A stretch of DNA of 64,000 bases from a virus: the IMG/VR virus record IMGVR_UViG_3300021520_000002, positions 62,001 to 126,000 of that record. The stretch is one strand, 5' to 3'. Made by a program: the position numbers and the translations under genes. The notes beneath the pieces are model-generated. The model searched no databases. It saw only the letters and a program-made list of their open reading frames with translations, and was not told where the DNA came from. Each line of letters starts with the position of its first letter. Position 1 is the first letter of the stretch. This document shows positions 1 through 64,000 of the stretch, piece after piece.

Positions 1-105
1 TTAGATGAACTTCCTGAATTTGATGTTGATGAATTAGATGAAGATGATGCTGAAGATTTTGAAGATGAAGAAGAAGATTTTGAAGGAATGGAAGACGATA
101 TATGA
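1..105 (+). CDS. Acidic C-terminal tail of a truncated protein
   Basis: The frame is open from the first base and stops at tga 103-105. The 34 visible residues are nearly all Asp, Glu, Leu and Phe, so this is an acidic, probably disordered tail. Such tails are known on phage ssDNA-binding proteins (T4 gp32 type) and on scaffolds. With a UvsX-like gene just downstream a gp32-type protein is possible, but nothing in the visible part proves it. The stop overlaps the next start (atga), which suggests translational coupling. Confidence 0.6.
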   Translation, partial: LDELPEFDVDELDEDDAEDFEDEEEDFEGMEDDI

Positions 106-287
106 TTAAGGAAGATCAGAAAATAGATTTAGATCAGTTAATTAATGAATTTGTACAAATGGTGGATGAAAACAGTCCTGAAGCAAGTACTGATCCAAAT
201 GTTAAACGTGTAAAAGTAATTAGAGCACAGGGTGGTTGTGCTTGTGGAAATTGTTTTGATGAAGAAGACTTTGGTGAAACTCAATGA
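102..287 (+). CDS. Hypothetical protein, 61 aa
   Basis: A small acidic protein coupled by atga overlaps to the genes on both sides. Residues 1-35 look helical and charged; residues 36-53 hold a short basic stretch followed by GGCACGNC, a compact CxC/CxxC cluster that could bind a metal. I do not recognise the family. The tight overlap chain with the next gene and the UvsX gene suggests co-expression with recombination functions. Confidence 0.6.
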   Translation: MIKEDQKIDLDQLINEFVQMVDENSPEASTDPNVKRVKVIRAQGGCACGNCFDEEDFGETQ

Positions 288-514
288 AATTAACAAAATT
301 TGATCAAGAAATAAGTCAAAGAATTTCTAGTTCTATAATTCATGAAAAATATGATATATATGAAATTGAACAAAAAATTAAAAATAGTATAAAAGATTTA
401 GTTAATGGATGGTATAAATTTACAATTAATAAATTAATTGATAAATTTTCTATTGAATTTACTTATTGTCCTACTGAATTTAGTATGAAAACAATTTTAA
501 TCATTATCAAATAG
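284..514 (+). CDS. Hypothetical protein, 76 aa
   Basis: It starts at an atg that overlaps the upstream tga by one base. It is a Lys/Ile-rich, mostly helical small protein ending in a hydrophobic IleIleLys tail, with no motif I recognise. It ends 30 bases before the UvsX-like gene. It is very AT-rich, so its coding status rests mainly on the overlap with the preceding gene. Confidence 0.5.
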   Translation: MKLTKFDQEISQRISSSIIHEKYDIYEIEQKIKNSIKDLVNGWYKFTINKLIDKFSIEFTYCPTEFSMKTILIIIK

Positions 515-544
515 TTAAAATTTTTTGGAGGCGTAAAATAAATA

Positions 545-1948
545 ATGGCAAGAAAAAAAGAAGATACAAATAGAAGCGCAACTAATAGTTTTGATTCATC
601 TTCATTTGAAGATGCATCAACAGAACAAGCTGAAAAGTTAGGAACAGCATTTGAAAGTATAATTACAAGTAAGTATGGTTTTGCAAGAGCACCGGAACCA
701 TATCTAACTCCATTTGGTATTCAGCATCTTGATACATTAATTGGTGGAGGAATAACATCTTCTGCTCCAGTTATGTTAACATCAACACCTGAAACTGGAA
801 AGAGTACTTTAGCATTTCAACTTTCATCTATATTTCAAATATTGTATCCTAATTCAATGGTTGTTTATTTAGATATTGAAACAGCTGCTAATAAATCAAA
901 TAAGAATAATGCAATGTCAAGAGTTAATATATTTAAAATTGATGAGAAGAGATTTAGATATGAACCTTTGGTTATTAATATAAATCAGTTGTTTGAATTG
1001 ATTGAACAATTATGTGCTGTTAAACAGTTGTTTGAAGAGAAATCTCAGAAAGAGTTTAAAGTGTTAATTATTTGGGATAGTATAGCGGCAACTCCATCTT
1101 CTAAAGTTGAAGATGCAGAAGATCCGAATAAAATTATTGGTGTTAAAGCACGTCAGCTTACATTCGCTCTCGAGAAATATTTGCCGATGATGGCATTCAA
1201 TAGAATAACATTTCTAGCTATTGATCAGGTTCGTGCAAATCTTAATATTGATCCTTATGCTCAAAAAGAAAAATCTGTTGGAGTATTTAAAGACTATCGT
1301 GCCGCTACATCTATATCTGCATTAAATCATAGAGTTGCTCAATGGTTATTTTTATCCAGAAAAGCAGCTATTACACCAGATGATGGATTAGGCATTAATG
1401 GTTGGTATATGAGTATGTATGTTGAGAAGAATAAAATTGCTCCATCTCAGGAAGCTATTACTTGTGTTTTTGATAAGAGAAATGGTCTTCATAAATTTTG
1501 GAGTGAGTATACATTTCTTAGTGAGATGATGCCATCTGAAAAGAAGTATTATAAAACTGAAGATAAAATACCATTTCCATTATCTATTAAAAAATCTGGT
1601 CCTCAAGTATATCTTGAATTTATAGATCCAACATCAGGAAGTGTTGCATACACATCTGAAAAAATGTATAAGAAGAATATGAATAAAGCTTATATTGAAG
1701 ATAGTACTTTTAGACAAGCTTTTGATTATGTAACAAGTATGGCTGTTGAACTTAGAATTAGACAAGGACTTTTTAGGGAAAGTGAAACTGCTATTAATAT
1801 AAGTTCTGAAGTAATTGAAGAATTTGAAGCTGAAAGTCTTTCAGATGATAATTTTGATAAACCAAAAATTTCAGTTGCTGAACAAGTTGCCGCTACAATA
1901 CCTTCTATCGATGGAGAACAAGAAGCTACTTATGAATCAATATTTTAA
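545..1948 (+). CDS. uvsX: UvsX/RecA-like recombinase
   Basis: ATPase of the RecA/UvsX family, which forms filaments on ssDNA and drives strand exchange in phage recombination-dependent replication. Visible motifs: Walker A STPETGKST at about residues 78-86, a glutamate-containing segment VVYLDIET near 107, Walker B VLIIWDSIAA near 174-183, and LAIDQVRANLN at about 220-230, where RecA-type proteins carry their DNA-binding and sensor loops. At 467 aa it is longer than T4 UvsX (about 390), with an acidic C-terminal tail. The start at 545 follows GGAGGCG at 526-532. Upstream small acidic genes and the nuclease downstream fit a recombination module. The family is clear; the paralog type (UvsX against bacterial RecA) is inferred from context. 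Confidence 0.88.
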   Translation: MARKKEDTNRSATNSFDSSSFEDASTEQAEKLGTAFESIITSKYGFARAPEPYLTPFGIQHLDTLIGGGITSSAPVMLTSTPETGKSTLAFQLSSIFQILYPNSMVVYLDIETAANKSNKNNAMSRVNIFKIDEKRFRYEPLVININQLFELIEQLCAVKQLFEEKSQKEFKVLIIWDSIAATPSSKVEDAEDPNKIIGVKARQLTFALEKYLPMMAFNRITFLAIDQVRANLNIDPYAQKEKSVGVFKDYRAATSISALNHRVAQWLFLSRKAAITPDDGLGINGWYMSMYVEKNKIAPSQEAITCVFDKRNGLHKFWSEYTFLSEMMPSEKKYYKTEDKIPFPLSIKKSGPQVYLEFIDPTSGSVAYTSEKMYKKNMNKAYIEDSTFRQAFDYVTSMAVELRIRQGLFRESETAINISSEVIEEFEAESLSDDNFDKPKISVAEQVAATIPSIDGEQEATYESIF

Positions 1949-1962
1949 TATTGGAGACTATT

Positions 1963-2931
1963 ATGGATGTTAGATTTTTAAAAGAGATTAGTGAAGCGTA
2001 TATTATAGACACTGAACTTGATGCTTTTCCGGAACAAATATATAATGAATTATATGATATTACTAAGTTCATTCAGAAAAATGATCCGGAATTATATAAT
2101 GAACTTTATGAATCAACTAGAATTACTCAACAGAAAATTTTGAAAACATATCTTGATTATGTTTTTGAATTAAATGTTGTTTCTGAAGAGATTGAAGATC
2201 AAGAATTATTGCTTGAAGAACCTATAACTATGGCTGTAACTGGTGGTTTAGGATTACTTTTGGCATATTTATATCGAAAGGGATTGACTAAAGGTATAAT
2301 GAAAATTGGTGCTGAAGCTGGAAAAGTATTTCAATATATTGGGAATTTTCTAACTAAAAAAGGTAAATATATGCAACTTAGATATTCTATAATTCAAGAG
2401 AATTATAAAAAATGTTATCTAAAATGTGATATTGAAAAACCTTCAGATATTAGTGCTCTTTCATATGGTTCTATTTCTTCATCTTCAACATTTTCATCAA
2501 AAAAAACTTCAGATCAAGCTGAATGTCTTAGAGAATGTTATCTTGATAATTTAATTGATGTGATTTGTTTACATATGGAAGGATATTTTGCTTGTTTAAA
2601 ACGGACTGGAAATTCTGCCGCTTTACAAAATACTGAAACAGATGATGTTATGAAAATGATATCGTCAACTAATATTGCAACAGCGTGTTCTGATTATTAT
2701 GATTTGGCGAGAGAATCTCTTGGAAATTTTTATAAAGTTTTAGATTTAGTTTATAATGATATGAGTGAAGATGATAATAAATTAGAATGGATGAATAAGT
2801 TTAGAGGGAGATTATTTCAAACTCGTCAACAAGTTCAGAAATATAGTAATAATGAATTACAAAGATATGAATCTTCTGGTAATTCAAAACCTGATTTTAG
2901 AGGTAAAAGACCTGATTTCAGAAGGTCTTAA
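1963..2931 (+). CDS. Unknown protein with hydrophobic segment and CxxxC pairs
   Basis: The atg at 1963 is chosen over an in-frame ttg at 1951 because ttggag sits 8-12 bases upstream of it. The 322-aa product starts MDVRFLKEISEAY, which contains an LxE site like those of prohead-protease substrates. A Gly/Leu-rich hydrophobic stretch (about residues 86-106) may be membrane-associated. Cysteines occur as CYLKC (about 150-154) and CLREC (about 186-190) plus two more, a twin CxxxC arrangement that could form disulfides or bind metal. The C-terminus is basic and low-complexity. I cannot assign a function. Confidence 0.75.
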   Translation: MDVRFLKEISEAYIIDTELDAFPEQIYNELYDITKFIQKNDPELYNELYESTRITQQKILKTYLDYVFELNVVSEEIEDQELLLEEPITMAVTGGLGLLLAYLYRKGLTKGIMKIGAEAGKVFQYIGNFLTKKGKYMQLRYSIIQENYKKCYLKCDIEKPSDISALSYGSISSSSTFSSKKTSDQAECLRECYLDNLIDVICLHMEGYFACLKRTGNSAALQNTETDDVMKMISSTNIATACSDYYDLARESLGNFYKVLDLVYNDMSEDDNKLEWMNKFRGRLFQTRQQVQKYSNNELQRYESSGNSKPDFRGKRPDFRRS

Positions 2932-2994
2932 TAAACATTTTATTCCCCTTAGGAGGGTGTATATAATATCCTATTTCCAGGTCGGAGGACAGAA

Positions 2995-3258
2995 ATGATC
3001 AGAGCTACAATGTCAAAACGTAGTAAAGCTGGGAAAATGAATGCTCTCGGTGGAGCTTTTGCAATGAGAATTGCAAGACAAAAAAATGATCCTCTTTATA
3101 CCAAAATGAAAAAACTTAAAATATTATATAAAGCAGCTAAGAGAACTTTACTTCAAAGATATGGAGCAAAAGGTAAAATGGCAGCTCGTATGGCTGCAAC
3201 CGGCAAAATTCAAACCTTTGCACCTAAAGTTATGGGTGGTCAATTACATAAAAGATAA
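2995..3258 (+). CDS. Small highly basic protein, 87 aa
   Basis: Start supported by ggagg at 2985-2989. About a quarter of the residues are Lys or Arg, with many Ala, Met and Gly and almost no acidic residues, so it should bind nucleic acid or pack with DNA. I recognise no family. It is followed at once by a strong terminator, making it the last gene of the first transcription unit. An internal DNA-binding head protein or a ribosomal-protein-like factor are possibilities without direct evidence. Confidence 0.65.
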   Translation: MIRATMSKRSKAGKMNALGGAFAMRIARQKNDPLYTKMKKLKILYKAAKRTLLQRYGAKGKMAARMAATGKIQTFAPKVMGGQLHKR

Positions 3259-3270
3259 ATATTTTAAAAA

Positions 3271-3302
3271 TAATTGGGAAGGTGTCAAAGCCTTCCCAAT
3301 TA
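3271..3302 (+). terminator. Rho-independent terminator
   Basis: Perfect 12-bp stem taattgggaagg / ccttcccaatta around an 8-base loop, followed by a T-rich tract, 12 bases after the basic-protein stop. Confidence 0.85.
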
Positions 3303-3317
3303 TTATATTTGCAATTT

Positions 3318-3330
3318 ATATATAGAAATT
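3318..3330 (+). promoter_or_regulatory. Putative phage promoter (ATATAGAAAT class)
   Basis: The sequence atatatagaaatt lies between a terminator and the start of the Cas4-like nuclease gene, 35 bases before the start codon. The same core occurs at five other gene-upstream sites on both strands in this window (25911, 38516, 46814, 58494, 61489), so I read it as a phage promoter class. No transcription data are available. Confidence 0.5.
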
Positions 3331-3364
3331 ATCTAATTATATAAATCTATAAAATGGAGGCGCT

Positions 3365-4336
3365 GTGTCTGATTTAAATAGTATGATGGAGATGCTTGAA
3401 GTACCACAAGATATAATTGATGATATAATTGAAACTGAAAAAAGTGCTGAGATTCCTGAAAAACAATTTGAAATTATCATACCCGATATTACACGAGCAT
3501 ATTCTTTATTTGATATTGATAAATTTACAAAAGAATTACAGGAAAAATCTGCCGCTAAAAATCAAGCATATAGAGAATTATTTCAAAATATTAATGCTTA
3601 TGATTTGGCAAACAATTGTATTAGAGATATTGTTTATAAATTATTAAATACACCAGTTGAATCTTTTGCCGATAAATGGCTACCAGTATTATTAAGATCA
3701 ACTTTGGGAAATGCTATACATAATTTTATACAAGACAATTCTAATCAATTTACGGAACGAGAAGTATCAATAAAAATACCATCAAAAAGAGTTTCTGTTA
3801 GATTAGATAATTTAATTGGTCCAAATATTTTAGTCGAGATTAAAAGTTTACCTTATTCAGAATATGAAAAAATAGTTAAATCTTGTAAGCCAAGAATTGC
3901 TGATTTTTATCAAGCAGTAGCTTATAAATATTTCTTAGAAAATTTTCTTGAAGAAGCCAAAAATTCTGGAGAGAAGACAAGAACTCCACCTCCAGCTTTA
4001 AATAATTATGATATTCAACAAATTCAGTTTATTTATGTTGCTCATGATGTTGTAGCAAATGATGTTGAATCACTTGCTGAAATATTAGAGAGAATTAAAC
4101 AACTTAAAAGACTTCTTAATTCTAAATCTAATACATTCTTCTTCATGACAACATTAGCAATTGATGTTACAAATAATATTGCTGATCCATATATTAATTA
4201 TATTAAAAATAAATTAGAGCGTATTAATCATTATTTAGATAGCGGCAAGATTCCACCAAATGATGATGAATTTGTAGATACAGGTAAATGTTTCTTCTGT
4301 CTCTACAAGAAATTATGTAATCAGAATAAGAGATAA
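3365..4336 (+). CDS. Cas4/RecB-like PD-(D/E)XK nuclease
   Basis: Starts with gtg directly after ggaggcgct. The 323-aa protein shows the RecB/Cas4 nuclease core: a conserved Cys early on (NNCIRD near residue 82), RLDNLIG near 147 (Asp), VEIKS near 159 (Glu-x-Lys), then FYQAVAY near 181 (Gln-x3-Tyr), and a C-terminal CFFCLYKKLC cluster. One early plus three late cysteines is the pattern that holds an Fe-S cluster in Cas4/AddB-type exonucleases. In a phage recombination module it probably resects DNA ends for the UvsX-like protein. No CRISPR array is present. Confidence 0.75.
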   Translation: MSDLNSMMEMLEVPQDIIDDIIETEKSAEIPEKQFEIIIPDITRAYSLFDIDKFTKELQEKSAAKNQAYRELFQNINAYDLANNCIRDIVYKLLNTPVESFADKWLPVLLRSTLGNAIHNFIQDNSNQFTEREVSIKIPSKRVSVRLDNLIGPNILVEIKSLPYSEYEKIVKSCKPRIADFYQAVAYKYFLENFLEEAKNSGEKTRTPPPALNNYDIQQIQFIYVAHDVVANDVESLAEILERIKQLKRLLNSKSNTFFFMTTLAIDVTNNIADPYINYIKNKLERINHYLDSGKIPPNDDEFVDTGKCFFCLYKKLCNQNKR

Positions 4337-4339
4337 CAA

Positions 4340-4367
4340 ATAGAGAAGGGTTAATTCCCTTCTCTAT
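4340..4367 (+). terminator. Rho-independent terminator
   Basis: Stem atagagaaggg / cccttctctat (11 bp), loop ttaatt, then a run of eight T residues, just after the nuclease gene. Confidence 0.85.
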
Positions 4368-4389
4368 ATTCTTTTTTTTGGAGATAATT

Positions 4390-4629
4390 ATGATTGTTAC
4401 TGAAGATGTTGCTAAAAAAGAAATGAAATGTTATAGAAATGTTAATGATAAAGGTGAATTTGGAACTTGTTTAGGATCAATTTGTATGGCATGGGAATGG
4501 TATCCTATAAATCAAATTAATAATGATTATGATTTTAGCGCTGGTCCAGTTGAAAATATTACTTTCACATCAAACAAAGGATATTGTGCTGCGGCTGGTA
4601 GACCATATGGATATAGAACAGGAGCTTAA
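4390..4629 (+). CDS. Conserved Cys-rich phage protein, 79 aa
   Basis: The atg at 4390 follows ttggagataatt. Cysteines are spaced as CYRN, then CLGSICMAWEW and GYCAAAGRP. This matches, from memory, a widespread small phage family with a Cys...CxGsxCMaWRW...GyCGlaG pattern, of unknown function and possibly metal-binding. It sits between a terminator and the SLOG-like gene in a cluster of small accessory genes. Confidence 0.75.
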   Translation: MIVTEDVAKKEMKCYRNVNDKGEFGTCLGSICMAWEWYPINQINNDYDFSAGPVENITFTSNKGYCAAAGRPYGYRTGA

Positions 4630-4631
4630 TT

Positions 4632-5084
4632 ATGATTAGTATAACTTATTTATTCGAATCAGAAAAGGAGATCTTGCCGATGAAAATTGGTATTATAGGA
4701 TATTCAGCAAAAAAATTTGATAAAAAATTAGCTGAAAAATTAATTATAGAAGGTTTAAATAAATTCAAAGCTAAAGAAGGAGATGAGTTAGTTTCTGGAT
4801 TAACTGATTTAGGAATACCAGGATTAGCTTATAGAATCGGTAAAAAAAGAAATATGAAACTTATCGGTATTGCTTGTAAAAAAGCACACGATGAAGATAG
4901 TGTTTGTTATCCTGTTGATAAAGAAATAATAGTTGGAGATAATTGGGGTGATGAATCAAAAACATTTTTAAAATATATAGATATGTTAATTAAAGTTGGT
5001 GGTGGAAAACAATCAATAGAAGAATATAATAGATTCAAAGGTCCTAAAATTGAGTTTGAATTGGCCGCTAAAGAGGATAATTAA
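4632..5084 (+). CDS. SLOG/Rossmann-like protein with capsid-targeting-type N-terminus
   Basis: A Rossmann-like fold begins at residue 17 (MKIGIIGYSAKK), with SGLTDLGIPGLAYRIGK near 56-72 and KLIGIACKKA near 76-85. This order resembles SLOG/YspA-type nucleotide-binding proteins. In front sits a 16-residue extension beginning MISITYLFE, which ends in an LxE site. The DNA between the two parts reads aaaggagatcttgccgatg: a good ribosome-binding site and a second in-frame atg at 4680, and also the right arm of the phage terminator palindrome. A long tagged form and a short untagged form are therefore both possible. Family assignment is tentative. Confidence 0.7.
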   Translation: MISITYLFESEKEILPMKIGIIGYSAKKFDKKLAEKLIIEGLNKFKAKEGDELVSGLTDLGIPGLAYRIGKKRNMKLIGIACKKAHDEDSVCYPVDKEIIVGDNWGDESKTFLKYIDMLIKVGGGKQSIEEYNRFKGPKIEFELAAKEDN

Positions 5085-5085
5085 A

Positions 5086-5247
5086 ATGGAACAACAAACA
5101 GCTCAAATTATACCAATAAATATTAAAAGAGGTTTTAATCCTATTTTTAGTTGTAGTTGTGGAAATGAGTCTTTTAATGAAGGAAATGGAACTGAAATTA
5201 TAATCATTTGTAAAAAATGTGGTAATACTTATGTTGAAGTAAAGTGA
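5086..5247 (+). CDS. Zinc-ribbon miniprotein, 53 aa
   Basis: The atg at 5086 lies 10 bases after agagg and just past the previous stop. The protein has FSCSCGNE and CKKCGNTY, a CxC plus CxxC pair that should form a zinc ribbon. No catalytic part is visible. Several such miniproteins occur in this window. Confidence 0.65.
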   Translation: MEQQTAQIIPINIKRGFNPIFSCSCGNESFNEGNGTEIIIICKKCGNTYVEVK

Positions 5248-5254
5248 GGAGAAA

Positions 5255-5395
5255 ATGTTTGGAGATTTTATACTATATATAAAAGAATCTTGGAAAGAAT
5301 TTTGGTGTATTCATAATTATAAATTTGATAGATCGTTATGGTTAATACCAACACATTTAACTGTTAAGTGTGAAAAATGTGGGAGATTAAAATAA
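5255..5395 (+). CDS. Small Cys/His protein, 46 aa
   Basis: Starts at atg 5255 after a strong gtgaggagaaa site. The protein runs MFGDFILYIKESWKEFWCIH, with a second metal half-site CEKCGRLK at its end. The C-x2-H...C-x2-C layout suggests a single zinc site. I recall similar phage miniproteins with a W-C-x-H-N-Y and an I-P-T-H motif, all of unknown function. Confidence 0.6.
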   Translation: MFGDFILYIKESWKEFWCIHNYKFDRSLWLIPTHLTVKCEKCGRLK

Positions 5396-5410
5396 GGGGA
5401 GTTTAAGAAT

Positions 5411-6007
5411 ATGTTATCAATAGGTTTTTTATTTGAAGATGAAGAAGATGATATTGATATGGAACAATATTTTGAAGATCGGACAAATTATCATATTGGT
5501 CTTGTAAATAGTTATTTAGATGAAATAATTGAATTACATGATCCACGTTTAGATCTTGCCGTTTTAGAACAAGAAAAAGAAATACATGATCAAAGTAAAT
5601 TTGAAGAACCAGAATATGAACCTTATGTTAAATTAACATGGAATTATTATTTAAAAGATCATGGTAAAAAAATTGATTCTTCACAAGATGAATTAAAGAA
5701 AATACAAGCGGCAACTTTTCATCATGTGAAGAATAATCAACATCATCCTGAATCTTGGGACGAGAATAGTACTATAGAAAGTATCAACAGTAAAGATAGA
5801 GATAAACCAGGGAAAATTGTTGATGCAACAAAAATGTCACTTAATTATATTGCAGCAATGGTAGCTGACTGGATGGCTATGTCAGAAGAGAAAGGAACAG
5901 ATCCATATAAGTGGTGTGAAATGAACATCAATAAAAGATGGAAGTTCACAGAAGAACAAGTTAAATTAATTTATGATCTATTGGATAAGATATGGAAGAA
6001 AAAATAG
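5411..6007 (+). CDS. DUF5662-like protein with capsid-targeting-type N-terminus
   Basis: Starts MLSIGFLFE followed by an acidic run, the same tag form seen on other proteins here (LxE site at residues 7-9). From residue 27 it matches my recollection of DUF5662: YHIGLVN, HDQSKFEEPEYEPY, FHHVKNNQHHPESW and LNYIAAMVADW. The many conserved His and Asp residues imply a metal-dependent activity; the reaction is not known to me. It follows ggggag at 5396-5401. If the tag is real, the protein would be packaged and delivered. Confidence 0.75.
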   Translation: MLSIGFLFEDEEDDIDMEQYFEDRTNYHIGLVNSYLDEIIELHDPRLDLAVLEQEKEIHDQSKFEEPEYEPYVKLTWNYYLKDHGKKIDSSQDELKKIQAATFHHVKNNQHHPESWDENSTIESINSKDRDKPGKIVDATKMSLNYIAAMVADWMAMSEEKGTDPYKWCEMNINKRWKFTEEQVKLIYDLLDKIWKKK

Positions 6008-6189
6008 ATGTTAAAACAGAACTAGAAAGATGTAAAAAAGATCCTATATATTTTATAGAGAATTATGTTGAATCGAAAGTTGTTCAATTATTAGATTTTA
6101 AAAAGACTAAAGATGAAAAAATTAAAAAGGAAACAGAAAAAAGAATATTAAAAGTATTATTAGAACATGCTGAAAAACTAGAATGGTGA
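5992..6189 (+). CDS. Miniprotein resembling the terminase N-terminal segment, 65 aa
   Basis: It overlaps the end of the DUF5662-like gene by 16 bases. Residues 13-26 read RCKKDPIYFIENYV, which closely parallels CRENPFYFILNYV near the N-terminus of the large terminase encoded at 15449. The rest is charged and helical. It may be a detached terminase-type N-terminal module or a competitor or partner of the packaging motor. This is a similarity seen by eye only. Confidence 0.6.
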   Translation: MEEKIDVKTELERCKKDPIYFIENYVESKVVQLLDFKKTKDEKIKKETEKRILKVLLEHAEKLEW

Positions 6190-6197
6190 GGTAAATC

Positions 6198-6773
6198 ATG
6201 ATATCAATTCTTGCCGAATATGAAAAAGAATTTTTTACTTACAATACAATATCTTCTGATATGTGGTATGAACTTATTAAAGAAGCTAAAAAAGAACAAA
6301 AAATTTTTTTTGATCTTGAAAATAATGAATCTAAAAAACAACAGAGAACAATAAAAATATTAGATAAAAAAGATACTCCACCAACAAATGAATATATTTT
6401 TAATTGTGAATTATTTACAGCTGGAGGAGATTGGGAAGTTCCTGTAAATTATTTTAGGTGTCAATTAATAAAAGGTTATTTAGAAGATAGAACAAGTTAT
6501 AGAAGACCATATTTTATTTATATACCTAAAAAAATAGAAGGAAATTATAATCTTGTTCCAAATTTAAAATCTGATGGAACTTGGCATGCTCCTGATAATT
6601 CTTATTATAAAAAAGGAATTGATCCAGAAGTGAATGATAAAGATTGTTGGAAAGCTTTAGATGGATATTTGAGAAAAATAGTAGAAGATTATATTGAAAA
6701 AAGAAAGTTAAAACAATTGGAAGGACAAACATCAATTGAAGGAAAAGAATCAAATGAGAATACAACTTCGTAA
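6198..6773 (+). CDS. Unknown protein with short N-terminal tag, 191 aa
   Basis: Starts at atg 6198 after gtgaggtaaatc. The first residues MISILAE end in an LxE site and belong to the tag family described in the findings. The middle holds aromatic-rich segments (WEVPVNYFRCQL, RPYFIYIPKK) and the C-terminus is Lys/Glu-rich and low-complexity. No family is recognised. The codons for the tag include attcttgccgaa, close to the terminator arm. Confidence 0.65.
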   Translation: MISILAEYEKEFFTYNTISSDMWYELIKEAKKEQKIFFDLENNESKKQQRTIKILDKKDTPPTNEYIFNCELFTAGGDWEVPVNYFRCQLIKGYLEDRTSYRRPYFIYIPKKIEGNYNLVPNLKSDGTWHAPDNSYYKKGIDPEVNDKDCWKALDGYLRKIVEDYIEKRKLKQLEGQTSIEGKESNENTTS

Positions 6774-6785
6774 AAGAGGGTACTT

Positions 6786-8987
6786 ATGAATATAACGGGA
6801 CAAAGTCAATACTCAAAAATTGTGTCAGGGTTAAGACAACCAGGTAGAAAATTTGTGGGTCAAGATTTAAATTTAATTTTTGTATATCCAATTTTATTAC
6901 CCAACAAATTACCTGATCTACAAAATGTAGAAATGATAATTAGAAATTTTATATCTACAACATTTTTAAAAGAGATATTCATACAAAACACTATTAGTAT
7001 GATTTCTTTAGCTAATCAGATTCAACCTCTTTCTGACGAGATGGGAATAAGGATAGATCCAAATGCAACAGTTGCTCAAGTATTTCAAAACAATCAAACT
7101 GTTGGAAATATTCCAGTTGCTACAAGATCTGATACTTCTCCAAATTATTCTGTAAGTACACAGTATAGAGATCAAATACAGAGAAAGATTAATGAGAAGA
7201 CAGCTGTAATTCAGAAAGTAGTAAAAACAGATCCAGTGATGAGTAAATTAAATCCTTATGTTGAAATGATAACTATGGGAAATCTTATAGATGTACCAGT
7301 TATTGTAGGTACAAAAACATTTCAAGTAGACACACTTTCATTAATTCATATTTTATTAGCGGCTGTTGCAACAGATACAAAATTAGATAGTATTACTAAT
7401 TTAAATATTATTTGTGATGAACTTAATAAATTAGATGAAACAAAATATTGGAGATTATTAAATAAACTTGCCGCTGAAGATAAATCATTTCATTTATGGT
7501 CATGGATTAAATCTAGTGGAGTTAAAGTTGGAGAAAAAATATCTAACAAAGCAACATTACATATTCCTGAAACATCTAAATTTGTTAGAACTCAAGCAAA
7601 AAAAGTTGGAACTTTTGCATCTAGAATTCAAACTCAGCGAGGTAGTCTCGCTGGTGATATAATTAATCCTCTTAGAGGTAAAACTGGAGATTTAAGTGAT
7701 TTTGCTGAAAGTTCAGCATTTGAAATATTACGAGTTATGAAAACTAATTTAGATCAAACAAGATTATTTTTTAGATTTGTTTTAGATCAAAAATTTCTTA
7801 AATCACAAGTTGGAATTGAACCTTTTGATGAAAAAAGTATGACAAAAGGAATGACAGATAATCTTATTCCAGATTTGAAAAGATCAAGAATATTAACAAT
7901 TTCTGGTTTTCAAGATTTGTTAGCAGCATTTGGACTTTCTGCTTTAAGATCCAGTATAGTTGCAATTGAACCAGAACCAGATGTTGTTGGTTTAGATTTA
8001 CTTAATATAATTAATTCAGAAATTAATGAAAAACTTATTACTAGTCTTACTCAAAGTAATGAAGATGTATTTAAAACTATTTCAAATGGAATGAATTCAG
8101 CTACTATTGAGGCGACTAAACAACAAATTGATGTTATTAAGAATTTATGTAATTTTGATATCGGCAAAGAGATGGTTGATACTGGTAATAAACTAGCTGA
8201 TAAAGAATTACCAGTTAATTTTAACAATCAACAATATGTAGATTATGCTCATACTTTATCTCAACTTGGAGAATTATCTTCTGTAAAAAATAAACAGATT
8301 GAAAATTTGTTATCTCAATTTAGAGATATTGGAACAGAAGTTGTTGGGGTTTTAAGAAATGAAATAAAGACTGAAATTGCACAACGTTTAAAAACTATAT
8401 TTCAAACTTATAGTCAAAATTATACGGCAAATAATGTACCAAGAGTAGCAATTGTATTGACTACTCCATCAAATCAAGTAACAACAGATCAAGTTAATCG
8501 AGGAATTATACCAACAACACTTAATTATCTTACAGAATATTTTTATTTTTTATATTTAAAAGCTTTACAAGTAGCTATTTGTAAACTTATAACTAAAGTT
8601 GAAGTAACAGTTGATACAGCATCTAATGACATTACTGATTGGCCGAATTATACATTGGTTTTGCCGATAGAAATTGTTTCAGCTTTACATGCTGCGATGG
8701 TTTCTAAAGGATGGGAAAGTTTAACTACAGATAAAGAAGGTAATTATTTAACGAGTGAAGAACTTTCTAAAGCTGGAATAATTCATGTGACAGAAAATTA
8801 TGTTAAAGGTATAGTTAAGTTTGTAAGTATGAAATTAGGAGTACCAAATTTTGTTGTAGTCGATTCTAAAAAAGGTGATGTTTATTATAAGTTAATGCAT
8901 CAATCTGGAATCAATAAAACAAAATTATCTACGTTAGAATTATTTGTTAAAGAATCAATAAATAAACCAATTATCAATTATTATTAG
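6786..8987 (+). CDS. Virion protein, 733 aa, unknown
   Basis: Starts after gagggtactt. It is a long protein of mixed alpha/beta character with no signal peptide or catalytic motif. An Asn-rich early part, a central basic part (residues about 235-300) and a helical second half are visible. It is followed at nine bases by the next gene, and the block 6.8-15.4 kb reads as one structural module. A head, neck or baseplate role is inferred from position only. Confidence 0.65.
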   Translation: MNITGQSQYSKIVSGLRQPGRKFVGQDLNLIFVYPILLPNKLPDLQNVEMIIRNFISTTFLKEIFIQNTISMISLANQIQPLSDEMGIRIDPNATVAQVFQNNQTVGNIPVATRSDTSPNYSVSTQYRDQIQRKINEKTAVIQKVVKTDPVMSKLNPYVEMITMGNLIDVPVIVGTKTFQVDTLSLIHILLAAVATDTKLDSITNLNIICDELNKLDETKYWRLLNKLAAEDKSFHLWSWIKSSGVKVGEKISNKATLHIPETSKFVRTQAKKVGTFASRIQTQRGSLAGDIINPLRGKTGDLSDFAESSAFEILRVMKTNLDQTRLFFRFVLDQKFLKSQVGIEPFDEKSMTKGMTDNLIPDLKRSRILTISGFQDLLAAFGLSALRSSIVAIEPEPDVVGLDLLNIINSEINEKLITSLTQSNEDVFKTISNGMNSATIEATKQQIDVIKNLCNFDIGKEMVDTGNKLADKELPVNFNNQQYVDYAHTLSQLGELSSVKNKQIENLLSQFRDIGTEVVGVLRNEIKTEIAQRLKTIFQTYSQNYTANNVPRVAIVLTTPSNQVTTDQVNRGIIPTTLNYLTEYFYFLYLKALQVAICKLITKVEVTVDTASNDITDWPNYTLVLPIEIVSALHAAMVSKGWESLTTDKEGNYLTSEELSKAGIIHVTENYVKGIVKFVSMKLGVPNFVVVDSKKGDVYYKLMHQSGINKTKLSTLELFVKESINKPIINYY

Positions 8988-8996
8988 GAGGATACT

Positions 8997-9728
8997 ATGT
9001 ATAATATTTTAACAGAACAAGAACAATTTAATATGATGAATGAATCTGCAGCCGCGCTTAGGAAAATGAAAAATGAGAAAGTTATTAAAAGAGATCCTTT
9101 AAAAGTTTTATCTGAAAATCTTCAAAGTATTAATATCGGTAGTGATCTTTTTGAATCATTCGATAGTTCATCTTGGGAAGGAAAAGTAAAAGTTGATGTT
9201 TTATATTTTGAACAACTACTTCAGAAATTAAATGAAGAACAGGTTAATTTAGTTGAATCTGCTCTTAATGTATATTTTAAAGATATAAGATTAATTTATG
9301 AATTTGTTAATCTTAAACCAGAGATTTATGGTAAAAATATTAATACTAAGATTTTAGAAGATTCAAATGAAGTAAGTCAACAAAAACTTTCATCCGTTAT
9401 TTATGAATATCTTGATAGTTATTTTTATGGACTGGCACCTGAAAAACGTGTAGATAAATATATTGAAACATCCAGAGAATTAACTAAAACTTTGATTAAT
9501 GAAGGTGTAGAAGCTGAGGAAGCTATTGAATTTAGTGTAAAGACAACAGTTATGGAAAATTTACTTACTAAAATAGCTTTCCCATTTGCAACATGGTCTA
9601 GAATACATTATTTAATAGAATCAGAAGACTATGGTAAAGTATTTGATCGTAAGGCATTGATAGATTTAGTAGAGTCATTTCAGAATAAGGTAGGGTCGAT
9701 ATCGAAGATTGTTGCCGCTGTAATCTAA
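8997..9728 (+). CDS. Virion-region protein with LxE N-terminus, 243 aa
   Basis: A strong aggagg sits 9 bases upstream. The N-terminus MYNILTEQEQ has an LTE site at residues 5-7, in line with the prohead-protease tag family. The rest is helical and acidic. No enzyme motif is seen. It could be an internal head protein or a core/scaffold component cleaved during maturation. Confidence 0.65.
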   Translation: MYNILTEQEQFNMMNESAAALRKMKNEKVIKRDPLKVLSENLQSINIGSDLFESFDSSSWEGKVKVDVLYFEQLLQKLNEEQVNLVESALNVYFKDIRLIYEFVNLKPEIYGKNINTKILEDSNEVSQQKLSSVIYEYLDSYFYGLAPEKRVDKYIETSRELTKTLINEGVEAEEAIEFSVKTTVMENLLTKIAFPFATWSRIHYLIESEDYGKVFDRKALIDLVESFQNKVGSISKIVAAVI

Positions 9729-9750
9729 CTAATCACAAGAGGGGTGTATT

Positions 9751-10989
9751 GTGTCTAAAGTTACTGAAATATATAATAAACTAGATCAAAATTTAAGTTC
9801 TAATGTTACTCTAGTTAATGATTTAAATACTGAGATGAGTAGACTTGTTTCTCAGGCATATTCGCAAGCGATGGCTTCTGATGAAGGTTTTTGTTTTAAG
9901 TTTACACTCCCAATTACAGCAGTAACAAATTTATTCCAGCTTGTTAAACTCGATCAAGATGAAGTTGGAAAAGCGTTTCAAGAAGATTGGAAGTATCCAT
10001 CACACGCAAATATGTATGCTGATCCATATTACCATATATTAATGTTATTATTATATTATGGTCTTCGTAAGAAAAAAGAAATTATGGTTGAACATGCTTT
10101 ATTTCTTATTCTTATAAAAACATGGAATGGTAGAAAAGCTAAATATCTTAAATTTTGTGATAAACGAGTTATGAATTATGTTGTAACACATATGGTAAAT
10201 AATAAACATCTTATATCTAAATATGAATCTCCGTTAAATTTGATAAAAGAATATTTTATTCCAACATTATTGTCGAAGTATAGCAGTGAGATCTTAAAAG
10301 ATCCTTATAGAATGAGACAATTGTTTATGCAAATTTGGGTTAGAGTAGATCAAATATTTGGGTTTAACATGAGAGTAAATCCAATTACCGGAGTTAATGA
10401 AGCACAGGGTGGAATTTTACCATTGTATATGAAAGCTAAGAAAGACAATTTAACATTAGCAACACCAACAATTGCAACTGGAGATGAGGAAGAACCTGAT
10501 TTTGATCAGTATTCGACAATACATAATAGAGATGAAATAACATCAAGTACAACTGATTTTATTACAATGAATACTCAAACTCAGTATCCAGCAAGTTTTA
10601 TTTCAACTGTTAATGGATATACAAAAGTATCATCACATGTGATTGAAGAAATGTTAAAAGCAATGCATAGTCATAAGTTTTATGATATTCTTCATAATAT
10701 TATATCTATCATTTTATCTAGAACAAGTGTTGTTGATAAAAGTGATATTTGTGGTAATGATTTTATGGTAAATGTTAAGAAAAATGTTATTTCATCTAAG
10801 AATACTGATGATATAAGAAACATTCAAAAGTTATTGGATGCTCTTTGTATTCAGATATTTGATGGACCAAGTTTAAAATTAGATTTTAATAAGTATAGTA
10901 ATGTTCAAAGAATTCAAATCCGAAATGTTTTAATTTATGGATTGATTTATAATCTGAAGAAAATAAATTGTCAGGGACAAAGTATTTAA
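9751..10989 (+). CDS. Unknown virion-region protein, 412 aa
   Basis: The gtg start at 9751 is preceded by gaggggtgtatt, and no closer atg exists. The protein is mainly helical, with a conserved-looking segment HAYFL-like HALFLILIKTWNGRKAKYL near residues 115-133. No known family. It ends 5 bases before a palindromic terminator, closing a transcription unit. Confidence 0.65.
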   Translation: MSKVTEIYNKLDQNLSSNVTLVNDLNTEMSRLVSQAYSQAMASDEGFCFKFTLPITAVTNLFQLVKLDQDEVGKAFQEDWKYPSHANMYADPYYHILMLLLYYGLRKKKEIMVEHALFLILIKTWNGRKAKYLKFCDKRVMNYVVTHMVNNKHLISKYESPLNLIKEYFIPTLLSKYSSEILKDPYRMRQLFMQIWVRVDQIFGFNMRVNPITGVNEAQGGILPLYMKAKKDNLTLATPTIATGDEEEPDFDQYSTIHNRDEITSSTTDFITMNTQTQYPASFISTVNGYTKVSSHVIEEMLKAMHSHKFYDILHNIISIILSRTSVVDKSDICGNDFMVNVKKNVISSKNTDDIRNIQKLLDALCIQIFDGPSLKLDFNKYSNVQRIQIRNVLIYGLIYNLKKINCQGQSI

Positions 10990-10994
10990 AATTA

Positions 10995-11030
10995 ATATCG
11001 GCAAGATCTATTACTAAATCTTGCCGATAT
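10995..11030 (+). terminator. Palindromic terminator, ATCGGCAAGATCT family
   Basis: atatcggcaagat and atcttgccgatat form a 13-bp stem around ctattacta, followed by ttaa. One of eight near-identical copies in this window; the symmetry allows it to work on both strands. Confidence 0.75.
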
Positions 11031-11045
11031 TTAACGAGGTAAAAA

Positions 11046-12110
11046 ATGGATAATTTAATAGACTACATAAATCAAGCCTTCTTTACGGAAGATACTGGAG
11101 TTATGAACTATTTCTATCAGCAACAATATCAAAATTATGCTCCAGATATTAATGGATATACCTTATGTTTTATGGTACCACCAGATTTAAGTGGTTATCG
11201 AGTAAAATTTAATGCTGGTTCTGGACTTTATACACAAGGAGATTCCAATTCTTATGTTGGAGAAGTATCAAATATGATGTCTTTTCTAGCTGTGGATTTT
11301 ACACCCCCACAAAGTCAAGTTAATACAGAACAAATATCATCTAGAACTGGAGCTATTCCTTATGCAACTGAAGTTTCAGAATCTGAACAATGTTCTGTTA
11401 CTTTTATAGATACTAATCAATTAGATATTTATCATTTTCATCATATATGGTTAGAATATATAAGAGAAGTTTTGGAAGGTGTAGTTGATCCAGCACCAGA
11501 ATATTTAAATTCAAATTCACAAATACAAGTAGATTATAGTTCACCAATAAATGATATATATGGTGCTATTGATTATGCAGCTTCTCTTTATATTGTAAAG
11601 TATAGACCAGATATGAAAACTATTACATATGTTGCTAAATGTATGGGAATTTTTCCTCAAAGTTTACCTAATAAAGAATTAGTTGGAACAAGAACTTCAA
11701 ATGAATTAACAACATTACCTTTTAATTATTTTTGCACAGCTTATAGAGAAGCAACACATCTTGATTCTGGAAATGGTGCTTGGATACTTGGAGAACTAAA
11801 TAGTTTTATTTTTAAGAAATATGCAACATCTTCAAGATCAATTCTTGGATTATTAACTGGTATGGGATTACAATCTTTATTTGAGACAGATGTTGGTGCA
11901 AGATTACTAAAATCTGTTGGACAAATTGGATCGGATGTTGTAAAATATGCAGATGTAGCATCAACAATATATAAATCAACTGAAAAATTTGGACAAATTT
12001 TTGGAGTTGGACAAACATTTGGTGAGTCAGTGGGTGGTGTTCCAAATATAGTTAGTTTTCCATCATTTAGTTCTTCATCTGATGATCCTGGGATGGGATG
12101 GGGTACATAA
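11046..12110 (+). CDS. Putative tail tube-like or baseplate protein, 354 aa
   Basis: Starts after cgaggtaaaaa. The middle part (GAIPYATEVSESEQCSVTF, then FHHIWLEYIREVLEG, residues about 100-145) resembles the beta-barrel of gp19/gp54-type tube proteins, in which strands are followed by a W-x-x-Y helix. The C-terminal 100 residues are Ser/Gly-rich and loosely folded. Next to a gp6-like gene, a tube-initiator or baseplate-cap role (gp48/gp54 type) is plausible but unproven. Confidence 0.5.
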   Translation: MDNLIDYINQAFFTEDTGVMNYFYQQQYQNYAPDINGYTLCFMVPPDLSGYRVKFNAGSGLYTQGDSNSYVGEVSNMMSFLAVDFTPPQSQVNTEQISSRTGAIPYATEVSESEQCSVTFIDTNQLDIYHFHHIWLEYIREVLEGVVDPAPEYLNSNSQIQVDYSSPINDIYGAIDYAASLYIVKYRPDMKTITYVAKCMGIFPQSLPNKELVGTRTSNELTTLPFNYFCTAYREATHLDSGNGAWILGELNSFIFKKYATSSRSILGLLTGMGLQSLFETDVGARLLKSVGQIGSDVVKYADVASTIYKSTEKFGQIFGVGQTFGESVGGVPNIVSFPSFSSSSDDPGMGWGT

Positions 12111-12136
12111 AATTTTAGAATTAAAAGAGGTAGAAT

Positions 12137-15100
12137 ATGGCAGATTTACCAACGCTCAGTAATGCAACACCTGAAGATTTTATTGATTATTATTTTAATA
12201 ATTTAAAAACAGATCTAGGAGTTTTTGATATTGAAATAGCTAAAGTTGGATTTATTGGCTTTTTAATGAATCTCCTTGGAAATACACATTTTGATGTAAA
12301 AACATATTATGATGGATTATTTAAAGAAGCTTTTGTAGCGACGGCTCAAAGTGAAGAGAGTCAAAATTTACATGCTGCTATTTATGGATATACACCAGCT
12401 TTTGCAATACCAGCAACAGCAACAGGCTCAATTGAATTCGATTTTAATACAGCTCTTTCTACAAAAAATCCTAAGACAGTTAAACGAGAAGTATTTATTG
12501 GATATAGAACAACAGATCCAACAGGAACAACTGCAGAAAGAATTGGTGATATTACATTTAATTCTTCAGTTTATAAATTTACAATTGATGCTTTATATAA
12601 ATTTGTTCAAGAAATTACAAATCCTGGTACACCGTCAGAATCTAGTTCATATTATACAGAAGTAACAACAGTTGATGGAACAAAAATTATAATTCCATCA
12701 TCATCAGCTTATATAATTGTACCACTATATTCAACAACCCAATATAATTATAAAACTTATGAATTTCAAATTCCAAAATATAATCTTGGCTCATTTCAGA
12801 CATATTATTTTACAATTGATAGTGGTTATTATCTTTCTGCTGTTGAAGTTTATATTACTCCTACTGGTGGTGTTGAAGAAGAATATGAGGTTCAATTTGT
12901 TAAATATCTTGCTAGTGGAGATGATAAAACAGTATTTCTTAAAAAGATATCATCAACAAATTATATGCTTGAATTTGGTTCTGGTACTAGAGGAGTTTGG
13001 GTATCTCAATATAATGCTCGAGTAGTTATTAAATATTGTGAAGGAACTGCTGGTAATTTAATTGATTCATCATCAACAAAAATTGCTATTAATTGTGAAA
13101 CTTATAGTAAAGATTATGAAATAGATCCAATAACTGGGAATTTAATTCCTTTTAGTGGTCAAACAATAATAAAATCAAATTCAGTAGTTACAGATTTTGA
13201 ATCATCTAATGGTGGTACAAATTCTTTATCTGGTGATAATTTAAGAAATGAAATTGTAAATTTTATACAATCGAGGGATAATTTAGTTAGTGAAACTGAT
13301 TTTTATAATATTACTAGTGAAAATACTTTTTTAAAAGATTTTAAATTTTTATTTAAAAAGACTAATGTATATGATAATATTTTTCATCTATATAGGGCTT
13401 TTAGAGATAGAAATCAAGAAATATGTTATACAACTGATTATTTATTACCAATAGTAAATATTAATTTAAGTCCAGAAAATCTTATTTTAACATCTATTGT
13501 TGGTACTGGTTCATTAATACCAGGTCATACATATGCATATAGGGTTAGTGCTTATGATTCTTGGGGAGTATCTATTCCTTGTGATGAAGTTAGTATTATA
13601 TTAGCTGTTGGAAGTGATAGTGTAAGAATTACTTGGGACGCTATGAATAATGCTGTTGGTTATAGAATATATGGTAGAACTGTTAGTTCACAAGGAATGT
13701 ATTGGGATACAACTGATTTATTTATTGTTGATGATGGGAGTGCTGGTACTCCAGAAATTGTTCCAAGTGGTGCAACTTTAACTGATATGATTTATGATCC
13801 AGTTTTCTTTTTAGATGATTCATTTAGTTGTACACCAGATTCAGTAACTAATATTTTTTCAAGTGTAAATCATGGATTAGATGATGATGATGTTATATGT
13901 TTCTCTGGTACAGGTGGTGGAGTTACTGTTCAAACATATTATTATATTATTGATTCAATAGTAGATTCTTTTAAAATATCTCTTAGTAGAAGTGGAACAG
14001 CCGTAACATTAACAGATAATATAGTTAATGGTTTTTTCCGACCTTTTATTAGTCCTTTTTTTTATAAAGGAAATTCTAGATTAGGATATTTTGATGGATA
14101 TATTTTAGATCAAAATTTGTTGGTTCAATTTAGTGAAGTTATTTTAAGTACAAATACTATAGGTACTGGTTTTGATGTTCCTGTGATTTATCTTAATTTA
14201 AATTATAATATGATTACAGAGACAACAATATTACAAGTTAAATCATATCAGGATATTTCAGCATTACAGTTTGTTATTACTGTTTTTGGTTCTACAATAG
14301 CAAATCAGACTATGGTTTGGAATCCAGTAACAGATGCATTTGAATGGAATTATACTAATAGTTTAACATTTGGTATTATGGAAGAAGAATTACAAATTGA
14401 AGTTGTTGGATATGAATTTACAACTGTTTTTGTTGAAAGATTTAGAAGTAGAACAAGTAGTTTTTATCAAATATTAAATATAAGTGATCAATTAAGGTTA
14501 TTTAGATATGTTTATGGTACTAATATGTATATATTAAATCTTCCAGTAATATATTATGGAGGATTTATTAGTGATTCCGATTATTATTTAGATAAAATAT
14601 ATGAATTTATGATTAGTGCAAGTTTTCAAAATAATAGAATGATAACTGACAATGTTCAAGGTAGATTTTTAAATACTTATATTATTAAATCACCAGTGAT
14701 TGAAAATTGTTTAGTTCAGAAGGGAGAAGTATTTTCTGATTATAATTGGTTGGTTGGTATTTTAGAAACTTTAGATGAACCTTATTTAACAGTACCATTA
14801 GTTGGAGATAGATATCGAGTAAGTACTACTCCAGTTGGAGGAAGTGTATTTGATGGACATGCTAATGAAATAGCAATATATGCGGTTGGTGGTTGGACAT
14901 TTTATATTCCCATTGAAGATGATGGAGTTTTTGATGCAACATCAAGATTTGCTTATATTTGGGATAGTTCTGCTTGGGTTAGTATTCCTTCTATTAGATT
15001 GCCTTTAAAAATGATTGTGAATATTAAAGTGAATAAGGATTATACAGATAGAAATCCAACAGATCTTGGTCAAGTAAAAACTAATTTAATATTAACATTA

Positions 15101-15379
15101 GCTGATCATTTACAGACATGGAGAACAGGAGTTAATATTAAATTTTATAGTAGTCAAATAGTTGATATAATACACAATAATAGACCATGGGTTAAATCTG
15201 TTGTTGTTTTAGTTACAGATTCATCTCCTGTTCCAAATAGTCTTAATAATGGTATTGAAATTATAACTGAAGATTTAGTAGTTCTTGGTAATTTACCTGA
15301 TAAGCTTGAGATTTTAAAATATATACCACCCATGATTTATTGGGATATTAATAACATTGTTGTGAATTTAAGTATTTAA
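12137..15379 (+). CDS. Baseplate wedge protein, gp6/Baseplate_J-like with inserted domains
   Basis: 1080 aa. Near residues 55-95 the run EAFVATAQSEESQNLHAAIY followed by GYTPAFAIPATATGSIEF is typical of gp6/baseplate J proteins, which build the wedge ring of contractile tails. The region about 445-560 looks like a fibronectin type III fold (HTYAYRVSAYDSWGVS, then VRITWDAMNNAVGYRIYGR). It is followed by a module with NHGLDDDDVICFSGTGGG, seen in phage adhesins. The C-terminal part (VNIKVNKDYTDRNP onward) returns to a baseplate-type sequence. Inserted adhesion-type domains would be surface exposed. Confidence 0.75.
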   Translation: MADLPTLSNATPEDFIDYYFNNLKTDLGVFDIEIAKVGFIGFLMNLLGNTHFDVKTYYDGLFKEAFVATAQSEESQNLHAAIYGYTPAFAIPATATGSIEFDFNTALSTKNPKTVKREVFIGYRTTDPTGTTAERIGDITFNSSVYKFTIDALYKFVQEITNPGTPSESSSYYTEVTTVDGTKIIIPSSSAYIIVPLYSTTQYNYKTYEFQIPKYNLGSFQTYYFTIDSGYYLSAVEVYITPTGGVEEEYEVQFVKYLASGDDKTVFLKKISSTNYMLEFGSGTRGVWVSQYNARVVIKYCEGTAGNLIDSSSTKIAINCETYSKDYEIDPITGNLIPFSGQTIIKSNSVVTDFESSNGGTNSLSGDNLRNEIVNFIQSRDNLVSETDFYNITSENTFLKDFKFLFKKTNVYDNIFHLYRAFRDRNQEICYTTDYLLPIVNINLSPENLILTSIVGTGSLIPGHTYAYRVSAYDSWGVSIPCDEVSIILAVGSDSVRITWDAMNNAVGYRIYGRTVSSQGMYWDTTDLFIVDDGSAGTPEIVPSGATLTDMIYDPVFFLDDSFSCTPDSVTNIFSSVNHGLDDDDVICFSGTGGGVTVQTYYYIIDSIVDSFKISLSRSGTAVTLTDNIVNGFFRPFISPFFYKGNSRLGYFDGYILDQNLLVQFSEVILSTNTIGTGFDVPVIYLNLNYNMITETTILQVKSYQDISALQFVITVFGSTIANQTMVWNPVTDAFEWNYTNSLTFGIMEEELQIEVVGYEFTTVFVERFRSRTSSFYQILNISDQLRLFRYVYGTNMYILNLPVIYYGGFISDSDYYLDKIYEFMISASFQNNRMITDNVQGRFLNTYIIKSPVIENCLVQKGEVFSDYNWLVGILETLDEPYLTVPLVGDRYRVSTTPVGGSVFDGHANEIAIYAVGGWTFYIPIEDDGVFDATSRFAYIWDSSAWVSIPSIRLPLKMIVNIKVNKDYTDRNPTDLGQVKTNLILTLADHLQTWRTGVNIKFYSSQIVDIIHNNRPWVKSVVVLVTDSSPVPNSLNNGIEIITEDLVVLGNLPDKLEILKYIPPMIYWDINNIVVNLSI

Positions 15380-15389
15380 ATTTGTTTCA

Positions 15390-15421
15390 ATCGGCAAGAT
15401 CTGAAAAATGATCTTGCCGAT
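15390..15421 (+). terminator. Palindromic terminator, ATCGGCAAGATCT family
   Basis: atcggcaagatc / gatcttgccgat, a 12-bp perfect stem with an 8-base loop, 10 bases after the gp6-like stop. Confidence 0.75.
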
Positions 15422-15448
15422 GTTCCAAAATTGGAGGCGAAAAATTTT

Positions 15449-17305
15449 ATGATACGGGCACCATTTGTTTTAACTAAATATGATGAAGAGTCACTGAATC
15501 TTCTTCAAGAAAGTAATGGAATAAGTATCGATGAATTTAAACAAAATGAGTGGTTTAAATGTCGAGAGAATCCATTCTATTTTATTTTGAATTATGTTTA
15601 CCTACCAGAAGTTGGTGGGAAATTAAAATACACAAAAGAATATTTACACCCAAAATTTAGAAGAATAATAAAATCAATATATAAAAATCATATGGCAATG
15701 TTAATGGCTTCAAGACAGTTAGGAAAAAGCTCAATTGCCGCTTGTCTACTTGCTTGGGCATTAATCTTTTTTCCAAATAATAGAGTTGTTATTCTAAACT
15801 ATAGAAAAATTGCCGCTCAAGAAAACTTAAAGAAAATAAAGTTCATAATACAAAATTTACCAAGTTGGATGAGGATTCCTTATAGATCTAAAAGTGAAAT
15901 AAAGGAATATGCTGAATTACAAAATGGTTCAAGAATAGACACATTTTATCCTTCATCAACAAGTTCTCCTTCTACATTAGCTCGTTCATTAACAGTTCCA
16001 ATCTTATATGTTGATGAGGTAGCTTTTATTTCTCATATGGAAGAAATTTATGGTTCAGCACAGCAGACACTTTCTAATGCTAGAGAACAAGCTATTAAAA
16101 ATAGTTATCCCTACTTTATTTTTATGACATCAACTCCCAACGGTGTTGAAGGTGATGGAAAATTCTTTTATGATTTTTGGATGAATGCTGTTGAATCTGA
16201 TGATCTTTTTGCTGAAGATCCAGAAACTGGAATGGAAGATTGGATACCAAATACTGATGATGTTCTTAATCAACCAGATAAAAATAGTTTTACAAGAGTT
16301 AAATATCATTGGTCTGAAAATCCAGATAAAACTATAGCATGGTATGAACAACAAAAGAAAGAACTCAACTTTGATCTTAGAAAGATTAATCAGGAATTAG
16401 ATATACTTTTTGTTGGTGGGACAAATTGTATTTTTACCGATGAAGTTTTACAAAAGTTAACATTTTTTCCTAGAGCAAATTATCTTGAACTTTCAAATCA
16501 AGTTCAGTTCGATATGTATGAGGAAATTGATACTCAAGATTATTATTTATTAGGGGTAGATACAGCGAGTTCTATTAAAGGAGCTTTTAATGCTCTTGAA
16601 TTATTTTCATATAGAGATTTTAAACAAGTTGGTGAAGCTAATGTTAGATTGGGGTCATTGACTAAATATGGTGAAACTGTTGATTCATTATTTAGACAAA
16701 TATATAAAACAACACAAAGAATAATTCTTTGTATAGAAAATAATTCTATCGGCAAAGCAGTTATTGAACATCTAATTTATCATATTAAAGATTTTAATTA
16801 TATGCCTTTTATATATAAAGAAAAAGATCCTGATATGGTAGAAAAACATGAATTTGGAATTTCAACAACTGGGAAATCTAAAGAATTAATGGTTTCTCTT
16901 TTTTATGATCATATTAATCAAAATCCACAATGTTTAAAATCCCAAAATTTAATTGCACAATTAGGTACAATTCAAAGATCGAATCGTGGAACAATTAAAG
17001 CTTCGGGTTTTAGTGATATGTTTATGTCTGGAAGTTTTTGTGCATATGTTCGTAATAGAACATTTCTAGATATTTTGCCGTTATTAGGTCAATCAAATAA
17101 ACAAGTACAAGATACATTTTTTAACTCGGTAAAAACTGCTGCTGAAATGATGAATGTTAAATTAATTATTAAAAATTCTTTACAACAAGAAACTGGTTTT
17201 ATGTCTGTTCAAGAAGATTCTTATAGAGATGAAGATGCTAAACACGAAAGTGATACAATATTAGATGAAGATTGGAGAATATATATACCGATCATGACAC
17301 CATAG
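15449..17305 (+). CDS. terL: Terminase large subunit
   Basis: DNA-packaging motor ATPase and nuclease. The atg at 15449 follows ttggaggcg; an upstream ttg lies inside that ribosome site and is rejected. The N-terminus holds CRENPFYFILNYV. ATPase: Walker A-like SRQLGKS near residue 88, Walker B ILYVDEVAF near 190, and a coupling-type segment FIFMTSTPNG near 226. Nuclease: LLGVDTAS near 369 (Asp), ILCIENNSIGK near 428 (Glu) and SGFSDMFMSGSF near 523 (Asp). At 618 aa it is the usual length for T4-type gp17 proteins. It docks on the portal encoded at 30377. Confidence 0.93.
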   Translation: MIRAPFVLTKYDEESLNLLQESNGISIDEFKQNEWFKCRENPFYFILNYVYLPEVGGKLKYTKEYLHPKFRRIIKSIYKNHMAMLMASRQLGKSSIAACLLAWALIFFPNNRVVILNYRKIAAQENLKKIKFIIQNLPSWMRIPYRSKSEIKEYAELQNGSRIDTFYPSSTSSPSTLARSLTVPILYVDEVAFISHMEEIYGSAQQTLSNAREQAIKNSYPYFIFMTSTPNGVEGDGKFFYDFWMNAVESDDLFAEDPETGMEDWIPNTDDVLNQPDKNSFTRVKYHWSENPDKTIAWYEQQKKELNFDLRKINQELDILFVGGTNCIFTDEVLQKLTFFPRANYLELSNQVQFDMYEEIDTQDYYLLGVDTASSIKGAFNALELFSYRDFKQVGEANVRLGSLTKYGETVDSLFRQIYKTTQRIILCIENNSIGKAVIEHLIYHIKDFNYMPFIYKEKDPDMVEKHEFGISTTGKSKELMVSLFYDHINQNPQCLKSQNLIAQLGTIQRSNRGTIKASGFSDMFMSGSFCAYVRNRTFLDILPLLGQSNKQVQDTFFNSVKTAAEMMNVKLIIKNSLQQETGFMSVQEDSYRDEDAKHESDTILDEDWRIYIPIMTP

Positions 17306-17315
17306 GAGAGTTAGT

Positions 17316-20300
17316 ATGGCTGATTATATGAATCCTAGTGTGGGGTTGAATCCGAATTTGATGAGACTTCAGATGCAAGCTCAAGCACAGGCACAAAGAT
17401 CTGAACAACAGCGTGGTCCTTATACAAGAAATACACCTAATGAAGGTGGAATGACTGCTGCTAATGAAGCAATATTTAGACAATTTCAAAGACCAATTAA
17501 TAAGATTCAAGGTAATAAAGCTTTCATGGCTAGTACTATGGGCTTTACAATGGCTATGGATTATCAGAAACAGTTGATAGGTACTATGACTTCAGTTTTT
17601 AAGAAAATAGATTCTAAAGAACTTACTAATGTTGTTGGAAATATGATGGGTAAAGCTGGTGCTTTGGCTTATCTTTTACCCACTTCATTATCGAGAGTTT
17701 TATCATCTAAAAGAGATTCATTTGAAAAAGTATTTTCTAGAGAACTTGGTGTTGTCGGCACAATGTATAAAACTCTTAATCTTATGTCACTTATTAGATA
17801 TCCAATGAGGACATTACCAGCGGGTTTAGCTATGTTAGCTGGATTTCCTAATCTAGCTAAATTATTTCCTCGTCCAGAAACATTATTAACTGGAGCAGCT
17901 GTAGGTGCTTATAAAGGTGCTAAAGCTGTTGGAGGAGTAGGAGCAGCTGCTGGTGGTGGAATACTTAATTATTTAACAGGTGGAGCTTTTGGAAAAGGAG
18001 TTGGTGCAGTTACTGGTTCTGCAGTTGGGGGTCAAGCTGTCGGTGTATTAAAGAAAGTTTTTGGAGGAATTGATTCTAAAGTTTTAGCTGTACTTGGTTC
18101 TCCAGTAGGTCTTTCTTTAGCTCTTGCTGGTGCTCAAATTGGATTAGCAATATGGAAATCTATTAAATTATCAAGATTATTACCATCTAGAAAATCACCT
18201 ATAAATTTAGAAAGAATGTATTCTGATAGTATGGGTTATGATGCTGTTTTGAGTCGTATAAGTTCTTTAGCTGCTGTTGGTAAAATGAAACCTGAAGAAG
18301 TAACTGCTCAAGCATCTTTAATAAATGCACAATTATTAATGTCTATTGAAAGGCATACTAGTCTTTTAAGACTTATGGCTGTTGAGGCAGATTATAAACG
18401 TGAAGAAAGAGAGAAACAAGGTCGTTCTTATAATATTGATGTTCTTGGTCAAGATCCAGCTGGAATGTTTTCACAAGGATTAAATAAAGCAACTGGATAC
18501 TTACATAAAACAATAGCAAAATATGATCCGATAACACAAATAATGAATTTCATATTTTCTGGTGGAAGATTAAGACCAAGAGGAGAAATAGCAAGACTTG
18601 AAAAAACATATGGTATAGGTCAATATGGAAAAAATATTAAAGAACAGTCTAAAAGTTTTGGAATAAGTTTAACAGAATCAAGACTATTATCTATGGATTC
18701 AAATCAGATAATTCAAATGGGTCTTAGTCATGAAGATAGAGTAGAAAAATTACTTCAATGGGACGGAGAACTTTTAAAAGGAATATATTCTGAAAATATA
18801 ACTTTGCGCAAAGGATTTGGTTTTGCAAAGAATGTTTTATATCAACCACATGAAAATCTTAAAAAGTTTGGTCATGCTATAAATCCACTTAATCTTCCAG
18901 GTATTCATGCTTTGAGTAGTTTAGCATCAGCACCATTTAGAGCTATTGGAGCTGTTACAAGAGGAATTTGGAGAGCACCAGGTGCTTTAAGACGTATGAT
19001 TAGTCCAGGTAGTCCAGAAGAACTTTCCATAGGTGGTAGTGGTGCGCAAGGTGCTCTTCCAGTTAGATGGGTTGGACAATTACCTCCAGGTAGAGCTAAA
19101 GGTGGACCAGTTATTAGAAATAAAACATATATTGTTGGAGAAGAAGGTCCAGAATTATTACGAGATGGAAGAGTTATTCCATTACGTGATAGTAAAGGAA
19201 GATTCAGATCACCTGGTACTCTTCATTTAAGTGCTGAACAAATGGCTGCTCGCAAAAGGAATCGTACACTCACACAAGAACTTGGAGAGGTTGCTGAAAA
19301 GAAAGAGAAGGCTGCAACAAGTGGAACACAATCTGGAATACTTTCAACTTTAAAAGATATGGCAAAGTCTTTAAAGAACTTTGCTATTGGTGGAGTTAAG
19401 GGAGCTTTTGAGGGTGGAAAAAATATTTTAGGAGATATATTTTCTGCTGGTAAAAATCTTATAGGTTCTGGATTTGGATTAGTTGGTGGTCTTTTTAAAG
19501 GGATACTTGGTTTTATGGTACACAATCCACTTATAACAATTGCTGGTGGATTATTATTATATTTAGTACCAAAATTAATCAAGTCACTTACAGAAAATTA
19601 TGAAATTGATTGGGATAAAATTAAAGAAAAATTAACTGGTGTATTAGAAAAAGGTTCTGAATTATCAAAAACTCCAATTGGCAAATATGCTTCTAGTGGA
19701 TTTATGATGGGTATTCCTTTTGGTATTATGCCAGGTATTATTGGTGCTTTAATTGGTGGTGGAGTTGGTGGCTTTTTTACATTAATGGCAAAAATTAAAG
19801 AAGATGATCCTGATAATATATGGAAAAAACTACTTGATGGAAAAATTTTAGATAAAGTTGAACAAGGTTCTTTTGCATTAGGTGGTGCTGTAGCAGGAGT
19901 AAAATTAGGATCTAGATTTGGACTTATGGGTTCTATTGTTGGTGGATTATTAGGTGGTGGTCTTGGTTGGTATGGGGCTATGTTAAAAGAAGGCAAAAAA
20001 GATGAAGTTATTCAAACTATAAAAGATATAGCTGCTAGTCCAACATTTCAAGGTATGGAAAGAATTAGTATGGCTGTTGCTGGTGGTTTAGCAGGATTGG
20101 GAATTGGATTAAAATTTGGATTAATACCAGGAGTAGTTGGTGGATTAGTAGGTGCTGGATTAGGTTATTATCTTGCTCTTATGAGAGAAGGAAAACAAGA
20201 AGAAGGAAAAGAAAAAATGATGTTACTTCTTAATGATATTTGGGAAGCAACATCTAAAACTCTTAAAGCCAATCCATTAATAGGAGAACTTGCTGCAGCT

Positions 20301-22247
20301 GGATTTCTTCTTGGAACACCTCTTGGTTTACCAGGAATGATTGCAGGTGGTATGCTCGGTGGTGGTCTTGGTGTATATCTTGCATTTTTTAGAGATGTAA
20401 GTGAAGATAAAAAAGACAGTTTATGGGCAAAATTATCAGATGAAAAATCTCCTTTAATAAAACAAATGAAAGGTGTTGGTGGTGCTTTACTTGGTTTTAA
20501 GATTGGAAGCTCAGCTGGACTTGGTGGTGGAATAATAGGTAGTATTTTTGGTTATTATATTGCTAGTATGGGTCTAATTAGTAAAGAATTGGATAAAGAT
20601 GATCCAAAAGTATCTAATATTTTTTATGGAGTAATAAAACAAATGTTTGCTGATACTTTTAGAGCTTCTGCAGATTATCCAGTAGCATCAGCATATGTTG
20701 GTGCCAGTTTTGGACTTTATCTTGGATTAATGACAAGAAATCCGTATATTGCATTTTATGGTGGAATAGCTGGTGCCGTAGCTGGGATGTTAATGAGCGC
20801 AATTTCAAGATTAGTAATTGATTTAGAAAAAGATACTAGTTGGCAAAATATAACTAAACAAGTTTTTAGAAGAATAGCTAGTTGGTCTGTTTTTGGAGGA
20901 AGAGATGAAGATTTTAAACAATTAATAAAAGATTTAGAAGGTGGAAACACTACTGCTCCAACATCTTCTACTGCTCCAACATCTTCTACTGCTCCAAGAA
21001 GTTTAGAAGAGTTTGATAAAGTGGGTCAGAATTGGAAATCTGGAAAATATTCAGTGTCCACTGGATCTACTAGTAAATCATCTAGTGCACCAGTTGGTAA
21101 AAGAGGACAAGGAGCTACTGAAGAAACTGTTGGAAGAGTTCCAGCAGAAATGATGGAATATTTTCAAGAAGCATCTGATACATATGGTGTTTCAAAGGAT
21201 ACTTTAATAGCTATAGCTAGTGCTGAAAATGCAAGATTTGAACCAAGTAAAGTTAATCCAAAAGGTGAACCAGGAAATCATGCTACTGGAATATTTCAAT
21301 TTCTTCCCAGTACTTGGAGAGCAATGGGTGGTAATCCAGAAGATATAACTGATGCTCGTACTAATATTATGATGGGTGGTAAATTAGTTGCCCAAAATAT
21401 TGCTGCATATCAGAAAAAATATGGTAGTGATCCAAATCGTACACAATTATATGAAATGCATCATTTCGGTACTAGTGGTGGTTTAAATTTTATGGGTAAA
21501 TTAGAATCAAGTCCAGAAGCTGGATTTTCATTATCAAAGAAAGAAATGGAACATAATCCTCATTTAGCTGCTAAAACAAATCGAGATATTGATAATATGA
21601 TGGCTAAAAAAATGGGTGTAACAGCTTCAGCTGTTAGTGGTGGTAAAATACCATTTTCAGGAACAGAATATACTTCAAATTATAAAGATGAATATTGGAA
21701 ACAATCACAAGCTATGCATGCTGCTTATCTTGAACAATGGAATAGTTTTGATAATGCTGGGGATAGTAATGCTTATACTGAAAGTTATTTAAAAGAACAA
21801 GCTAAACTTGAACTTGCATATGATGTTGCAGAAAAGAAATATGGTGGAGGAGTAGCAAAAGATGTAGCAAAAACTACTACACCAACTCCTAATAAAGGTC
21901 CCACAAGTATGGTTGAATTACTTGGTCACGCTTGGAAATCAGCTGGTGAATATATTTCTGGATTTGGAATGCCAACTGCTGAACAAGTTAAAGCTGAATT
22001 AGCAAAGACTAAAGAAACAGTAATGGATGTTGTTTCTGGTGCAACTGCTGCAACTACTCAAGCTGTTGGTAATGTAACTTCTGGAAGCAATAATACAAAT
22101 GTAAATCAAGTATCTGGTCAGTCTGGAGATAGTGGTTTAGATAGTTTTTGTTTAAAAATATTTAATAGTGTATGTTCAGTATTTAAGGATGATTATGTTA
22201 AATATCCTTTTTCTGCTGAATTATTTCATTCAAATAATATTAGTTAA
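17316..22247 (+). CDS. Tape measure protein with glycine-zipper modules and lytic transglycosylase domain
   Basis: 1643 aa, the longest gene here. Residues about 605-645 hold the tape-measure signature GGPVIRNKTYIVGEEGPEL. Residues about 780-1165 contain five or six successive modules of roughly 60-75 residues, each with a glycine-zipper hairpin (for example GLMGSIVGGLLGGGLG and GLIPGVVGGLVGAGLG), likely membrane-inserting. Residues about 1280-1400 form a lysozyme-like transglycosylase domain: LIAIASAENARFEPSK with the catalytic Glu, then GIFQFLPSTW. The protein would set tail length and, on injection, open peptidoglycan and help DNA cross the membrane. A linker around 1210 is made of three TAPTSS-like repeats. 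Confidence 0.9.
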   Translation: MADYMNPSVGLNPNLMRLQMQAQAQAQRSEQQRGPYTRNTPNEGGMTAANEAIFRQFQRPINKIQGNKAFMASTMGFTMAMDYQKQLIGTMTSVFKKIDSKELTNVVGNMMGKAGALAYLLPTSLSRVLSSKRDSFEKVFSRELGVVGTMYKTLNLMSLIRYPMRTLPAGLAMLAGFPNLAKLFPRPETLLTGAAVGAYKGAKAVGGVGAAAGGGILNYLTGGAFGKGVGAVTGSAVGGQAVGVLKKVFGGIDSKVLAVLGSPVGLSLALAGAQIGLAIWKSIKLSRLLPSRKSPINLERMYSDSMGYDAVLSRISSLAAVGKMKPEEVTAQASLINAQLLMSIERHTSLLRLMAVEADYKREEREKQGRSYNIDVLGQDPAGMFSQGLNKATGYLHKTIAKYDPITQIMNFIFSGGRLRPRGEIARLEKTYGIGQYGKNIKEQSKSFGISLTESRLLSMDSNQIIQMGLSHEDRVEKLLQWDGELLKGIYSENITLRKGFGFAKNVLYQPHENLKKFGHAINPLNLPGIHALSSLASAPFRAIGAVTRGIWRAPGALRRMISPGSPEELSIGGSGAQGALPVRWVGQLPPGRAKGGPVIRNKTYIVGEEGPELLRDGRVIPLRDSKGRFRSPGTLHLSAEQMAARKRNRTLTQELGEVAEKKEKAATSGTQSGILSTLKDMAKSLKNFAIGGVKGAFEGGKNILGDIFSAGKNLIGSGFGLVGGLFKGILGFMVHNPLITIAGGLLLYLVPKLIKSLTENYEIDWDKIKEKLTGVLEKGSELSKTPIGKYASSGFMMGIPFGIMPGIIGALIGGGVGGFFTLMAKIKEDDPDNIWKKLLDGKILDKVEQGSFALGGAVAGVKLGSRFGLMGSIVGGLLGGGLGWYGAMLKEGKKDEVIQTIKDIAASPTFQGMERISMAVAGGLAGLGIGLKFGLIPGVVGGLVGAGLGYYLALMREGKQEEGKEKMMLLLNDIWEATSKTLKANPLIGELAAAGFLLGTPLGLPGMIAGGMLGGGLGVYLAFFRDVSEDKKDSLWAKLSDEKSPLIKQMKGVGGALLGFKIGSSAGLGGGIIGSIFGYYIASMGLISKELDKDDPKVSNIFYGVIKQMFADTFRASADYPVASAYVGASFGLYLGLMTRNPYIAFYGGIAGAVAGMLMSAISRLVIDLEKDTSWQNITKQVFRRIASWSVFGGRDEDFKQLIKDLEGGNTTAPTSSTAPTSSTAPRSLEEFDKVGQNWKSGKYSVSTGSTSKSSSAPVGKRGQGATEETVGRVPAEMMEYFQEASDTYGVSKDTLIAIASAENARFEPSKVNPKGEPGNHATGIFQFLPSTWRAMGGNPEDITDARTNIMMGGKLVAQNIAAYQKKYGSDPNRTQLYEMHHFGTSGGLNFMGKLESSPEAGFSLSKKEMEHNPHLAAKTNRDIDNMMAKKMGVTASAVSGGKIPFSGTEYTSNYKDEYWKQSQAMHAAYLEQWNSFDNAGDSNAYTESYLKEQAKLELAYDVAEKKYGGGVAKDVAKTTTPTPNKGPTSMVELLGHAWKSAGEYISGFGMPTAEQVKAELAKTKETVMDVVSGATAATTQAVGNVTSGSNNTNVNQVSGQSGDSGLDSFCLKIFNSVCSVFKDDYVKYPFSAELFHSNNIS
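20949..20999 (+). repeat. 18-bp tandem repeat inside the tape measure gene
   Basis: About three copies of tctactgctccaacatct, encoding a Thr-Ala-Pro-Thr-Ser-Ser linker between the glycine-zipper region and the transglycosylase domain. Confidence 0.8.
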
Positions 22248-22253
22248 TAAATG

Positions 22254-22288
22254 GATCGGCAAGATCTAGAAATAGAATCTTGCCGATC
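22254..22288 (+). terminator. Palindromic terminator, ATCGGCAAGATCT family
   Basis: gatcggcaagatct...aatcttgccgatc directly after the tape measure stop. An in-frame atg at 22251 would translate through it and is not used as the next start. Confidence 0.75.
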
Positions 22289-22307
22289 TCCCTCTAGGAG
22301 GCGAAAA

Positions 22308-24038
22308 ATGTTTGATGTTGATTATGATTATGAAGATATAGTTTATGAAGAGGAATATATTCCTAGTGAAAGTCCAATAGGTTCATTACCTGAAGATATG
22401 AATGATTCTAATGCTTATGATCCACAATATATGACTGATGCTGATGCTTACACAGTTAATCCTGAAGATATGACAGATGCTAATGCATATGATTATCTTA
22501 ATGATTCTGAATATCAAAAATTTACACAATATGGAAGTGATGCTGCAAGTGATGTAGGTACATATTTAAAAACTGGAGTCACTTCTGGTGCTCGAAGTAT
22601 TATTGATGCTTTAACATCAAATAAAAATTCAATACCACGTGGAAATTCTTTGTTTACTATTGGTAAACCAGTAGGATTTAATAATATTATAGATCCTCAA
22701 AAAAGACTTAGTAGTTATATTAGAACAAAAATGAGTGTTATTGATCTTATTCCATGTGAATATAGTATGGATTTTACAAAAATGCAAGAAACAGCAAAAG
22801 GACAAAATCCTGTTGGTGGTGGACTTTATAAAATATCATATGATAAAAATATTAAGATATATCAAAAATTACAAAATTATTATGGACTTAACATTTCTGA
22901 TACTAAATCTGGAATAAGATTGTATACAACTGATGATACAACAGCTATTGACAGTTTTAATATTCAATATAAACCTAGTATTTTTCAAGGTCCAGTTGAT
23001 TCTCTTGGAGAATTAACAAGAAATATTAGAGAAATCGGATCATCAGTATTTTCAAATTTTGAACCATCTATGAGAGATTTAGCATCTAAAGGTGGTGGAT
23101 TTATAACAGGAGGTTTAAATAAAGTTTCTCCTAATACTGGTGGTTATAATAAAGCTTTTGGAGAAATAGTTCAAAGTACTTTAGAAATTCTTGTTAAAGG
23201 AAATAGAGTTTCATTTCCTAAAATTTGGCAAAACACATCTCATCAAAGTACAATTTCAACAGTAATTAAATTAGTTTCACCTTATGGATCACCTAAAGCT
23301 ATTTATGAATTTATAATTAAACCATTAACTTATTTAATTTTATTAGCTGCACCTCAAACAACAGATGGTTTTTCTTATGGTGGAGCAATGCCATTAACAA
23401 TAAAAGCGTATGGTATGAATTATACAGTTTTAGGTTCAATTAATAATATAACCTGTCGTAGAGGTGGTAGTGATACAAGTTTTAATGTTTATAGGCAACC
23501 TTTATCAATTGATGTTAGTGTTGATTTTCAAACGTTATTCGATGGATTTGCTGCTTATTTACCTACTGATAATCGGGTATCTACAGAAGAAATAAGTGCA
23601 GCATCAGATCAAATATTAATGGGTCGCAGAGAACCTGAAGTTGAATTATATCAGAAAACAGCAACTTCACCATTAATGACAGTTGGAAAATATCTTGAAT
23701 CTTTAAAACCAATTAAAATAGTTGATGGAAATTTCCAAGTATATGGTAATATGAAAAAACCAGTAAGAGTTAATGCTCCTGGTACTGGTAGTTTAGGAGA
23801 TCTTAATCAAGCTTTAGGTAATATTCAATCTGGATTAGGTGTAGGATTTGATGTGTTTGGTAAAGTTATTGGTGATATGCCTGGTATGTCAAGTCTTGCT
23901 GAATTTACAACAGCAAAAGAATCTGTTACAGAAAATGTTAGTTCAGTTGTTGATTGGATGCAGATTTCAACACAAGCAACTTCTGCAGCTGATGCCTTTA
24001 GAAATAAAGTCACATCTAATTTTCAAACTTTTTGGTAA
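22308..24038 (+). CDS. Virion protein, 576 aa, with NAYD repeats
   Basis: The atg at 22308 follows aggaggcgaaaa and lies just past the terminator. The N-terminal 60 residues contain three imperfect copies of a unit like M-T-D-A-N-A-Y-D, acidic and probably disordered. The body (about residues 300-420) is beta-rich with IYEFIIKPLTYLILLAAP and LGSINNITCRRGGSDTSF. No known family is recognised. Its place after the tape measure suggests a tail or baseplate hub component. Confidence 0.65.
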   Translation: MFDVDYDYEDIVYEEEYIPSESPIGSLPEDMNDSNAYDPQYMTDADAYTVNPEDMTDANAYDYLNDSEYQKFTQYGSDAASDVGTYLKTGVTSGARSIIDALTSNKNSIPRGNSLFTIGKPVGFNNIIDPQKRLSSYIRTKMSVIDLIPCEYSMDFTKMQETAKGQNPVGGGLYKISYDKNIKIYQKLQNYYGLNISDTKSGIRLYTTDDTTAIDSFNIQYKPSIFQGPVDSLGELTRNIREIGSSVFSNFEPSMRDLASKGGGFITGGLNKVSPNTGGYNKAFGEIVQSTLEILVKGNRVSFPKIWQNTSHQSTISTVIKLVSPYGSPKAIYEFIIKPLTYLILLAAPQTTDGFSYGGAMPLTIKAYGMNYTVLGSINNITCRRGGSDTSFNVYRQPLSIDVSVDFQTLFDGFAAYLPTDNRVSTEEISAASDQILMGRREPEVELYQKTATSPLMTVGKYLESLKPIKIVDGNFQVYGNMKKPVRVNAPGTGSLGDLNQALGNIQSGLGVGFDVFGKVIGDMPGMSSLAEFTTAKESVTENVSSVVDWMQISTQATSAADAFRNKVTSNFQTFW

Positions 24039-24052
24039 AAGAAGAGGTACTT

Positions 24053-25897
24053 ATGAGTGTTTTTGCTAATAGTTTTTCAAGTTATTTAAATTATACAGCT
24101 AATTATTCAAGCAGACTAAGTTTTTTAGAATCAATTTTTGGAGATGCTTTTCGTGCTGCTAAAGATCCAAAATTTATTTCTGTAGATTTTATAAATAAAT
24201 TAGATCAATTTCCTAAATTTCCATATTTTATGAATATCATATCTGGAACTAATAATATTAAAATACCATTTATTTATAAAACATGTTTGGATAATCCAAA
24301 GTATTTACTTGAATCAATGTTAGATTCAGATATTATTTATTTAAAAACAAATTATGATACTATTCCAAATGAAATAGAGGATATTTTAAGACATTCAAAT
24401 TTTCAATATACATATTTAAGTACAGTTGATCAGATTTATGATATGAATACAATTTATAAAACAGTATCTTTAGAAACAACATATAGAAATTTTTTTATCA
24501 ATATGTATTCACAAAAATATTCAACTGTTGGAAAAGATTATTCAGCAGGATTTGAAAATAGTTGTATGGTGAATACACAAGCTATTTCAACTTTATTACA
24601 AGTTGTTTTACCAACAACTTGTAATTTATCTGATAAATTATTAAGATATATTTTAAATTTTAATAGTTTAAAACCAGGTGATATTGGATATTTTCCTGGA
24701 ATTGAAGTTCAACAACTTAATAAAATAAATTTTCAACAAGCATTTAGTATTTTTATTACAAATAATAGTTTAGATATGAGTGGAGATATTGTTGAGTTAG
24801 TTACTAAATCAATTTATAATTACAATAAGATGTCATCAAATCTTAGAACTAATCTTATTAATGTTGTAAATCCTCGTCTTTCTGAATTATCACAGAAATT
24901 TACAGATTATTTAGATTCACTTCCAGTTTTTCAACCAAGTTTTAATTTAGTTTCAAATTTTGTTGATACTTTATATTATCTTTCTTCTGTTGATTTAACA
25001 TCATTATGTTTTGCAGATCCTTATATTGTTAATCAAGAAAATTCTAATATTTTAGCTATTGAAGAAGATGGAAATTTCAGACAATATATGGAAAAAATAG
25101 ACTCATTAAATCTTCAACAATATTTTTTTCTTGTATATATTTATAAATTTTGGCCGATGAAATTTCTTAATATTTTACAAATGGCTCTTAAAGAGTATAT
25201 TCAAGATATAATAAAAACTGTAGATGAAGAAGATAATAGTTTCACATCAACTGAATATTTAGAATATATGACAAGATTATATGCTGATCCTTATGCTCCT
25301 GGAGATATAGCTAATCCATTTAGAGATGCAAAAATAAGTTATGATAATCTTTGTATATTTTTAGCTGGAATTTTTACACGGGATTATATTTGGAAAGTTG
25401 AAAACATTAAAGAAGTTTCACGATTTATTTGTGAATTACATTGTATTCAGTTAATAGATGATTTTATTGCAAGTGATTATTATATTAATTTTGTGAGAGA
25501 TTTATTACAAGATATTTTTCAATATTTACGAGATAATGGACACATAGATCATTTATTTAATTGGTATAATAATCATGAAGTTGTTGATATTTATCTTAAG
25601 ATTTTTTTAAGATATCGTATTTTTAGTGAGGATACTAAAGGACCAGGAACAAGATTGTTTCATCTTATTACTGCAAATTTTAAAACAATTTTTGATAGAG
25701 TTATAACCAATTCAACTGGAGCAGCTACATATGATGTGTCAATTACTTTTAAAACAGCTGGAGAATTAAACGATCAATTTAAAAGCTTAATAAAAAGCAG
25801 TTCAATTAATAAAATGTATCAGTTTAATGAAAATTCAGTGTTATCAAGTTTAACATGTGAAAACTTTTATGCAGTATTAGGAAAATTCTTTTCATAA
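24053..25897 (+). CDS. Unknown tail-region protein, 614 aa
   Basis: Starts at atg 24053 after agaggtactt; an earlier in-frame ttg overlaps the upstream gene and is less likely. The protein is helical and aromatic-rich (many Tyr, Phe, Leu, Asp) with no catalytic motif or membrane segment. It is probably a structural part of the tail, from its neighbours. Confident as a gene, unknown as to role. Confidence 0.6.
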   Translation: MSVFANSFSSYLNYTANYSSRLSFLESIFGDAFRAAKDPKFISVDFINKLDQFPKFPYFMNIISGTNNIKIPFIYKTCLDNPKYLLESMLDSDIIYLKTNYDTIPNEIEDILRHSNFQYTYLSTVDQIYDMNTIYKTVSLETTYRNFFINMYSQKYSTVGKDYSAGFENSCMVNTQAISTLLQVVLPTTCNLSDKLLRYILNFNSLKPGDIGYFPGIEVQQLNKINFQQAFSIFITNNSLDMSGDIVELVTKSIYNYNKMSSNLRTNLINVVNPRLSELSQKFTDYLDSLPVFQPSFNLVSNFVDTLYYLSSVDLTSLCFADPYIVNQENSNILAIEEDGNFRQYMEKIDSLNLQQYFFLVYIYKFWPMKFLNILQMALKEYIQDIIKTVDEEDNSFTSTEYLEYMTRLYADPYAPGDIANPFRDAKISYDNLCIFLAGIFTRDYIWKVENIKEVSRFICELHCIQLIDDFIASDYYINFVRDLLQDIFQYLRDNGHIDHLFNWYNNHEVVDIYLKIFLRYRIFSEDTKGPGTRLFHLITANFKTIFDRVITNSTGAATYDVSITFKTAGELNDQFKSLIKSSSINKMYQFNENSVLSSLTCENFYAVLGKFFS

Positions 25898-25910
25898 TGT
25901 TTCTATTTTT

Positions 25911-25924
25911 ATATAGAAATAATT
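25911..25924 (+). promoter_or_regulatory. Putative phage promoter (ATATAGAAAT class)
   Basis: atatagaaataatt lies in the 44-base gap between two genes, 18 bases before the start at 25942. It forms a small hairpin with the upstream tttctat, so a terminator-like role is an alternative. Confidence 0.5.
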
Positions 25925-25941
25925 AAATTATGAGGTGTATT

Positions 25942-26178
25942 ATGATTTCAGTAGTAGATTTATTTGAAGTGGGTGGTCCAAATGATGATAGAACATCTTT
26001 TGCGAATGAACGAATTGCTACGTTACAAAGGGCTTTCAAATCTGGAAGAATGAAAGCTCCTGATTATCAAGCTCAATTAAAACAATTTATGCAAATGAAA
26101 CGTGGAGTTCCATCAAAACAGATGCCAGAAAGTGAAATTAAAACGGCAGGAACTTATTTAAATTCTTCACCACAATAG
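25942..26178 (+). CDS. Small tagged protein, 78 aa
   Basis: The atg at 25942 follows gaggtgtatt. The N-terminus MISVVDLFE is a textbook member of the shared tag (LxE at 7-9). The remainder is basic and helical (TLQRAFKSGRMKAPDYQAQL), reminiscent of the short phage proteins that carry an R-x-x-Y-x-x-Q-L helix. No function is known. It has its own candidate promoter. Confidence 0.65.
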   Translation: MISVVDLFEVGGPNDDRTSFANERIATLQRAFKSGRMKAPDYQAQLKQFMQMKRGVPSKQMPESEIKTAGTYLNSSPQ

Positions 26179-26190
26179 AAAAGGAGGCGT

Positions 26191-27078
26191 ATGGTTTTTG
26201 AAACTAAAAAGAGTGGGTCAAATTCATTATTAAAAGCTTTTACATCAAGATATGTTGCTGAAGATTTTTTTGTAAATATAGCTCGAATTGTACTTTACCC
26301 ATCCGAGTTTGGTAATTTCATATCAGATAGGACAAATTCTGTAATTGATTATATGAGAGATTTTTTAAAGAGTTTGTCATTATTGTCTAATAATTTACAG
26401 TTAGCAAATAGTAAAGTTGTTAGAAGCCAAATCACTATTTTAACTTCTTTATTAACAATTCGAGAATCAAGTCCGATTTTATTAACTTACGAAAATGTTA
26501 ATCAACATTTGATGCCTGGACAAGATTTAATAGTTACTAAACTTATTCAAAAATGTGTTGATGAAAAGATTACAGATACTGATGAGTTTCGTAAAACTAC
26601 AGATGAAGTTATTAATACAATTTCATCTTATTATGAAATGATGTCTGCTGCAGATAGTATTACAATGGTTGGTAATCTTTATGATTTGATTAATGAAGGT
26701 AATCTTGTGCCGATGGAGACATTAAAAAGTTATAAAGATATTATTAATGTTGCTTATAATGATTTATCAAAATTACAATCATTAAGTAAAGCAGAATCAG
26801 CGGCAGATTATTTTGTTATTTCAGATGATAAATCTTGTGATGTATTATCTAAAACATTAGTTGATTATGTTGCAAAGGGTTTTTCAGTATTTAAAACTGG
26901 TTTTGATTTATTTGATAAACATATTGATGGAGTTGAGAGTTCATCAGTACACTTAATTGGTGCGCCTTCTAATCATGCAAAAAGTTTATTTACAATTAAT
27001 TTATCATATAGAATGATTAAAAACAATCTTGCTGATTTTGATCCACAAGATTGTATATTATTTGTAACTTTAGAGGAT
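26191..27078 (+). CDS. Replicative DNA helicase, DnaB/gp41-like, exon 1
   Basis: First exon (296 codons) of a gene interrupted by a group I intron; starts at atg 26191 after aaaggaggcgt. The N-terminal 230 residues are helical, as in gp41/DnaB. The RecA-like core begins near 232 with FKTGFDLFDKHIDGVESS, then the nucleotide-binding loop HLIGAPSNHAKSLFTINL, where Ala replaces the usual Gly before Lys-Ser. The exon ends in FVTLED, equivalent to the SLEM motif of DnaB. Without splicing, translation stops at taa 27079-27081. Joined to 28243-29226 it gives a 623-aa hexameric helicase acting at the replication fork. Confidence 0.85.
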
Positions 27079-28242
27079 TAAATATGGTCCTCTTTAAATC
27101 TCGTGAATTCGGTGAATATCCAGAAGATGGACAATACCGAGCCAAGCTTCTATATTAGACTGCTAATCTAGTATAGTTGAAGGTGTAACGACTATCCCGA
27201 AAGGGAGTACACTCAAGCGAGTGGAAGCGCGAGACATCCTAATCTAAATTAAATAAAAATTTTAAATGGAGGACAGGGTTTGGCCACCTTGGTAAACTAC
27301 CTATATAGTTTGCCTTACTCCAGAAAATAATATTTTGTAGGAGATATTATGATAATAAGATATTCAAAGAAATTAGAATCAGAAGTATATAAAATGACGC
27401 CAGAAGAAAAGCTTGAAAAATTGGTGTATTTTTATATTAATGGAATGTCTTTAGATCATTGTAGTTGGACATTTACTTGTGATAAAGATTTAATTATTTC
27501 TGCTTTAAAATATAAAGATGTATTTGAACATAAAATTTGTAGTAAATGTAAAATTTTAAAATCTTTTGATGAATTTTATATGAATGAAAGTATGGGTAAG
27601 GAAACAAATCGATCTGGTGTTTCTTGTCAATGTCGAGAATGTGTTAGTAAAAATGGTAAAAATTATTTTAAGAATAATAGAGATCATAAAAGAAAATATG
27701 ATAAAGAATATAAAAGACAACCTCATGTATTAGAACAAAGATTAGAATATCAAAAAAAATATTTTAAAGATCCAATAAATTTAAAGAAAAGTGCACAAAG
27801 AGCGAATAAAATATATCATAGTGATATTAAAAAAAGATTACATACAATAGTTTCTGTTTATATTAATAAATGTTTATTTGGTGGTAAAAAGGGAATTTCA
27901 ATAAATAAAATTCTTGGATATACTATGGATGATCTTAAAATACATCTTGAAAAACAATTTGATAATAATATGACTTGGATTAATTATGGATTTTATTGGG
28001 AAATTGATCATATTATTCCAGTTAGTAATTTTACATTTATTTCATATGAAGATGAAGCTTTTAAGAAATGTTGGTCATTGGAAAATTTACAACCACTTGA
28101 AAAAACAATAAATAGAATAAAAAGTAATAAATTGAACTTTGTAGTGATTTAAAAATTAGATTAGGATGAAGAGATAGTCTATTCTCATAGGCAACTATGA
28201 GCTGCAGATAATGCTGCGAATAAGAAGTAGCGATTCTTATTG
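27079..28242 (+). mobile_element. Group I intron with HNH endonuclease gene
   Basis: The 5' splice site follows U27078: exon agaggat pairs with gtcctct at 27087-27093, giving a P1 helix with the required U-G pair at the junction. Core sequences are visible: gacaataccgagccaag (27134-27150), gactatcccgaaagggag (P7 region) and agatagtct near 28172 as its partner. A perfect 13-bp stem (27235-27247 with 28156-28168) carries the HNH gene in its loop. The last intron base is G28242; exon 2 then continues in frame with AAT AAA AAG. Confidence 0.9.
27349..28152 (+). CDS. HNH homing endonuclease (intron-encoded)
   Basis: 267 aa, atg preceded by gtaggagatatt. The N-terminal part (about residues 20-60) looks like a helix-turn-helix followed by CSKCKILKSFDEFY, and CQCREC near 95 could complete a zinc site. 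The HNH core is near residues 215-257: WEIDHIIPVSNF and WSLENLQPLEKTINRIKSNK. It would cut intronless helicase alleles and spread the intron by homing. It lies in a peripheral intron loop and is free-standing with its own ribosome site. Confidence 0.9.
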   Translation: MIIRYSKKLESEVYKMTPEEKLEKLVYFYINGMSLDHCSWTFTCDKDLIISALKYKDVFEHKICSKCKILKSFDEFYMNESMGKETNRSGVSCQCRECVSKNGKNYFKNNRDHKRKYDKEYKRQPHVLEQRLEYQKKYFKDPINLKKSAQRANKIYHSDIKKRLHTIVSVYINKCLFGGKKGISINKILGYTMDDLKIHLEKQFDNNMTWINYGFYWEIDHIIPVSNFTFISYEDEAFKKCWSLENLQPLEKTINRIKSNKLNFVVI

Positions 28243-29226
28243 AATAAAAAGGATATTTATAAATTAGTTCGACGTTTTGCATCAATATATGGAAATTATA
28301 AATTTGATTCTTTAAAAAGATTATTTGCAAAGTCATATGAAATGACAAGAGCAACACAAATTATGGATATGTCTACAGAAGCTAGTGCAAGATTGTATGG
28401 TAATTTAGATGGAGTATTTAAAAATGTTTTGAAGACAAGTATTGCAAAAGTAACTCAGGGAAAAGTAAATATTGCAATTAAACATTGTTCTGAAAATTCA
28501 TTTTCTCCTGGTGATCTTGGACGGTTTATAGATCGTTTAAATATCGAAGGATATAAAGTTAAAATAGTTTTTGTTGATTATTTAGATGTTATGAGTGCTA
28601 CAATTAATAGGTTTGGTGGAGCTGGAAAAGAATATGATATCTTAGGTCAAATCACACAGGAGTTACGTAACTTAGCTCGGATACATAAAGTGCCGATAAT
28701 AAGCCCAACTCAGAATAGAAGAGAATCTGAAAATGTTAATACTAAATTAAGTAACGAACAAACAGGGGATAGTTATAAGAAAATAAGATATTCAGATTTT
28801 ATCTATTCGTGTCGTTTAAGACCAGATCTTAACTTTCTATCTGAGGGTGTTAGACATCATGTTATTACAACAAAACATAATCCAGATGGAACAGTAGTTG
28901 ATTTTATTTCTCCAGAACTTATTAAGATTAAAGAAAGTTTATTTCAAGTATTAGTACCATTTGAAGTTAAGATTACAAAGTCAAAAGATTCAGAAAGAGA
29001 TTCTATGAAGTTTTTCTTATTCTGTAAAGAAAATTTAAGAATGTATAATAATGTTGATGAGTATATTAAAGATGCACCAATCATTGCAATTAATAGTGAG
29101 AAGTTAGAAAAGGATATTTCTATTTTAACAAATTTAGCAATTACAAGTGTTTCAAATGGTTCGGAAGGATTTTTTGAAGAAGAACAAAATGATCAATTTG
29201 GGATGAATGTTATACCTTTTGCTTAA
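28243..29226 (+). CDS. Replicative DNA helicase, DnaB/gp41-like, exon 2
   Basis: Second exon (327 codons plus stop). It carries the Walker B region VKIVFVDYLDVM, then ELRNLARIHKVPIISPTQNR, which matches the conserved Gln/Arg sensor segments of DnaB-type helicases, and the C-terminal subdomain. The frame begins at AAT 28243, directly after the intron G; there is no convincing independent start codon or ribosome site here, so it is an exon and not a separate gene. An 8-codon open frame with a good aaggagcg site at 29238-29264 follows and may be a remnant. Confidence 0.85.
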   Translation, partial: NKKDIYKLVRRFASIYGNYKFDSLKRLFAKSYEMTRATQIMDMSTEASARLYGNLDGVFKNVLKTSIAKVTQGKVNIAIKHCSENSFSPGDLGRFIDRLNIEGYKVKIVFVDYLDVMSATINRFGGAGKEYDILGQITQELRNLARIHKVPIISPTQNRRESENVNTKLSNEQTGDSYKKIRYSDFIYSCRLRPDLNFLSEGVRHHVITTKHNPDGTVVDFISPELIKIKESLFQVLVPFEVKITKSKDSERDSMKFFLFCKENLRMYNNVDEYIKDAPIIAINSEKLEKDISILTNLAITSVSNGSEGFFEEEQNDQFGMNVIPFA

Positions 29227-29272
29227 GGAGCGTAAATATGAGAAGTGATCCGACAGATAAATGAAATTAAAT

Positions 29273-29308
29273 ATATCGGCAAGATCTATTTCTAGGTCTT
29301 GCCGATAT
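29273..29308 (+). terminator. Palindromic terminator, ATCGGCAAGATCT family
   Basis: atatcggcaagatct...aggtcttgccgatat, 14-bp stem with one wobble, after the helicase gene. Confidence 0.75.
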
Positions 29309-29335
29309 TTAATAATCTTATGGGGGATAAGTGTC

Positions 29336-29581
29336 ATGGGCTACGGAGACAATCCTAGTGAATGTAAACGATATAGAGGATGTAACGCGCAAAAAAATAG
29401 AAATTTTTATTGTAATCATTATGATAAATGCTTAATGAAAGCTATTGAAAATGATTGGAGAAATTTCAATTGTAAAAGCTGTTGGAAATTTAAGTATAAA
29501 GATTCAATGAGAAAAATATATATCTGTGTTAATTACGCTAGTGTGATTCTATCATTAATGTTTTTATATTCTAAAAAGTGA
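29336..29581 (+). CDS. Cys-rich small protein, 81 aa
   Basis: The atg at 29336 follows gggggataagtgtc; the longer frame from 29261 runs through the terminator and is rejected. The protein has cysteines at CKRYRGC, CNHYDKC and CKSC, then a hydrophobic C-terminal helix (ICVNYASVILSLMFLY). It may be a zinc-binding, membrane-anchored protein. Function unknown. Confidence 0.6.
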   Translation: MGYGDNPSECKRYRGCNAQKNRNFYCNHYDKCLMKAIENDWRNFNCKSCWKFKYKDSMRKIYICVNYASVILSLMFLYSKK

Positions 29582-29752
29582 ATTAGTTTCTGGTACTAAA
29601 AATTTTTTAAAAAGTGAAAACCCTTTTAACAAATACATGAAAATAGTCTACATAAAATGACGAAAGTAATTAGGTAACTATATTAATAACCGGGAAAGTA
29701 ATTTCCAAAAGATGTGAGTTTTTAAAACAAAATAATTTATGGAGGTTTTTAC
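29582..29752 (+). promoter_or_regulatory. Non-coding leader of the head-gene operon
   Basis: This 171-base gap precedes the head module. It contains no open frame with a ribosome site. Visible elements are an A/T tract (29600-29620), a small hairpin ggaaagtaatttcc (29692-29705) and, at its end, atggaggttttt as the ribosome site of the next gene. A promoter for the capsid operon is expected here but I cannot place it; the ATATAGAAAT motif is absent. Confidence 0.4.
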
Positions 29753-30001
29753 ATGATAAGAGAGTTTATTCAATTAGTAGACGAAGCCGTCGATGAAGGT
29801 TTCGATCGTGGACTCAATCTATTTATGGAAGGTCTTGAAGAAGATCTTGCAAAGAGTGAGATTATTGCTGAGAGTGGTGGTTTTGATAAAGTAGTTTCTC
29901 AGATGATGACGGCTGATGGTATCGAACTTTTAAACGAAGAAGAAATCAGTGAAGAAAGAATTGATGCACTTCTGAAAGAACTGGAAGAAGGGGAGAAATA
30001 A
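29753..30001 (+). CDS. Putative prohead core protein (gp67-like), 82 aa
   Basis: Small, very acidic, helical protein at the head of the capsid operon, where T4-type phages encode the gp67/gp68 core proteins. It contains SEIIAESGGF near residues 36-45; I-A-E followed by Ser is an exact fit to the T4 gp21 protease cleavage rule. A second candidate lies in MIREFIQLVDEA at the N-terminus. The assignment rests on size, charge, position and the cleavage site, not on recognised homology. Confidence 0.55.
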   Translation: MIREFIQLVDEAVDEGFDRGLNLFMEGLEEDLAKSEIIAESGGFDKVVSQMMTADGIELLNEEEISEERIDALLKELEEGEK

Positions 30002-30004
30002 TAA

Positions 30005-30373
30005 TTGTATAGTATTTTTACGATATGCTTATTGATAGTTCAAATAGTTGTTTTGATATTAATTTTAACAAGAGTAAAAGGTAAGGATGATGAATTTGTT
30101 ATAGCTAATGCAACATTAGTTAATGTTGTAGATAATTATTATAATATGGTACTTATAGGTCAAGTGGAAGAATTAAGAAAACTTTATGATTTGAATCCTG
30201 AATCTAAAACAAATTCATTAAAACCATATACTGAAAAGTATAATATTTTACTCAAGAATTGTTCTAAAGAAATTATGACTTCATATTTGTCTAAGAATTG
30301 TTTAAGTATATTGTTGAGATATTATAGTGTTGAGAGTTTAGCTTTAATAATCATATCAAATTTTAAAAGGTAA
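30005..30373 (+). CDS. Small membrane-anchored protein, 122 aa
   Basis: Translation probably begins at ttg 30005, 10 bases after ggggag; no atg exists before the hydrophobic segment. Residues 2-21 form one transmembrane helix (IFTICLLIVQIVVLILILT), followed by a helical soluble part. It sits between a core-like protein and the portal. A membrane tether for head initiation is a possibility inferred from position. Confidence 0.6.
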   Translation: MYSIFTICLLIVQIVVLILILTRVKGKDDEFVIANATLVNVVDNYYNMVLIGQVEELRKLYDLNPESKTNSLKPYTEKYNILLKNCSKEIMTSYLSKNCLSILLRYYSVESLALIIISNFKR

Positions 30374-30376
30374 TGT

Positions 30377-32485
30377 ATGTCATTCTTTGGTGAGTTATTT
30401 AAAGACGAAGCACTTGAAAATTTTGATGCTAGAATAGATACACTTGTTAATCAATTTCCATCAATTAATAGAGAAGAACCAGTTGATTTATTGTCAGGAG
30501 ATTTTATTTCATCATTTATGGAACATTCTTCAAAAGATGAACTGGAAAAAGTTCTTCAAGGAATTTCAGTTTCTAGAGATAGACTTGAAAGATACGCGGT
30601 TTATGATGAAGCATATAAATATGTTCCAATTCTTAAGAGAATGATGAAAGTTTATGTTGCTAATATTTTACAAAAGAATCCAGTAACTGGTAAAAGTATT
30701 TTAATTCAAGAATCTGGAGATTTGACAAGTGAGAAGCGCCAAAATAAAGAAGTATTAGATCAAGCAAAAGATTTTTCTAATAATTGTATTAAGACATTTG
30801 GTTTATTGGATAGATTAAAACATAAGATTTTACCGAATGAACTAACCTATGGTGACTGTTATCTTGAAGTAGTAGATGTAAATCAAGAAATTAAAAAATC
30901 TGATCCAGAAGGTGCTGCCGCTGTTCAAATGACAACATTATTTGAAGGTGAATATTTGAACATGAGTAAAGAAGTAGAACAAATGAAGAATCGTGCAAAT
31001 GGACATTTGCCGTTAGGACAAATTGATCAACTTCTGATGAAGACAGCTAATTATTTGGCAGAGATTGAAATAGCTTCTTTTCCTGAGTCGTATGATCCTA
31101 ATGAAAAAGATGATGAAGATAAAAAAAGAGATGTAAATAACTATAGTAATAGTGGTGAAGGTAATGAAAAAGAAAATAAAAAGAAAAGCGAAACTATAGA
31201 TTTTAATGATATAGTTTTAAAATTACATAAACCACAACAAATTATAGTTTTACAAACAAATTATGGTTCAACTATAGGATATCTTGAAGTTACAAAAGAT
31301 GAATTTCCTCAAGTATTTAATTTAACTCAATCTTTATCAACTTTAGTTGGACGTATAACATCACTTATAGGAAAAGATCAATTAAATCAAGATAACGTAA
31401 CTGATAGAATTGTTCGATTTATTGTAAAGCAGGCATTGGATAAAGCAGATAAAGCTAAAGCTTTTAATATGGATGATCAACAAAATGCCCAGTCAATTAA
31501 TGACATTTTGAAGAATCTAGATCCAAATGTTTATACATATATTAAAAGACTTATAATTGAACAAGGATTAAATCAAACGCAGTCTCAATATCTTCACAAA
31601 TTAAAAATAAGATTCATATCAGCAAGCCGTATGATAGCTTTTACAATTCCGTCAAACGAATATGATCCATATGGTATTTCATTTATTGATAATTTAGTAT
31701 TTCAGTGTAAGTTGTATATTCTATCGCAGTTGTCAAATGTAATTATGAAGTTGAGTAGAGCTGCACCAGTCAGGAAATGGACTATCGATACTGGTAGTAC
31801 ACAAATGCACGCAAACTTGATTCAGAAACTGAAAAGAGAACTCTACAATACAAGAGTTACACTTGATGATTTAGGTAGTTTTAAATCGATTCCAAAACTG
31901 TTAAGTGATTTCAAAGATATGTTTGTATTAGCTAAAGGTGGTAATAAACCAATCGATGTTGAAGTAACTTCTCATGGTGATCCAACTATTAGAGTAGCTG
32001 ATCTTGAGGATGCTAGAAGAGAAATTATGAGTCTTTCAGGTATTCCACCAGCGTATTTAGGTTATGCAGATGTAATAGAACTCAGGGAACAGTTGGTTCA
32101 TACTAATGTTTCTTTCGCGACAGAAATTATTGATATGCAAGAAAACATAACAGCTGGTCTTACAAAATTTGTAGATATTGTTGCTGAAATTTTAAAGGTT
32201 AACTATAAACCATCGGAATATGTGCAGATTAAATTGATTCCTCCGATAGTTTTAATTCTTCAATTAATTGAAATGACATTATCATCAATAGGAAATATTA
32301 ATGGAATTTTTCAAACATTACAAACTCCAGTTGATCCTTATTTCTTCTTAAAACAATATGTTCCTTATATTGATTGGGAAGCTTTTAAAGAAGCGGCAGA
32401 TGTTTATACTACTGCTCAGAAAACAAAAGCTGAAATTGATGCAAATAAGGGCGGCGGAGGCGATCCTGGAGCTGGAGGAGGATAA
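30377..32485 (+). CDS. Portal protein, gp20-like
   Basis: 702 aa, the size and position (upstream of protease and capsid) of the dodecameric portal through which DNA enters and leaves. Supporting segments: a helical N-terminal part, a Lys/Glu-rich insertion near 245-270, SASRMIAFTIPSNEYDPYG near 415-433, and the conserved C-terminal clip/stem region with ADLEDARREIMSLSGIPPAY and GYADVIELREQL near 540-575. The C-terminus is Gly-rich (GGGGDPGAGGG). It should contact the terminase and the neck proteins. Confidence 0.85.
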   Translation: MSFFGELFKDEALENFDARIDTLVNQFPSINREEPVDLLSGDFISSFMEHSSKDELEKVLQGISVSRDRLERYAVYDEAYKYVPILKRMMKVYVANILQKNPVTGKSILIQESGDLTSEKRQNKEVLDQAKDFSNNCIKTFGLLDRLKHKILPNELTYGDCYLEVVDVNQEIKKSDPEGAAAVQMTTLFEGEYLNMSKEVEQMKNRANGHLPLGQIDQLLMKTANYLAEIEIASFPESYDPNEKDDEDKKRDVNNYSNSGEGNEKENKKKSETIDFNDIVLKLHKPQQIIVLQTNYGSTIGYLEVTKDEFPQVFNLTQSLSTLVGRITSLIGKDQLNQDNVTDRIVRFIVKQALDKADKAKAFNMDDQQNAQSINDILKNLDPNVYTYIKRLIIEQGLNQTQSQYLHKLKIRFISASRMIAFTIPSNEYDPYGISFIDNLVFQCKLYILSQLSNVIMKLSRAAPVRKWTIDTGSTQMHANLIQKLKRELYNTRVTLDDLGSFKSIPKLLSDFKDMFVLAKGGNKPIDVEVTSHGDPTIRVADLEDARREIMSLSGIPPAYLGYADVIELREQLVHTNVSFATEIIDMQENITAGLTKFVDIVAEILKVNYKPSEYVQIKLIPPIVLILQLIEMTLSSIGNINGIFQTLQTPVDPYFFLKQYVPYIDWEAFKEAADVYTTAQKTKAEIDANKGGGGDPGAGGG

Positions 32486-32487
32486 TA

Positions 32488-32976
32488 ATGCTTTTAGTAG
32501 AAGTTTTATTTGAACAAACTCCATCTCAAGTTCCTCCGGTACAAATTATTCAACATGTTACTCATACTCCAAAAGAACCTGATTCTAAATCGGTGGAGCC
32601 GAAACAACAGGAACAACCTGCCTCACAGGCACAAGCTGTTCCTCAGGAACAACAAATTCCACAGGGTCAGGAAACTGGAGACGAAGAAACAACTGGGGAA
32701 GAAATTCCAGAAGATGGACTTGGTGATGGTGGTCAGATGCAAGAGGAAGGTATTTCACCAGATCTTTTGCCGATTAAAAAATATTATTTGATTAGTAAAT
32801 TAAAAGAATTAAAGAATCAACTTATAGAATATAGTTTACAGAACGATGAACTTGATATCTTATTAAAATTTGCAGACAATCTATCATACAGTTCATTATT
32901 AAATGTTGGACTAATAATCACAGATGTTATTGGACAACAATTAGCGAGGTTAAAAGATGGCAAAAATACCAATTAG
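32488..32976 (+). CDS. Putative scaffold/core protein with LFE N-terminus
   Basis: Starts after ggaggaggataata. N-terminus MLLVEVLFEQ carries the shared tag with an LxE site at 7-9. A long Gln/Pro/Glu-rich disordered stretch (residues 10-90) precedes a helical C-terminal domain (ISKLKELKNQLIEYSLQN). Between portal and protease this is where a gp22-like scaffold or small core component is expected. Its stop lies 20 bases inside the protease gene. Confidence 0.6.
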   Translation: MLLVEVLFEQTPSQVPPVQIIQHVTHTPKEPDSKSVEPKQQEQPASQAQAVPQEQQIPQGQETGDEETTGEEIPEDGLGDGGQMQEEGISPDLLPIKKYYLISKLKELKNQLIEYSLQNDELDILLKFADNLSYSSLLNVGLIITDVIGQQLARLKDGKNTN

Positions 32977-33721
32977 GAAATATAATTTTATATTTGAGAC
33001 TACCTCGATTAGTTCACGTGATGATATCAAGGTTTTAGAGGAAACAAAGTTACCTAATGGAAATGGAAAAATTTCAGCTTCTGTTAGGTTACAGGAAGCA
33101 GAAATGAAAAATAGTAATAGTCGATATTACTCAAATTCAATCTGTGAATCTATAGTGAATCAGTTATCTCCAAAAGCAAGTAGTCGTTCACTTTTAATGG
33201 AGATCGATCACCCTTTGTTTGTCTCTGACGATCAAAATGTTCTCAAAAGGAGAGCATCAATTGTTGAAATTAATAATTGTGGTAGTTTATTAAGAGAGAT
33301 AAGTTTTGCTGATAGAAAAGTGGGTGGTATATTTGAAACGCTTAGTGGTTTCAAAGGTCCAGATTTATATAATATAATTATGAAAGATAAGGTTGATGTA
33401 GGATTTTCGTTGAGAGCTCTTGGAGCAGTCGAACAACTTCAGGATGGAACAATAATGGTTAAAGATCCTATCAAACCAATTACTTATGATGTAGTTTCAA
33501 ACCCAAGTCACGCAACAGCAAAAGTTCTCGAATTCTTACCAGAAAACGTTACAGATTTTATGTCTGAACATAGTATGATTTATGAAGCAGCTGATATGGA
33601 GATGCTGGATCTAGATCATATAACTGTTGCAGACAGTACAATTTCATTAACAGAATTTTTCGACGACATTTATAAACAAAAATTTTCGGAAGTTATTACT
33701 AGAATAACTTTTAGAGTTTAA
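32957..33721 (+). CDS. Prohead protease, gp21-like (serine)
   Basis: 254 aa. The herpes-type assemblin fold shared by T4 gp21 is indicated by SLLMEIDHPLF near residues 79-89 (catalytic His) and YDVVSNPSHATA near 177-188 (catalytic Ser). The N-terminus includes KYNFIFETTS: an I-x-E site that could be its own maturation cleavage. It would process scaffold, core, capsid and tagged internal proteins at L/I-x-E sites. Ribosome site gaggttaaaag overlaps the end of the upstream gene. Confidence 0.85.
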   Translation: MAKIPIRKYNFIFETTSISSRDDIKVLEETKLPNGNGKISASVRLQEAEMKNSNSRYYSNSICESIVNQLSPKASSRSLLMEIDHPLFVSDDQNVLKRRASIVEINNCGSLLREISFADRKVGGIFETLSGFKGPDLYNIIMKDKVDVGFSLRALGAVEQLQDGTIMVKDPIKPITYDVVSNPSHATAKVLEFLPENVTDFMSEHSMIYEAADMEMLDLDHITVADSTISLTEFFDDIYKQKFSEVITRITFRV

Positions 33722-33749
33722 TAATATTATATTTAAAGGAGATTTAACT

Positions 33750-35357
33750 ATGTACGAACAAGCGATATTTGAAAATTATGAAATGTTCTTAAATGAGCAT
33801 AGTGATGAATTTTCTACTCCAAGTGGAGCATTGAAACTCATTACTGACAACGGTATGTTCAGATCTTATATGGAAGGTTTGACCAACGGCCTTGATTCAA
33901 ATCAGAGAGCTGTTGTTATGTCAGTAGCAAATCGTCAGAGGGAATATCTTTTAACAGAATCCGCAAACGTTCCAGGTTCTACACTGGCATTTGGTTGGAC
34001 TGTTCTTTCTTTCCCTATTCTTGTTGATATTTATGCTGAGCCAGTTGTGTCAGAGCTTTGCAATGTTTATCCAGTATCTTCACCAGTAGCTTCAATTCCT
34101 AGAATCAAAATTATGGCCTATATTAGGGGTTATGATGGAAACGTAACTCAGGTTCGTATGCCTACATTGAATCAGGCAGTAAGACCTGGTGCACTTAATC
34201 TTACAGTAACACCAGCCGTAAGTAATAACATTTTTACTATTGCTTCAGCTGCAGTTGCTCCTGCAACAGTAACATCAGATATGTACAGAATTAACAGGAG
34301 ATATACTCTTCTTACAGCTGTTCAGATTAATGAAACAACTGCTCTTGGTCCTGTTGTTGCACATAACGTATCAGTAACAATTAAACCAGACAACAGAAAT
34401 CAGTTTGTGGGTAGTTTTACATTTAATGATAATACTCCTGCTCCTGTTGGTCCTGTAGCAATTGTTGGTACTTTAAATGGTCATATTGACTATGATTCAG
34501 GCATATTCCAGTATCAGATTGTTTATGCAGTTGGTGCAACAACTTCTACTTTTGCAACAGTTTCAGCAACTATGACTATTCGTTTTATGTCTCTGACAAC
34601 TCAGAATGGTCGTATAAAAGTTAAGATTCAGACAGAAATGACTGATGTAAGCATCGATCAGAATGAAGATTTCTTGATTGAACTTCCTCCGGAAGATATT
34701 CAGGATTTCAGAGCAATCTTTAAGATTGACATTTTGAGAACACTTTCAGAAGCTATTAAGAGACAGATCATGTTAAACAAAGATCAGGATCTTGCATTCT
34801 TCTTAGCAGCTGCAGAAGGTGATATGGCATCTAATGGCGCAGCAGAAGCATTGAATCTTGCAAGTTTTGATGTAACTGGTGGACGTTTTGAGCCTAACAA
34901 AGTCATCGACGTTTTCAAAGCAGTAATTCCTAAGATTTCTATTCTTACTGGAATTATTCGTAGAAACTTCAACATGTATCCTTCTTATCTTGTCGCTGGT
35001 TTGAAGACTGCCGCATTACTTAGATCAGTTCAGACTTTCGCTCTCCAGATGCCAGGTATTGGAAATGGCGACGGAGCAGTAGGTTGGGCAGGGGATGTTG
35101 CACAGATGTTGAAGATGAAAGTTCTTGAGTCCAATGCAATCGCTGAAGGTAAGATTTATCTTTCAACGAAAGCTCCGAACAATGCTCTCGAGAAATCAGC
35201 AATTGTAGATTTGATTTATCAACCTCTTTACATTGTAACTGAGGTAACTGATGGTCAGACCAGGAACTATGTAAGATCCAGGACACTCATTGAAATTCCT
35301 AGAACAGATGGTCTTGGTGTTATTAATATTACTGGTCTTGGCACATATTTTACGTAA
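33750..35357 (+). CDS. Major capsid protein, gp23-like
   Basis: 535 aa, strong aaaggagatttaact site. Possible processing sites are QAIFEN at residues 4-9 and YLLTESANVPG near 67-77, both L/I-x-E. The segment TVLSFPILVDIYAEPVVSEL (about 86-105) and the C-terminal RTLIEIPRTDGLGVINITGL are typical of gp23-type HK97-fold capsids. Codon use differs from most neighbours: Gln is nearly always CAG and C-ending codons are frequent, as expected for the most abundant protein. It is followed by a palindromic terminator. Confidence 0.9.
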   Translation: MYEQAIFENYEMFLNEHSDEFSTPSGALKLITDNGMFRSYMEGLTNGLDSNQRAVVMSVANRQREYLLTESANVPGSTLAFGWTVLSFPILVDIYAEPVVSELCNVYPVSSPVASIPRIKIMAYIRGYDGNVTQVRMPTLNQAVRPGALNLTVTPAVSNNIFTIASAAVAPATVTSDMYRINRRYTLLTAVQINETTALGPVVAHNVSVTIKPDNRNQFVGSFTFNDNTPAPVGPVAIVGTLNGHIDYDSGIFQYQIVYAVGATTSTFATVSATMTIRFMSLTTQNGRIKVKIQTEMTDVSIDQNEDFLIELPPEDIQDFRAIFKIDILRTLSEAIKRQIMLNKDQDLAFFLAAAEGDMASNGAAEALNLASFDVTGGRFEPNKVIDVFKAVIPKISILTGIIRRNFNMYPSYLVAGLKTAALLRSVQTFALQMPGIGNGDGAVGWAGDVAQMLKMKVLESNAIAEGKIYLSTKAPNNALEKSAIVDLIYQPLYIVTEVTDGQTRNYVRSRTLIEIPRTDGLGVINITGLGTYFT

Positions 35358-35372
35358 AATTTAGTTAAAGAT

Positions 35373-35406
35373 ATCGGCAAGATCTAAATTAATAGATCTT
35401 GCCGAT
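35373..35406 (+). terminator. Palindromic terminator, ATCGGCAAGATCT family
   Basis: Perfect atcggcaagatct / agatcttgccgat stem (13 bp) with an 8-base loop, followed by tattttattttt. It ends the capsid transcription unit. Confidence 0.85.
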
Positions 35407-35429
35407 TATTTTATTTTTGGAGATTGAAT

Positions 35430-35648
35430 ATGATAAGTTTGTTTGAAATGTTTAAATTAAATGTTGATTCTAAACCACCATCAGAATGGAGTAATACAAA
35501 TACAAAAGTTTATGCTAAAAATCAACCAACATTTGAAGAATTAATAGCTCATCGCAATAATAAACAACCAATTAATAATTTTGATGATAGTTTAAGAGCT
35601 AAACAAGTATCATATCACTTCTTGAAAAAATTAAAATTAAATAAGTAA
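35430..35648 (+). CDS. Small tagged protein, 72 aa
   Basis: The atg at 35430 follows ttggagattgaat; the same leader sequence recurs before the gene at 36803. N-terminus MISLFEMFK contains the LFE tag in shortened form. The rest is polar (QPTFEELIAHRNNKQP) and unremarkable. It may be an internal head protein. Confidence 0.6.
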   Translation: MISLFEMFKLNVDSKPPSEWSNTNTKVYAKNQPTFEELIAHRNNKQPINNFDDSLRAKQVSYHFLKKLKLNK

Positions 35649-35673
35649 ACAAAGAAAATGGAGGCGTAAATAA

Positions 35674-36570
35674 ATGGCATTAAGTGAATTTTTAAAAGCG
35701 ATGGAAATAGTTAGTAATATTAAGAAACAAGAAGTTCCACTTCCAATAGCCAGAAAGAGTGCTGTCGTAAGTCCTCTTAGGGTTGGAGACGATTTATCAT
35801 TAAGATCATCATTAACTTCACCTGTTAACTATGATAGACAAATGACTAAATTGATATTTGATTTAACAGAATTTATGGCCGCTGAAGGTCAACCATTAAT
35901 TAAAGAAAATTTTGAGTTCTTTTGTAAAACAACATCTAATATTGATAAGATTTGTTTGATTTGGGGTTTATATAAAACTACATACGAATCATTAGGAAAG
36001 AGAACTTTTAAGTGTGATAAAGAGAATTGTAAAGCTGAATTTAAACAGGATGTATTATTAGACAGTTTAGTTAAAGAAGATACTTTCTGTCCTTGGGAAG
36101 AGGAAGAACTTCCTTTTCATGAATTTATTTGGGAGATAGTTGTTCCTTATGAACAGTTTGAATTTATATTTGAAAGTAGAATACCATCAATCAGTGATAA
36201 TAACAGAGTATTAAGTAATTTATCTATTGAGTCAGTTCAGGAAAATTTTCAGACAGGTGGTAATTTATTTAGTAGAAGTGAACAAATGACACTTCTTAAT
36301 AGATCAGTTGCAATTAAGAGTGTAGTTAATCCAAATAATGTTCCTAAAACAGAAAATATGCAAGAGTTATTAATTGCTTTCAGAAAATATGTTCCTCATA
36401 TAGTTTCTGAAAAATTCTTTATTGAATACAATAAGAAATTTGATAAATATTATCCAAAATTTTATACAATGATACCTTGTCCTCAGTGTGGTAATGAAAT
36501 AAAATTCACGGTAGACCTGGAATCAGAATTTTTTCGGAGAAGCTTATTTGGTGGAGGGGAGGGCAGCTAA
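35674..36570 (+). CDS. Putative baseplate hub assembly protein (gp26-like) with zinc site
   Basis: 298 aa, starts after ggaggcgtaaataa. A first cysteine pair lies in CDKENCKAEF (about 111-120) and a second in CPQCGNEIKF (about 269-278), so one zinc site is likely. T4-type phages encode a hub assembly factor (gp26) followed by gp51 in this context; the size and the overlapping downstream frame fit, but homology is a guess. Its end, GGGEGS, overlaps the next gene by 23 bases in a +1 frame. Confidence 0.5.
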   Translation: MALSEFLKAMEIVSNIKKQEVPLPIARKSAVVSPLRVGDDLSLRSSLTSPVNYDRQMTKLIFDLTEFMAAEGQPLIKENFEFFCKTTSNIDKICLIWGLYKTTYESLGKRTFKCDKENCKAEFKQDVLLDSLVKEDTFCPWEEEELPFHEFIWEIVVPYEQFEFIFESRIPSISDNNRVLSNLSIESVQENFQTGGNLFSRSEQMTLLNRSVAIKSVVNPNNVPKTENMQELLIAFRKYVPHIVSEKFFIEYNKKFDKYYPKFYTMIPCPQCGNEIKFTVDLESEFFRRSLFGGGEGS

Positions 36571-36769
36571 GAATTATAAATATTTTGTTGATACATTTAT
36601 CTTATATCAAGCTATGTTTGACAATACTGGAGATCTTAATTCTATTCTCAATCTTCCATATCCTTTATACAATGATATTATTCTCAAACAGATTGAAGAG
36701 AAGAAAAGAGAAAAGAAGCTTCATGATGAAAATATGAGAAAAATGAAAACACAACCGAAAAAGAAATAG
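36548..36769 (+). CDS. Small protein overlapping in +1 frame (gp51-like?)
   Basis: Helical, basic, 73 codons, with no atg near its beginning. It could start at ttg 36548 or gtg 36551, about 10 bases after cggagaagc, or be reached from the upstream gene by a +1 shift in the purine-rich stretch ggtggaggggagggc. The paired arrangement resembles tail-assembly chaperones made by frameshifting. The C-terminus is Lys-rich. Confidence 0.5.
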   Translation: MVEGRAAKNYKYFVDTFILYQAMFDNTGDLNSILNLPYPLYNDIILKQIEEKKREKKLHDENMRKMKTQPKKK

Positions 36770-36771
36770 TT

Positions 36772-37090
36772 ATCGGCAAAAATTTATTTTTGGAGATTGA
36801 ATATGATAAGTGTTAGTATATTATTTGAAATTGGAAATAGTCCAGAGATGAGAGATAAATTATTCAAATTATCAAATTCATATCAGAAATCAATGAAATT
36901 ATTAAAAGAACCAGAAGATATTTCTGCAAAACAAAAATTAAGTGCTGCAGGAAATAGAGCACTTCAATTAGGAAGAAGTATTTCTTATAGATTACATGGG
37001 CAAAATCCAGAAACAACCATGAAAATGGCAGGAATATATAAATCAATGCTTCAACGTGCACAAGGTGAAAAAAAATAAGATCTTGCCGAT
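36772..37090 (+). repeat. Terminator palindrome split by a gene
   Basis: The left arm atcggcaa (36772-36779) and right arm gatcttgccgat (37079-37090) of the common terminator are separated by the whole gene at 36803-37078. The right arm begins on the base after the stop codon. Confidence 0.75.
36803..37078 (+). CDS. Small tagged protein inserted in a terminator, 91 aa
   Basis: The atg at 36803 is preceded by atttttggagattgaat, identical to the leader of the gene at 35430. The N-terminus MISVSILFE has the shared tag. The rest is basic and helical (NRALQLGRSISYRLHGQNPE). The gene lies between the two arms of a terminator palindrome, which suggests that it arrived as a cassette. It could be a packaged DNA-binding protein. 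Confidence 0.65.
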   Translation: MISVSILFEIGNSPEMRDKLFKLSNSYQKSMKLLKEPEDISAKQKLSAAGNRALQLGRSISYRLHGQNPETTMKMAGIYKSMLQRAQGEKK

Positions 37091-37108
37091 AAAATTTGAG
37101 GGTATATT

Positions 37109-37639
37109 ATGACAATAGATTTAAGAACACTTCCGACAAATATACTAGAACAAATCCCTCTATCAATTAGAACTTTTCAATCAGTATATACTGTTGAAGA
37201 TTTACCGAGTAGAATTCAAGAATTGATTAAACAATATCTTGATGCTACTCCAATTGTAAAGTATTCTAATGTTTTCGATTTTAAACCAGAAATTTCAAAA
37301 TATAGTGATTTTCAAACTATTAATAATAAAGTTGATCTTGTTATAGAATATTTAAAAAATTATCTTTTAGTTTTACCAGAATCATATCCATTTGATCCAA
37401 TATTTGGATGTAGTTTAAAATATCATTTACAAACAAGAGATACTAATTTAAGACAAACATTAATATCTGCAGAGATAGATAAAGTTGTTAATATTTTATC
37501 TCTTCAGTTTAATGTTCCAATTATTGTTAAGAGTGTTATTATGAATCCTGTATCTGGAACAGTCTATAGTGAATTTAATATAAAGATTGATCTTCAGATA
37601 GGTGAATATTATAAAAGCATTAATGTTGAATTTACGTAA
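37109..37639 (+). CDS. Baseplate wedge protein, gp25-like
   Basis: 176 aa of the gp25/GPW family, the wedge component that nucleates sheath polymerisation. Key region: YLKNYLLVLPESYPFDPIFG near 94-113, followed by CSLKYHLQ; the family motif is a Glu/Asn-rich loop then pF-P-x-F-G-C. A beta-strand C-terminus ends in the expected position. It starts after gagggtatatt and is followed by a bidirectional terminator. Confidence 0.75.
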   Translation: MTIDLRTLPTNILEQIPLSIRTFQSVYTVEDLPSRIQELIKQYLDATPIVKYSNVFDFKPEISKYSDFQTINNKVDLVIEYLKNYLLVLPESYPFDPIFGCSLKYHLQTRDTNLRQTLISAEIDKVVNILSLQFNVPIIVKSVIMNPVSGTVYSEFNIKIDLQIGEYYKSINVEFT

Positions 37640-37672
37640 AAAGATCTCAACCAGTTATAGTTGAGATCTTTT
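37639..37672. terminator. Bidirectional terminator between convergent genes
   Basis: Perfect 13-bp stem aaaagatctcaac / gttgagatctttt with A and T tracts on both sides, between the gp25-like gene and the minus-strand gene. Confidence 0.85.
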
Positions 37673-37674
37673 TA

Positions 37675-38472
37675 TTATGTATTAGTGTTTACATATTCTG
37701 AAATTTTATTCAAAGTTATTTCATTAGTTTTTTCAAGGTTATAACTTGCATGTATTAAAATTGGATTTTTTTCGTTTTTAAATAATTCTCTTATAAAACC
37801 TTTACGTAAATATATTTTATAAGTATTAGATACAATAATATCAAATATTGACCATAATGGAAGAATACGTTGAATAATATTAATGACTTCGAATTTTGAA
37901 CATTCACCAACATATAATTCAGATGGATTCATAATTGTGAAATATATTTGACAAATAGATTTATCTATAGTTACTAATATAAAACCATGATTTAAAATTG
38001 ATGGAAATGTTTTAAGAAAATCAGTTTTAAATTTAGTTTTTTGATCGTAATTTATACTATATTTTTGTGGTTCAATATTATTAAAAGTTAATTTTCCTTC
38101 TACACCAATTTCTAATTCATTTTGTTTTTTCTTTTCAACTACAGTTGTATAATGTATAAAACCATTTTCAGCTGTACCAAACATATCATCAGGCAAACGT
38201 TTTGTACAATCAAAATGTATCATATTATCTGAAACGCTATAAGTTGCAACTCCAGGAATAAGATCATATAATGATTGTATTTTAGTTAATTTGCCGATCT
38301 GTACGAAGAATTTTGAATAGAAATTATCATCCATTTTAACAAAGGGGCAAACAACATCTGTGATTGTATCTCTTATTTTTTTTGCTAAAATGAATTGTTG
38401 ATCTGATGATAGCATTACTTGTGTAAGATTGATATTTGATTTTTTGTTGTCAACTTGGTAATTAATTGGCAT
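37675..38472 (-). CDS. Unknown protein, 265 aa, lone minus-strand gene
   Basis: The only minus-strand gene inside the plus-strand structural region. Starts after aggagagtgtaaaa and has its own ATATAGAAAT promoter candidate upstream. The sequence is alpha/beta (HYTTVVEKKKQNELEIGVEG) with no motif that I know. Its reversed orientation and private promoter and terminator make it look like an independently acquired or separately controlled gene. Confidence 0.7.
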   Translation of the reverse strand: MPINYQVDNKKSNINLTQVMLSSDQQFILAKKIRDTITDVVCPFVKMDDNFYSKFFVQIGKLTKIQSLYDLIPGVATYSVSDNMIHFDCTKRLPDDMFGTAENGFIHYTTVVEKKKQNELEIGVEGKLTFNNIEPQKYSINYDQKTKFKTDFLKTFPSILNHGFILVTIDKSICQIYFTIMNPSELYVGECSKFEVINIIQRILPLWSIFDIIVSNTYKIYLRKGFIRELFKNEKNPILIHASYNLEKTNEITLNKISEYVNTNT

Positions 38473-38515
38473 TTTTACACTCTCCTTTTATTGTATTATA
38501 TTTACTAAAAGTATC

Positions 38516-38526
38516 ATTTCTATATA
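38516..38526 (-). promoter_or_regulatory. Putative phage promoter (ATATAGAAAT class)
   Basis: Read on the minus strand as tatatagaaat, 44 bases before the start of the minus-strand gene at 38472. Confidence 0.5.
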
Positions 38527-38552
38527 AATTTAGAAGCTGATAAGGATAGAAT

Positions 38553-39512
38553 ATGTTAAACGCTCTATATGATCCACAGTCAGTTCAATCATATCATAGT
38601 GAATATTTAAAATTAATAAATTTTTATATGAATATTAAACGTCCAAGTTCATTTATTCGATATTACAATATTGATATTGATAATTCAACATATGATGAAA
38701 AATTGGAATCAACTTATGATATGTATCACGTTTCAAATATTAGATTTAATCTTTATGATTTTACTCCATCATTTTATTTAGCACCAGTTTTAAATGCGAC
38801 TGCTAATGTATCTGATCTTCGAGGACAAATGCTAGATGCAACATCTACAATTGTTACATATAGTATTGAGAAGCCAAGAATTCATGATTTAGTTATGTTT
38901 TATTCACCAGTTAAAGGTGGAGAAATTTTTAGAGTTACAAATTTTCGAACCCCGGTTAATGCAATACATTCAGATCCAAATCTCACATGGTTTGAAATGG
39001 ATCTTGAATATGCACCTTTATCAGATCCTGGCCGATTAAAAATTCTGAATCATTTTGTTTATGATTTATCTGAAGAGAAGTATATTAGTTATCAAGATTA
39101 TATAAAGTTTATGGATTTACTAAAATCATTAGAGGATTTACTAACTCAAATTTCAAAATTTTATGATTCATATAATGACTTATATCAATATACTCAGTTA
39201 GTCCCGGTTGAAGTTAATGAGTTATTGATATTCTTTAAAAGGACATATGCTAATAAGTATAAGAGAATACTAGAACAATTTTTATTACCTTATGGGTATC
39301 TTGACAATACAAATTTTCAGATGATGTATTCTGATGTTAACGAGTTACCTTTTGTTGCTGGAAATTATACATATCATGTTTATAATTTAACAACAAAACA
39401 AATTGAAGATTATACTTGGTCAGTATCTCATACTGAAGATCAAGTTGGACTTGATGAATTATTTTTATTAGCATTTAGACTTTTACAGATATCGTATGAT
39501 TGGAAAATTTAG
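38553..39512 (+). CDS. Unknown structural-region protein, 319 aa
   Basis: Starts after aaggatagaat. The first half is beta-rich (VMFYSPVKGGEIFRVTNFR), the second half helical. It ends 14 bases before the next gene. Located between gp25-like and sheath genes, so a baseplate or neck protein is likely. I cannot place it in a family. Confidence 0.6.
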   Translation: MLNALYDPQSVQSYHSEYLKLINFYMNIKRPSSFIRYYNIDIDNSTYDEKLESTYDMYHVSNIRFNLYDFTPSFYLAPVLNATANVSDLRGQMLDATSTIVTYSIEKPRIHDLVMFYSPVKGGEIFRVTNFRTPVNAIHSDPNLTWFEMDLEYAPLSDPGRLKILNHFVYDLSEEKYISYQDYIKFMDLLKSLEDLLTQISKFYDSYNDLYQYTQLVPVEVNELLIFFKRTYANKYKRILEQFLLPYGYLDNTNFQMMYSDVNELPFVAGNYTYHVYNLTTKQIEDYTWSVSHTEDQVGLDELFLLAFRLLQISYDWKI

Positions 39513-39526
39513 TTTGGAGAACTATT

Positions 39527-41194
39527 GTGGCTAATGAACTTTCAACAACTCTAATAGAAACAAAAACAATCACAATTGATCAAATTAGAAATTTTTTTGA
39601 TCAACATATTAAAACTTATTATCCTTATAGAGATGATAAAGTCTATTCAACTTTAATTTCTAATTTGGTGGAATATTATTATAATAATATGTATAATGTT
39701 ATTCCACAAGAGTTAAAAGAGTTTATTGAACAATATAATATTGATAATGTTGATTTATATGATAGACTTCTTGTTGATATTGGTGTTCCAAATACACTAA
39801 TTCAACAACTTACATATAATGAAAAGTCTATTTTTTTAAAAAGTCTTGTTGATTTTTATCAGTATAAATCAACTTTAAAATTTGTTCAAAATGTTGGAGA
39901 AGCTTATATTGAAACTGATAGAATAAATATTTATGAACTTTATATTGATTATGATTTTGCACGTGAACAACCATGGGTATTAAAACCTATAAATATTCAT
40001 CATCATGATCAAGTTAATTTAACTGAAGAATCGTTAGATTATATTGATGCTTATGAGAGAATTCCATCATTATTAATTGATCCAGAAAGACTTAGTGTTA
40101 TGAGAGATGATAATCAACTTGTTTTGCCGATAAAATCAAATATATTGTTTCTCGATTACACTTTATCTACTGATGTTAGTACATTATATTCTTTAATTGT
40201 TGTGACATTTTTAAAAGAGTATAAGAACACTTATATTGAATTATATTTTGCCGATGGAACATCAATTTCATCTAAATTAGGTTCAATTCTTTTTGCTTGG
40301 TTTTATTTAATTAGTCAATATCATAATTATGATTGGCCTGCAATCGGAAACGATCCAATATATATTCCAGTAATGTTAACAATGTTATATGATAGTCCAA
40401 CATATCCTTATTCTATTACTGATTTAGATGGATTAATAACTGATTATAACAACATAACAACAATTACTGAAAGAGATGATTTTTATAAAGATAAACTTGC
40501 TATGAAATTTTATACTATTCCTATTGTAACATTTCAAGCAATTACACTTATAGAAATGCAAGGAATACTTAGAGTTTTAGATTCAGAATTAGGTTCATAT
40601 TTAGATTTAAAAATAAGTGAATCTGTATCAAGTATTGAAGATCTTTTAACAAATATATATACATCGTTAAATGTATATATAAATAGTTCATTAACACCAT
40701 CAGATTTTAAAAAATATTCTGAATATTTTATAAAATTTTTACCACAAATTATAGAAAATCCAACATTAACACCTACTTATAAAATTTTACAAATTCTTAA
40801 ACCATTTCATGTCGAATTGTATACTAGATTTCAAGAAATAATTTCATGTGATGATAAGTTTAATTCTATTTGGTTTGAAACTGGTGATGTTAATTATAGA
40901 TTTCTTTATAATGCAGCAAGTGTTTTTAATGCATCTGATATTTCAATATTTTCAACAGTAATGGCAAGTCAAAATGATGTTCTTTCAATTATAGATAGTT
41001 ATACTATTACAGATAGTATAGATTGGGTTGATAATCATTTTTATGATATTGATAAAGGAGTTAATATTACAGGTGTTGGTGATTATATTGCAGTAGTAGC
41101 TGGAATTAGTGGTTTAGTAGCTCCAACTTGGACTACTACTACTGGTGATATAATTGTTGATAATACAGTTCAATGGATGTGCATATCAGTTTAA
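39527..41194 (+). CDS. Unknown structural-region protein, 555 aa
   Basis: The gtg at 39527 is chosen because tttggagaactatt lies just before it; a more upstream ttg would overlap the previous gene. Long helical and aromatic-rich protein. Near the C-terminus GVGDYIAVVAGISGLVAP and GDIIVDNTVQWMCI resemble the short T-x-G-x-x-x-D-x-x-x-x-W beta units also seen in the sheath protein of this phage (SVTVDDGSVRW). Probably a baseplate component. Confidence 0.6.
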   Translation: MANELSTTLIETKTITIDQIRNFFDQHIKTYYPYRDDKVYSTLISNLVEYYYNNMYNVIPQELKEFIEQYNIDNVDLYDRLLVDIGVPNTLIQQLTYNEKSIFLKSLVDFYQYKSTLKFVQNVGEAYIETDRINIYELYIDYDFAREQPWVLKPINIHHHDQVNLTEESLDYIDAYERIPSLLIDPERLSVMRDDNQLVLPIKSNILFLDYTLSTDVSTLYSLIVVTFLKEYKNTYIELYFADGTSISSKLGSILFAWFYLISQYHNYDWPAIGNDPIYIPVMLTMLYDSPTYPYSITDLDGLITDYNNITTITERDDFYKDKLAMKFYTIPIVTFQAITLIEMQGILRVLDSELGSYLDLKISESVSSIEDLLTNIYTSLNVYINSSLTPSDFKKYSEYFIKFLPQIIENPTLTPTYKILQILKPFHVELYTRFQEIISCDDKFNSIWFETGDVNYRFLYNAASVFNASDISIFSTVMASQNDVLSIIDSYTITDSIDWVDNHFYDIDKGVNITGVGDYIAVVAGISGLVAPTWTTTTGDIIVDNTVQWMCISV

Positions 41195-41227
41195 TAAAAA
41201 ATATAAAATTTGCTGGAGGTTCCAGTT

Positions 41228-41950
41228 GTGTTAAATCATATTATATCTGCAGAAGATGATCTTAGAATTTTTGATAAATTAGCGTTAGAAATGAGAAAAA
41301 ATCCAGGAAGAGGTCCAATTGGTTGGGTTCAAATTTTTCTCCAAACAAAGAAAGGTCTTATTTATGATGAAGGTTCAAATCTTGTTAGTGCACGAGGTCG
41401 TGAATTTGTTGCACAAAGAACATTTAACATCACCAATTATAATGGTGGTTTAAGAACTGATTGGAGAAAACATATAGTAACACATTATGGGGTTGGGTCT
41501 GGTGGATCAACAATAACTGGAGGTGGAGTTGTTTCATTATTAGGTCCATACATATGTGATACACAATTAATTACAGCAATAGATCTTGGTGAAAGTGGTT
41601 ATTTAACTGAGCCAGGTGGAATAACTAATGCTGTTAAACCAATTACAGCAGATGGTGGATCAATGGTTTTAGAAGTTCAAAATTATACTGGTGGAGTAGT
41701 TTCATGTGATTATTACACCAAAATAAAGAATACTTGTATAATTCCATCAGGTCAACCAACTAGTTTAGCTGCTGGAGATTCAGTTAAAGTTGATGAAGCT
41801 GCTCTTTATTTTGTTTTGAATTCAGCAGTTGATCCAGATGTAGATCCACCAATATACTCAGATCCGAATTTATTTGCTCATATTTGTTTTGCTCCAAAGT
41901 GGAAAGAAAAAGAGAGTACTTTAACAATTGTTTGGTATATTTTATGTTAA
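41228..41950 (+). CDS. Unknown baseplate/tail protein, 240 aa
   Basis: Starts at gtg 41228 after ctggaggttccagtt. Rich in Gly and Thr with many short beta strands (HYGVGSGGSTITGGGVVSLL), as in baseplate or short-fibre proteins. No family known. It is the last gene before the sheath unit and is followed by a hairpin. Confidence 0.6.
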   Translation: MLNHIISAEDDLRIFDKLALEMRKNPGRGPIGWVQIFLQTKKGLIYDEGSNLVSARGREFVAQRTFNITNYNGGLRTDWRKHIVTHYGVGSGGSTITGGGVVSLLGPYICDTQLITAIDLGESGYLTEPGGITNAVKPITADGGSMVLEVQNYTGGVVSCDYYTKIKNTCIIPSGQPTSLAAGDSVKVDEAALYFVLNSAVDPDVDPPIYSDPNLFAHICFAPKWKEKESTLTIVWYILC

Positions 41951-41953
41951 TAA

Positions 41954-41988
41954 ACTTTTATATTTTTTCCCGGTAAAATATAAAAAGT
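41954..41988 (+). terminator. A/T-rich hairpin, probable terminator
   Basis: acttttatatttt / aaaatataaaaagt pair with one bulge around ttcccggt, 4 bases after the stop. Weaker than the other terminators because the stem is A/T only. Confidence 0.55.
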
Positions 41989-42024
41989 TATTTATTTCGA
42001 AATTTTTAATTAAGGAGAGTTAAT

Positions 42025-44253
42025 ATGCCTGTTACTGATAGGAGAGAACCAGCTGTATATGTGACAATAGAAGATGCCTCCTATGCAGCACCAGCTTTAG
42101 AATTAGGTAGAGTTGGTTATGTTGCAACGGTTTGTGATCATGGTGAGCATAATAAAATATTGACAATAACAGCTCGTGATGAATTTCATAAAAAATTAGG
42201 TAAACCAAATTTTAGAAAGACAAGTCAAGCTCATTACTTGATTGATAAGTTTTTACAGTACTCAAATAAGTGTTTGGTTGTGCGAGTTATGCCTGATGAT
42301 GCACATTTATCTAATAGTATAATTGAAGAATCAACAGCTTCTGTAAAAATTATGAAATCTGATGGTGTAAATGAAGCTTCGTTTACGTTTATATCTGCAG
42401 TAAGCACATCTATATGGCAAGAAAGTCATGCTTATACTGCTGGTGCTATAGTAACTGTTTCTGATATTTTAAATTTTATTTATATTGCTGAAACTACTGG
42501 AACAACTGGGTCTTCTCGTCCAGGTTGGCCAATATCACCATCAGTAACTGTTGATGATGGTTCAGTTCGATGGAGATGTGAATTAAATCCTTATAATATT
42601 GTAACATGTACAGATTCAAATTCTTATGATGTTGTTTCTGTTGGTACTTGGATTTTTGCTGAAGATGATAGTCCTTCTAATGCAGCCCAAGTAGTTTCAA
42701 AAACAAATGTTGGTGGTTATTATTTAACAATTGATAGAAATTATGATGGAACTGCTCCAGTTGGACCACCATCTCTAGGATATTCATGTACTCCTTATTA
42801 TCAATGGAGTGATACATCAATATCATCAACAGCTGATTTTAATGTTTTATCAAGTACAGTTGTTTGGTATTTTTATGCAAAAGGTGCTGGATCTTATTAT
42901 AATAATATAACACTTAAAGGTGTCAGAAATGTACAGATGGAAAAAATGTACACGGATGATAATGGTGAAGTTAAATATCCTTATCTTTTTATGGATGTTG
43001 GAATTTATTATGTTAATGATGATAATACTGAATCTTTATTAGAAGGACCATGGACTGTATCATTGATTCGTAGAACAGAAAATGGTTCTATTATTCGTGA
43101 CATTACTAGTGGTCAAGTTTTATATATTGAAGATGTTATAAATCAATCAAGTGATTATCTTGGAGTCATTTCTGCTGATGGGGTAAATCAATTAATAAAT
43201 GCTACAGACGCTGCTGAAAGGCGTCTTGAAGTTATGTTAATTCTTAGCATAACTGGAACAACTATAACCTCAGCTGGAAATATTGCTGATGGTGGATTAG
43301 TTTTTCTAAATGGAGCGGATGGTACGGTAGATACTGCTAGAACAAAGCAAATGTATAATTCAGATACTGGTTATCTTGAAACAGATAATGATTATCTTAT
43401 GGCACTAGTTACTCAAGCTTATAATGGAACATTAACATCAACAGATGGTTCAGTTGAACAAATTCCAGAATGTGTCTACCCTTGGTACGACATTGATTAT
43501 GTTCTTACAGGTGGATACCCAGCGGCAGTTCAGTATGGTGGAAGAACTCTTGCTGATATTAGACAGGATTGTGTACATCTTGCAGATACTGGTAGTTTAA
43601 TAACAAACTATCAGGATGATATAACCGCAAGGTTAGAAAGTGTTGACTGGAATAATTGGACGTCAATGTTATATGTTCAGTATCGAAGAATTTTTGATAC
43701 TTTTACTGGTGAATATTTATGGATAAATCCAGTATATCATGCTATTGAAAGGCATTTATATTGTGATGCAGTTTATTTCTTAGCTGAGCCAGTTGCCGGT
43801 ATTGAGAAAGGTGCAATTAGTGAAAAGATTGATCTTGCATATAAAGGAAATCACACCCAGCGTGGTGATTTGCAGGATAAAAATCTTAATATGGTTATTG
43901 TAGAACCTCAGGGTAAATATATATTAACTCAGTTAACTACATGGAAAAGATTATCAGTTTTACAGAGAGGACATGTTGCTAAATTTGTTGCATATATTCG
44001 TAAAGAAATTCCTAAATTTCTCAAGGATATTTTACAGAGAAGAGCAACTTCTTATTGGATAGGTCAAGCACAATATCGGACCAGTGAATTTTTATCTAAA
44101 TTTTTAGAATCAAGTGTTGAAAGATATTCGGTTCTTAAAAGTTTCACTGTAAGTGTTGTTTTTGATGATGCTAGAAATGAATTAAATGTTTATGTTGATA
44201 TCACACCGATCAGATCAATTGAAAGAATTAATGTATTTATTATAGTTCATTAA
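42025..44253 (+). CDS. Tail sheath protein, gp18-like
   Basis: 742 aa. N-terminal EPAVYVTIEDASYAAPALEL and GRVGYVATVCDHGEHNK are typical of contractile sheaths, which form the outer tube that shortens at infection. The C-terminal third (NMVIVEPQGKYILTQLTTWK, then SVVFDDARNELNVYVDITP and IRSIERINVFI) is the conserved sheath domain that carries the interlocking strands. A middle insertion (about residues 120-280) probably forms surface domains. Strong aaggagagttaat ribosome site; codon choice is richer in CAG than average. Confidence 0.88.
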   Translation: MPVTDRREPAVYVTIEDASYAAPALELGRVGYVATVCDHGEHNKILTITARDEFHKKLGKPNFRKTSQAHYLIDKFLQYSNKCLVVRVMPDDAHLSNSIIEESTASVKIMKSDGVNEASFTFISAVSTSIWQESHAYTAGAIVTVSDILNFIYIAETTGTTGSSRPGWPISPSVTVDDGSVRWRCELNPYNIVTCTDSNSYDVVSVGTWIFAEDDSPSNAAQVVSKTNVGGYYLTIDRNYDGTAPVGPPSLGYSCTPYYQWSDTSISSTADFNVLSSTVVWYFYAKGAGSYYNNITLKGVRNVQMEKMYTDDNGEVKYPYLFMDVGIYYVNDDNTESLLEGPWTVSLIRRTENGSIIRDITSGQVLYIEDVINQSSDYLGVISADGVNQLINATDAAERRLEVMLILSITGTTITSAGNIADGGLVFLNGADGTVDTARTKQMYNSDTGYLETDNDYLMALVTQAYNGTLTSTDGSVEQIPECVYPWYDIDYVLTGGYPAAVQYGGRTLADIRQDCVHLADTGSLITNYQDDITARLESVDWNNWTSMLYVQYRRIFDTFTGEYLWINPVYHAIERHLYCDAVYFLAEPVAGIEKGAISEKIDLAYKGNHTQRGDLQDKNLNMVIVEPQGKYILTQLTTWKRLSVLQRGHVAKFVAYIRKEIPKFLKDILQRRATSYWIGQAQYRTSEFLSKFLESSVERYSVLKSFTVSVVFDDARNELNVYVDITPIRSIERINVFIIVH

Positions 44254-44260
44254 TGTTAAA

Positions 44261-44295
44261 AATCGGCAAGATCTATATTACAAGATCTTGCCGAT
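44261..44295 (+). terminator. Palindromic terminator, ATCGGCAAGATCT family
   Basis: aatcggcaagatct / agatcttgccgatt, 14-bp stem, between sheath and tube genes. It may allow partial read-through to set the ratio of the two proteins (inference). Confidence 0.8.
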
Positions 44296-44322
44296 TTAAC
44301 AATTTACTTAAGGAGAATTTTT

Positions 44323-45132
44323 ATGGCTGATGCAACTTCTATTATAAGTAGGCTTGCAACCAGATTTAATAATGCTATTAAAGACCGTGACAAGCCAGAT
44401 TTTTTAACTCGTGATATCGGTGGTCAATGGAGAACAAATCAACCTTACATCTCAGGATATTTTCAGTTAGTATTTGGATTGCCACAGATTCTTTTTGATG
44501 GTGCTGATAATGCAGCTGTTGCCGCTAGATGGTTACATAGTACTTGTGAAGGGTTTACACCTCATACACAAAGTATTACAAAAATAGATATCATGGGACA
44601 AGGTCAGATTGGTTCTTCATATATTGCCAATATGATAACTACAAGAGAATTTTCTACAACTTTTAGGGAGTATCAGAACTTACCAATGTTAAATATTATT
44701 AAACGTTGGAATCCTTTTGATCCTTTTACTGGTGTAAGTGCTCTTCAAGGAAATCAATTTATTCCTATCAATTATAAAGGCTGGTGTGCAGTCATTCAGA
44801 CTAAACCAGTTAAGTCTCAGAATCAGGATATTTCTGTTGCTGATATAGAAGAGTGTTATATTTATCAAGGTGTTTTTCCAACAAATCTTCCTGTTGATGC
44901 TTTTGCATCAGATATTACAGCGAATGATACATCCCAATTATCTATAACTTGGAGTTTTGATGGTGCGCCACTCACATCTGCTGAGACTGGTGTTGCAGAT
45001 AAATGTGTAAGTTTACTTAAAGATCTTAGATATATGGGTAGTGCAGATAGTACATTTGAACGTTATCTTTCTCATGGACAGTCATTAAGTCCTTGGGGAT
45101 CTAATAGCGGTCAAGTCGGTACAGTTGTCTAA
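44323..45132 (+). CDS. Tail tube protein, gp19-like
   Basis: 269 aa, directly after the sheath gene, as in T4 (gp18-gp19). It has the expected beta-rich centre (FTPHTQSITKIDIMGQGQIG, then FSTTFREYQNLPMLNIIKRW) and a late strand LSITWSFDGAP. It polymerises around the tape measure to make the inner tail tube. Strong aaggag site. The gene is followed by an unusually GC-rich terminator. Confidence 0.85.
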   Translation: MADATSIISRLATRFNNAIKDRDKPDFLTRDIGGQWRTNQPYISGYFQLVFGLPQILFDGADNAAVAARWLHSTCEGFTPHTQSITKIDIMGQGQIGSSYIANMITTREFSTTFREYQNLPMLNIIKRWNPFDPFTGVSALQGNQFIPINYKGWCAVIQTKPVKSQNQDISVADIEECYIYQGVFPTNLPVDAFASDITANDTSQLSITWSFDGAPLTSAETGVADKCVSLLKDLRYMGSADSTFERYLSHGQSLSPWGSNSGQVGTVV

Positions 45133-45195
45133 AATTTGAGAGCATATTTTTGCTGTGTCTACGCCTCCCAGCAAACTCCTTCGCTCTCTTCCCCC

Positions 45196-45226
45196 GGACC
45201 TCTCCTTCGTCGGAGAGGTCCTTTTT
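45196..45226 (+). terminator. Strong GC-rich terminator
   Basis: ggacctctcc / ggagaggtcc (10-bp perfect stem) with loop ttcgtc and a T5 tract. Much more GC-rich than its surroundings; it ends the plus-strand late region and touches the stop of the convergent minus-strand gene. Confidence 0.9.
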
Positions 45227-45539
45227 ACCGCAAATCTTTTGTGGTCTTATTTTCTTTATAATATTTGATCATATAATAAATTCTATAAGGTTGTAAACTC
45301 ATTAAAATACACAATATAGCTCCAAGAGGATGTTTTTTAAATCCAGCAATATTAGCATTTAATTCTCTTTTCCACACAATAATTTCTTTATCATTAACAT
45401 GATATGTTTCATGTTCAATTAAAAAATTTTGTACACATTTTGGTAGATCTCTTCTGATAGAAATATTTCCATCTAGATTTGAATTACCAAATTTTGGATA
45501 CAACTCTGATTTGGTTTTGAAATTAATTTTTATTTCCAT
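45225..45539 (-). CDS. HExxH putative metallopeptidase, membrane-associated, 104 aa
   Basis: Contains LIEHETYHVND, a HExxH zinc-protease motif, near residues 40-50. A C-terminal hydrophobic stretch (HPLGAILCILMSLQPYRIYY) could anchor it to the membrane. It matches my recollection of a small phage family annotated as hypothetical or peptidase-like. The substrate is unknown. The last gene of the minus-strand block, facing the tail tube gene. Confidence 0.65.
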   Translation of the reverse strand: MEIKINFKTKSELYPKFGNSNLDGNISIRRDLPKCVQNFLIEHETYHVNDKEIIVWKRELNANIAGFKKHPLGAILCILMSLQPYRIYYMIKYYKENKTTKDLR

Positions 45540-45561
45540 TGAATTCTCCTAAAAAGAAATT

Positions 45562-45581
45562 GGGTGACCCGAAGGTCACCC
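45562..45581 (-). terminator. UUCG-loop terminator, copy 1
   Basis: On the minus strand gggtgacc-ttcg-ggtcaccc, an 8-bp stem with a stable UUCG tetraloop, followed by a T-rich tract. The surrounding 41 bases (45558-45598) recur almost unchanged at 46848-46888. Confidence 0.85.
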
Positions 45582-45586
45582 TTTGT

Positions 45587-46183
45587 TTATGCAATTTGTA
45601 CATCTACTTTTTCTTCTAAAGGTTGTATTCCTTCCTTCAAAAGTTCTTCATCTGTCCATTTTTTACCAGAATCAATACATTTTACTTTAATTTTACCAAG
45701 ATAATATGGAAGATCTGCTTTTCTATTTTTCTTGGCGCACCATTGTTTTCCAAACTCTTCATCATTGAATGGAATCAGATCATCAATTCTCATCTCATAT
45801 GGAGGAGCGCCAGCGAAACATCCAGAATCCTGGAACAGACAGAATCGTTCAATAAAACCATCCTTGTCGACAAATATGTCTGATCCACCAAAGATTCCAT
45901 ATGGATAGAAATATCCACAATCTTTTAAAAAATCTTTAATAATCATATCTTCTGGATCAATTGTATCATCCAGAGTTAAAATTTTTCCATCTTTATTAAA
46001 ATATGAAGATGGAACATCTTTTTCAAATTCGATAACTATTTTCAGAAATTTTTGGTTTTGATATGTTTCAAAATCGAATTTTTCTTCTTTATTTATTTTT
46101 GTTTGTACAGCATCAATAACTTTACCATTTCCCAATTCTGGGTGAACTATTTTAACTCCTTTAAAAACATCTATAGCTTTCAT
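45587..46183 (-). CDS. Unknown protein, 198 aa
   Basis: Starts after a strong aaggaggagtt site. Mixed alpha/beta protein; the segment RFCLFQDSGCFAGAPPYEMR is the most distinctive part, and a C-terminal acidic tail ends in VDVQIA. I know no family for it. Ends just before the UUCG-loop terminator. Confidence 0.65.
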   Translation of the reverse strand: MKAIDVFKGVKIVHPELGNGKVIDAVQTKINKEEKFDFETYQNQKFLKIVIEFEKDVPSSYFNKDGKILTLDDTIDPEDMIIKDFLKDCGYFYPYGIFGGSDIFVDKDGFIERFCLFQDSGCFAGAPPYEMRIDDLIPFNDEEFGKQWCAKKNRKADLPYYLGKIKVKCIDSGKKWTDEELLKEGIQPLEEKVDVQIA

Positions 46184-46192
46184 AACTCCTCC

Positions 46193-46354
46193 TTAAATTC
46201 TCATATTAGCAGCAATACATGTTCCTGGTTTCTCTCGCTGAATGAATACAACACACCAATGTAATCTTTTTGCTTCTTTAAAAGCTTTAATAAAACCATC
46301 AAATGAAAATTCAAAATCTTGACATATATCATTGTATCCGAATACTTTATACAT
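46193..46354 (-). CDS. Hypothetical protein, 53 aa
   Basis: Start atg (46354-46352) follows aaaggaggagaaaaa. The sequence MYKVFGYNDICQDFEFSFDG continues to a short basic helix and CVVFIQREKPGTC. No family known. Too short for many gene finders but with an excellent ribosome site. Confidence 0.6.
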   Translation of the reverse strand: MYKVFGYNDICQDFEFSFDGFIKAFKEAKRLHWCVVFIQREKPGTCIAANMRI

Positions 46355-46368
46355 TTTTTCTCCTCCTT

Positions 46369-46404
46369 TCAATTTTCACATTTACGACATTCTTCGAGCT
46401 TCAT
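46369..46404 (-). CDS. Possible micropeptide, 11 aa
   Basis: aaggagaaaaa precedes atg, encoding MKLEECRKCEN, a CxxC micropeptide that ends right at the ribosome site of the next gene. It could be a leader peptide or a decayed zinc ribbon. Coding status is uncertain. Confidence 0.3.
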   Translation of the reverse strand: MKLEECRKCEN

Positions 46405-46419
46405 TTTTTCTCCTTGAAT

Positions 46420-46749
46420 TCAAACCAATTTATTAATCATTTTTTTATCTATATCAGTTTCGGTTATATCTTTTAATCTTAATCCGGTTATATTTGCTAT
46501 TTCAAGCGCATTTGACTTCGGAATCATCCACATTCTGTAGAGATATCCAGTGTCTAAATTAAAATCTATTAACCCGGATTTCATTGTAGGGTGATACATC
46601 TTCCCATCGATAGATATGGGTAAAAATCTGGTTAATGCAATACAGACACATTCTCCTTCTGGAATAATTAATTTGACTCCATAAGTGCATTTTTCAGATA
46701 TTACATTATCACTCATTGCAGCTTTTCCTTCTTTAAATTCAATTATCAT
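46420..46749 (-). CDS. Hypothetical protein, 109 aa
   Basis: Starts after aaaggaggaaggagaataaaa, about 65 bases downstream of a promoter candidate. Sequence with beta strands (GVKLIIPEGECVCIALTRFL) and a C-terminal helical part; no family known. First gene of the 46.7-45.2 kb unit. Confidence 0.6.
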   Translation of the reverse strand: MIIEFKEGKAAMSDNVISEKCTYGVKLIIPEGECVCIALTRFLPISIDGKMYHPTMKSGLIDFNLDTGYLYRMWMIPKSNALEIANITGLRLKDITETDIDKKMINKLV

Positions 46750-46813
46750 TTTTATTCTCCTTCCTCCTTTAGAATTAATAAAGATATCTATTTCTAGACT
46801 CTTATTATACTTT

Positions 46814-46826
46814 ATTATTTCTATAT
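46814..46826 (-). promoter_or_regulatory. Putative phage promoter (ATATAGAAAT class)
   Basis: Minus strand reads atatagaaataat, between a terminator and the gene starting at 46749. Confidence 0.55.
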
Positions 46827-46851
46827 GAGAAGATTAAAAACAAAAAAATTT

Positions 46852-46871
46852 GGGTGACCCGAAGGTCACCC
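46852..46871 (-). terminator. UUCG-loop terminator, copy 2
   Basis: Same gggtgacc-ttcg-ggtcaccc hairpin as at 45562, here followed by aaattttttt. The stop codon of the HNH gene lies inside the stem. Confidence 0.85.
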
Positions 46872-47498
46872 TTTGATTATGCAATTTGAATATTTGATAT
46901 TTGCTATATTATAAGCTATAGCTGCATCCTCTTTAACATCAAAATAACCTAAATGTATTCGTTTTTTATTAATACTAATTAAAGCTTTCCATTTTTTATG
47001 ATATTTATTCCAACTAACACCTTTATAACCATTATTATTTTGAATAGTTCTATTATTAATATTTTGCAATTTAGTACAAACTCTTAAATTCTCTTCAAGA
47101 TTATTTAATCTATTTCTATTTTTATGATCTATTTCATATCCTTCTGGTACTACTTGTCCAGACATAGAAATTATTGCTTGATGTAATCTTATATTATGTT
47201 GTATATTATCTATATTTGACCATGAAGTTGCAACATAATTTCCATCTGTTAATCCCCATTTGTATTTTTCTATTTCTGATTTATATTTAAGATCAAAAAT
47301 AGTTTCAGCAACTTCTTTACATTTTCGATTATATAATTTCATTCTACAAATATTATTTTCAACTATAATTTCATTTGGATCATATATTGTTCTTTCTAAT
47401 ATTTTACCATGAATTCGGATTTGTTGATAATGTTTACTACAATAATCTGTTTTTCCGTAACAATTTTTAACACATTTTTCAATAGAACAAATTTTCAT
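46866..47498 (-). CDS. Free-standing HNH-AP2 homing endonuclease
   Basis: 210 aa. N-terminal Cys/His cluster (CSIEKC, CSKHYQQIRIHG), then the HNH_3 core GYEIDHKNRNRLNNLEENLR near residues 119-138, then an AP2 DNA-binding domain GYKGVSWNKYHKKWKALI near 158-175. Such genes are selfish and insert near conserved phage genes. Its 3' end reads through a copy of a 41-bp sequence that also ends the gene at 45587, so its stop falls inside the terminator stem. Confidence 0.88.
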   Translation of the reverse strand: MKICSIEKCVKNCYGKTDYCSKHYQQIRIHGKILERTIYDPNEIIVENNICRMKLYNRKCKEVAETIFDLKYKSEIEKYKWGLTDGNYVATSWSNIDNIQHNIRLHQAIISMSGQVVPEGYEIDHKNRNRLNNLEENLRVCTKLQNINNRTIQNNNGYKGVSWNKYHKKWKALISINKKRIHLGYFDVKEDAAIAYNIANIKYSNCIIKG

Positions 47499-47541
47499 AA
47501 TAACTCTCCATTAAATCATATTTATAAAGGTAGCCCAGTTT

Positions 47542-47709
47542 TTAACGTTCTTTTAAATCAGTACAATGTATTCCTTCATTGTTTTTTGAATTGATTTTAC
47601 ATCTATAATTTGATGAATCAAAAGTATTTGATTCTATAAATTCTCCATGTTCACAGGTTAAGCATAATTGTGAATCAGGCCAATCATATATAGTAACTAT
47701 ATAATACAT
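47542..47709 (-). CDS. Cys-rich miniprotein, 55 aa
   Basis: Starts after ataaggagaaaca. CLTCEHGEF and later YRCK and HCTD supply four cysteines and a histidine, a plausible zinc finger. No family recognised. It lies between the HNH gene and a membrane protein gene. Confidence 0.55.
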   Translation of the reverse strand: MYYIVTIYDWPDSQLCLTCEHGEFIESNTFDSSNYRCKINSKNNEGIHCTDLKER

Positions 47710-47718
47710 TGTTTCTCC

Positions 47719-48261
47719 TTATAATATATTAATTATAGTTATGAATGTAATTACAACAAATATTCCAGTATGAAAACCTGCTGAAACCATTTTTGCTTCA
47801 CCTGATTCCCAATTATATCTTGGAACAAATTGAATTTTCATATTTCCATCTTTATCTTTTACTTCAATTTTTTCAGTCATATGAAATTTTCTAAATGACC
47901 AAATTAATAGAATTACAACAAATGTATATATAATAAATATCATAACAGTTCTTGCAATATCTCTACCAATAACTTTATATACTAATAGAAACATTGCTGT
48001 TTTTCCTACTGGTGTTTTAGCAAATTCGTTTATATTTGTATTTAAACTTTTTGCCATTTCATCAATAGCTTTTCCAATTTCTCTTCCAACTCCAACCCAA
48101 CTTTTAACATTTTCTGGAGTTGATTCTTGTTTTTTCTGACTATCAATAATTTCATTTCTTGCATCTTTACCTATTTTTGATAAATCAACTGTTACAGTTT
48201 GAGCAACTGAAAAAGTTGCTGATATCAAAATCAAACATATTACAAGGTTTATTATTTTCAT
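47719..48261 (-). CDS. Membrane protein with signal peptide, 180 aa
   Basis: Residues 1-21 (IINLVICLILISATFSVAQ) form a signal peptide. Two further hydrophobic helices lie near residues 105-122 (TVMIFIIYTFVVILLIWSF) and at the C-terminus (GIFVVITFITIINIL). The periplasmic part between is helical. Overlaps the lipoprotein gene upstream by 4 bases, so they are co-expressed. Function unknown; an envelope or superinfection role is possible. Confidence 0.65.
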   Translation of the reverse strand: MKIINLVICLILISATFSVAQTVTVDLSKIGKDARNEIIDSQKKQESTPENVKSWVGVGREIGKAIDEMAKSLNTNINEFAKTPVGKTAMFLLVYKVIGRDIARTVMIFIIYTFVVILLIWSFRKFHMTEKIEVKDKDGNMKIQFVPRYNWESGEAKMVSAGFHTGIFVVITFITIINIL

Positions 48262-48623
48262 TTTTTCTCCTCAACATCTACATATGAAACTGATTTAGCA
48301 ATTCTATCACAAGTACAAAGAGCAATTCTTTTTGTATCATATGTCACTTTTACTAATTTACCACTTACTGCCGCAGTTTTAAATATTTTTATCATATCTA
48401 AACTATTAGGTATAAGTACATGTACATCTTCAGTAGACATAGAACCTACTCCATTTCTCATAATACCCATACTAATATCAGCAGCAACATAATCTGGACA
48501 AATAATTGGTGTTTCATTTGTTACTTTTTTAACTTGACCTATTAATTCACTATCTCGTTGGGTATAACCACAACTACTAATTAATATGATCATTAAACAC
48601 ATTACAAACATTTTTATTTTCAT
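48258..48623 (-). CDS. Lipoprotein, 121 aa
   Basis: The N-terminus MKIKMFVMCLMIILISSCGY is a lipoprotein signal with lipobox ISSC. The mature part holds a beta-rich domain and CTCDRIAKSV near the end. Candidate for surface exclusion, or an outer spanin-like role, given the lysis genes elsewhere; neither is shown. Overlaps both neighbours by 4 bases. Confidence 0.7.
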   Translation of the reverse strand: MKIKMFVMCLMIILISSCGYTQRDSELIGQVKKVTNETPIICPDYVAADISMGIMRNGVGSMSTEDVHVLIPNSLDMIKIFKTAAVSGKLVKVTYDTKRIALCTCDRIAKSVSYVDVEEKK

Positions 48624-49162
48624 TTTTTTATCCTGTCTATGAGATTTGTTATTTCTGTTTCTGAAACTGGTTTAAATCCCCACATTTCAACACCAACATT
48701 AATTACATTTTCTTGTATTAGAAATAGGTCATGAATATGACCACATATGAAAATTTTATTTCTATCAATACAACTAACACAAGGGTCGTGTACTAAAATA
48801 ACTTTATATTCTTCTCGATATAATGCTTCTTCATTTGTTATATTTAAATCTAATTCTAAAGCTGTATGAACAGTTTTAAATCCCATTCGAACATAATCAA
48901 ATGGTTTGAACTCATCATGATTACCAAGAATCAAATGATGAGTTCCATTTAACTGATCAAATATTCTTGTAATTATATTAAGTTCATAATGTCTTGCCAT
49001 TGCAAAATCACCAACACAATAAGTTACATCATCATCAGAAACAACATCATTAAAATTTCTGATTAAAGTTTTTGTCATTTCTTTGAGATTTCTAAATGGT
49101 CTTGATGCTAAAGTTAAAATTCCTTCATGATTGAAGTGAGAGTCAGACCAGTAATATTTCAT
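48620..49162 (-). CDS. Calcineurin-like metallophosphoesterase
   Basis: 180 aa with the full motif set: WSDSHFNH (DxH), YCVGDFA (GD), LGNHDE (GNHD), VHDP and CGHIHDL (GHxH). These bind two metal ions and hydrolyse phosphoesters. Close to the phage/bacterial family of small phosphoesterases that act on nucleotides or 2',3'-cyclic phosphates. The substrate is unknown. Confidence 0.85.
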   Translation of the reverse strand: MKYYWSDSHFNHEGILTLASRPFRNLKEMTKTLIRNFNDVVSDDDVTYCVGDFAMARHYELNIITRIFDQLNGTHHLILGNHDEFKPFDYVRMGFKTVHTALELDLNITNEEALYREEYKVILVHDPCVSCIDRNKIFICGHIHDLFLIQENVINVGVEMWGFKPVSETEITNLIDRIKK

Positions 49163-49431
49163 TCTTTCTCCTCAATTGTAGTCACAACAGTTTGAGCATT
49201 TTCTAATAGTTCTAAATGACCTACTTTACTTCTTTGTGTTCTACTAATTGTTTTAATATATTTTTCTTCTAATTGTAAAATTGTTGCATGATCAGGAGCA
49301 TCTGGATGTTTATATGTAACTTCTATAATTTCCACTAAATCAATTGAATTATATTCTAAGTTACTAGGTCTTGTATACCAAGCAATATGTTTTTCTTTTA
49401 TTTTTTGTTCTTCTTCGATATTGATTATCAT
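49159..49431 (-). CDS. Hypothetical protein, 90 aa
   Basis: Overlaps both neighbours by 4 bases. Small charged protein with helix-rich ends (ATILQLEEKYIKTISRTQ) and a Thr/Glu tail. No family known. Confidence 0.55.
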   Translation of the reverse strand: MIINIEEEQKIKEKHIAWYTRPSNLEYNSIDLVEIIEVTYKHPDAPDHATILQLEEKYIKTISRTQRSKVGHLELLENAQTVVTTIEEKE

Positions 49432-49613
49432 TCTTTCTCCTTATAAGGATACATCTTCTCCATTTGAGCATAATAACGATCAACTCTAGATCGATCTATT
49501 TCTTTTTCAATATTACCAATTCTTCTTTCAATTTTATTTTTTTCTTTTCTTGACGCTAATCGTTTCATATTAATTAGTTCATTTTTTTGAACTACAAGAT
49601 TTGAAAGTGTCAT
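49428..49613 (-). CDS. Coiled-coil miniprotein, 61 aa
   Basis: Nearly all helical with alternating Lys/Arg and Glu (KRLASRKEKNKIERRIGNIE), suggesting a short coiled coil. No function known. Coupled to the gene at 49159. Confidence 0.5.
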   Translation of the reverse strand: MTLSNLVVQKNELINMKRLASRKEKNKIERRIGNIEKEIDRSRVDRYYAQMEKMYPYKEKE

Positions 49614-49614
49614 A

Positions 49615-49884
49615 TTATGGCCTCAATTTAACATCATATACAAGATTATTATGAATCAAACCTCCTAACTTAACAGCTTCATTCATTTTATCTTTATATA
49701 TAACTTTGCTAATTGTAAAACCAACAGACATTCCAACTAATACCCAAATTATCAGAATAGTTAAATGTTTCTTTAACCAGATATTGAGTTTATCCCACCA
49801 ATCTATTGGAGAATTAAAAGTTTTTACTTGTTGTTTCTGATTCATTATTATTTCACTTTCTGGATTGTATATTCCTTCACTCAT
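49615..49884 (-). CDS. Single-pass membrane protein, 89 aa
   Basis: One transmembrane helix near residues 42-60 (ILIIWVLVGMSVGFTISKV) with a basic flank before it (WLKKHL), so the N-terminus is probably cytoplasmic. Overlaps the gmhB-like gene upstream by 8 bases. Function unknown. Confidence 0.6.
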   Translation of the reverse strand: MSEGIYNPESEIIMNQKQQVKTFNSPIDWWDKLNIWLKKHLTILIIWVLVGMSVGFTISKVIYKDKMNEAVKLGGLIHNNLVYDVKLRP

Positions 49885-50374
49885 TTTTAACTCCTTTTAC
49901 ATTTTCTTGTATAAACTCTAAAAGATTTCCACCTTCAAATTTATATCCTTTTATTCCAGCGGCAAAAGCTGCTTGCATATCTCTATCACGATCTCCAATC
50001 ATAAAAGAAGCACCAGTATTTATTGGATTATTATCAAAAATTGCCGATAGAAATAAACCTGTCTTTGGTTTTCTACAACCACAATCATCTTCATCAATAT
50101 GTGGACATATATAGAATGCATCGATTTTTTTGCCGATATTAACTTCTAATGTTTTATTTATCCATTGATGTAATTTATCGACTTGTTTCTTTGTATATAA
50201 TTTTTTACCGATACCACTTTGATTAGTGATAACAATAACTTTATATCCATTCTTTTTTAATAATTTAATAGCTTCTTTAGCTCCATCGATCCATTTAAAA
50301 TCTTTCTTATCCCAAATATATCCAACATCATGATTGATAACTCCATCACGATCTAAAAAAGCAATCTTATTCAT
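49877..50374 (-). CDS. gmhB: D-glycero-D-manno-heptose-1,7-bisphosphate 7-phosphatase
   Basis: HAD-family phosphatase, 165 aa. FLDRDGVIN at residues 6-14 supplies the catalytic Asp pair; VIVITNQSGIG is HAD motif II; CPHIDEDDCGCRKPKTG near 88-104 is the zinc-binding loop plus motif III Lys that distinguishes GmhB; IGDRDRDMQAA is motif IV. In the ADP-heptose pathway it removes one phosphate from heptose bisphosphate. Other pathway genes lie just upstream in the same direction. Confidence 0.88.
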   Translation of the reverse strand: MNKIAFLDRDGVINHDVGYIWDKKDFKWIDGAKEAIKLLKKNGYKVIVITNQSGIGKKLYTKKQVDKLHQWINKTLEVNIGKKIDAFYICPHIDEDDCGCRKPKTGLFLSAIFDNNPINTGASFMIGDRDRDMQAAFAAGIKGYKFEGGNLLEFIQENVKGVKNE

Positions 50375-50378
50375 TTAT

Positions 50379-50573
50379 TTATCCTTTTATAATTAAATTT
50401 TCTATAAAGCGTTCAATTACAGTTTCAAAATATGATTGATGTTGATATGGGTTATCTTCTTTTTGTTCAATAATTGCTTGAAGTAATTTTTCTTTTATCA
50501 TTTTTGAAATTTCTATTTTATCATTTTCATTTAATATTATATTATAATATTTTTTTGGTTCTAATGTTGCCAT
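50379..50573 (-). CDS. Hypothetical protein, 64 aa
   Basis: Helical small protein (YFETVIERFIENLIIKG at the C-terminus), start overlapping the upstream stop by one base. No family known; in the ADP-heptose gene string. Confidence 0.5.
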   Translation of the reverse strand: MATLEPKKYYNIILNENDKIEISKMIKEKLLQAIIEQKEDNPYQHQSYFETVIERFIENLIIKG

Positions 50574-50908
50574 TATTTTACTTCCTTATCGAAATGACCC
50601 ATATTATAATGTTTTTCAAGATCTTCCATATTATTAATTAATATATTACACGAACAAGCTATTGAATCTTTTCCTCTTATAGTATCTACAACTTCATCTA
50701 ATGATGGTCTTATCATTTCTTTCATTTCTAAAGGTGGAGTATTTATATAATCAATTATAAAGTTTATTTGATTAGAACATTCATTAACTTTATTCCAAAT
50801 ATCAGTTTGCCAAGCATGTCTAACTTTAAGACCTTGTGATGCACCAGTTTTTTCATTTACAATTTCTTCAAAAAGTGGTGGTAATTTTTCAATCTTTTTC
50901 ATAACCAT
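50573..50908 (-). CDS. Hypothetical protein, 111 aa
   Basis: Overlaps the heptose kinase gene by 20 bases. Helical, with a single CSCN motif near residue 88 and His-rich end (HYNMGHFDKEVK). No family known. An in-frame atg two codons after the first (50902) is an alternative start. Confidence 0.5.
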   Translation of the reverse strand: MVMKKIEKLPPLFEEIVNEKTGASQGLKVRHAWQTDIWNKVNECSNQINFIIDYINTPPLEMKEMIRPSLDEVVDTIRGKDSIACSCNILINNMEDLEKHYNMGHFDKEVK

Positions 50909-51842
50909 TCTCCTCTAAATGTTTAATTAATTCTTCTTGTGTTATAGCGGCAGTTCCTAATTTTTCAACTACAAGTCCAGCTGCTATATTAGATAATTTA
51001 ACAGCTTGTTCAATTTCTGCTCCAGCACCAAGTGCAAGAGCAAGAACTGATACAACTGTGTCACCTGCGCCGCTAACATCATATACTTGTCTAGCTGTTG
51101 ATGGAAAGTCTAATCTATCTTTATCTCTACGAAGAAGAGTCATACCTTTTTCACCTCTAGTGATAAGTATATTTTTAATATCAAAACTTCCATTTAAATA
51201 ATCTAATTTATCAATATCATCACTATTTGTTACAAGAAATAATTCTTTCATATTAGGAGTTATAACAGTTGCTCCAGAATACTTACGCCAATTTTTTCTT
51301 TTTGGATCTATTATGATTGGTTTATTTCTGAAATGGGACATTACAACATCCAATATATCATCTGTTACTGTTCCTTTATCATAATCTGATATCACAACAA
51401 CATCAAAATCTTCATAATTATTTATATTATCAAATATTATTTTATTTTCATCAATAACAGATATTTGGTGATTTGGTTCTTTATCTATTCTTACAATTTG
51501 ATGACCATGAGCAACTATTCTATTTTTAGTAATAGTTGACCAAAATTTATCAATAAATAAATTTGATCTTATATCAAAATTTTCAAATGATTGTTTGAGA
51601 ATTTTTCCATCATCATCATCACCAATTACACCTGTTATTTCAACATTTCCTCTAAGTGATTTGATATTATAAGCTGTATTGCCAGCTCCCCCAGGTCTCA
51701 TAGTTGTTCGTTCAAATTTCATAATAGGAACTGGAGCTTCAGGAGATATCCTATCTACAGTTCCTATTGTGTATTTATCTAACATTACATCTCCAATAAC
51801 AAACACTTTAACTTGACTAAATTTTTCAATTATTTGTTTCAT
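50889..51842 (-). CDS. hldE: D-glycero-beta-D-manno-heptose-7-phosphate kinase (HldE domain 1 type)
   Basis: PfkB/ribokinase-family kinase, 317 aa, matching the N-terminal half of bacterial HldE. FVIGDVMLDKYTIGTVDRIS at 14-33 and SPEAPVPIM are the family's substrate-binding start; RPGGAGNTAYN near 49-59 and YDVSGAGDT near 253-261 are the PfkB signatures, the latter with the catalytic Asp. Unlike the bacterial enzyme, the cytidylyltransferase half is missing here and is found fused to GmhA at 52589. Confidence 0.9.
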   Translation of the reverse strand: MKQIIEKFSQVKVFVIGDVMLDKYTIGTVDRISPEAPVPIMKFERTTMRPGGAGNTAYNIKSLRGNVEITGVIGDDDDGKILKQSFENFDIRSNLFIDKFWSTITKNRIVAHGHQIVRIDKEPNHQISVIDENKIIFDNINNYEDFDVVVISDYDKGTVTDDILDVVMSHFRNKPIIIDPKRKNWRKYSGATVITPNMKELFLVTNSDDIDKLDYLNGSFDIKNILITRGEKGMTLLRRDKDRLDFPSTARQVYDVSGAGDTVVSVLALALGAGAEIEQAVKLSNIAAGLVVEKLGTAAITQEELIKHLEENGYEKD

Positions 51843-52168
51843 TATTTTTCTCCAAAATATCTTCTATAAAAGTTTTTCTCACCATCATGGTGATTACTTC
51901 TTTCAATACCATGTTCAAAAATAGCGCTTTTAATTCTTTGTAGAAATCTAGGCATCTCTTTTTCACTAGGTTTCTTTTTCATTCCTAATAACATTACAGC
52001 ATCACCCAATGCTTCTCTTAATTTCCAATTATTTTGTCTTTCACAAAAATTTTTATAATCTTTAAGAGATTGTGTTACAGATCCTAAAATTTCTGGAATA
52101 TGTTCTGGATATTCTGAAATGAAATTCTTAATTTTTTTAAGTTGTTCTTCTTGTTCATATGGTAGCAT
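51842..52168 (-). CDS. Unknown protein, 108 aa
   Basis: The atg at 52168-52166 follows aaaaggagacaa. A longer open frame to 52336 exists but runs through the rRNA-like RNA element and has a different base composition, so it is rejected. Helical protein (LKKIKNFISEYPEHIPEILG, then MPRFLQRIKSAIFEHG). The start of the next gene overlaps its stop by one base. Unknown function. Confidence 0.6.
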   Translation of the reverse strand: MLPYEQEEQLKKIKNFISEYPEHIPEILGSVTQSLKDYKNFCERQNNWKLREALGDAVMLLGMKKKPSEKEMPRFLQRIKSAIFEHGIERSNHHDGEKNFYRRYFGEK

Positions 52169-52183
52169 TTGTCTCCTTTTTAT

Positions 52184-52341
52184 ATGAAATGGTGCGCTAT
52201 TACGCCAAAAGATTCCAACCCTGTATCCCACCCATGGCACATCACTTAAAGCTCTTACCCCTTTAAGCATTTTGCACCAGGTGGAGTGTTCATATCTACT
52301 CTTTAAAGGATGGCTGCTTCGAGGCCTACCTCCCATTTCAT
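52184..52341 (-). ncRNA. RNA element resembling the 23S rRNA GTPase-associated centre, with insertion
   Basis: On the minus strand gaagcagccatcctttaaagagt (52298-52320) is followed 92 bases later by gcgtaatagcgcac (52192-52205). In bacterial 23S rRNA these two stretches are adjacent (E. coli about 1068-1104, the L11/thiostrepton-binding region). Upstream, ggc-ctc-gaag keeps the spacing of ggc-uua-gaag, and the outer strands atgaaatgg / ccatttcat pair over 9 bp where 23S has ccag/cugg. The 92-base insert folds by itself (gcttaaag / ctttaagt and ggtgca / tgtgcc). It lies between two genes of the heptose string. Confidence 0.65.
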
Positions 52342-52344
52342 TTA

Positions 52345-52602
52345 TTAGAAATGTTTATCGTTACGAAATGGAATATTATCATAATTTCCATAATCACCAA
52401 AAATTTCCATAGGAACTAATATTTGTTTATCATTATGTGAATGATTTCTAAGATTATATATAATACTAGACATTCTATCAATTGTTTTTTGTAACTTTTT
52501 CACTTCTATTCTTGTACGTTCAATTTTTTCACTATCACTAAGTTCTTCCCAATATTTTTCTCTACTACATACTGCTTTGTCTTGTTGTTCATCCATTTTC
52601 AA
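52345..52602 (-). CDS. Hypothetical coiled-coil protein, 85 aa
   Basis: Overlaps the upstream gene by 14 bases. Helical centre with heptads (RIEVKKLQKTIDRMSSIIYN) and a polar tail. Unknown function. Confidence 0.5.
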   Translation of the reverse strand: MKMDEQQDKAVCSREKYWEELSDSEKIERTRIEVKKLQKTIDRMSSIIYNLRNHSHNDKQILVPMEIFGDYGNYDNIPFRNDKHF

Positions 52603-53569
52603 TTTCTCCTTTCATTCTTTCTCTGATAGTTGTATATATCATATGATTGATCATGAAATAAACTTCTTGAATAATTTCAGTTATAAGTGATGGTATTCGA
52701 ATGGTATAATTACTATTATTCACTAGATTTATACTTGGATTTTGTCCAGCAAAAGTAATAATTTTACATTTTACACGTTGCCCTTCAAGAGCAGCTCGTA
52801 ATATATTTTTTGATTTGCCGCTAGTTGAAAGTAATAATAAAACATCTTTTTTATCTAAAAAAGGTATAAGTAGATTATGAAAAACATATTCATAAGATAC
52901 ATCATTACCCATTGAAGTTACAGCTGAAATGTTTTCTGTAAGAGCGATTGCTGGAAGTCCTATACACATAAATTCACCAGCTAGATGAATCGCATCTGCA
53001 GCACTTCCTCCATTACCACATATTACTAATTTACCACCTCTTTTAAAAGATTTAAATATAACATCAATAATTTCTTTAATTATACCATTATGTTTTTCAT
53101 TTTCATCTAATAATTTTATTGCTTCACAGTGAATTTTCATATATCCATTTTCAGGAAGACATGATTTTTGAATATTACTAATAATATTAGTTGTTGAATA
53201 TTTATCAAGTCTTGGAATAGCAACAACTTCACCACTCCATTCTTTTACAAGTTCTTCTTCAATCTCTAATCTTCCTTCCCAATCTCCACCTTTAACAATA
53301 ATATCTGGTTTTATTCTTTTTATTAAATTATCAGGTCTTTCTTCATTAAATACAATAACATTATCGACATATCTTGTATGTAATAACATTACTTCTCTAT
53401 CTACCTGATTTCTAAAAGGTTTTCTTCCTCTTAGTTTCTCGAATGATGAATCACTATTTAAACCAACAATTAATTCATCACCAAGTGATTTAGCTTTTCT
53501 AAGTAAATGAAGGTGACCAGGATGTAATATTTCAAAACATCCATTAGTGAATACTGTTTTTGGTTTCAT
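52589..53569 (-). CDS. Fusion of HldC-type adenylyltransferase and GmhA isomerase
   Basis: 326 aa, two enzymes in one chain. Residues 1-135 are a cytidylyltransferase-type domain with TNGCFEILHPGHLHLLRKA (HxGH motif) and VKGGDWEG, as in HldE domain 2/HldC, which makes ADP-heptose from heptose-1-phosphate. Residues about 140-326 are a SIS-domain sedoheptulose-7-phosphate isomerase: ICGNGGSAADAIHLAGEF and LLSTSGKSKNIL. The first and last common steps of the pathway are thus joined; I know HldE as kinase-transferase but not this pairing as standard. The kinase and phosphatase lie downstream. Confidence 0.88.
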   Translation of the reverse strand: MKPKTVFTNGCFEILHPGHLHLLRKAKSLGDELIVGLNSDSSFEKLRGRKPFRNQVDREVMLLHTRYVDNVIVFNEERPDNLIKRIKPDIIVKGGDWEGRLEIEEELVKEWSGEVVAIPRLDKYSTTNIISNIQKSCLPENGYMKIHCEAIKLLDENEKHNGIIKEIIDVIFKSFKRGGKLVICGNGGSAADAIHLAGEFMCIGLPAIALTENISAVTSMGNDVSYEYVFHNLLIPFLDKKDVLLLLSTSGKSKNILRAALEGQRVKCKIITFAGQNPSINLVNNSNYTIRIPSLITEIIQEVYFMINHMIYTTIRERMKGEIENG

Positions 53570-53784
53570 TTCTTTTCTCCTGGAATTTCACATGTAATAC
53601 TTTTTGCTCCAAAGGCTTTTTGTTCATATTTGATTAATCCTTTCACAGCTTCACAACTTTTAATAATAGATAATTCTGTTTCGTGTTCTAATAGTAATAT
53701 TTTTTCTTGATGATCATAATCTTGTTTTGAGCTACATGAAACTAATAATAAACTAATAAATATTAGTATTATATATTTTTTCAT
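53566..53784 (-). CDS. Small lipoprotein, 72 aa
   Basis: N-terminal IILIFISLLLVSCSSK is a lipoprotein signal with lipobox LVSC. The mature part is about 55 residues with two further cysteines. A small lipoprotein of this type could be an outer spanin or an immunity protein; neither is shown. Overlaps the fusion gene by 4 bases. Confidence 0.6.
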   Translation of the reverse strand: MKKYIILIFISLLLVSCSSKQDYDHQEKILLLEHETELSIIKSCEAVKGLIKYEQKAFGAKSITCEIPGEKK

Positions 53785-54032
53785 TATTTATCCTTTATTT
53801 TGTTATAATATAAAATTAGAACTTCTAAGGCACAAGAAAGAGCTTTGTATTTTCTATCAAAACTTTTTTGTATACAACCTCCATCGAATCTCACTTCATC
53901 ATTACGCCACCAATAAACTCCTTTCATGTTCAATCTATAATCATTTTTCTTGTTAAATATATATCCAACAACTTTATGATTATATACTAATTGAGTATTT
54001 CCATTTGGTAATCTATATGTTGAAAACGTCAT
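53784..54032 (-). CDS. Hypothetical protein, 82 aa
   Basis: Beta-rich beginning (YRLPNGNTQLVYNHKVVGYI) with a helix at the end (LSCALEVLILYYNKIKDK). Coupled to both neighbours. No family known. Confidence 0.5.
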   Translation of the reverse strand: MTFSTYRLPNGNTQLVYNHKVVGYIFNKKNDYRLNMKGVYWWRNDEVRFDGGCIQKSFDRKYKALSCALEVLILYYNKIKDK

Positions 54033-54340
54033 TTGTTCTCCTCAAGCATTCTAACAGGTTTCCCATGAACGATGGCGTATGCTATTTCTTTTTTCGTACT
54101 TTCTCCAATGTAACCACCAACATTAATAATCAACACTTCATCAGCAAGATCTATTTTTCTGAGATGTAATTTGTCTAACATCTTTTTGACTTCTCCGTTC
54201 ATATCTATTCCTTCAATATGACCAAATAATCCAACTGTTAAAACAATTTTACCTTTTAATGTTTCTTCTTTCATTGCTTGTTCATATTCATTTTTAAATC
54301 TTGTTGAACCACAAAGACATACTATTTTGGGTCTATCCAT
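54029..54340 (-). CDS. Nucleoside 2-deoxyribosyltransferase-like / DUF4406 protein
   Basis: 103 aa. IVCLCGSTRFKNEYEQAM at 6-23 and LADEVLIINVGGYIGESTKK near 70-89 followed by EIAYAIVHGKPVR match the phage and bacterial family with a deoxyribosyltransferase-type Rossmann fold, related to the SLOG group. Likely binds a nucleotide or nucleoside. The reaction is unknown. Start follows aaaggaggagaa. Confidence 0.75.
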   Translation of the reverse strand: MDRPKIVCLCGSTRFKNEYEQAMKEETLKGKIVLTVGLFGHIEGIDMNGEVKKMLDKLHLRKIDLADEVLIINVGGYIGESTKKEIAYAIVHGKPVRMLEENK

Positions 54341-54353
54341 TTCTCCTCCTTTC

Positions 54354-54617
54354 TCAGTATAAATCCTCAGACATTAATGTTGGTGATGCCCAAGGGTCTT
54401 TATGGTCTATCAATTGATTACACTCTACCGCTATTTTAAATGCTTCGTGTCTATCCACAAATATGTCAGCATCAGTTATAAAACCCTGTGTATACTCAGA
54501 GTGTTTAACGGGTCTATCTCCCGTTTCTTCAACTATCTTTTTTATAACATCACCATGACGTTTACCTGTCCAGACCTTACCATCACTAATCCTTTGAATT
54601 GCTGATTCTTTAATCAT
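54354..54617 (-). CDS. Hypothetical protein, 87 aa
   Basis: The atg at 54617-54615 follows taaaggagaaact; a longer frame to 54665 enters the structured RNA and is rejected. The segment AIQRISDGKVWTGKRHGDVI resembles a small phage family that begins similarly and is found in many tailed phages. Function unknown. Confidence 0.6.
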   Translation of the reverse strand: MIKESAIQRISDGKVWTGKRHGDVIKKIVEETGDRPVKHSEYTQGFITDADIFVDRHEAFKIAVECNQLIDHKDPWASPTLMSEDLY

Positions 54618-54636
54618 AGTTTCTCCTTTAAAAACA

Positions 54637-54740
54637 ATACAGGGAATGGGGTAGCTGAGCCCCACAAGCGGGATTTTACAAGCTGCGGGCTCTTAACCCA
54701 TGCTAACCCTCGATCACTTCGCCTTATCACGTCCCTGTAT
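54637..54740 (-). ncRNA. Structured RNA of unknown class, 104 nt
   Basis: Closed by a perfect 9-bp stem atacaggga / tccctgtat. Inside, tggggctcagctacccca sits where a tRNA T-arm would be and gggttaagagccc forms a hairpin with a 7-base loop, but T-loop and D-loop consensus bases are missing. It is clearly richer in G and C than its surroundings and lies 13 bases after the tRNA-Leu-like element. A degenerate or heavily modified tRNA-like RNA is the nearest description. Confidence 0.45.
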
Positions 54741-54753
54741 TTTTATTATTTGT

Positions 54754-54926
54754 TGGCACAGAAGATAGGGATTCAAACCCTACACGGACTGGACATTCTC
54801 ATTCTTATACGTCCTTTCTTCCTTAATCAGTACTTTATAAAAGGCATCAATCTCATATATTTCCCTTTATCATCTCCATCCTGAGATGTTCAGGATTGTG
54901 TCTACTCATTCCACCACTTCTGTGCC
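54754..54926 (-). tRNA. tRNA-Leu-like gene with about 95-nt insertion
   Basis: Acceptor arms ggcacag / ctgtgcc pair fully. The D-arm gtggtggaatgagtagacac is that of a tRNA-Leu, and the T-arm tagggtttgaatcccta is canonical. The presumed anticodon arm atcctgaacatctcaggat has no U33, so no anticodon can be read. Between it and the T-arm lie about 95 bases with their own hairpins (ataaagg / ccttttat; ggacgt / atgtcc), far longer than any variable arm. It is either an intron-bearing tRNA of unusual type or a tRNA-derived RNA. Confidence 0.55.
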
Positions 54927-54933
54927 GTTAATT

Positions 54934-55080
54934 TTAATCTTCTTTTCTTATCTTACCACATTTGTGACAAGACCATTCGTGATCTTTTACAACAGTTTTC
55001 CATCTGTTATAACCACAATCACAAGGTTTAATATCATCTTTTCTTTTATAGTTTCTTATTTTTTTCTTAGGTGACCACAT
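54934..55080 (-). CDS. Zinc-ribbon miniprotein, 48 aa
   Basis: Starts after taaaggagaaaac. Basic N-terminus (MWSPKKKIRNYKRKDD) followed by CDCG and CHKCGK, a zinc ribbon with a basic arm, likely to bind nucleic acid. Function unknown. Confidence 0.65.
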   Translation of the reverse strand: MWSPKKKIRNYKRKDDIKPCDCGYNRWKTVVKDHEWSCHKCGKIRKED

Positions 55081-55090
55081 GTTTTCTCCT

Positions 55091-55255
55091 TTATTTGCCT
55101 ATTGTTTTTTTACTTACAAATCCACCTTTTCTTTCAGAACCACATTTACTAGTTGTAACTGTTATAGATTTATCTGAATTTACATATGTTTGAACTGATG
55201 CTTTATTTGTTTTTGTAACACTATCAGGTTTTCGATTAGTTACATTGTTTTTCAT
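55091..55255 (-). CDS. Hypothetical basic miniprotein, 54 aa
   Basis: Starts after aaggagaaatt. Ser/Thr/Lys-rich, probably little structure, with one Cys (SKCGSERKGG). No family known. Confidence 0.55.
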   Translation of the reverse strand: MKNNVTNRKPDSVTKTNKASVQTYVNSDKSITVTTSKCGSERKGGFVSKKTIGK

Positions 55256-55267
55256 AATTTCTCCTTG

Positions 55268-55402
55268 TTAACTATCACGATTTGATAATGCTTCTTTAGC
55301 AGCTTCTACAGCAATCATAACAACTGCTGTAAGTACTGTAACGCTAACTCCTATTACAACTTGTTTTATAACATCAATTGACTCTTTTTTAAACCAACTC
55401 AT
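55268..55402 (-). CDS. Single-pass membrane miniprotein, 44 aa
   Basis: Starts after aaaggagaacaac. MSWFKKESIDVIKQ precedes one hydrophobic helix (VVIGVSVTVLTAVVMIAV) and a short charged end. Its start overlaps the end of the upstream gene by 14 bases. Unknown function; small phage membrane peptides often act in lysis or exclusion. Confidence 0.6.
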   Translation of the reverse strand: MSWFKKESIDVIKQVVIGVSVTVLTAVVMIAVEAAKEALSNRDS

Positions 55403-55649
55403 GTTGTTCTCCTTTATTGTAGTTTTTCATATATGGATCTATATTGTCCATAGCTTTTTGAATATTAAAACATATTTTACTTCCACAAATTGGACAATTT
55501 TTAGTTGCTCTTGTATCATAAATAATTTCACATTCAATACATAATACAGCATATCTTAATCCTATAGAACTAATTATTTGTGTATTATTTGATATAACTG
55601 AAATTTGTATGTCTTCTTTTTTAAAGAATTTATTTATGAAGTTGTTCAT
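55389..55649 (-). CDS. Protein with C-terminal zinc ribbon, 86 aa
   Basis: Residues about 34-65 contain LCIECEIIYD and NCPICGSKIC, a CxxC/CxxC zinc ribbon. The N-terminal part is basic and hydrophobic. Overlaps the MBL-fold gene upstream by 4 bases, so both are made together. Unknown function. Confidence 0.6.
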   Translation of the reverse strand: MNNFINKFFKKEDIQISVISNNTQIISSIGLRYAVLCIECEIIYDTRATKNCPICGSKICFNIQKAMDNIDPYMKNYNKGEQHELV

Positions 55650-56398
55650 AATCTAAACTCTTGACCTTTCATGACAAATCCTTTAAATCCATCATGTTTA
55701 GCAGCAGGAAGAGGACCATCTTGATAATGACATAACCACATCTTTTTACGAATATTTTCAGGTAGTGTTAATAGTTCAGAATAATGTGCGTGAACTCCAC
55801 TTTTAAAAGGAGTTGTTTCACAGTCCTGAAAAATTAAATCTGCTGATGCATAAAAATCTTTAATCTGATTAGGATTAAACTGTGTATCTGTTGTTATGAA
55901 TATATTTTTAGTTTTAGTTCTTAATTTCAATCCAAAACATGGTCTAATACTAAATCCATCCATTATATGTACTACCTGGATAGGTGTTATTAAAATATTA
56001 TTCCAATGAACAGTTTCATTTTGACTAATAGCAATTACGTTAAAATAATCACTTAATTTCATTATCTTATTTTGAATACTTCCCAAACCACCAGATAATG
56101 TATTTTGCCATATTGATTCTTCTAAGGCTTTACTTATTAATAGATCAGGTTTAGTACAAGATGGATCAAAATATCGGCAAAAAGCTAAATATTCTAATCC
56201 ACCGGCATGATCTGCATGAAGATGTGAAATATACACTTCTGTTATATCTTTATATGACATTCCAGAATCTTTCAATGAAAATCTAATATCTGAACCTGCA
56301 TCAATTAAAAGTTTTTCTTTACCTTTAGTTAATAACATATTTGTTTGATAATTTGTCATTGAAAAAGCACTTCCACTTCCTAAGAATTTTAGTATCAT
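55646..56398 (-). CDS. Metallo-beta-lactamase-fold hydrolase, Apyc1-like
   Basis: 250 aa, RNase Z-type MBL fold. Metal ligands: SHLHADHAGG near 58-67, and later TTDTQF and VHAHYSEL. LGSGSAFSMTNYQTNMLL and LIDAGSDIRFSL match, from memory, phage anti-Pycsar protein 1 (Apyc1), which degrades cyclic mononucleotide signals of host defence. The length and the DTQF...DCE...SGVHAHY order fit that family. An RNase-type or other phosphodiesterase role cannot be excluded from sequence alone. Confidence 0.75.
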   Translation of the reverse strand: MILKFLGSGSAFSMTNYQTNMLLTKGKEKLLIDAGSDIRFSLKDSGMSYKDITEVYISHLHADHAGGLEYLAFCRYFDPSCTKPDLLISKALEESIWQNTLSGGLGSIQNKIMKLSDYFNVIAISQNETVHWNNILITPIQVVHIMDGFSIRPCFGLKLRTKTKNIFITTDTQFNPNQIKDFYASADLIFQDCETTPFKSGVHAHYSELLTLPENIRKKMWLCHYQDGPLPAAKHDGFKGFVMKGQEFRL

Positions 56399-56424
56399 TT
56401 TTGTTTTTCCTTTTTAGATTTTTA

Positions 56425-56512
56425 TGGTGGCGCTGACTGGACTTGAACCAGCATGGAGAAAATCTCCGAGAGATTTTAAATCTCTTGTGTAAACCAATTC
56501 CACCACAGCGCC
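56425..56512 (-). tRNA. tRNA-Leu(TAA)
   Basis: 88 nt with encoded CCA. Acceptor ggcgctg / cagcgcc plus acca; D-arm tggtggaattggtttacaca; anticodon arm agaga-tttaaaa-tctct with anticodon TAA; long variable arm; T-arm ctggttcaagtccag. All standard. Confidence 0.95.
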
Positions 56513-56519
56513 GATTATG

Positions 56520-56789
56520 TTAAGATTTACATTTATTTAATAGAATAATTGTTACTTTCAAAAAATCAACAAGATGATCAGCATCATATACACTTTCATA
56601 TTCAAAATCTTCTTCAGCTTCAAATATCGAAATATATTTACTATTGATAGTTTCTCTTTTTTCTTCTAATTTATCCATTTTTGAACTTTTTTGTTTATCT
56701 TCATTAAGCATTTCTAAATTTAAAACATATATTTTTTCTTCTAACATTGTTAATTCAATGATATCTTTTTTTATTTCATCTATTGTCAT
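56520..56789 (-). CDS. Hypothetical coiled-coil protein, 89 aa
   Basis: The atg at 56789-56787 follows aaaaggaaaataaaa; a longer frame enters the tRNA-Ser gene and is rejected. Strongly helical, with heptads around MDKLEEKRETINSKYI. Sits between two tRNA genes. Unknown function. Confidence 0.6.
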   Translation of the reverse strand: MTIDEIKKDIIELTMLEEKIYVLNLEMLNEDKQKSSKMDKLEEKRETINSKYISIFEAEEDFEYESVYDADHLVDFLKVTIILLNKCKS

Positions 56790-56814
56790 TTTTATTTTCC
56801 TTTTTTGTATTATT

Positions 56815-56904
56815 TGGCGGAGAGCGTAGGATTTGAACCCACGAACCGCTTTCACGATTTCTAGTTTTCAAGACTAGCACCATCAGCCTCTCGGTCAGCT
56901 CTCC
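56815..56904 (-). tRNA. tRNA-Ser(TGA)
   Basis: 90 nt with encoded CCA. Acceptor ggagagc / gctctcc with discriminator G; anticodon arm ctagt-cttgaaa-actag (TGA); long variable arm; T-arm gtgggttcaaatcctac. Confidence 0.95.
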
Positions 56905-56910
56905 ATTTAA

Positions 56911-57150
56911 TTATTTGCCGATTTTAATTTTCTCTATAATTTTACAATCCTCTAAATGACAAAAATCATCAATTCTACAATCATAGCAAACTGTTAGATT
57001 TGGACAACAATCTTCAACTATTCTAAAAACATCATTACCAAATCTACCATGTAGTTTATTTAAAATAAATGTGATCATTCTACTATTTTTAGCTGTAATA
57101 AGTTTACAATCATTACATTTCTCATCACATAAATATCTTCTATCTTTCAT
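56911..57150 (-). CDS. Cys-rich protein, 79 aa
   Basis: Nine cysteines in pairs: CDEKCNDC, CC, CYDC and CHLEDC. A multi-zinc or disulfide-rich miniprotein. Overlaps the DnaJ-type zinc protein by 11 bases. No family known. Confidence 0.6.
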   Translation of the reverse strand: MKDRRYLCDEKCNDCKLITAKNSRMITFILNKLHGRFGNDVFRIVEDCCPNLTVCYDCRIDDFCHLEDCKIIEKIKIGK

Positions 57151-57391
57151 TGTAATACTCTCTTTTTATATGAACAATTTTAACACACTCACATGGAACT
57201 TTTCTAACTCTCCCAGAAAGTCTTTTCTTAGGAACTGAACCTTCACCTTTACAAATTAAACAGTTTGGATCAGGATGTTTAGTTTCATATGGTTTGTATC
57301 TATCAATTGTAGAATCTATTACTTTATTAATATCGACCCCAACAAATGTTGCCATTGATGTTAATGTTAATAAACTTTTATCTTCCATCAT
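57140..57391 (-). CDS. Protein with DnaJ-type zinc motif, 83 aa
   Basis: CLICKGEGSVPKKRL and VPCECV give a CxxCxGxG repeat plus CxC, the half-unit of DnaJ zinc-finger domains. Helical N-terminus. Phages carry many such small proteins, of unknown role. Coupled to neighbours. Confidence 0.6.
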   Translation of the reverse strand: MMEDKSLLTLTSMATFVGVDINKVIDSTIDRYKPYETKHPDPNCLICKGEGSVPKKRLSGRVRKVPCECVKIVHIKREYYNER

Positions 57392-57588
57392 AACATTCCA
57401 GTTACATAAATTCTAACATATGGTATATCAATAGCATTAATACAATGAGTAACAGTAACTACTTTTCCAATTGCTCCACCACTAATAGATCTAATAAAAT
57501 CTCCAATTCTTGGAACAGCAACAAATGTTTTTGGCCAAAATAATGTTTTAAGATTATCTTCGTTTGATGTGACTTCACCTGCTATCAT
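57388..57588 (-). CDS. Hypothetical SH3-like protein, 66 aa
   Basis: Beta-rich sequence AVPRIGDFIRSISGGAIGKV with a Gly turn, suggesting a small SH3-like barrel, as in many phage accessory proteins. Starts after aaggagagaaa. Unknown function. Confidence 0.5.
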   Translation of the reverse strand: MIAGEVTSNEDNLKTLFWPKTFVAVPRIGDFIRSISGGAIGKVVTVTHCINAIDIPYVRIYVTGML

Positions 57589-57597
57589 TTTCTCTCC

Positions 57598-57798
57598 TTA
57601 ACATACACAATGATCTGGAATTTCCATTAACCAAACTCTCCAATATTTTTCTTTTTCAGCAAAAGACATATCTTTAACATCTAAATCTTTTGGATGTCTA
57701 TAAAAATCATTACCTAATTGTGATAATTTTTCATCTTGTTTTAAATTCTTTTTTAAATGTTGTAAAGTACAATAGTTACATTTTGTTAGTTCACTCAT
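57598..57798 (-). CDS. Cys-rich hypothetical protein, 66 aa
   Basis: The atg at 57798 overlaps the upstream tga (atga). CNYCTLQHLKK at the start and a C-terminal CVC frame a basic helical centre. I recall a similar phage family starting C-x-x-C-x-L-x-x-L. Unknown function. Confidence 0.55.
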   Translation of the reverse strand: MSELTKCNYCTLQHLKKNLKQDEKLSQLGNDFYRHPKDLDVKDMSFAEKEKYWRVWLMEIPDHCVC

Positions 57799-58073
57799 TT
57801 CATTTTCCATTTTGCTACAAGTTCCCAATTTCCAAATCTTTCATCAAAATATATAATCATATCAGAATCATTAATAGATGTAGATAACGTTTCAATTTCT
57901 GTTTTTAATATGTTAGATTCAAATTCTGCAGTTTGTGATATCATATTTTTTAAATGTCTAAACTTTTCTAATTTTGCATTTACTTGAATTTCAATTAATT
58001 CTTTTATAATTTCTTTTTTAAAAACTTCAAGTATACTTTTTATTTCTTTTTCTAAGTCCATTTTATATTCCAT
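57795..58073 (-). CDS. Coiled-coil hypothetical protein, 92 aa
   Basis: Lys/Glu-rich helix over the first 60 residues (VFKKEIIKELIEIQVNAKLE), then SDMIIYFDERFGNWELVAKW. Overlaps neighbours. Unknown function. Confidence 0.5.
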   Translation of the reverse strand: MEYKMDLEKEIKSILEVFKKEIIKELIEIQVNAKLEKFRHLKNMISQTAEFESNILKTEIETLSTSINDSDMIIYFDERFGNWELVAKWKMK

Positions 58074-58461
58074 CCCAAGGTGAATAAAGATTTAGATTAC
58101 CTCTTTTTTTGATTGCCCAACGATGACTTCCTGGACCAATAAATTCTATAAATCCATTTTCAGTATCATTAACTCCAGATACTCCACCATGTCTAATATC
58201 AAAACCTTCAGAAAAATCTTTGCCTCGAACATTGAAAAATGCCGTTCCTGGTAATCCATTTTGATCATTTTCTGTTGGCTTTAAAGTAACATCTAAAATA
58301 TCTGTTATTATTATTTCATCAAAAATAATATCTCTCTCATTTGCTAATCGTTGATCAACAAGAGGACCACTATCATATACCTTTCCACCAATCCAATATA
58401 CACTGTTATCAACTATATCTGTAAGATCAGGAAAAAACTTTCCATCCACCATTAAGTACAT
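58063..58461 (-). CDS. Unknown beta-rich protein, 132 aa
   Basis: Strong aaaggaggtagt site downstream of a promoter candidate. Beta-rich with GTAFFNVRGKDFSEGFDIRH and FIEFIGPGSHRWAI. It may be a small structural or decorating protein; no family known. First gene of a minus-strand unit. Confidence 0.6.
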   Translation of the reverse strand: MYLMVDGKFFPDLTDIVDNSVYWIGGKVYDSGPLVDQRLANERDIIFDEIIITDILDVTLKPTENDQNGLPGTAFFNVRGKDFSEGFDIRHGGVSGVNDTENGFIEFIGPGSHRWAIKKRGNLNLYSPWDGI

Positions 58462-58493
58462 ACTACCTCCTTTTGAAATTAAAATATATTTAT

Positions 58494-58506
58494 ATTATTT
58501 CTATAT
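58494..58506 (-). promoter_or_regulatory. Putative phage promoter (ATATAGAAAT class)
   Basis: Minus strand atatagaaataat, 33 bases upstream of the start at 58461 and downstream of a terminator. Confidence 0.55.
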
Positions 58507-58528
58507 GAATTAAGCTAAAATTAAAAAT

Positions 58529-58562
58529 TATCGGCAAGACCTATTTCTAGATCTTGCCGATA
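58529..58562 (-). terminator. Palindromic terminator, ATCGGCAAGATCT family
   Basis: tatcggcaagat-class stem (tatcggcaagacct / agatcttgccgata, one wobble), 5 bases after the stop of the gene at 58568. Confidence 0.8.
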
Positions 58563-58567
58563 TTAAT

Positions 58568-59215
58568 TTATTTCCAATTATCCTGAATCACCACTTTTCC
58601 ATCAATATGGGTGTGGCGTCCAATTTTATCTATGAGTTTATCATGTTCTAATATTATATCTATTAATCTATCATTAATTACAGAAATTTCTCCATCAATT
58701 CTTTTCATCCATGCTATTACAGCTTCAGAGAAAGATGAGACTTCCACTATTCCTTTAACTGTTTTCTCTTTAGGTTCTTCAATAATAGTTTTCTGTTTAG
58801 GTTCTTCAAAGATAGATTTTATCTTTTGTTGTCTTGTAATAAGTTCTCTTGGTGGAACTACAAATTTCAAATCCCAATCAAAAGTATACTTTTCTAAAGC
58901 AACCCAAGGATTTGTTATTTTAGGTAATTTTATAACTCTTTTATAAAATTCTTCCCAAGACACAGCACTTTTTACAATTGTTGCCAATTTAAAAAGTATA
59001 GTATCAGGAATCAATACAATATCGTTACCAGTTATTCCTAATTTTTTATTTCTAAGTTTTGAAGCATTAAATGTTTTGATAAGAGTAGTTGCTATTTTAT
59101 ATCTAAGAGTTTCGATATCATCACATTTATGTTTCATTGCCGATAAAATAAAATCTATTTGTTTTCCATTTAATTTTTTAAATTCTTCTATTATTTGACT
59201 GTATTGTTTACTCAT
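58568..59215 (-). CDS. Unknown protein, 215 aa
   Basis: Helical N-terminal two thirds, a Glu/Lys repeat (IIEEPKEKTVKGIVE) near residue 140, and a C-terminal coiled coil. No motif recognised. It directly follows the transglycosylase gene, overlapping none. Confidence 0.6.
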   Translation of the reverse strand: MSKQYSQIIEEFKKLNGKQIDFILSAMKHKCDDIETLRYKIATTLIKTFNASKLRNKKLGITGNDIVLIPDTILFKLATIVKSAVSWEEFYKRVIKLPKITNPWVALEKYTFDWDLKFVVPPRELITRQQKIKSIFEEPKQKTIIEEPKEKTVKGIVEVSSFSEAVIAWMKRIDGEISVINDRLIDIILEHDKLIDKIGRHTHIDGKVVIQDNWK

Positions 59216-59216
59216 T

Positions 59217-59762
59217 TTACTCCTTTAGTAATTGAGTATATAAGTTCATTACATGTTTAGCTTGCTTATGAGCTACAGGATTGTTTCCACCTTTATATAA
59301 AGCAAGCGCCTTTTGTAAGTCTCCATTCGTTTCTTTTAGTTTTTGTTGCAGAATACGTACTCCATGTAAAGTATCTACATCGCTAAAAGAACTTGCTGTT
59401 GGTGTTTGTAGAATTCCTTTATATCTAACAGGAGTTCTATTTTTAGGTCCAACTGCTTGTTCGTCAAAATTTGATTCTGTTTTCATAAGAGCAGTAATTA
59501 ATTTATTATTAAGTCCTGTTTGTTTATGTGAAACTAGAATCGCCTTTACCAGTTCCGGTACTTTATTTTTTGGAGCATGAAGTCTATTTAAATCTTTTTC
59601 AATTTGTTCTGATAATAATTGATCTTTTGTTTTTAAAATTTCTATTTTTATTTCTTGCTTTTTTAGTACCGGCACTGGCAATGAATTGTTCAAACTATTA
59701 TATGTAACTACTACAAAGTATATACACATACATTGAATAAACAGTCTTGTCAGTAACTTCAT
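59217..59762 (-). CDS. Membrane-anchored lytic transglycosylase (endolysin candidate)
   Basis: 181 aa. The N-terminal hydrophobic helix (LFIQCMCIYFVVVTYN) acts as anchor or signal-arrest-release segment. Residues about 85-175 are an SLT/lysozyme-like domain: LITALMKTESNFDEQAVGPK with the catalytic Glu, then YKGILQTPTAS and LALYKGGNNP. It would cleave glycan strands at lysis. Two tiny membrane proteins lie just upstream in the same unit, an arrangement typical of holin-endolysin cassettes. Confidence 0.8.
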   Translation of the reverse strand: MKLLTRLFIQCMCIYFVVVTYNSLNNSLPVPVLKKQEIKIEILKTKDQLLSEQIEKDLNRLHAPKNKVPELVKAILVSHKQTGLNNKLITALMKTESNFDEQAVGPKNRTPVRYKGILQTPTASSFSDVDTLHGVRILQQKLKETNGDLQKALALYKGGNNPVAHKQAKHVMNLYTQLLKE

Positions 59763-59775
59763 TATATACTACCTC

Positions 59776-59928
59776 CTAAGTTTTTCTATTATCATTCTCT
59801 GAAATTTTTTGAGCTTTTTCTTGTGCTTTATTTGCAAATTCATTAACTTTATTTCTAAATTTATTACTATAAATGTATAGGCTTATCGCCCATCCAATAA
59901 TTAGTATTATCCAAAACCAATCCATCAT
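59776..59928 (-). CDS. Small membrane protein B (holin candidate), 50 aa
   Basis: Starts on the base after the stop of the upstream paralog (taaatg). MMDWFWIILIIGWAISLYIY is a single transmembrane helix, followed by a charged amphipathic helix. Its layout matches its neighbour. Its end carries the aggagg site of the transglycosylase gene. Confidence 0.6.
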   Translation of the reverse strand: MMDWFWIILIIGWAISLYIYSNKFRNKVNEFANKAQEKAQKISENDNRKT

Positions 59929-60081
59929 TTATACCTTATCTTTATCTGAAATATCTTGAGCTGTACCTTTTATTTTATCTGCTCCAGCATCAACAACTTT
60001 TTTGAATGTTTTACTATAAATATATAAGGTTATCATCCAACCTATAAAACATATTATTGCTGCCCACACCCAAAAGTCCAT
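59929..60081 (-). CDS. Small membrane protein A (holin candidate), 50 aa
   Basis: Starts after aaaaaggaggttaat. MDFWVWAAIICFIGWMITLY is a single transmembrane helix with a charged C-terminal helix (GADKIKGTAQDISDKDKV). Same length and pattern as the next gene (D-x-W...I-x-W-x-x-x-L-Y-I-Y-S), so the two are probably tandem duplicates. Holin and antiholin or spanin-like roles are open. Confidence 0.6.
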   Translation of the reverse strand: MDFWVWAAIICFIGWMITLYIYSKTFKKVVDAGADKIKGTAQDISDKDKV

Positions 60082-60094
60082 ATTAACCTCCTTT

Positions 60095-60361
60095 TTAGTC
60101 GTTTCTTATATCAATGATTTTTGCTAAATAAATTGAATAAGAATTTTTTGGATCTTTTTCTTCAAATTTAAATAAATTATTTAAATATTTTGAAATTTTA
60201 TTTCTTTTCTTTAAAATAAGAGTATGAGTTGATGTGAAATCACTAAATTGTTCTTCTGTTATAATATTTTCAGTAACTAATTGTTTAAGAATAACTTCTT
60301 TAATATTATCACCAAAATTTTGTAGATCTTCAAATGAGTAATCAAAATGTTCTATTATCAT
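60095..60361 (-). CDS. Hypothetical protein, 88 aa
   Basis: Helical, Lys/Asp-rich. Contains TLILKKRNKISKYLNNLFKF. No family known. Starts after aaaaagaggtaaa, close to the tRNA-Met gene. Confidence 0.5.
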   Translation of the reverse strand: MIIEHFDYSFEDLQNFGDNIKEVILKQLVTENIITEEQFSDFTSTHTLILKKRNKISKYLNNLFKFEEKDPKNSYSIYLAKIIDIRND

Positions 60362-60386
60362 TTTACCTCTTTTTGTTAGATTGAGT

Positions 60387-60456
60387 TGCAGGGGTCAGAC
60401 TTGAACTGACGACTTGAAGCTTATGAGGCTTCCACGCTACCTCTGCGTCACCCTGC
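60387..60456 (-). tRNA. tRNA-Met(CAT)
   Basis: 70 nt, no encoded CCA. Acceptor gcaggg / ccctgc with a T-C mismatch at its base; compact D-arm; anticodon arm gaagc-ctcataa-gcttc with anticodon CAT; T-arm gtcagttcaagtctgac. The G1-C72 pair and the anticodon stem do not look like an initiator; elongator Met or, if modified, Ile is likely. Confidence 0.88.
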
Positions 60457-60470
60457 AAATCTTTTAAGAA

Positions 60471-60542
60471 GGAGGAATTGGCTCAACTTTCCCTAAATTA
60501 TTGTCGACAATTAAATGTCATCGGATGTTTGGCCATTCCTCC
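60471..60542 (-). other. Long imperfect hairpin next to tRNA-Met
   Basis: ggaggaat-ggccaaac and gttgagcc-aattcctcc pair over about 16 positions with a few mismatches, around an A/T-rich centre with gtcgac. It follows the zinc-ribbon gene stop by 4 bases and precedes tRNA-Met. It may be a terminator or an RNase III processing site; tRNA-like length (72 nt) but no tRNA arms. Confidence 0.5.
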
Positions 60543-60546
60543 CAGT

Positions 60547-60771
60547 TTATTCTTTTTTTGTTTCTTCATTAAACCGCTTAAGAGTTTCAACGGCTCCTTC
60601 TAATTCTTTGCCGCATTTTTCACAAACTATTAAAGGTTCAGGACAAGGATCATCTTCAGGATTATAATCATATACTCCTTTTTTAACTACCTTTCCTTCT
60701 AGAGTGGCAAAAACTTTATCACCCTTCTTTAATGGCTGTTGACAAATGTAGCAGTTCTTAGCTGCTGCCAT
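60547..60771 (-). CDS. Zinc-ribbon protein, 74 aa
   Basis: CYICQQPLKKGDKVFATLEG near residues 7-26 and CEKCGKELEG near 49-58 form a zinc ribbon, ending in a helix. Starts after ggaggttaaatt. Unknown function; may bind nucleic acid or polymerase. Confidence 0.65.
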   Translation of the reverse strand: MAAAKNCYICQQPLKKGDKVFATLEGKVVKKGVYDYNPEDDPCPEPLIVCEKCGKELEGAVETLKRFNEETKKE

Positions 60772-60787
60772 AATTTAACCTCCTATT

Positions 60788-61288
60788 TTATAAATAACAG
60801 AAGATAACTTCTTCTGGAGTTATCTTTTCTAAAATTTTTAAAACAACATCTTTATCTAATCCTCCATTACTCACTCCTGGTATCGGCAAATAAACTTCTT
60901 TAAGATTATTATCTTTTATTAAATAACTTAATTGAATCATACTTCTTTGAATAAGTCCTAAATCAGCTTTACACCAGAAACCTGGAACATTTTCATCTGT
61001 TGGTTTAAATCTTGGTTTAATATGATCTAGTGTTTGTTCATAATTTCCATATGATGGTTTAACTGGAAAAACTATAATTCTTTCATATATAAATCCAACA
61101 ATATTTCCATATTTTTCTAAATGTTGTCCTAAATTTTTTGGAAGATCTAAAATTAATTTTGCCATAGCAAGAGCATTACCTCTACCAAGAACACCCTCTT
61201 TTGATTTTTTTATATATCCATTTGTAGTGATACACACAATTTTACCTTGTTTCCAAAGTTCTACTATATTAGCTTTTATTATTTTCAT
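60788..61288 (-). CDS. Macro domain protein (ADP-ribose-binding)
   Basis: The atg at 61288-61286 overlaps the upstream gene and is preferred to ttg 61333. 166 aa: KIVCITTNGYIKKSKEGVLG then GRGNALAMAK, and near the end VYLPIPGVSNGGLDKD, are the two ADP-ribose-binding loops of macro domains. Such proteins bind or remove ADP-ribose and its derivatives. In a phage it may reverse ADP-ribosylation or scavenge an NAD-derived signal; activity is inferred. Confidence 0.75.
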   Translation of the reverse strand: MKIIKANIVELWKQGKIVCITTNGYIKKSKEGVLGRGNALAMAKLILDLPKNLGQHLEKYGNIVGFIYERIIVFPVKPSYGNYEQTLDHIKPRFKPTDENVPGFWCKADLGLIQRSMIQLSYLIKDNNLKEVYLPIPGVSNGGLDKDVVLKILEKITPEEVIFCYL

Positions 61289-61457
61289 TTCGTTCTCGTC
61301 GTGAACTTCTATCAAAAGCAATACTTGCTCCAATAAGTCCTAGAATAGAAACAATTAATACAACCAAGAAAGCTCCCAATATAAATTTAGGAAAAAATAT
61401 ACAAAGCCCTAAAACTATTGCTCCAAATAAACTAAATATCTTAGCTATTGCACTCAC
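61269..61457 (-). CDS. Two-helix membrane miniprotein, 62 aa
   Basis: The gtg start at 61457 follows aaggaggaagt. Two hydrophobic helices (IFSLFGAIVLGLCIFF and ILGAFLVVLIVSILGLIGAS) are joined by a short turn and followed by a basic tail (RSSRRERNENNKS). The hairpin topology is holin-like, but the position before a macro domain gene argues for coupled expression only. Confidence 0.6.
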   Translation of the reverse strand: MSAIAKIFSLFGAIVLGLCIFFPKFILGAFLVVLIVSILGLIGASIAFDRSSRRERNENNKS

Positions 61458-61488
61458 ACTTCCTCCTTAAGGATATGTATTTAATTTT

Positions 61489-61502
61489 ATTATTTCTATA
61501 TA
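61489..61502 (-). promoter_or_regulatory. Putative phage promoter (ATATAGAAAT class)
   Basis: Minus strand tatatagaaataat, 32 bases upstream of the gtg start at 61457. Confidence 0.55.
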
Positions 61503-61542
61503 TAAATAGATAATATTAAATTTGAGTTTAAGAATAAAAATT

Positions 61543-61563
61543 AGGGCGTCTTTGATGACGCCA
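61543..61563 (-). terminator. Rho-independent terminator
   Basis: Minus strand ggcgtc-atcaaa-gacgcc followed by ctaattttta, 18 bases after the stop of the gene at 61581. Confidence 0.75.
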
Positions 61564-61580
61564 CTTGTTTTTTGTTGATA

Positions 61581-62288
61581 TTATTTTACTCGATTATCAA
61601 ATGTTCTCATTATTCTTATATTAATTTTATTTTCAGTTAACATATTACATATTGCATCTCTGAGATTTTCAAATTTTTCTTTAGTTGGTTCTGGTAAATT
61701 AACTTGTTTGTATCTTGAATTTACTCCAAGCCAAACATATTCTGGATTAATTTTTTTAATCATTTTTAAAAATTCATCATGATCAAAATCCATAACTGGT
61801 TCTATTGTTAGAATTTTATGAGGCCAATTTAATTTTAGAAATTGTCTATATCTAACTATTGGCGCTGGTGCTTTTGAAATTTTTTCATAACCATCATTTC
61901 TATTGGTTTCTAATGTTGTTATTAATTTCACATTATCTGGTAATATATCTAGAAATTGTTCAAAATATTTTGGTCTCTTACTTTGCATGAAGAATATTTT
62001 ATTTTTATGCTTTATATTACTCATACTTTTAATTATTTTGATAGTAAATTCTGGATCACAAAATGATATATCTCCGTTACCACATACAAATATTGTTTTA
62101 GCACTAGGTATTTTATCTAGCCTATCTGGATGTGTATGTGGAATAAAGTTATAACAATCAATACATCTCTTTTTCTGTCGTTTAGCTTGTGCTTGAAAAC
62201 TGGGTTTACAGTATTCACAATCAAACTCGCAACCTTTAAATGGGTTCCATGTCTTCACATTTGTATACATATTTGATTTTGTTGTCAT
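61581..62288 (-). CDS. DUF5131/Gp37-like radical-SAM-type protein
   Basis: 235 aa. NPFKGCEFDCEYCKP near 16-30 gives the CxxxCxxC cluster of radical SAM enzymes, and a second set CIDCYNF lies near 43. The later segments (IFVCGNGDISFCDPEF, LITTLETNR, LTIEPVMDFD) match the phage Gp37/Gp68 DUF5131 family. It probably binds a 4Fe-4S cluster and S-adenosylmethionine. The modified substrate is unknown. Confidence 0.7.
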   Translation of the reverse strand: MTTKSNMYTNVKTWNPFKGCEFDCEYCKPSFQAQAKRQKKRCIDCYNFIPHTHPDRLDKIPSAKTIFVCGNGDISFCDPEFTIKIIKSMSNIKHKNKIFFMQSKRPKYFEQFLDILPDNVKLITTLETNRNDGYEKISKAPAPIVRYRQFLKLNWPHKILTIEPVMDFDHDEFLKMIKKINPEYVWLGVNSRYKQVNLPEPTKEKFENLRDAICNMLTENKINIRIMRTFDNRVK

Positions 62289-62301
62289 TTATTTTTCCTT
62301 T

Positions 62302-62336
62302 AATCGGCAAGATTCTATTTCTAGATCTTGCCGATT
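62302..62336 (-). terminator. Palindromic terminator, ATCGGCAAGATCT family
   Basis: aatcggcaagat / atcttgccgatt stem after the stop of the gene at 62342. Its T-rich flank serves minus-strand transcripts. Confidence 0.75.
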
Positions 62337-62341
62337 TTTAT

Positions 62342-63073
62342 TTATTCTTCAACATATCCAATTTTCTTATTTGGTGAATACTTAATATTCTTAATATCAT
62401 GTTCTTCTTTAATGAATATTATTATTCCCATAACAGCTTGTGAATGTGAATATTGATATGATTCTGGGTATAAATACCAATGATCTGGTATCCAATATAA
62501 TTTCTTCAATTCTTTTAAAACATCAAATATTGAATATTTAAGTCTTTCAGATTTTGAATATGGATTAACTAATATAAAATTTGAAATTAACATTAATTCA
62601 TTTCCAATATTATAATCAATTAATGACATAATCTTTTTCAGATATTGTACACTATTTTTTGGTTGCATTACACCATCATAATTGATTATAGATATTTTAG
62701 GATTATAAATAACAACTTTTTCTAATTCTTCTACAAAATCTCCATGTATCCAATTAATATTCGGAAAAAATCTTTTATTTTCTTCAATAATAATTTCTTC
62801 TCTATCAACTCCAAAATACTGATCTGGACGAATTAGACCTTTTTCTGTTATATAACCTAATTCACCTTTTATTGGTTTATCTTTGTTGAAGTGTGAACCA
62901 CACATTGCCCAATATTGACCATCTTCTGGAATTGATTTTCTTCCAAATATTTCTTTATATAAATTCACTATGGTAATAAAACGAGAAATCTTTTTCTGTT
63001 TTACATCCCATGGTGCGTTATATATATAATTTGGTAGAGATGATTTTTTATTAAAGTGAGGGTTGAGTTGCAT
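62342..63073 (-). CDS. SAM-methyltransferase-like protein, 243 aa
   Basis: The atg at 63073 follows aaggaaatcat and overlaps the end of the repeat protein gene by 23 bases. QYFGVDREEIIIEENKRFF near 90-108 followed by NWIHGDF looks like the SAM-binding Asp loop and second acidic motif of Rossmann methyltransferases. PKISIINYDGVMQP may be motif IV-like. No clear catalytic motif was found. Probably a nucleic-acid methyltransferase or relative. Confidence 0.5.
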   Translation of the reverse strand: MQLNPHFNKKSSLPNYIYNAPWDVKQKKISRFITIVNLYKEIFGRKSIPEDGQYWAMCGSHFNKDKPIKGELGYITEKGLIRPDQYFGVDREEIIIEENKRFFPNINWIHGDFVEELEKVVIYNPKISIINYDGVMQPKNSVQYLKKIMSLIDYNIGNELMLISNFILVNPYSKSERLKYSIFDVLKELKKLYWIPDHWYLYPESYQYSHSQAVMGIIIFIKEEHDIKNIKYSPNKKIGYVEE

Positions 63074-64000
63074 ATGATTTCCTTGGTTTTGGATTTTTTC
63101 TCTTAATATGAGCAAAAATTTCAGGATATTTTTGAATTGCTCGTACTAATCCTGAATAACCATTATTTTTTAACCAATTATGGTTTGGTAATCCATTATG
63201 TTTTTTAGCTAATTCTTCAGAAATTTTAATCCATTCATCAATAGATTTTGTTATATATTGTCTCTTAATATGATCAAATTTTTCTGGATATCTTGTAAGC
63301 ATACCTGCCAATCCAGAATAACCATTATTTTTTAACCATTTAACAGTTGGTAATCCATTATGTTTCTTAGCTAATTCTTCAGCAATTTTAACCCATTCAC
63401 TACACAATATTCTTTTTTTCTGTCTCTTAATATGTGCAAATTTTTCTGGATATTTTGTAAGCATAGCTATTAATCCTGAATATCCATTATCTTTTAACCA
63501 TGTTGAATTTGGTAATCCATTATGTTTCTTAGCTAATTCTTCTGAAAATTTAATCCATTCATCAATAGATTTTCTTACTTCTTTCTGTTTCTTAATATGA
63601 GCAAATTTTTCTGGATATTTTGTAAGCATACCTGACAATCCTGAATAACCATTATTTTTTAACCAATCATGGTTTGGTAATCCATTATGTTTCTTAGCTA
63701 ATTCTTCAGCAATTTTAACCCATTCATCTGGAGAAATCATTCTTTTCTGTCTCTTAATATGTGCAAATTTTTCTGGATATTTTGTAAGCATAGCTATTAA
63801 TCCTGAATATCCATTGTTTTTTAACCATTTAGGTGTTGGTAATCCATTATGTTTCTTAGCTAATTCTTCAGCAATTTTAACCCATTCATCACATGTTTTT
63901 AACTTACTCTCATAAACTTCTCTAAACTTCTTAAAATGATCAATTCCACAAGTCTTTGTTGCAAATATTAGAAGATCTTTAAATATCTCATTAATAAATA
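63051..64000 (-). CDS. Modular repeat protein, 5'-truncated
   Basis: Open to the window edge. At least six units of about 53 residues; a unit reads WVKIAEELAKKHNGLP, then a variable 3-residue patch, WLKNNGYSGL, and MLTKYPEKFAHIKRQK. Variation is concentrated in the positions after GLP and in the linker after IKRQK, while the rest is almost invariant. Each unit looks like a small helical module with many basic residues; DNA or RNA binding is likely. The start lies beyond 64000. Family not recognised. Confidence 0.75.
   Translation of the reverse strand, partial: FINEIFKDLLIFATKTCGIDHFKKFREVYESKLKTCDEWVKIAEELAKKHNGLPTPKWLKNNGYSGLIAMLTKYPEKFAHIKRQKRMISPDEWVKIAEELAKKHNGLPNHDWLKNNGYSGLSGMLTKYPEKFAHIKKQKEVRKSIDEWIKFSEELAKKHNGLPNSTWLKDNGYSGLIAMLTKYPEKFAHIKRQKKRILCSEWVKIAEELAKKHNGLPTVKWLKNNGYSGLAGMLTRYPEKFDHIKRQYITKSIDEWIKISEELAKKHNGLPNHNWLKNNGYSGLVRAIQKYPEIFAHIKRKNPKPRKSYATQPSL
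63090..63890. repeat. Tandem 159-162-bp coding repeats
   Basis: Blocks such as ggtaatccattatgtttctt recur five to six times at regular spacing, matching the protein units of the modular repeat protein. Unit-to-unit DNA identity is high, which implies recent duplication or gene conversion. Confidence 0.8.

Follow-up and report, generated by a model that had tools for sequence, protein, structure and literature searches.

Several described systems come close to the RNA element that is addressed here. Phages carry short RNAs that copy a host RNA and occupy a host protein, and the Racr (phage RNA anti-CRISPRs) and the type III antitoxin-like RNAs are such molecules, mimicking CRISPR repeats or antitoxin RNA. 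GOLLD and ROOL are large, structured, phage-associated non-coding RNAs, which are found near tRNA genes. The mimicry of rRNA is known from the r-protein leaders (L1, L10 and others), which capture a ribosomal protein and act in cis on r-protein mRNAs, as in the case of L1 (PMC10931766). The phage element shares rRNA mimicry with these leaders, but it has neither a downstream r-protein gene nor a fixed neighbour. Compared by description, it differs from the Racr and antitoxin-like RNAs in that it mimics rRNA, and its core is accounted for by rRNA identity. Like GOLLD and ROOL it lies near tRNA genes, yet Rfam scans of the window and of 18 element loci gave no match to either. No family of Rfam 15 covers the element, and no earlier description was found in the open-licence literature, a scope to which preprints and subscription papers do not belong. 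To our knowledge, the element would be the first viral mimic of a functional centre of the ribosome that stands alone, and a trans-acting viral copy of such a centre would, as far as we know, be new in kind.

The centre in question is the GTPase-associated centre (GAC) of 23S rRNA, the part of the ribosome that is held by L11 and the translation GTPases. L11 is known to bind this domain on its own. Within it, U1060 is a modelled L11 contact, and A1067 and A1095 are the thiopeptide bases, at a site between L11 and the RNA (PMC9769715). The activation of RelA requires L11 (PMC4974054).

The window, which is the whole stretch of 64,000 nucleotides analysed, spans bases 62001-126000 of a virus record of 285,572 bases. 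Its phage is a contractile-tailed jumbo phage, with tail-sheath, head and UvsX-like genes present. The whole element, from P1 to P1, occupies 52184-52341 on the minus strand, as delimited by the register with 111 relatives and 23S and by CM hits. An 85-aa ORF upstream of it ends at 52345, and downstream a ribosome-binding site is followed by an ATG at 52168, while a further ORF, starting at 52336, runs through the element. Three tRNA genes, Leu, Ser and Met (window 56425-60457, minus strand), share the element's strand at a distance of 4-8 kb. The element is also surrounded by heptose-pathway-like genes (window 49877-53569), encoding a PfkB-type kinase, a cytidylyltransferase fused to a SIS (GmhA-like) domain and a HAD phosphatase, which suggests a phage-encoded synthesis of ADP-heptose.

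The core of the element matches the GAC of E. coli 23S rRNA at 1051-1108, and up to 1090 the window coordinate equals 53388 minus the E. coli position. The first-pass annotation, made from the letters of the window, had recognised the motifs gaagcagccatcctttaaagagt and gcgtaatagcgcac, and both are indeed present on the minus strand in the order and register of 23S. All features that follow lie on this strand. The outer stem that had been described is the helix P1, of 9 bp, in which the 5' strand at 52333-52341 (23S 1055 outward) pairs with the 3' strand at 52184-52192 (23S 1104 outward); the register is that of 23S 1055/1104 outward, and both strands covary in relatives. The H43 equivalent (23S 1057-1081), the thiostrepton-loop hairpin, lies at 52307-52331 by 23S alignment and helix pairing. 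It bears C52321 at the A1067 equivalent, as had been read before, and the window copy has extra changes at 1065-1067. The junction UUAAAGAG (23S 1082-1089; 52299-52306), with the 1082-1086 pair and A1088, is placed by covariation and conservation, and the U1090 equivalent follows at 52298.

A large insert in the H44 strand ahead of the GUAAUA loop had also been claimed, and it is present, at a site between 1090 and 1091. The inserted domain (52210-52297, class A) is supported by closing-stem pairing, by its insert class and by compensatory changes against the sister element L095, and is closed by 52297-52294 paired with 52210-52213. Its stated size of 92 nt holds if UUUG is counted, but between U1090 and UUUG there are 88 nt (52297-52210). 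The UUUG linker itself (52206-52209) is specific to the phage family, as UUU(G/A), with UUU in 110 of 111 relatives and then G or A. The H44 tip (23S 1091-1102; 52194-52205 by 23S alignment) holds the GUAAUA loop with A1095, and G52195 stands in place of 23S U1101. Minimum-free-energy (MFE) folding of the window copy returns P1 and the helices of the insert, but the GAC is not obtained in full (z -2.63); this could be expected of a fold that depends on tertiary contacts.

At least 111 non-redundant relatives were collected, the fuzzy two-part scan giving at least 163 pairs of parts. A search of viral contigs with the 5' motif alone gave 64 loci, and the matches listed for a 3' motif peculiar to the phage version were used as well. 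A scan of genome contigs gave 30 matches, of which the two-part scan recognised 17 as elements. Two loci were left out as ordinary 23S, namely L073 (MZ092003.1, Paenibacillus phage Pd_22F) and L053 (an IMG/VR contig); the bacterial 23S segment that each of them contains has the look of host sequence or of a misassembly. Searches of named phages showed that about 20 cultured phages carry the element. These include Pseudomonas phages pf16, UNO-G1W1, Astolliot and Milchi, Aeromonas phage 4_4572, Xanthomonas phages XacN1, XbC2 and XaC1, Cronobacter phage GAP32, Pectobacterium phage CBB, Serratia phage BF, Erwinia phage Kaldavass and six pEa_SNUABM phages of Erwinia, Acinetobacter phage ME3 and Vibrio phage 2.275.O. 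There is one copy per phage record (24 of 24 records examined). In GAP32, where the genes of the region are densely packed, the element takes up an unannotated gap between two of them. A Flintibacter isolate genome has it next to phage tail-fibre, RNA-ligase-like and methyltransferase genes, so that it probably lies in a prophage there.

The proposal of a GAC-mimicking phage RNA under selection for structure, first made on the window alone, is supported by the relatives, in which covariation is extreme. The covariation set comprised 57 sequences and included neither the window copy nor 23S. Under the GAC structure with P1 and the insert stem, 94.0% of cells are paired versus 67.0% when shuffled, and the covariation score is 0.673 versus 0.151, with none of 500 shuffles as high. 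Sliding the partner by 1-3 columns lowers the score to 0.09-0.20. Changes on both sides occur in 20 of the 25 pairs; the H43 helix is 99.1% paired, and four of its six pairs have changed on both sides. The 1082-1086 pair appears in relatives as U-A, C-G and A-U, and the 1058-1080 pair as G-C, U-A, A-U and C-G. P1, H43, the tip of H44 and the stem of the insert also emerge from RNAalifold when no structure is supplied. As some search patterns could bias the pairing counts, these were re-counted on the 41 non-redundant elements that the 5' motif or blastn had retrieved. In this set, P1 is 92.1% paired versus 53.3% on random re-pairing (the highest of 1000 being 61.5%), and the insert stem 99.2% versus 60.7%.

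The homology with 23S is seen with a phage-only CM, trained on the 57 relatives but on neither the window copy nor 23S, which matches the GAC in nine of nine bacterial 23S sequences (E 2.8e-11 to 5.8e-8). The same CM matches the window element as two halves, one with 35.7 bits (E 2e-6) and the other with 27.8 bits (E 2e-4). The LSU model, with which the first-pass annotation had proposed a check, recognises the sister element L095 (31.9 bits, E 8.8e-8), but its score on the window copy is not significant. The L095 match to the Rfam LSU model (RF02541) covers only model positions 1095-1146. The window phage's own genome has no match to RF02541, and the flanks of the elements are ORFs or tRNAs. 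An Rfam scan of the whole window and a scan of the region at E<=1 gave no match for the element, and the scan of 18 element loci returned tRNAs only, with no match to another family above the gathering score.

With the bacterial 23S GAC (H43/H44, within RF02541), the element shares the fold, a near-identical core, the register, the outer-stem register and the 1082-1086 pair. Unlike the 23S GAC, it is a stand-alone gene with the rest of 23S absent, its P1 is free in sequence and longer (9-11 bp), and it has a domain of 23-365 nt at 1090/1091, the UUU(G/A) linker and A or G at 1101. The bases of the fold are retained throughout the 111 relatives, with U1060, C1072, A1085 and A1095 in 111/111 and A1088 in 110/111, and A1077 is also nearly invariant. 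The base at 1067 varies, being A in 94/111, and 1068, 1070 and 1096 vary too. The features of the family are equally stable: the insert is at 1090/1091 in all copies and the linker is UUU(G/A), and in the 41 elements of the 5'-side discovery set position 1101 is A in 38 and G in three, never U, where the 23S sequences compared have U. In a small test, the 23S of the genome that carries the L102 element resembled this element no more closely than other 23S sequences did. A recent capture of host rRNA is unlikely, and the members of the family evolve on their own rather than being fresh copies of host rRNA. We hold it as nearly certain that these phage RNAs form a real and functional family with homology to the GAC.

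The inserted domain is the variable part. Its length ranges from 23 to 365 nt (median 127) among the 111 relatives, and its closing pairs are formed in 110, 108 and 103 of them. The smallest inserts are a hairpin alone. Module A, GUGCRAAAUGC...AGUGAUGUGC, occurs in 14 otherwise unrelated copies, including that of the window. Module B, CACCCCG-tetraloop-YGGUAAGG, occurs in 25 copies, directly 5' of the UUUG linker, and its tetraloop is GNRA or UAAC (for example in L031, L069 and L044). The GAC is therefore the part of the molecule that stays constant, and the insert the one that can be exchanged. The possibility that module B (GGCACCCCGGAAACGGUAAGGCU) is a copy of the 23S peptidyl-transferase sequence was rejected, as by eye its functional bases are not kept. 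The terminal loop of the window insert, GGGGUAAGAG (52252-52261), has the same letters in L095 and L029, and resembles GGUAAGAG, the loop of P12 in bacterial RNase P.

The genomic context often includes tRNA genes. A tRNA gene is no more than 20 nt away from 46 of 110 elements, when 1.8 would be expected from random placement in the same loci, and wherever a tRNA occurs within 300 nt (62 elements) the element shares its strand. The 265 neighbouring proteins, scanned in two batches, contain no Pfam family in more than two per batch. Among the 25 carrier records, no phage-encoded L11 and no RelA/SpoT was found. An L12-like ribosomal domain is encoded in four of these 25 (G018, G019, G022 and PP551948.2). 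Of RNA-repair-like genes, a kinase-phosphatase-RNA ligase adjoins the element in the Flintibacter genome (L096:2522-4714), and an annotated 2'-5' RNA ligase adjoins it in XacN1 (L070:2331-2981).

The element is a stand-alone phage RNA gene rather than a relic, and its core folds as the 23S GAC (H43/H44), closed by the long P1 helix and with the variable extra domain sitting in H44. Because many copies stand in a tRNA array on the same strand, the RNA is probably cut out and would accumulate as a stable molecule. We propose that it acts in trans by binding host uL11, and perhaps also the GTPase factors that touch H43/H44. L11 would be sequestered or held off ribosomes during infection, the most likely outcome being less RelA activation and an altered use of factors on host ribosomes. 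As no carrier encodes L11, any L11 partner would be that of the host, and a decoy for host L11 is the simplest reading, given that L11 binds the GAC on its own. Suppression of the stringent response is a plausible outcome, since RelA activation needs L11. The variation at A1067, 1068, 1070 and 1096 means that contact with GTPase factors may not be selected. A cell has tens of thousands of ribosomes with one L11 each, so that a decoy would need high abundance. Additionally, a simple L11 decoy leaves the insert, of up to 365 nt and with conserved modules of its own, unexplained. Judged from sequence, we consider the case for an L11-binding decoy RNA to be evenly balanced.

Other readings of the element have to be weighed against this decoy. 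A captured, decaying rRNA fragment, an alternative already raised in the first-pass annotation, and a coding sequence that resembles rRNA both have next to no probability. The window ORF from 52336 passes through the element, and the intact frame that had been named as a sign against an RNA is open here, but only 10 of 111 relatives keep this single possible forward frame, and no other forward frame is kept open in any of the 111. Against L095, the window shows 13 nonsynonymous and five synonymous codons together with four compensatory helix pairs. The apparent protein match between the window ORF and L095 (70%) falls within the element itself and is due to RNA conservation. On these frames and helix changes a coding sequence was rejected, and the element is non-coding. 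The covariation in 111 non-redundant copies refutes the scar, and the absence of U at 1101 in the 5'-side discovery set also speaks against it; a scar is further excluded because the element is non-coding, has no recurrent protein neighbour and has no Rfam match. A cis-acting leader or processing element for adjacent genes, like the r-protein leaders, would suit the window copy, placed between two ORFs and directly ahead of a ribosome-binding site and ATG. It is very improbable, however, as the adjacent genes differ with no family recurring, and many copies lie within tRNA arrays. Entry of the RNA into ribosomes, or replacement of a damaged GAC to yield phage-modified ribosomes, agrees with a core nearly identical to 23S in the functional loops. 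We regard it as very improbable, for P1 replaces the H42 connection, and the H44 domain would probably clash or leave the RNA unanchored.

Two further readings keep the action in trans and change the partner of the RNA. The GAC fold could recruit EF-G, EF-Tu, IF2, the L10/L12 stalk or a phage protein, with the element as a scaffold and the variable domain as its second hand. EF-G is bound in vitro by GAC oligonucleotides, the inserts are structured and have modules common to unrelated copies, and the L12-like domain of four carrier phages would fit as well. Such a ligand is nevertheless rather unlikely, because the loop bases 1067, 1068, 1070 and 1096 are more variable than the bases of the tertiary fold, no recurrent protein family adjoins the element, and some inserts are as small as a 23-nt hairpin. 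The element could also serve in counter-defence, as a decoy for some host toxin, nuclease or modification enzyme directed at the 23S GAC, and would then be comparable to the phage tRNAs that withstand tRNA-cutting defences. Its location with tRNA genes is in keeping with this, as are single neighbours such as RNA ligases, an RNA-repair-like protein (L096), a Tad2-like protein and the CBASS inhibitor Acb3. We think counter-defence quite unlikely, as these anti-defence neighbours are single cases among 265 proteins, and no bacterial defence aimed at the GAC is known to us.

We tentatively advance the broader view, which we hold with somewhat less than even confidence, that a widespread and hitherto undescribed viral RNA class captures host L11 or translational GTPases by copying the GAC, and carries an exchangeable second domain, so that large phages reset host translation or silence the stringent response. 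The GAC mimic is present in unrelated large phages, several of them cultured, and whether and how such phages target the site where factors bind to the host ribosome becomes a testable question. The family also offers a natural collection of GAC variants, whose covariation is an independent source of data on a classic tertiary fold of RNA, and studies of RelA and the thiopeptides gain a new natural candidate for L11 binding.
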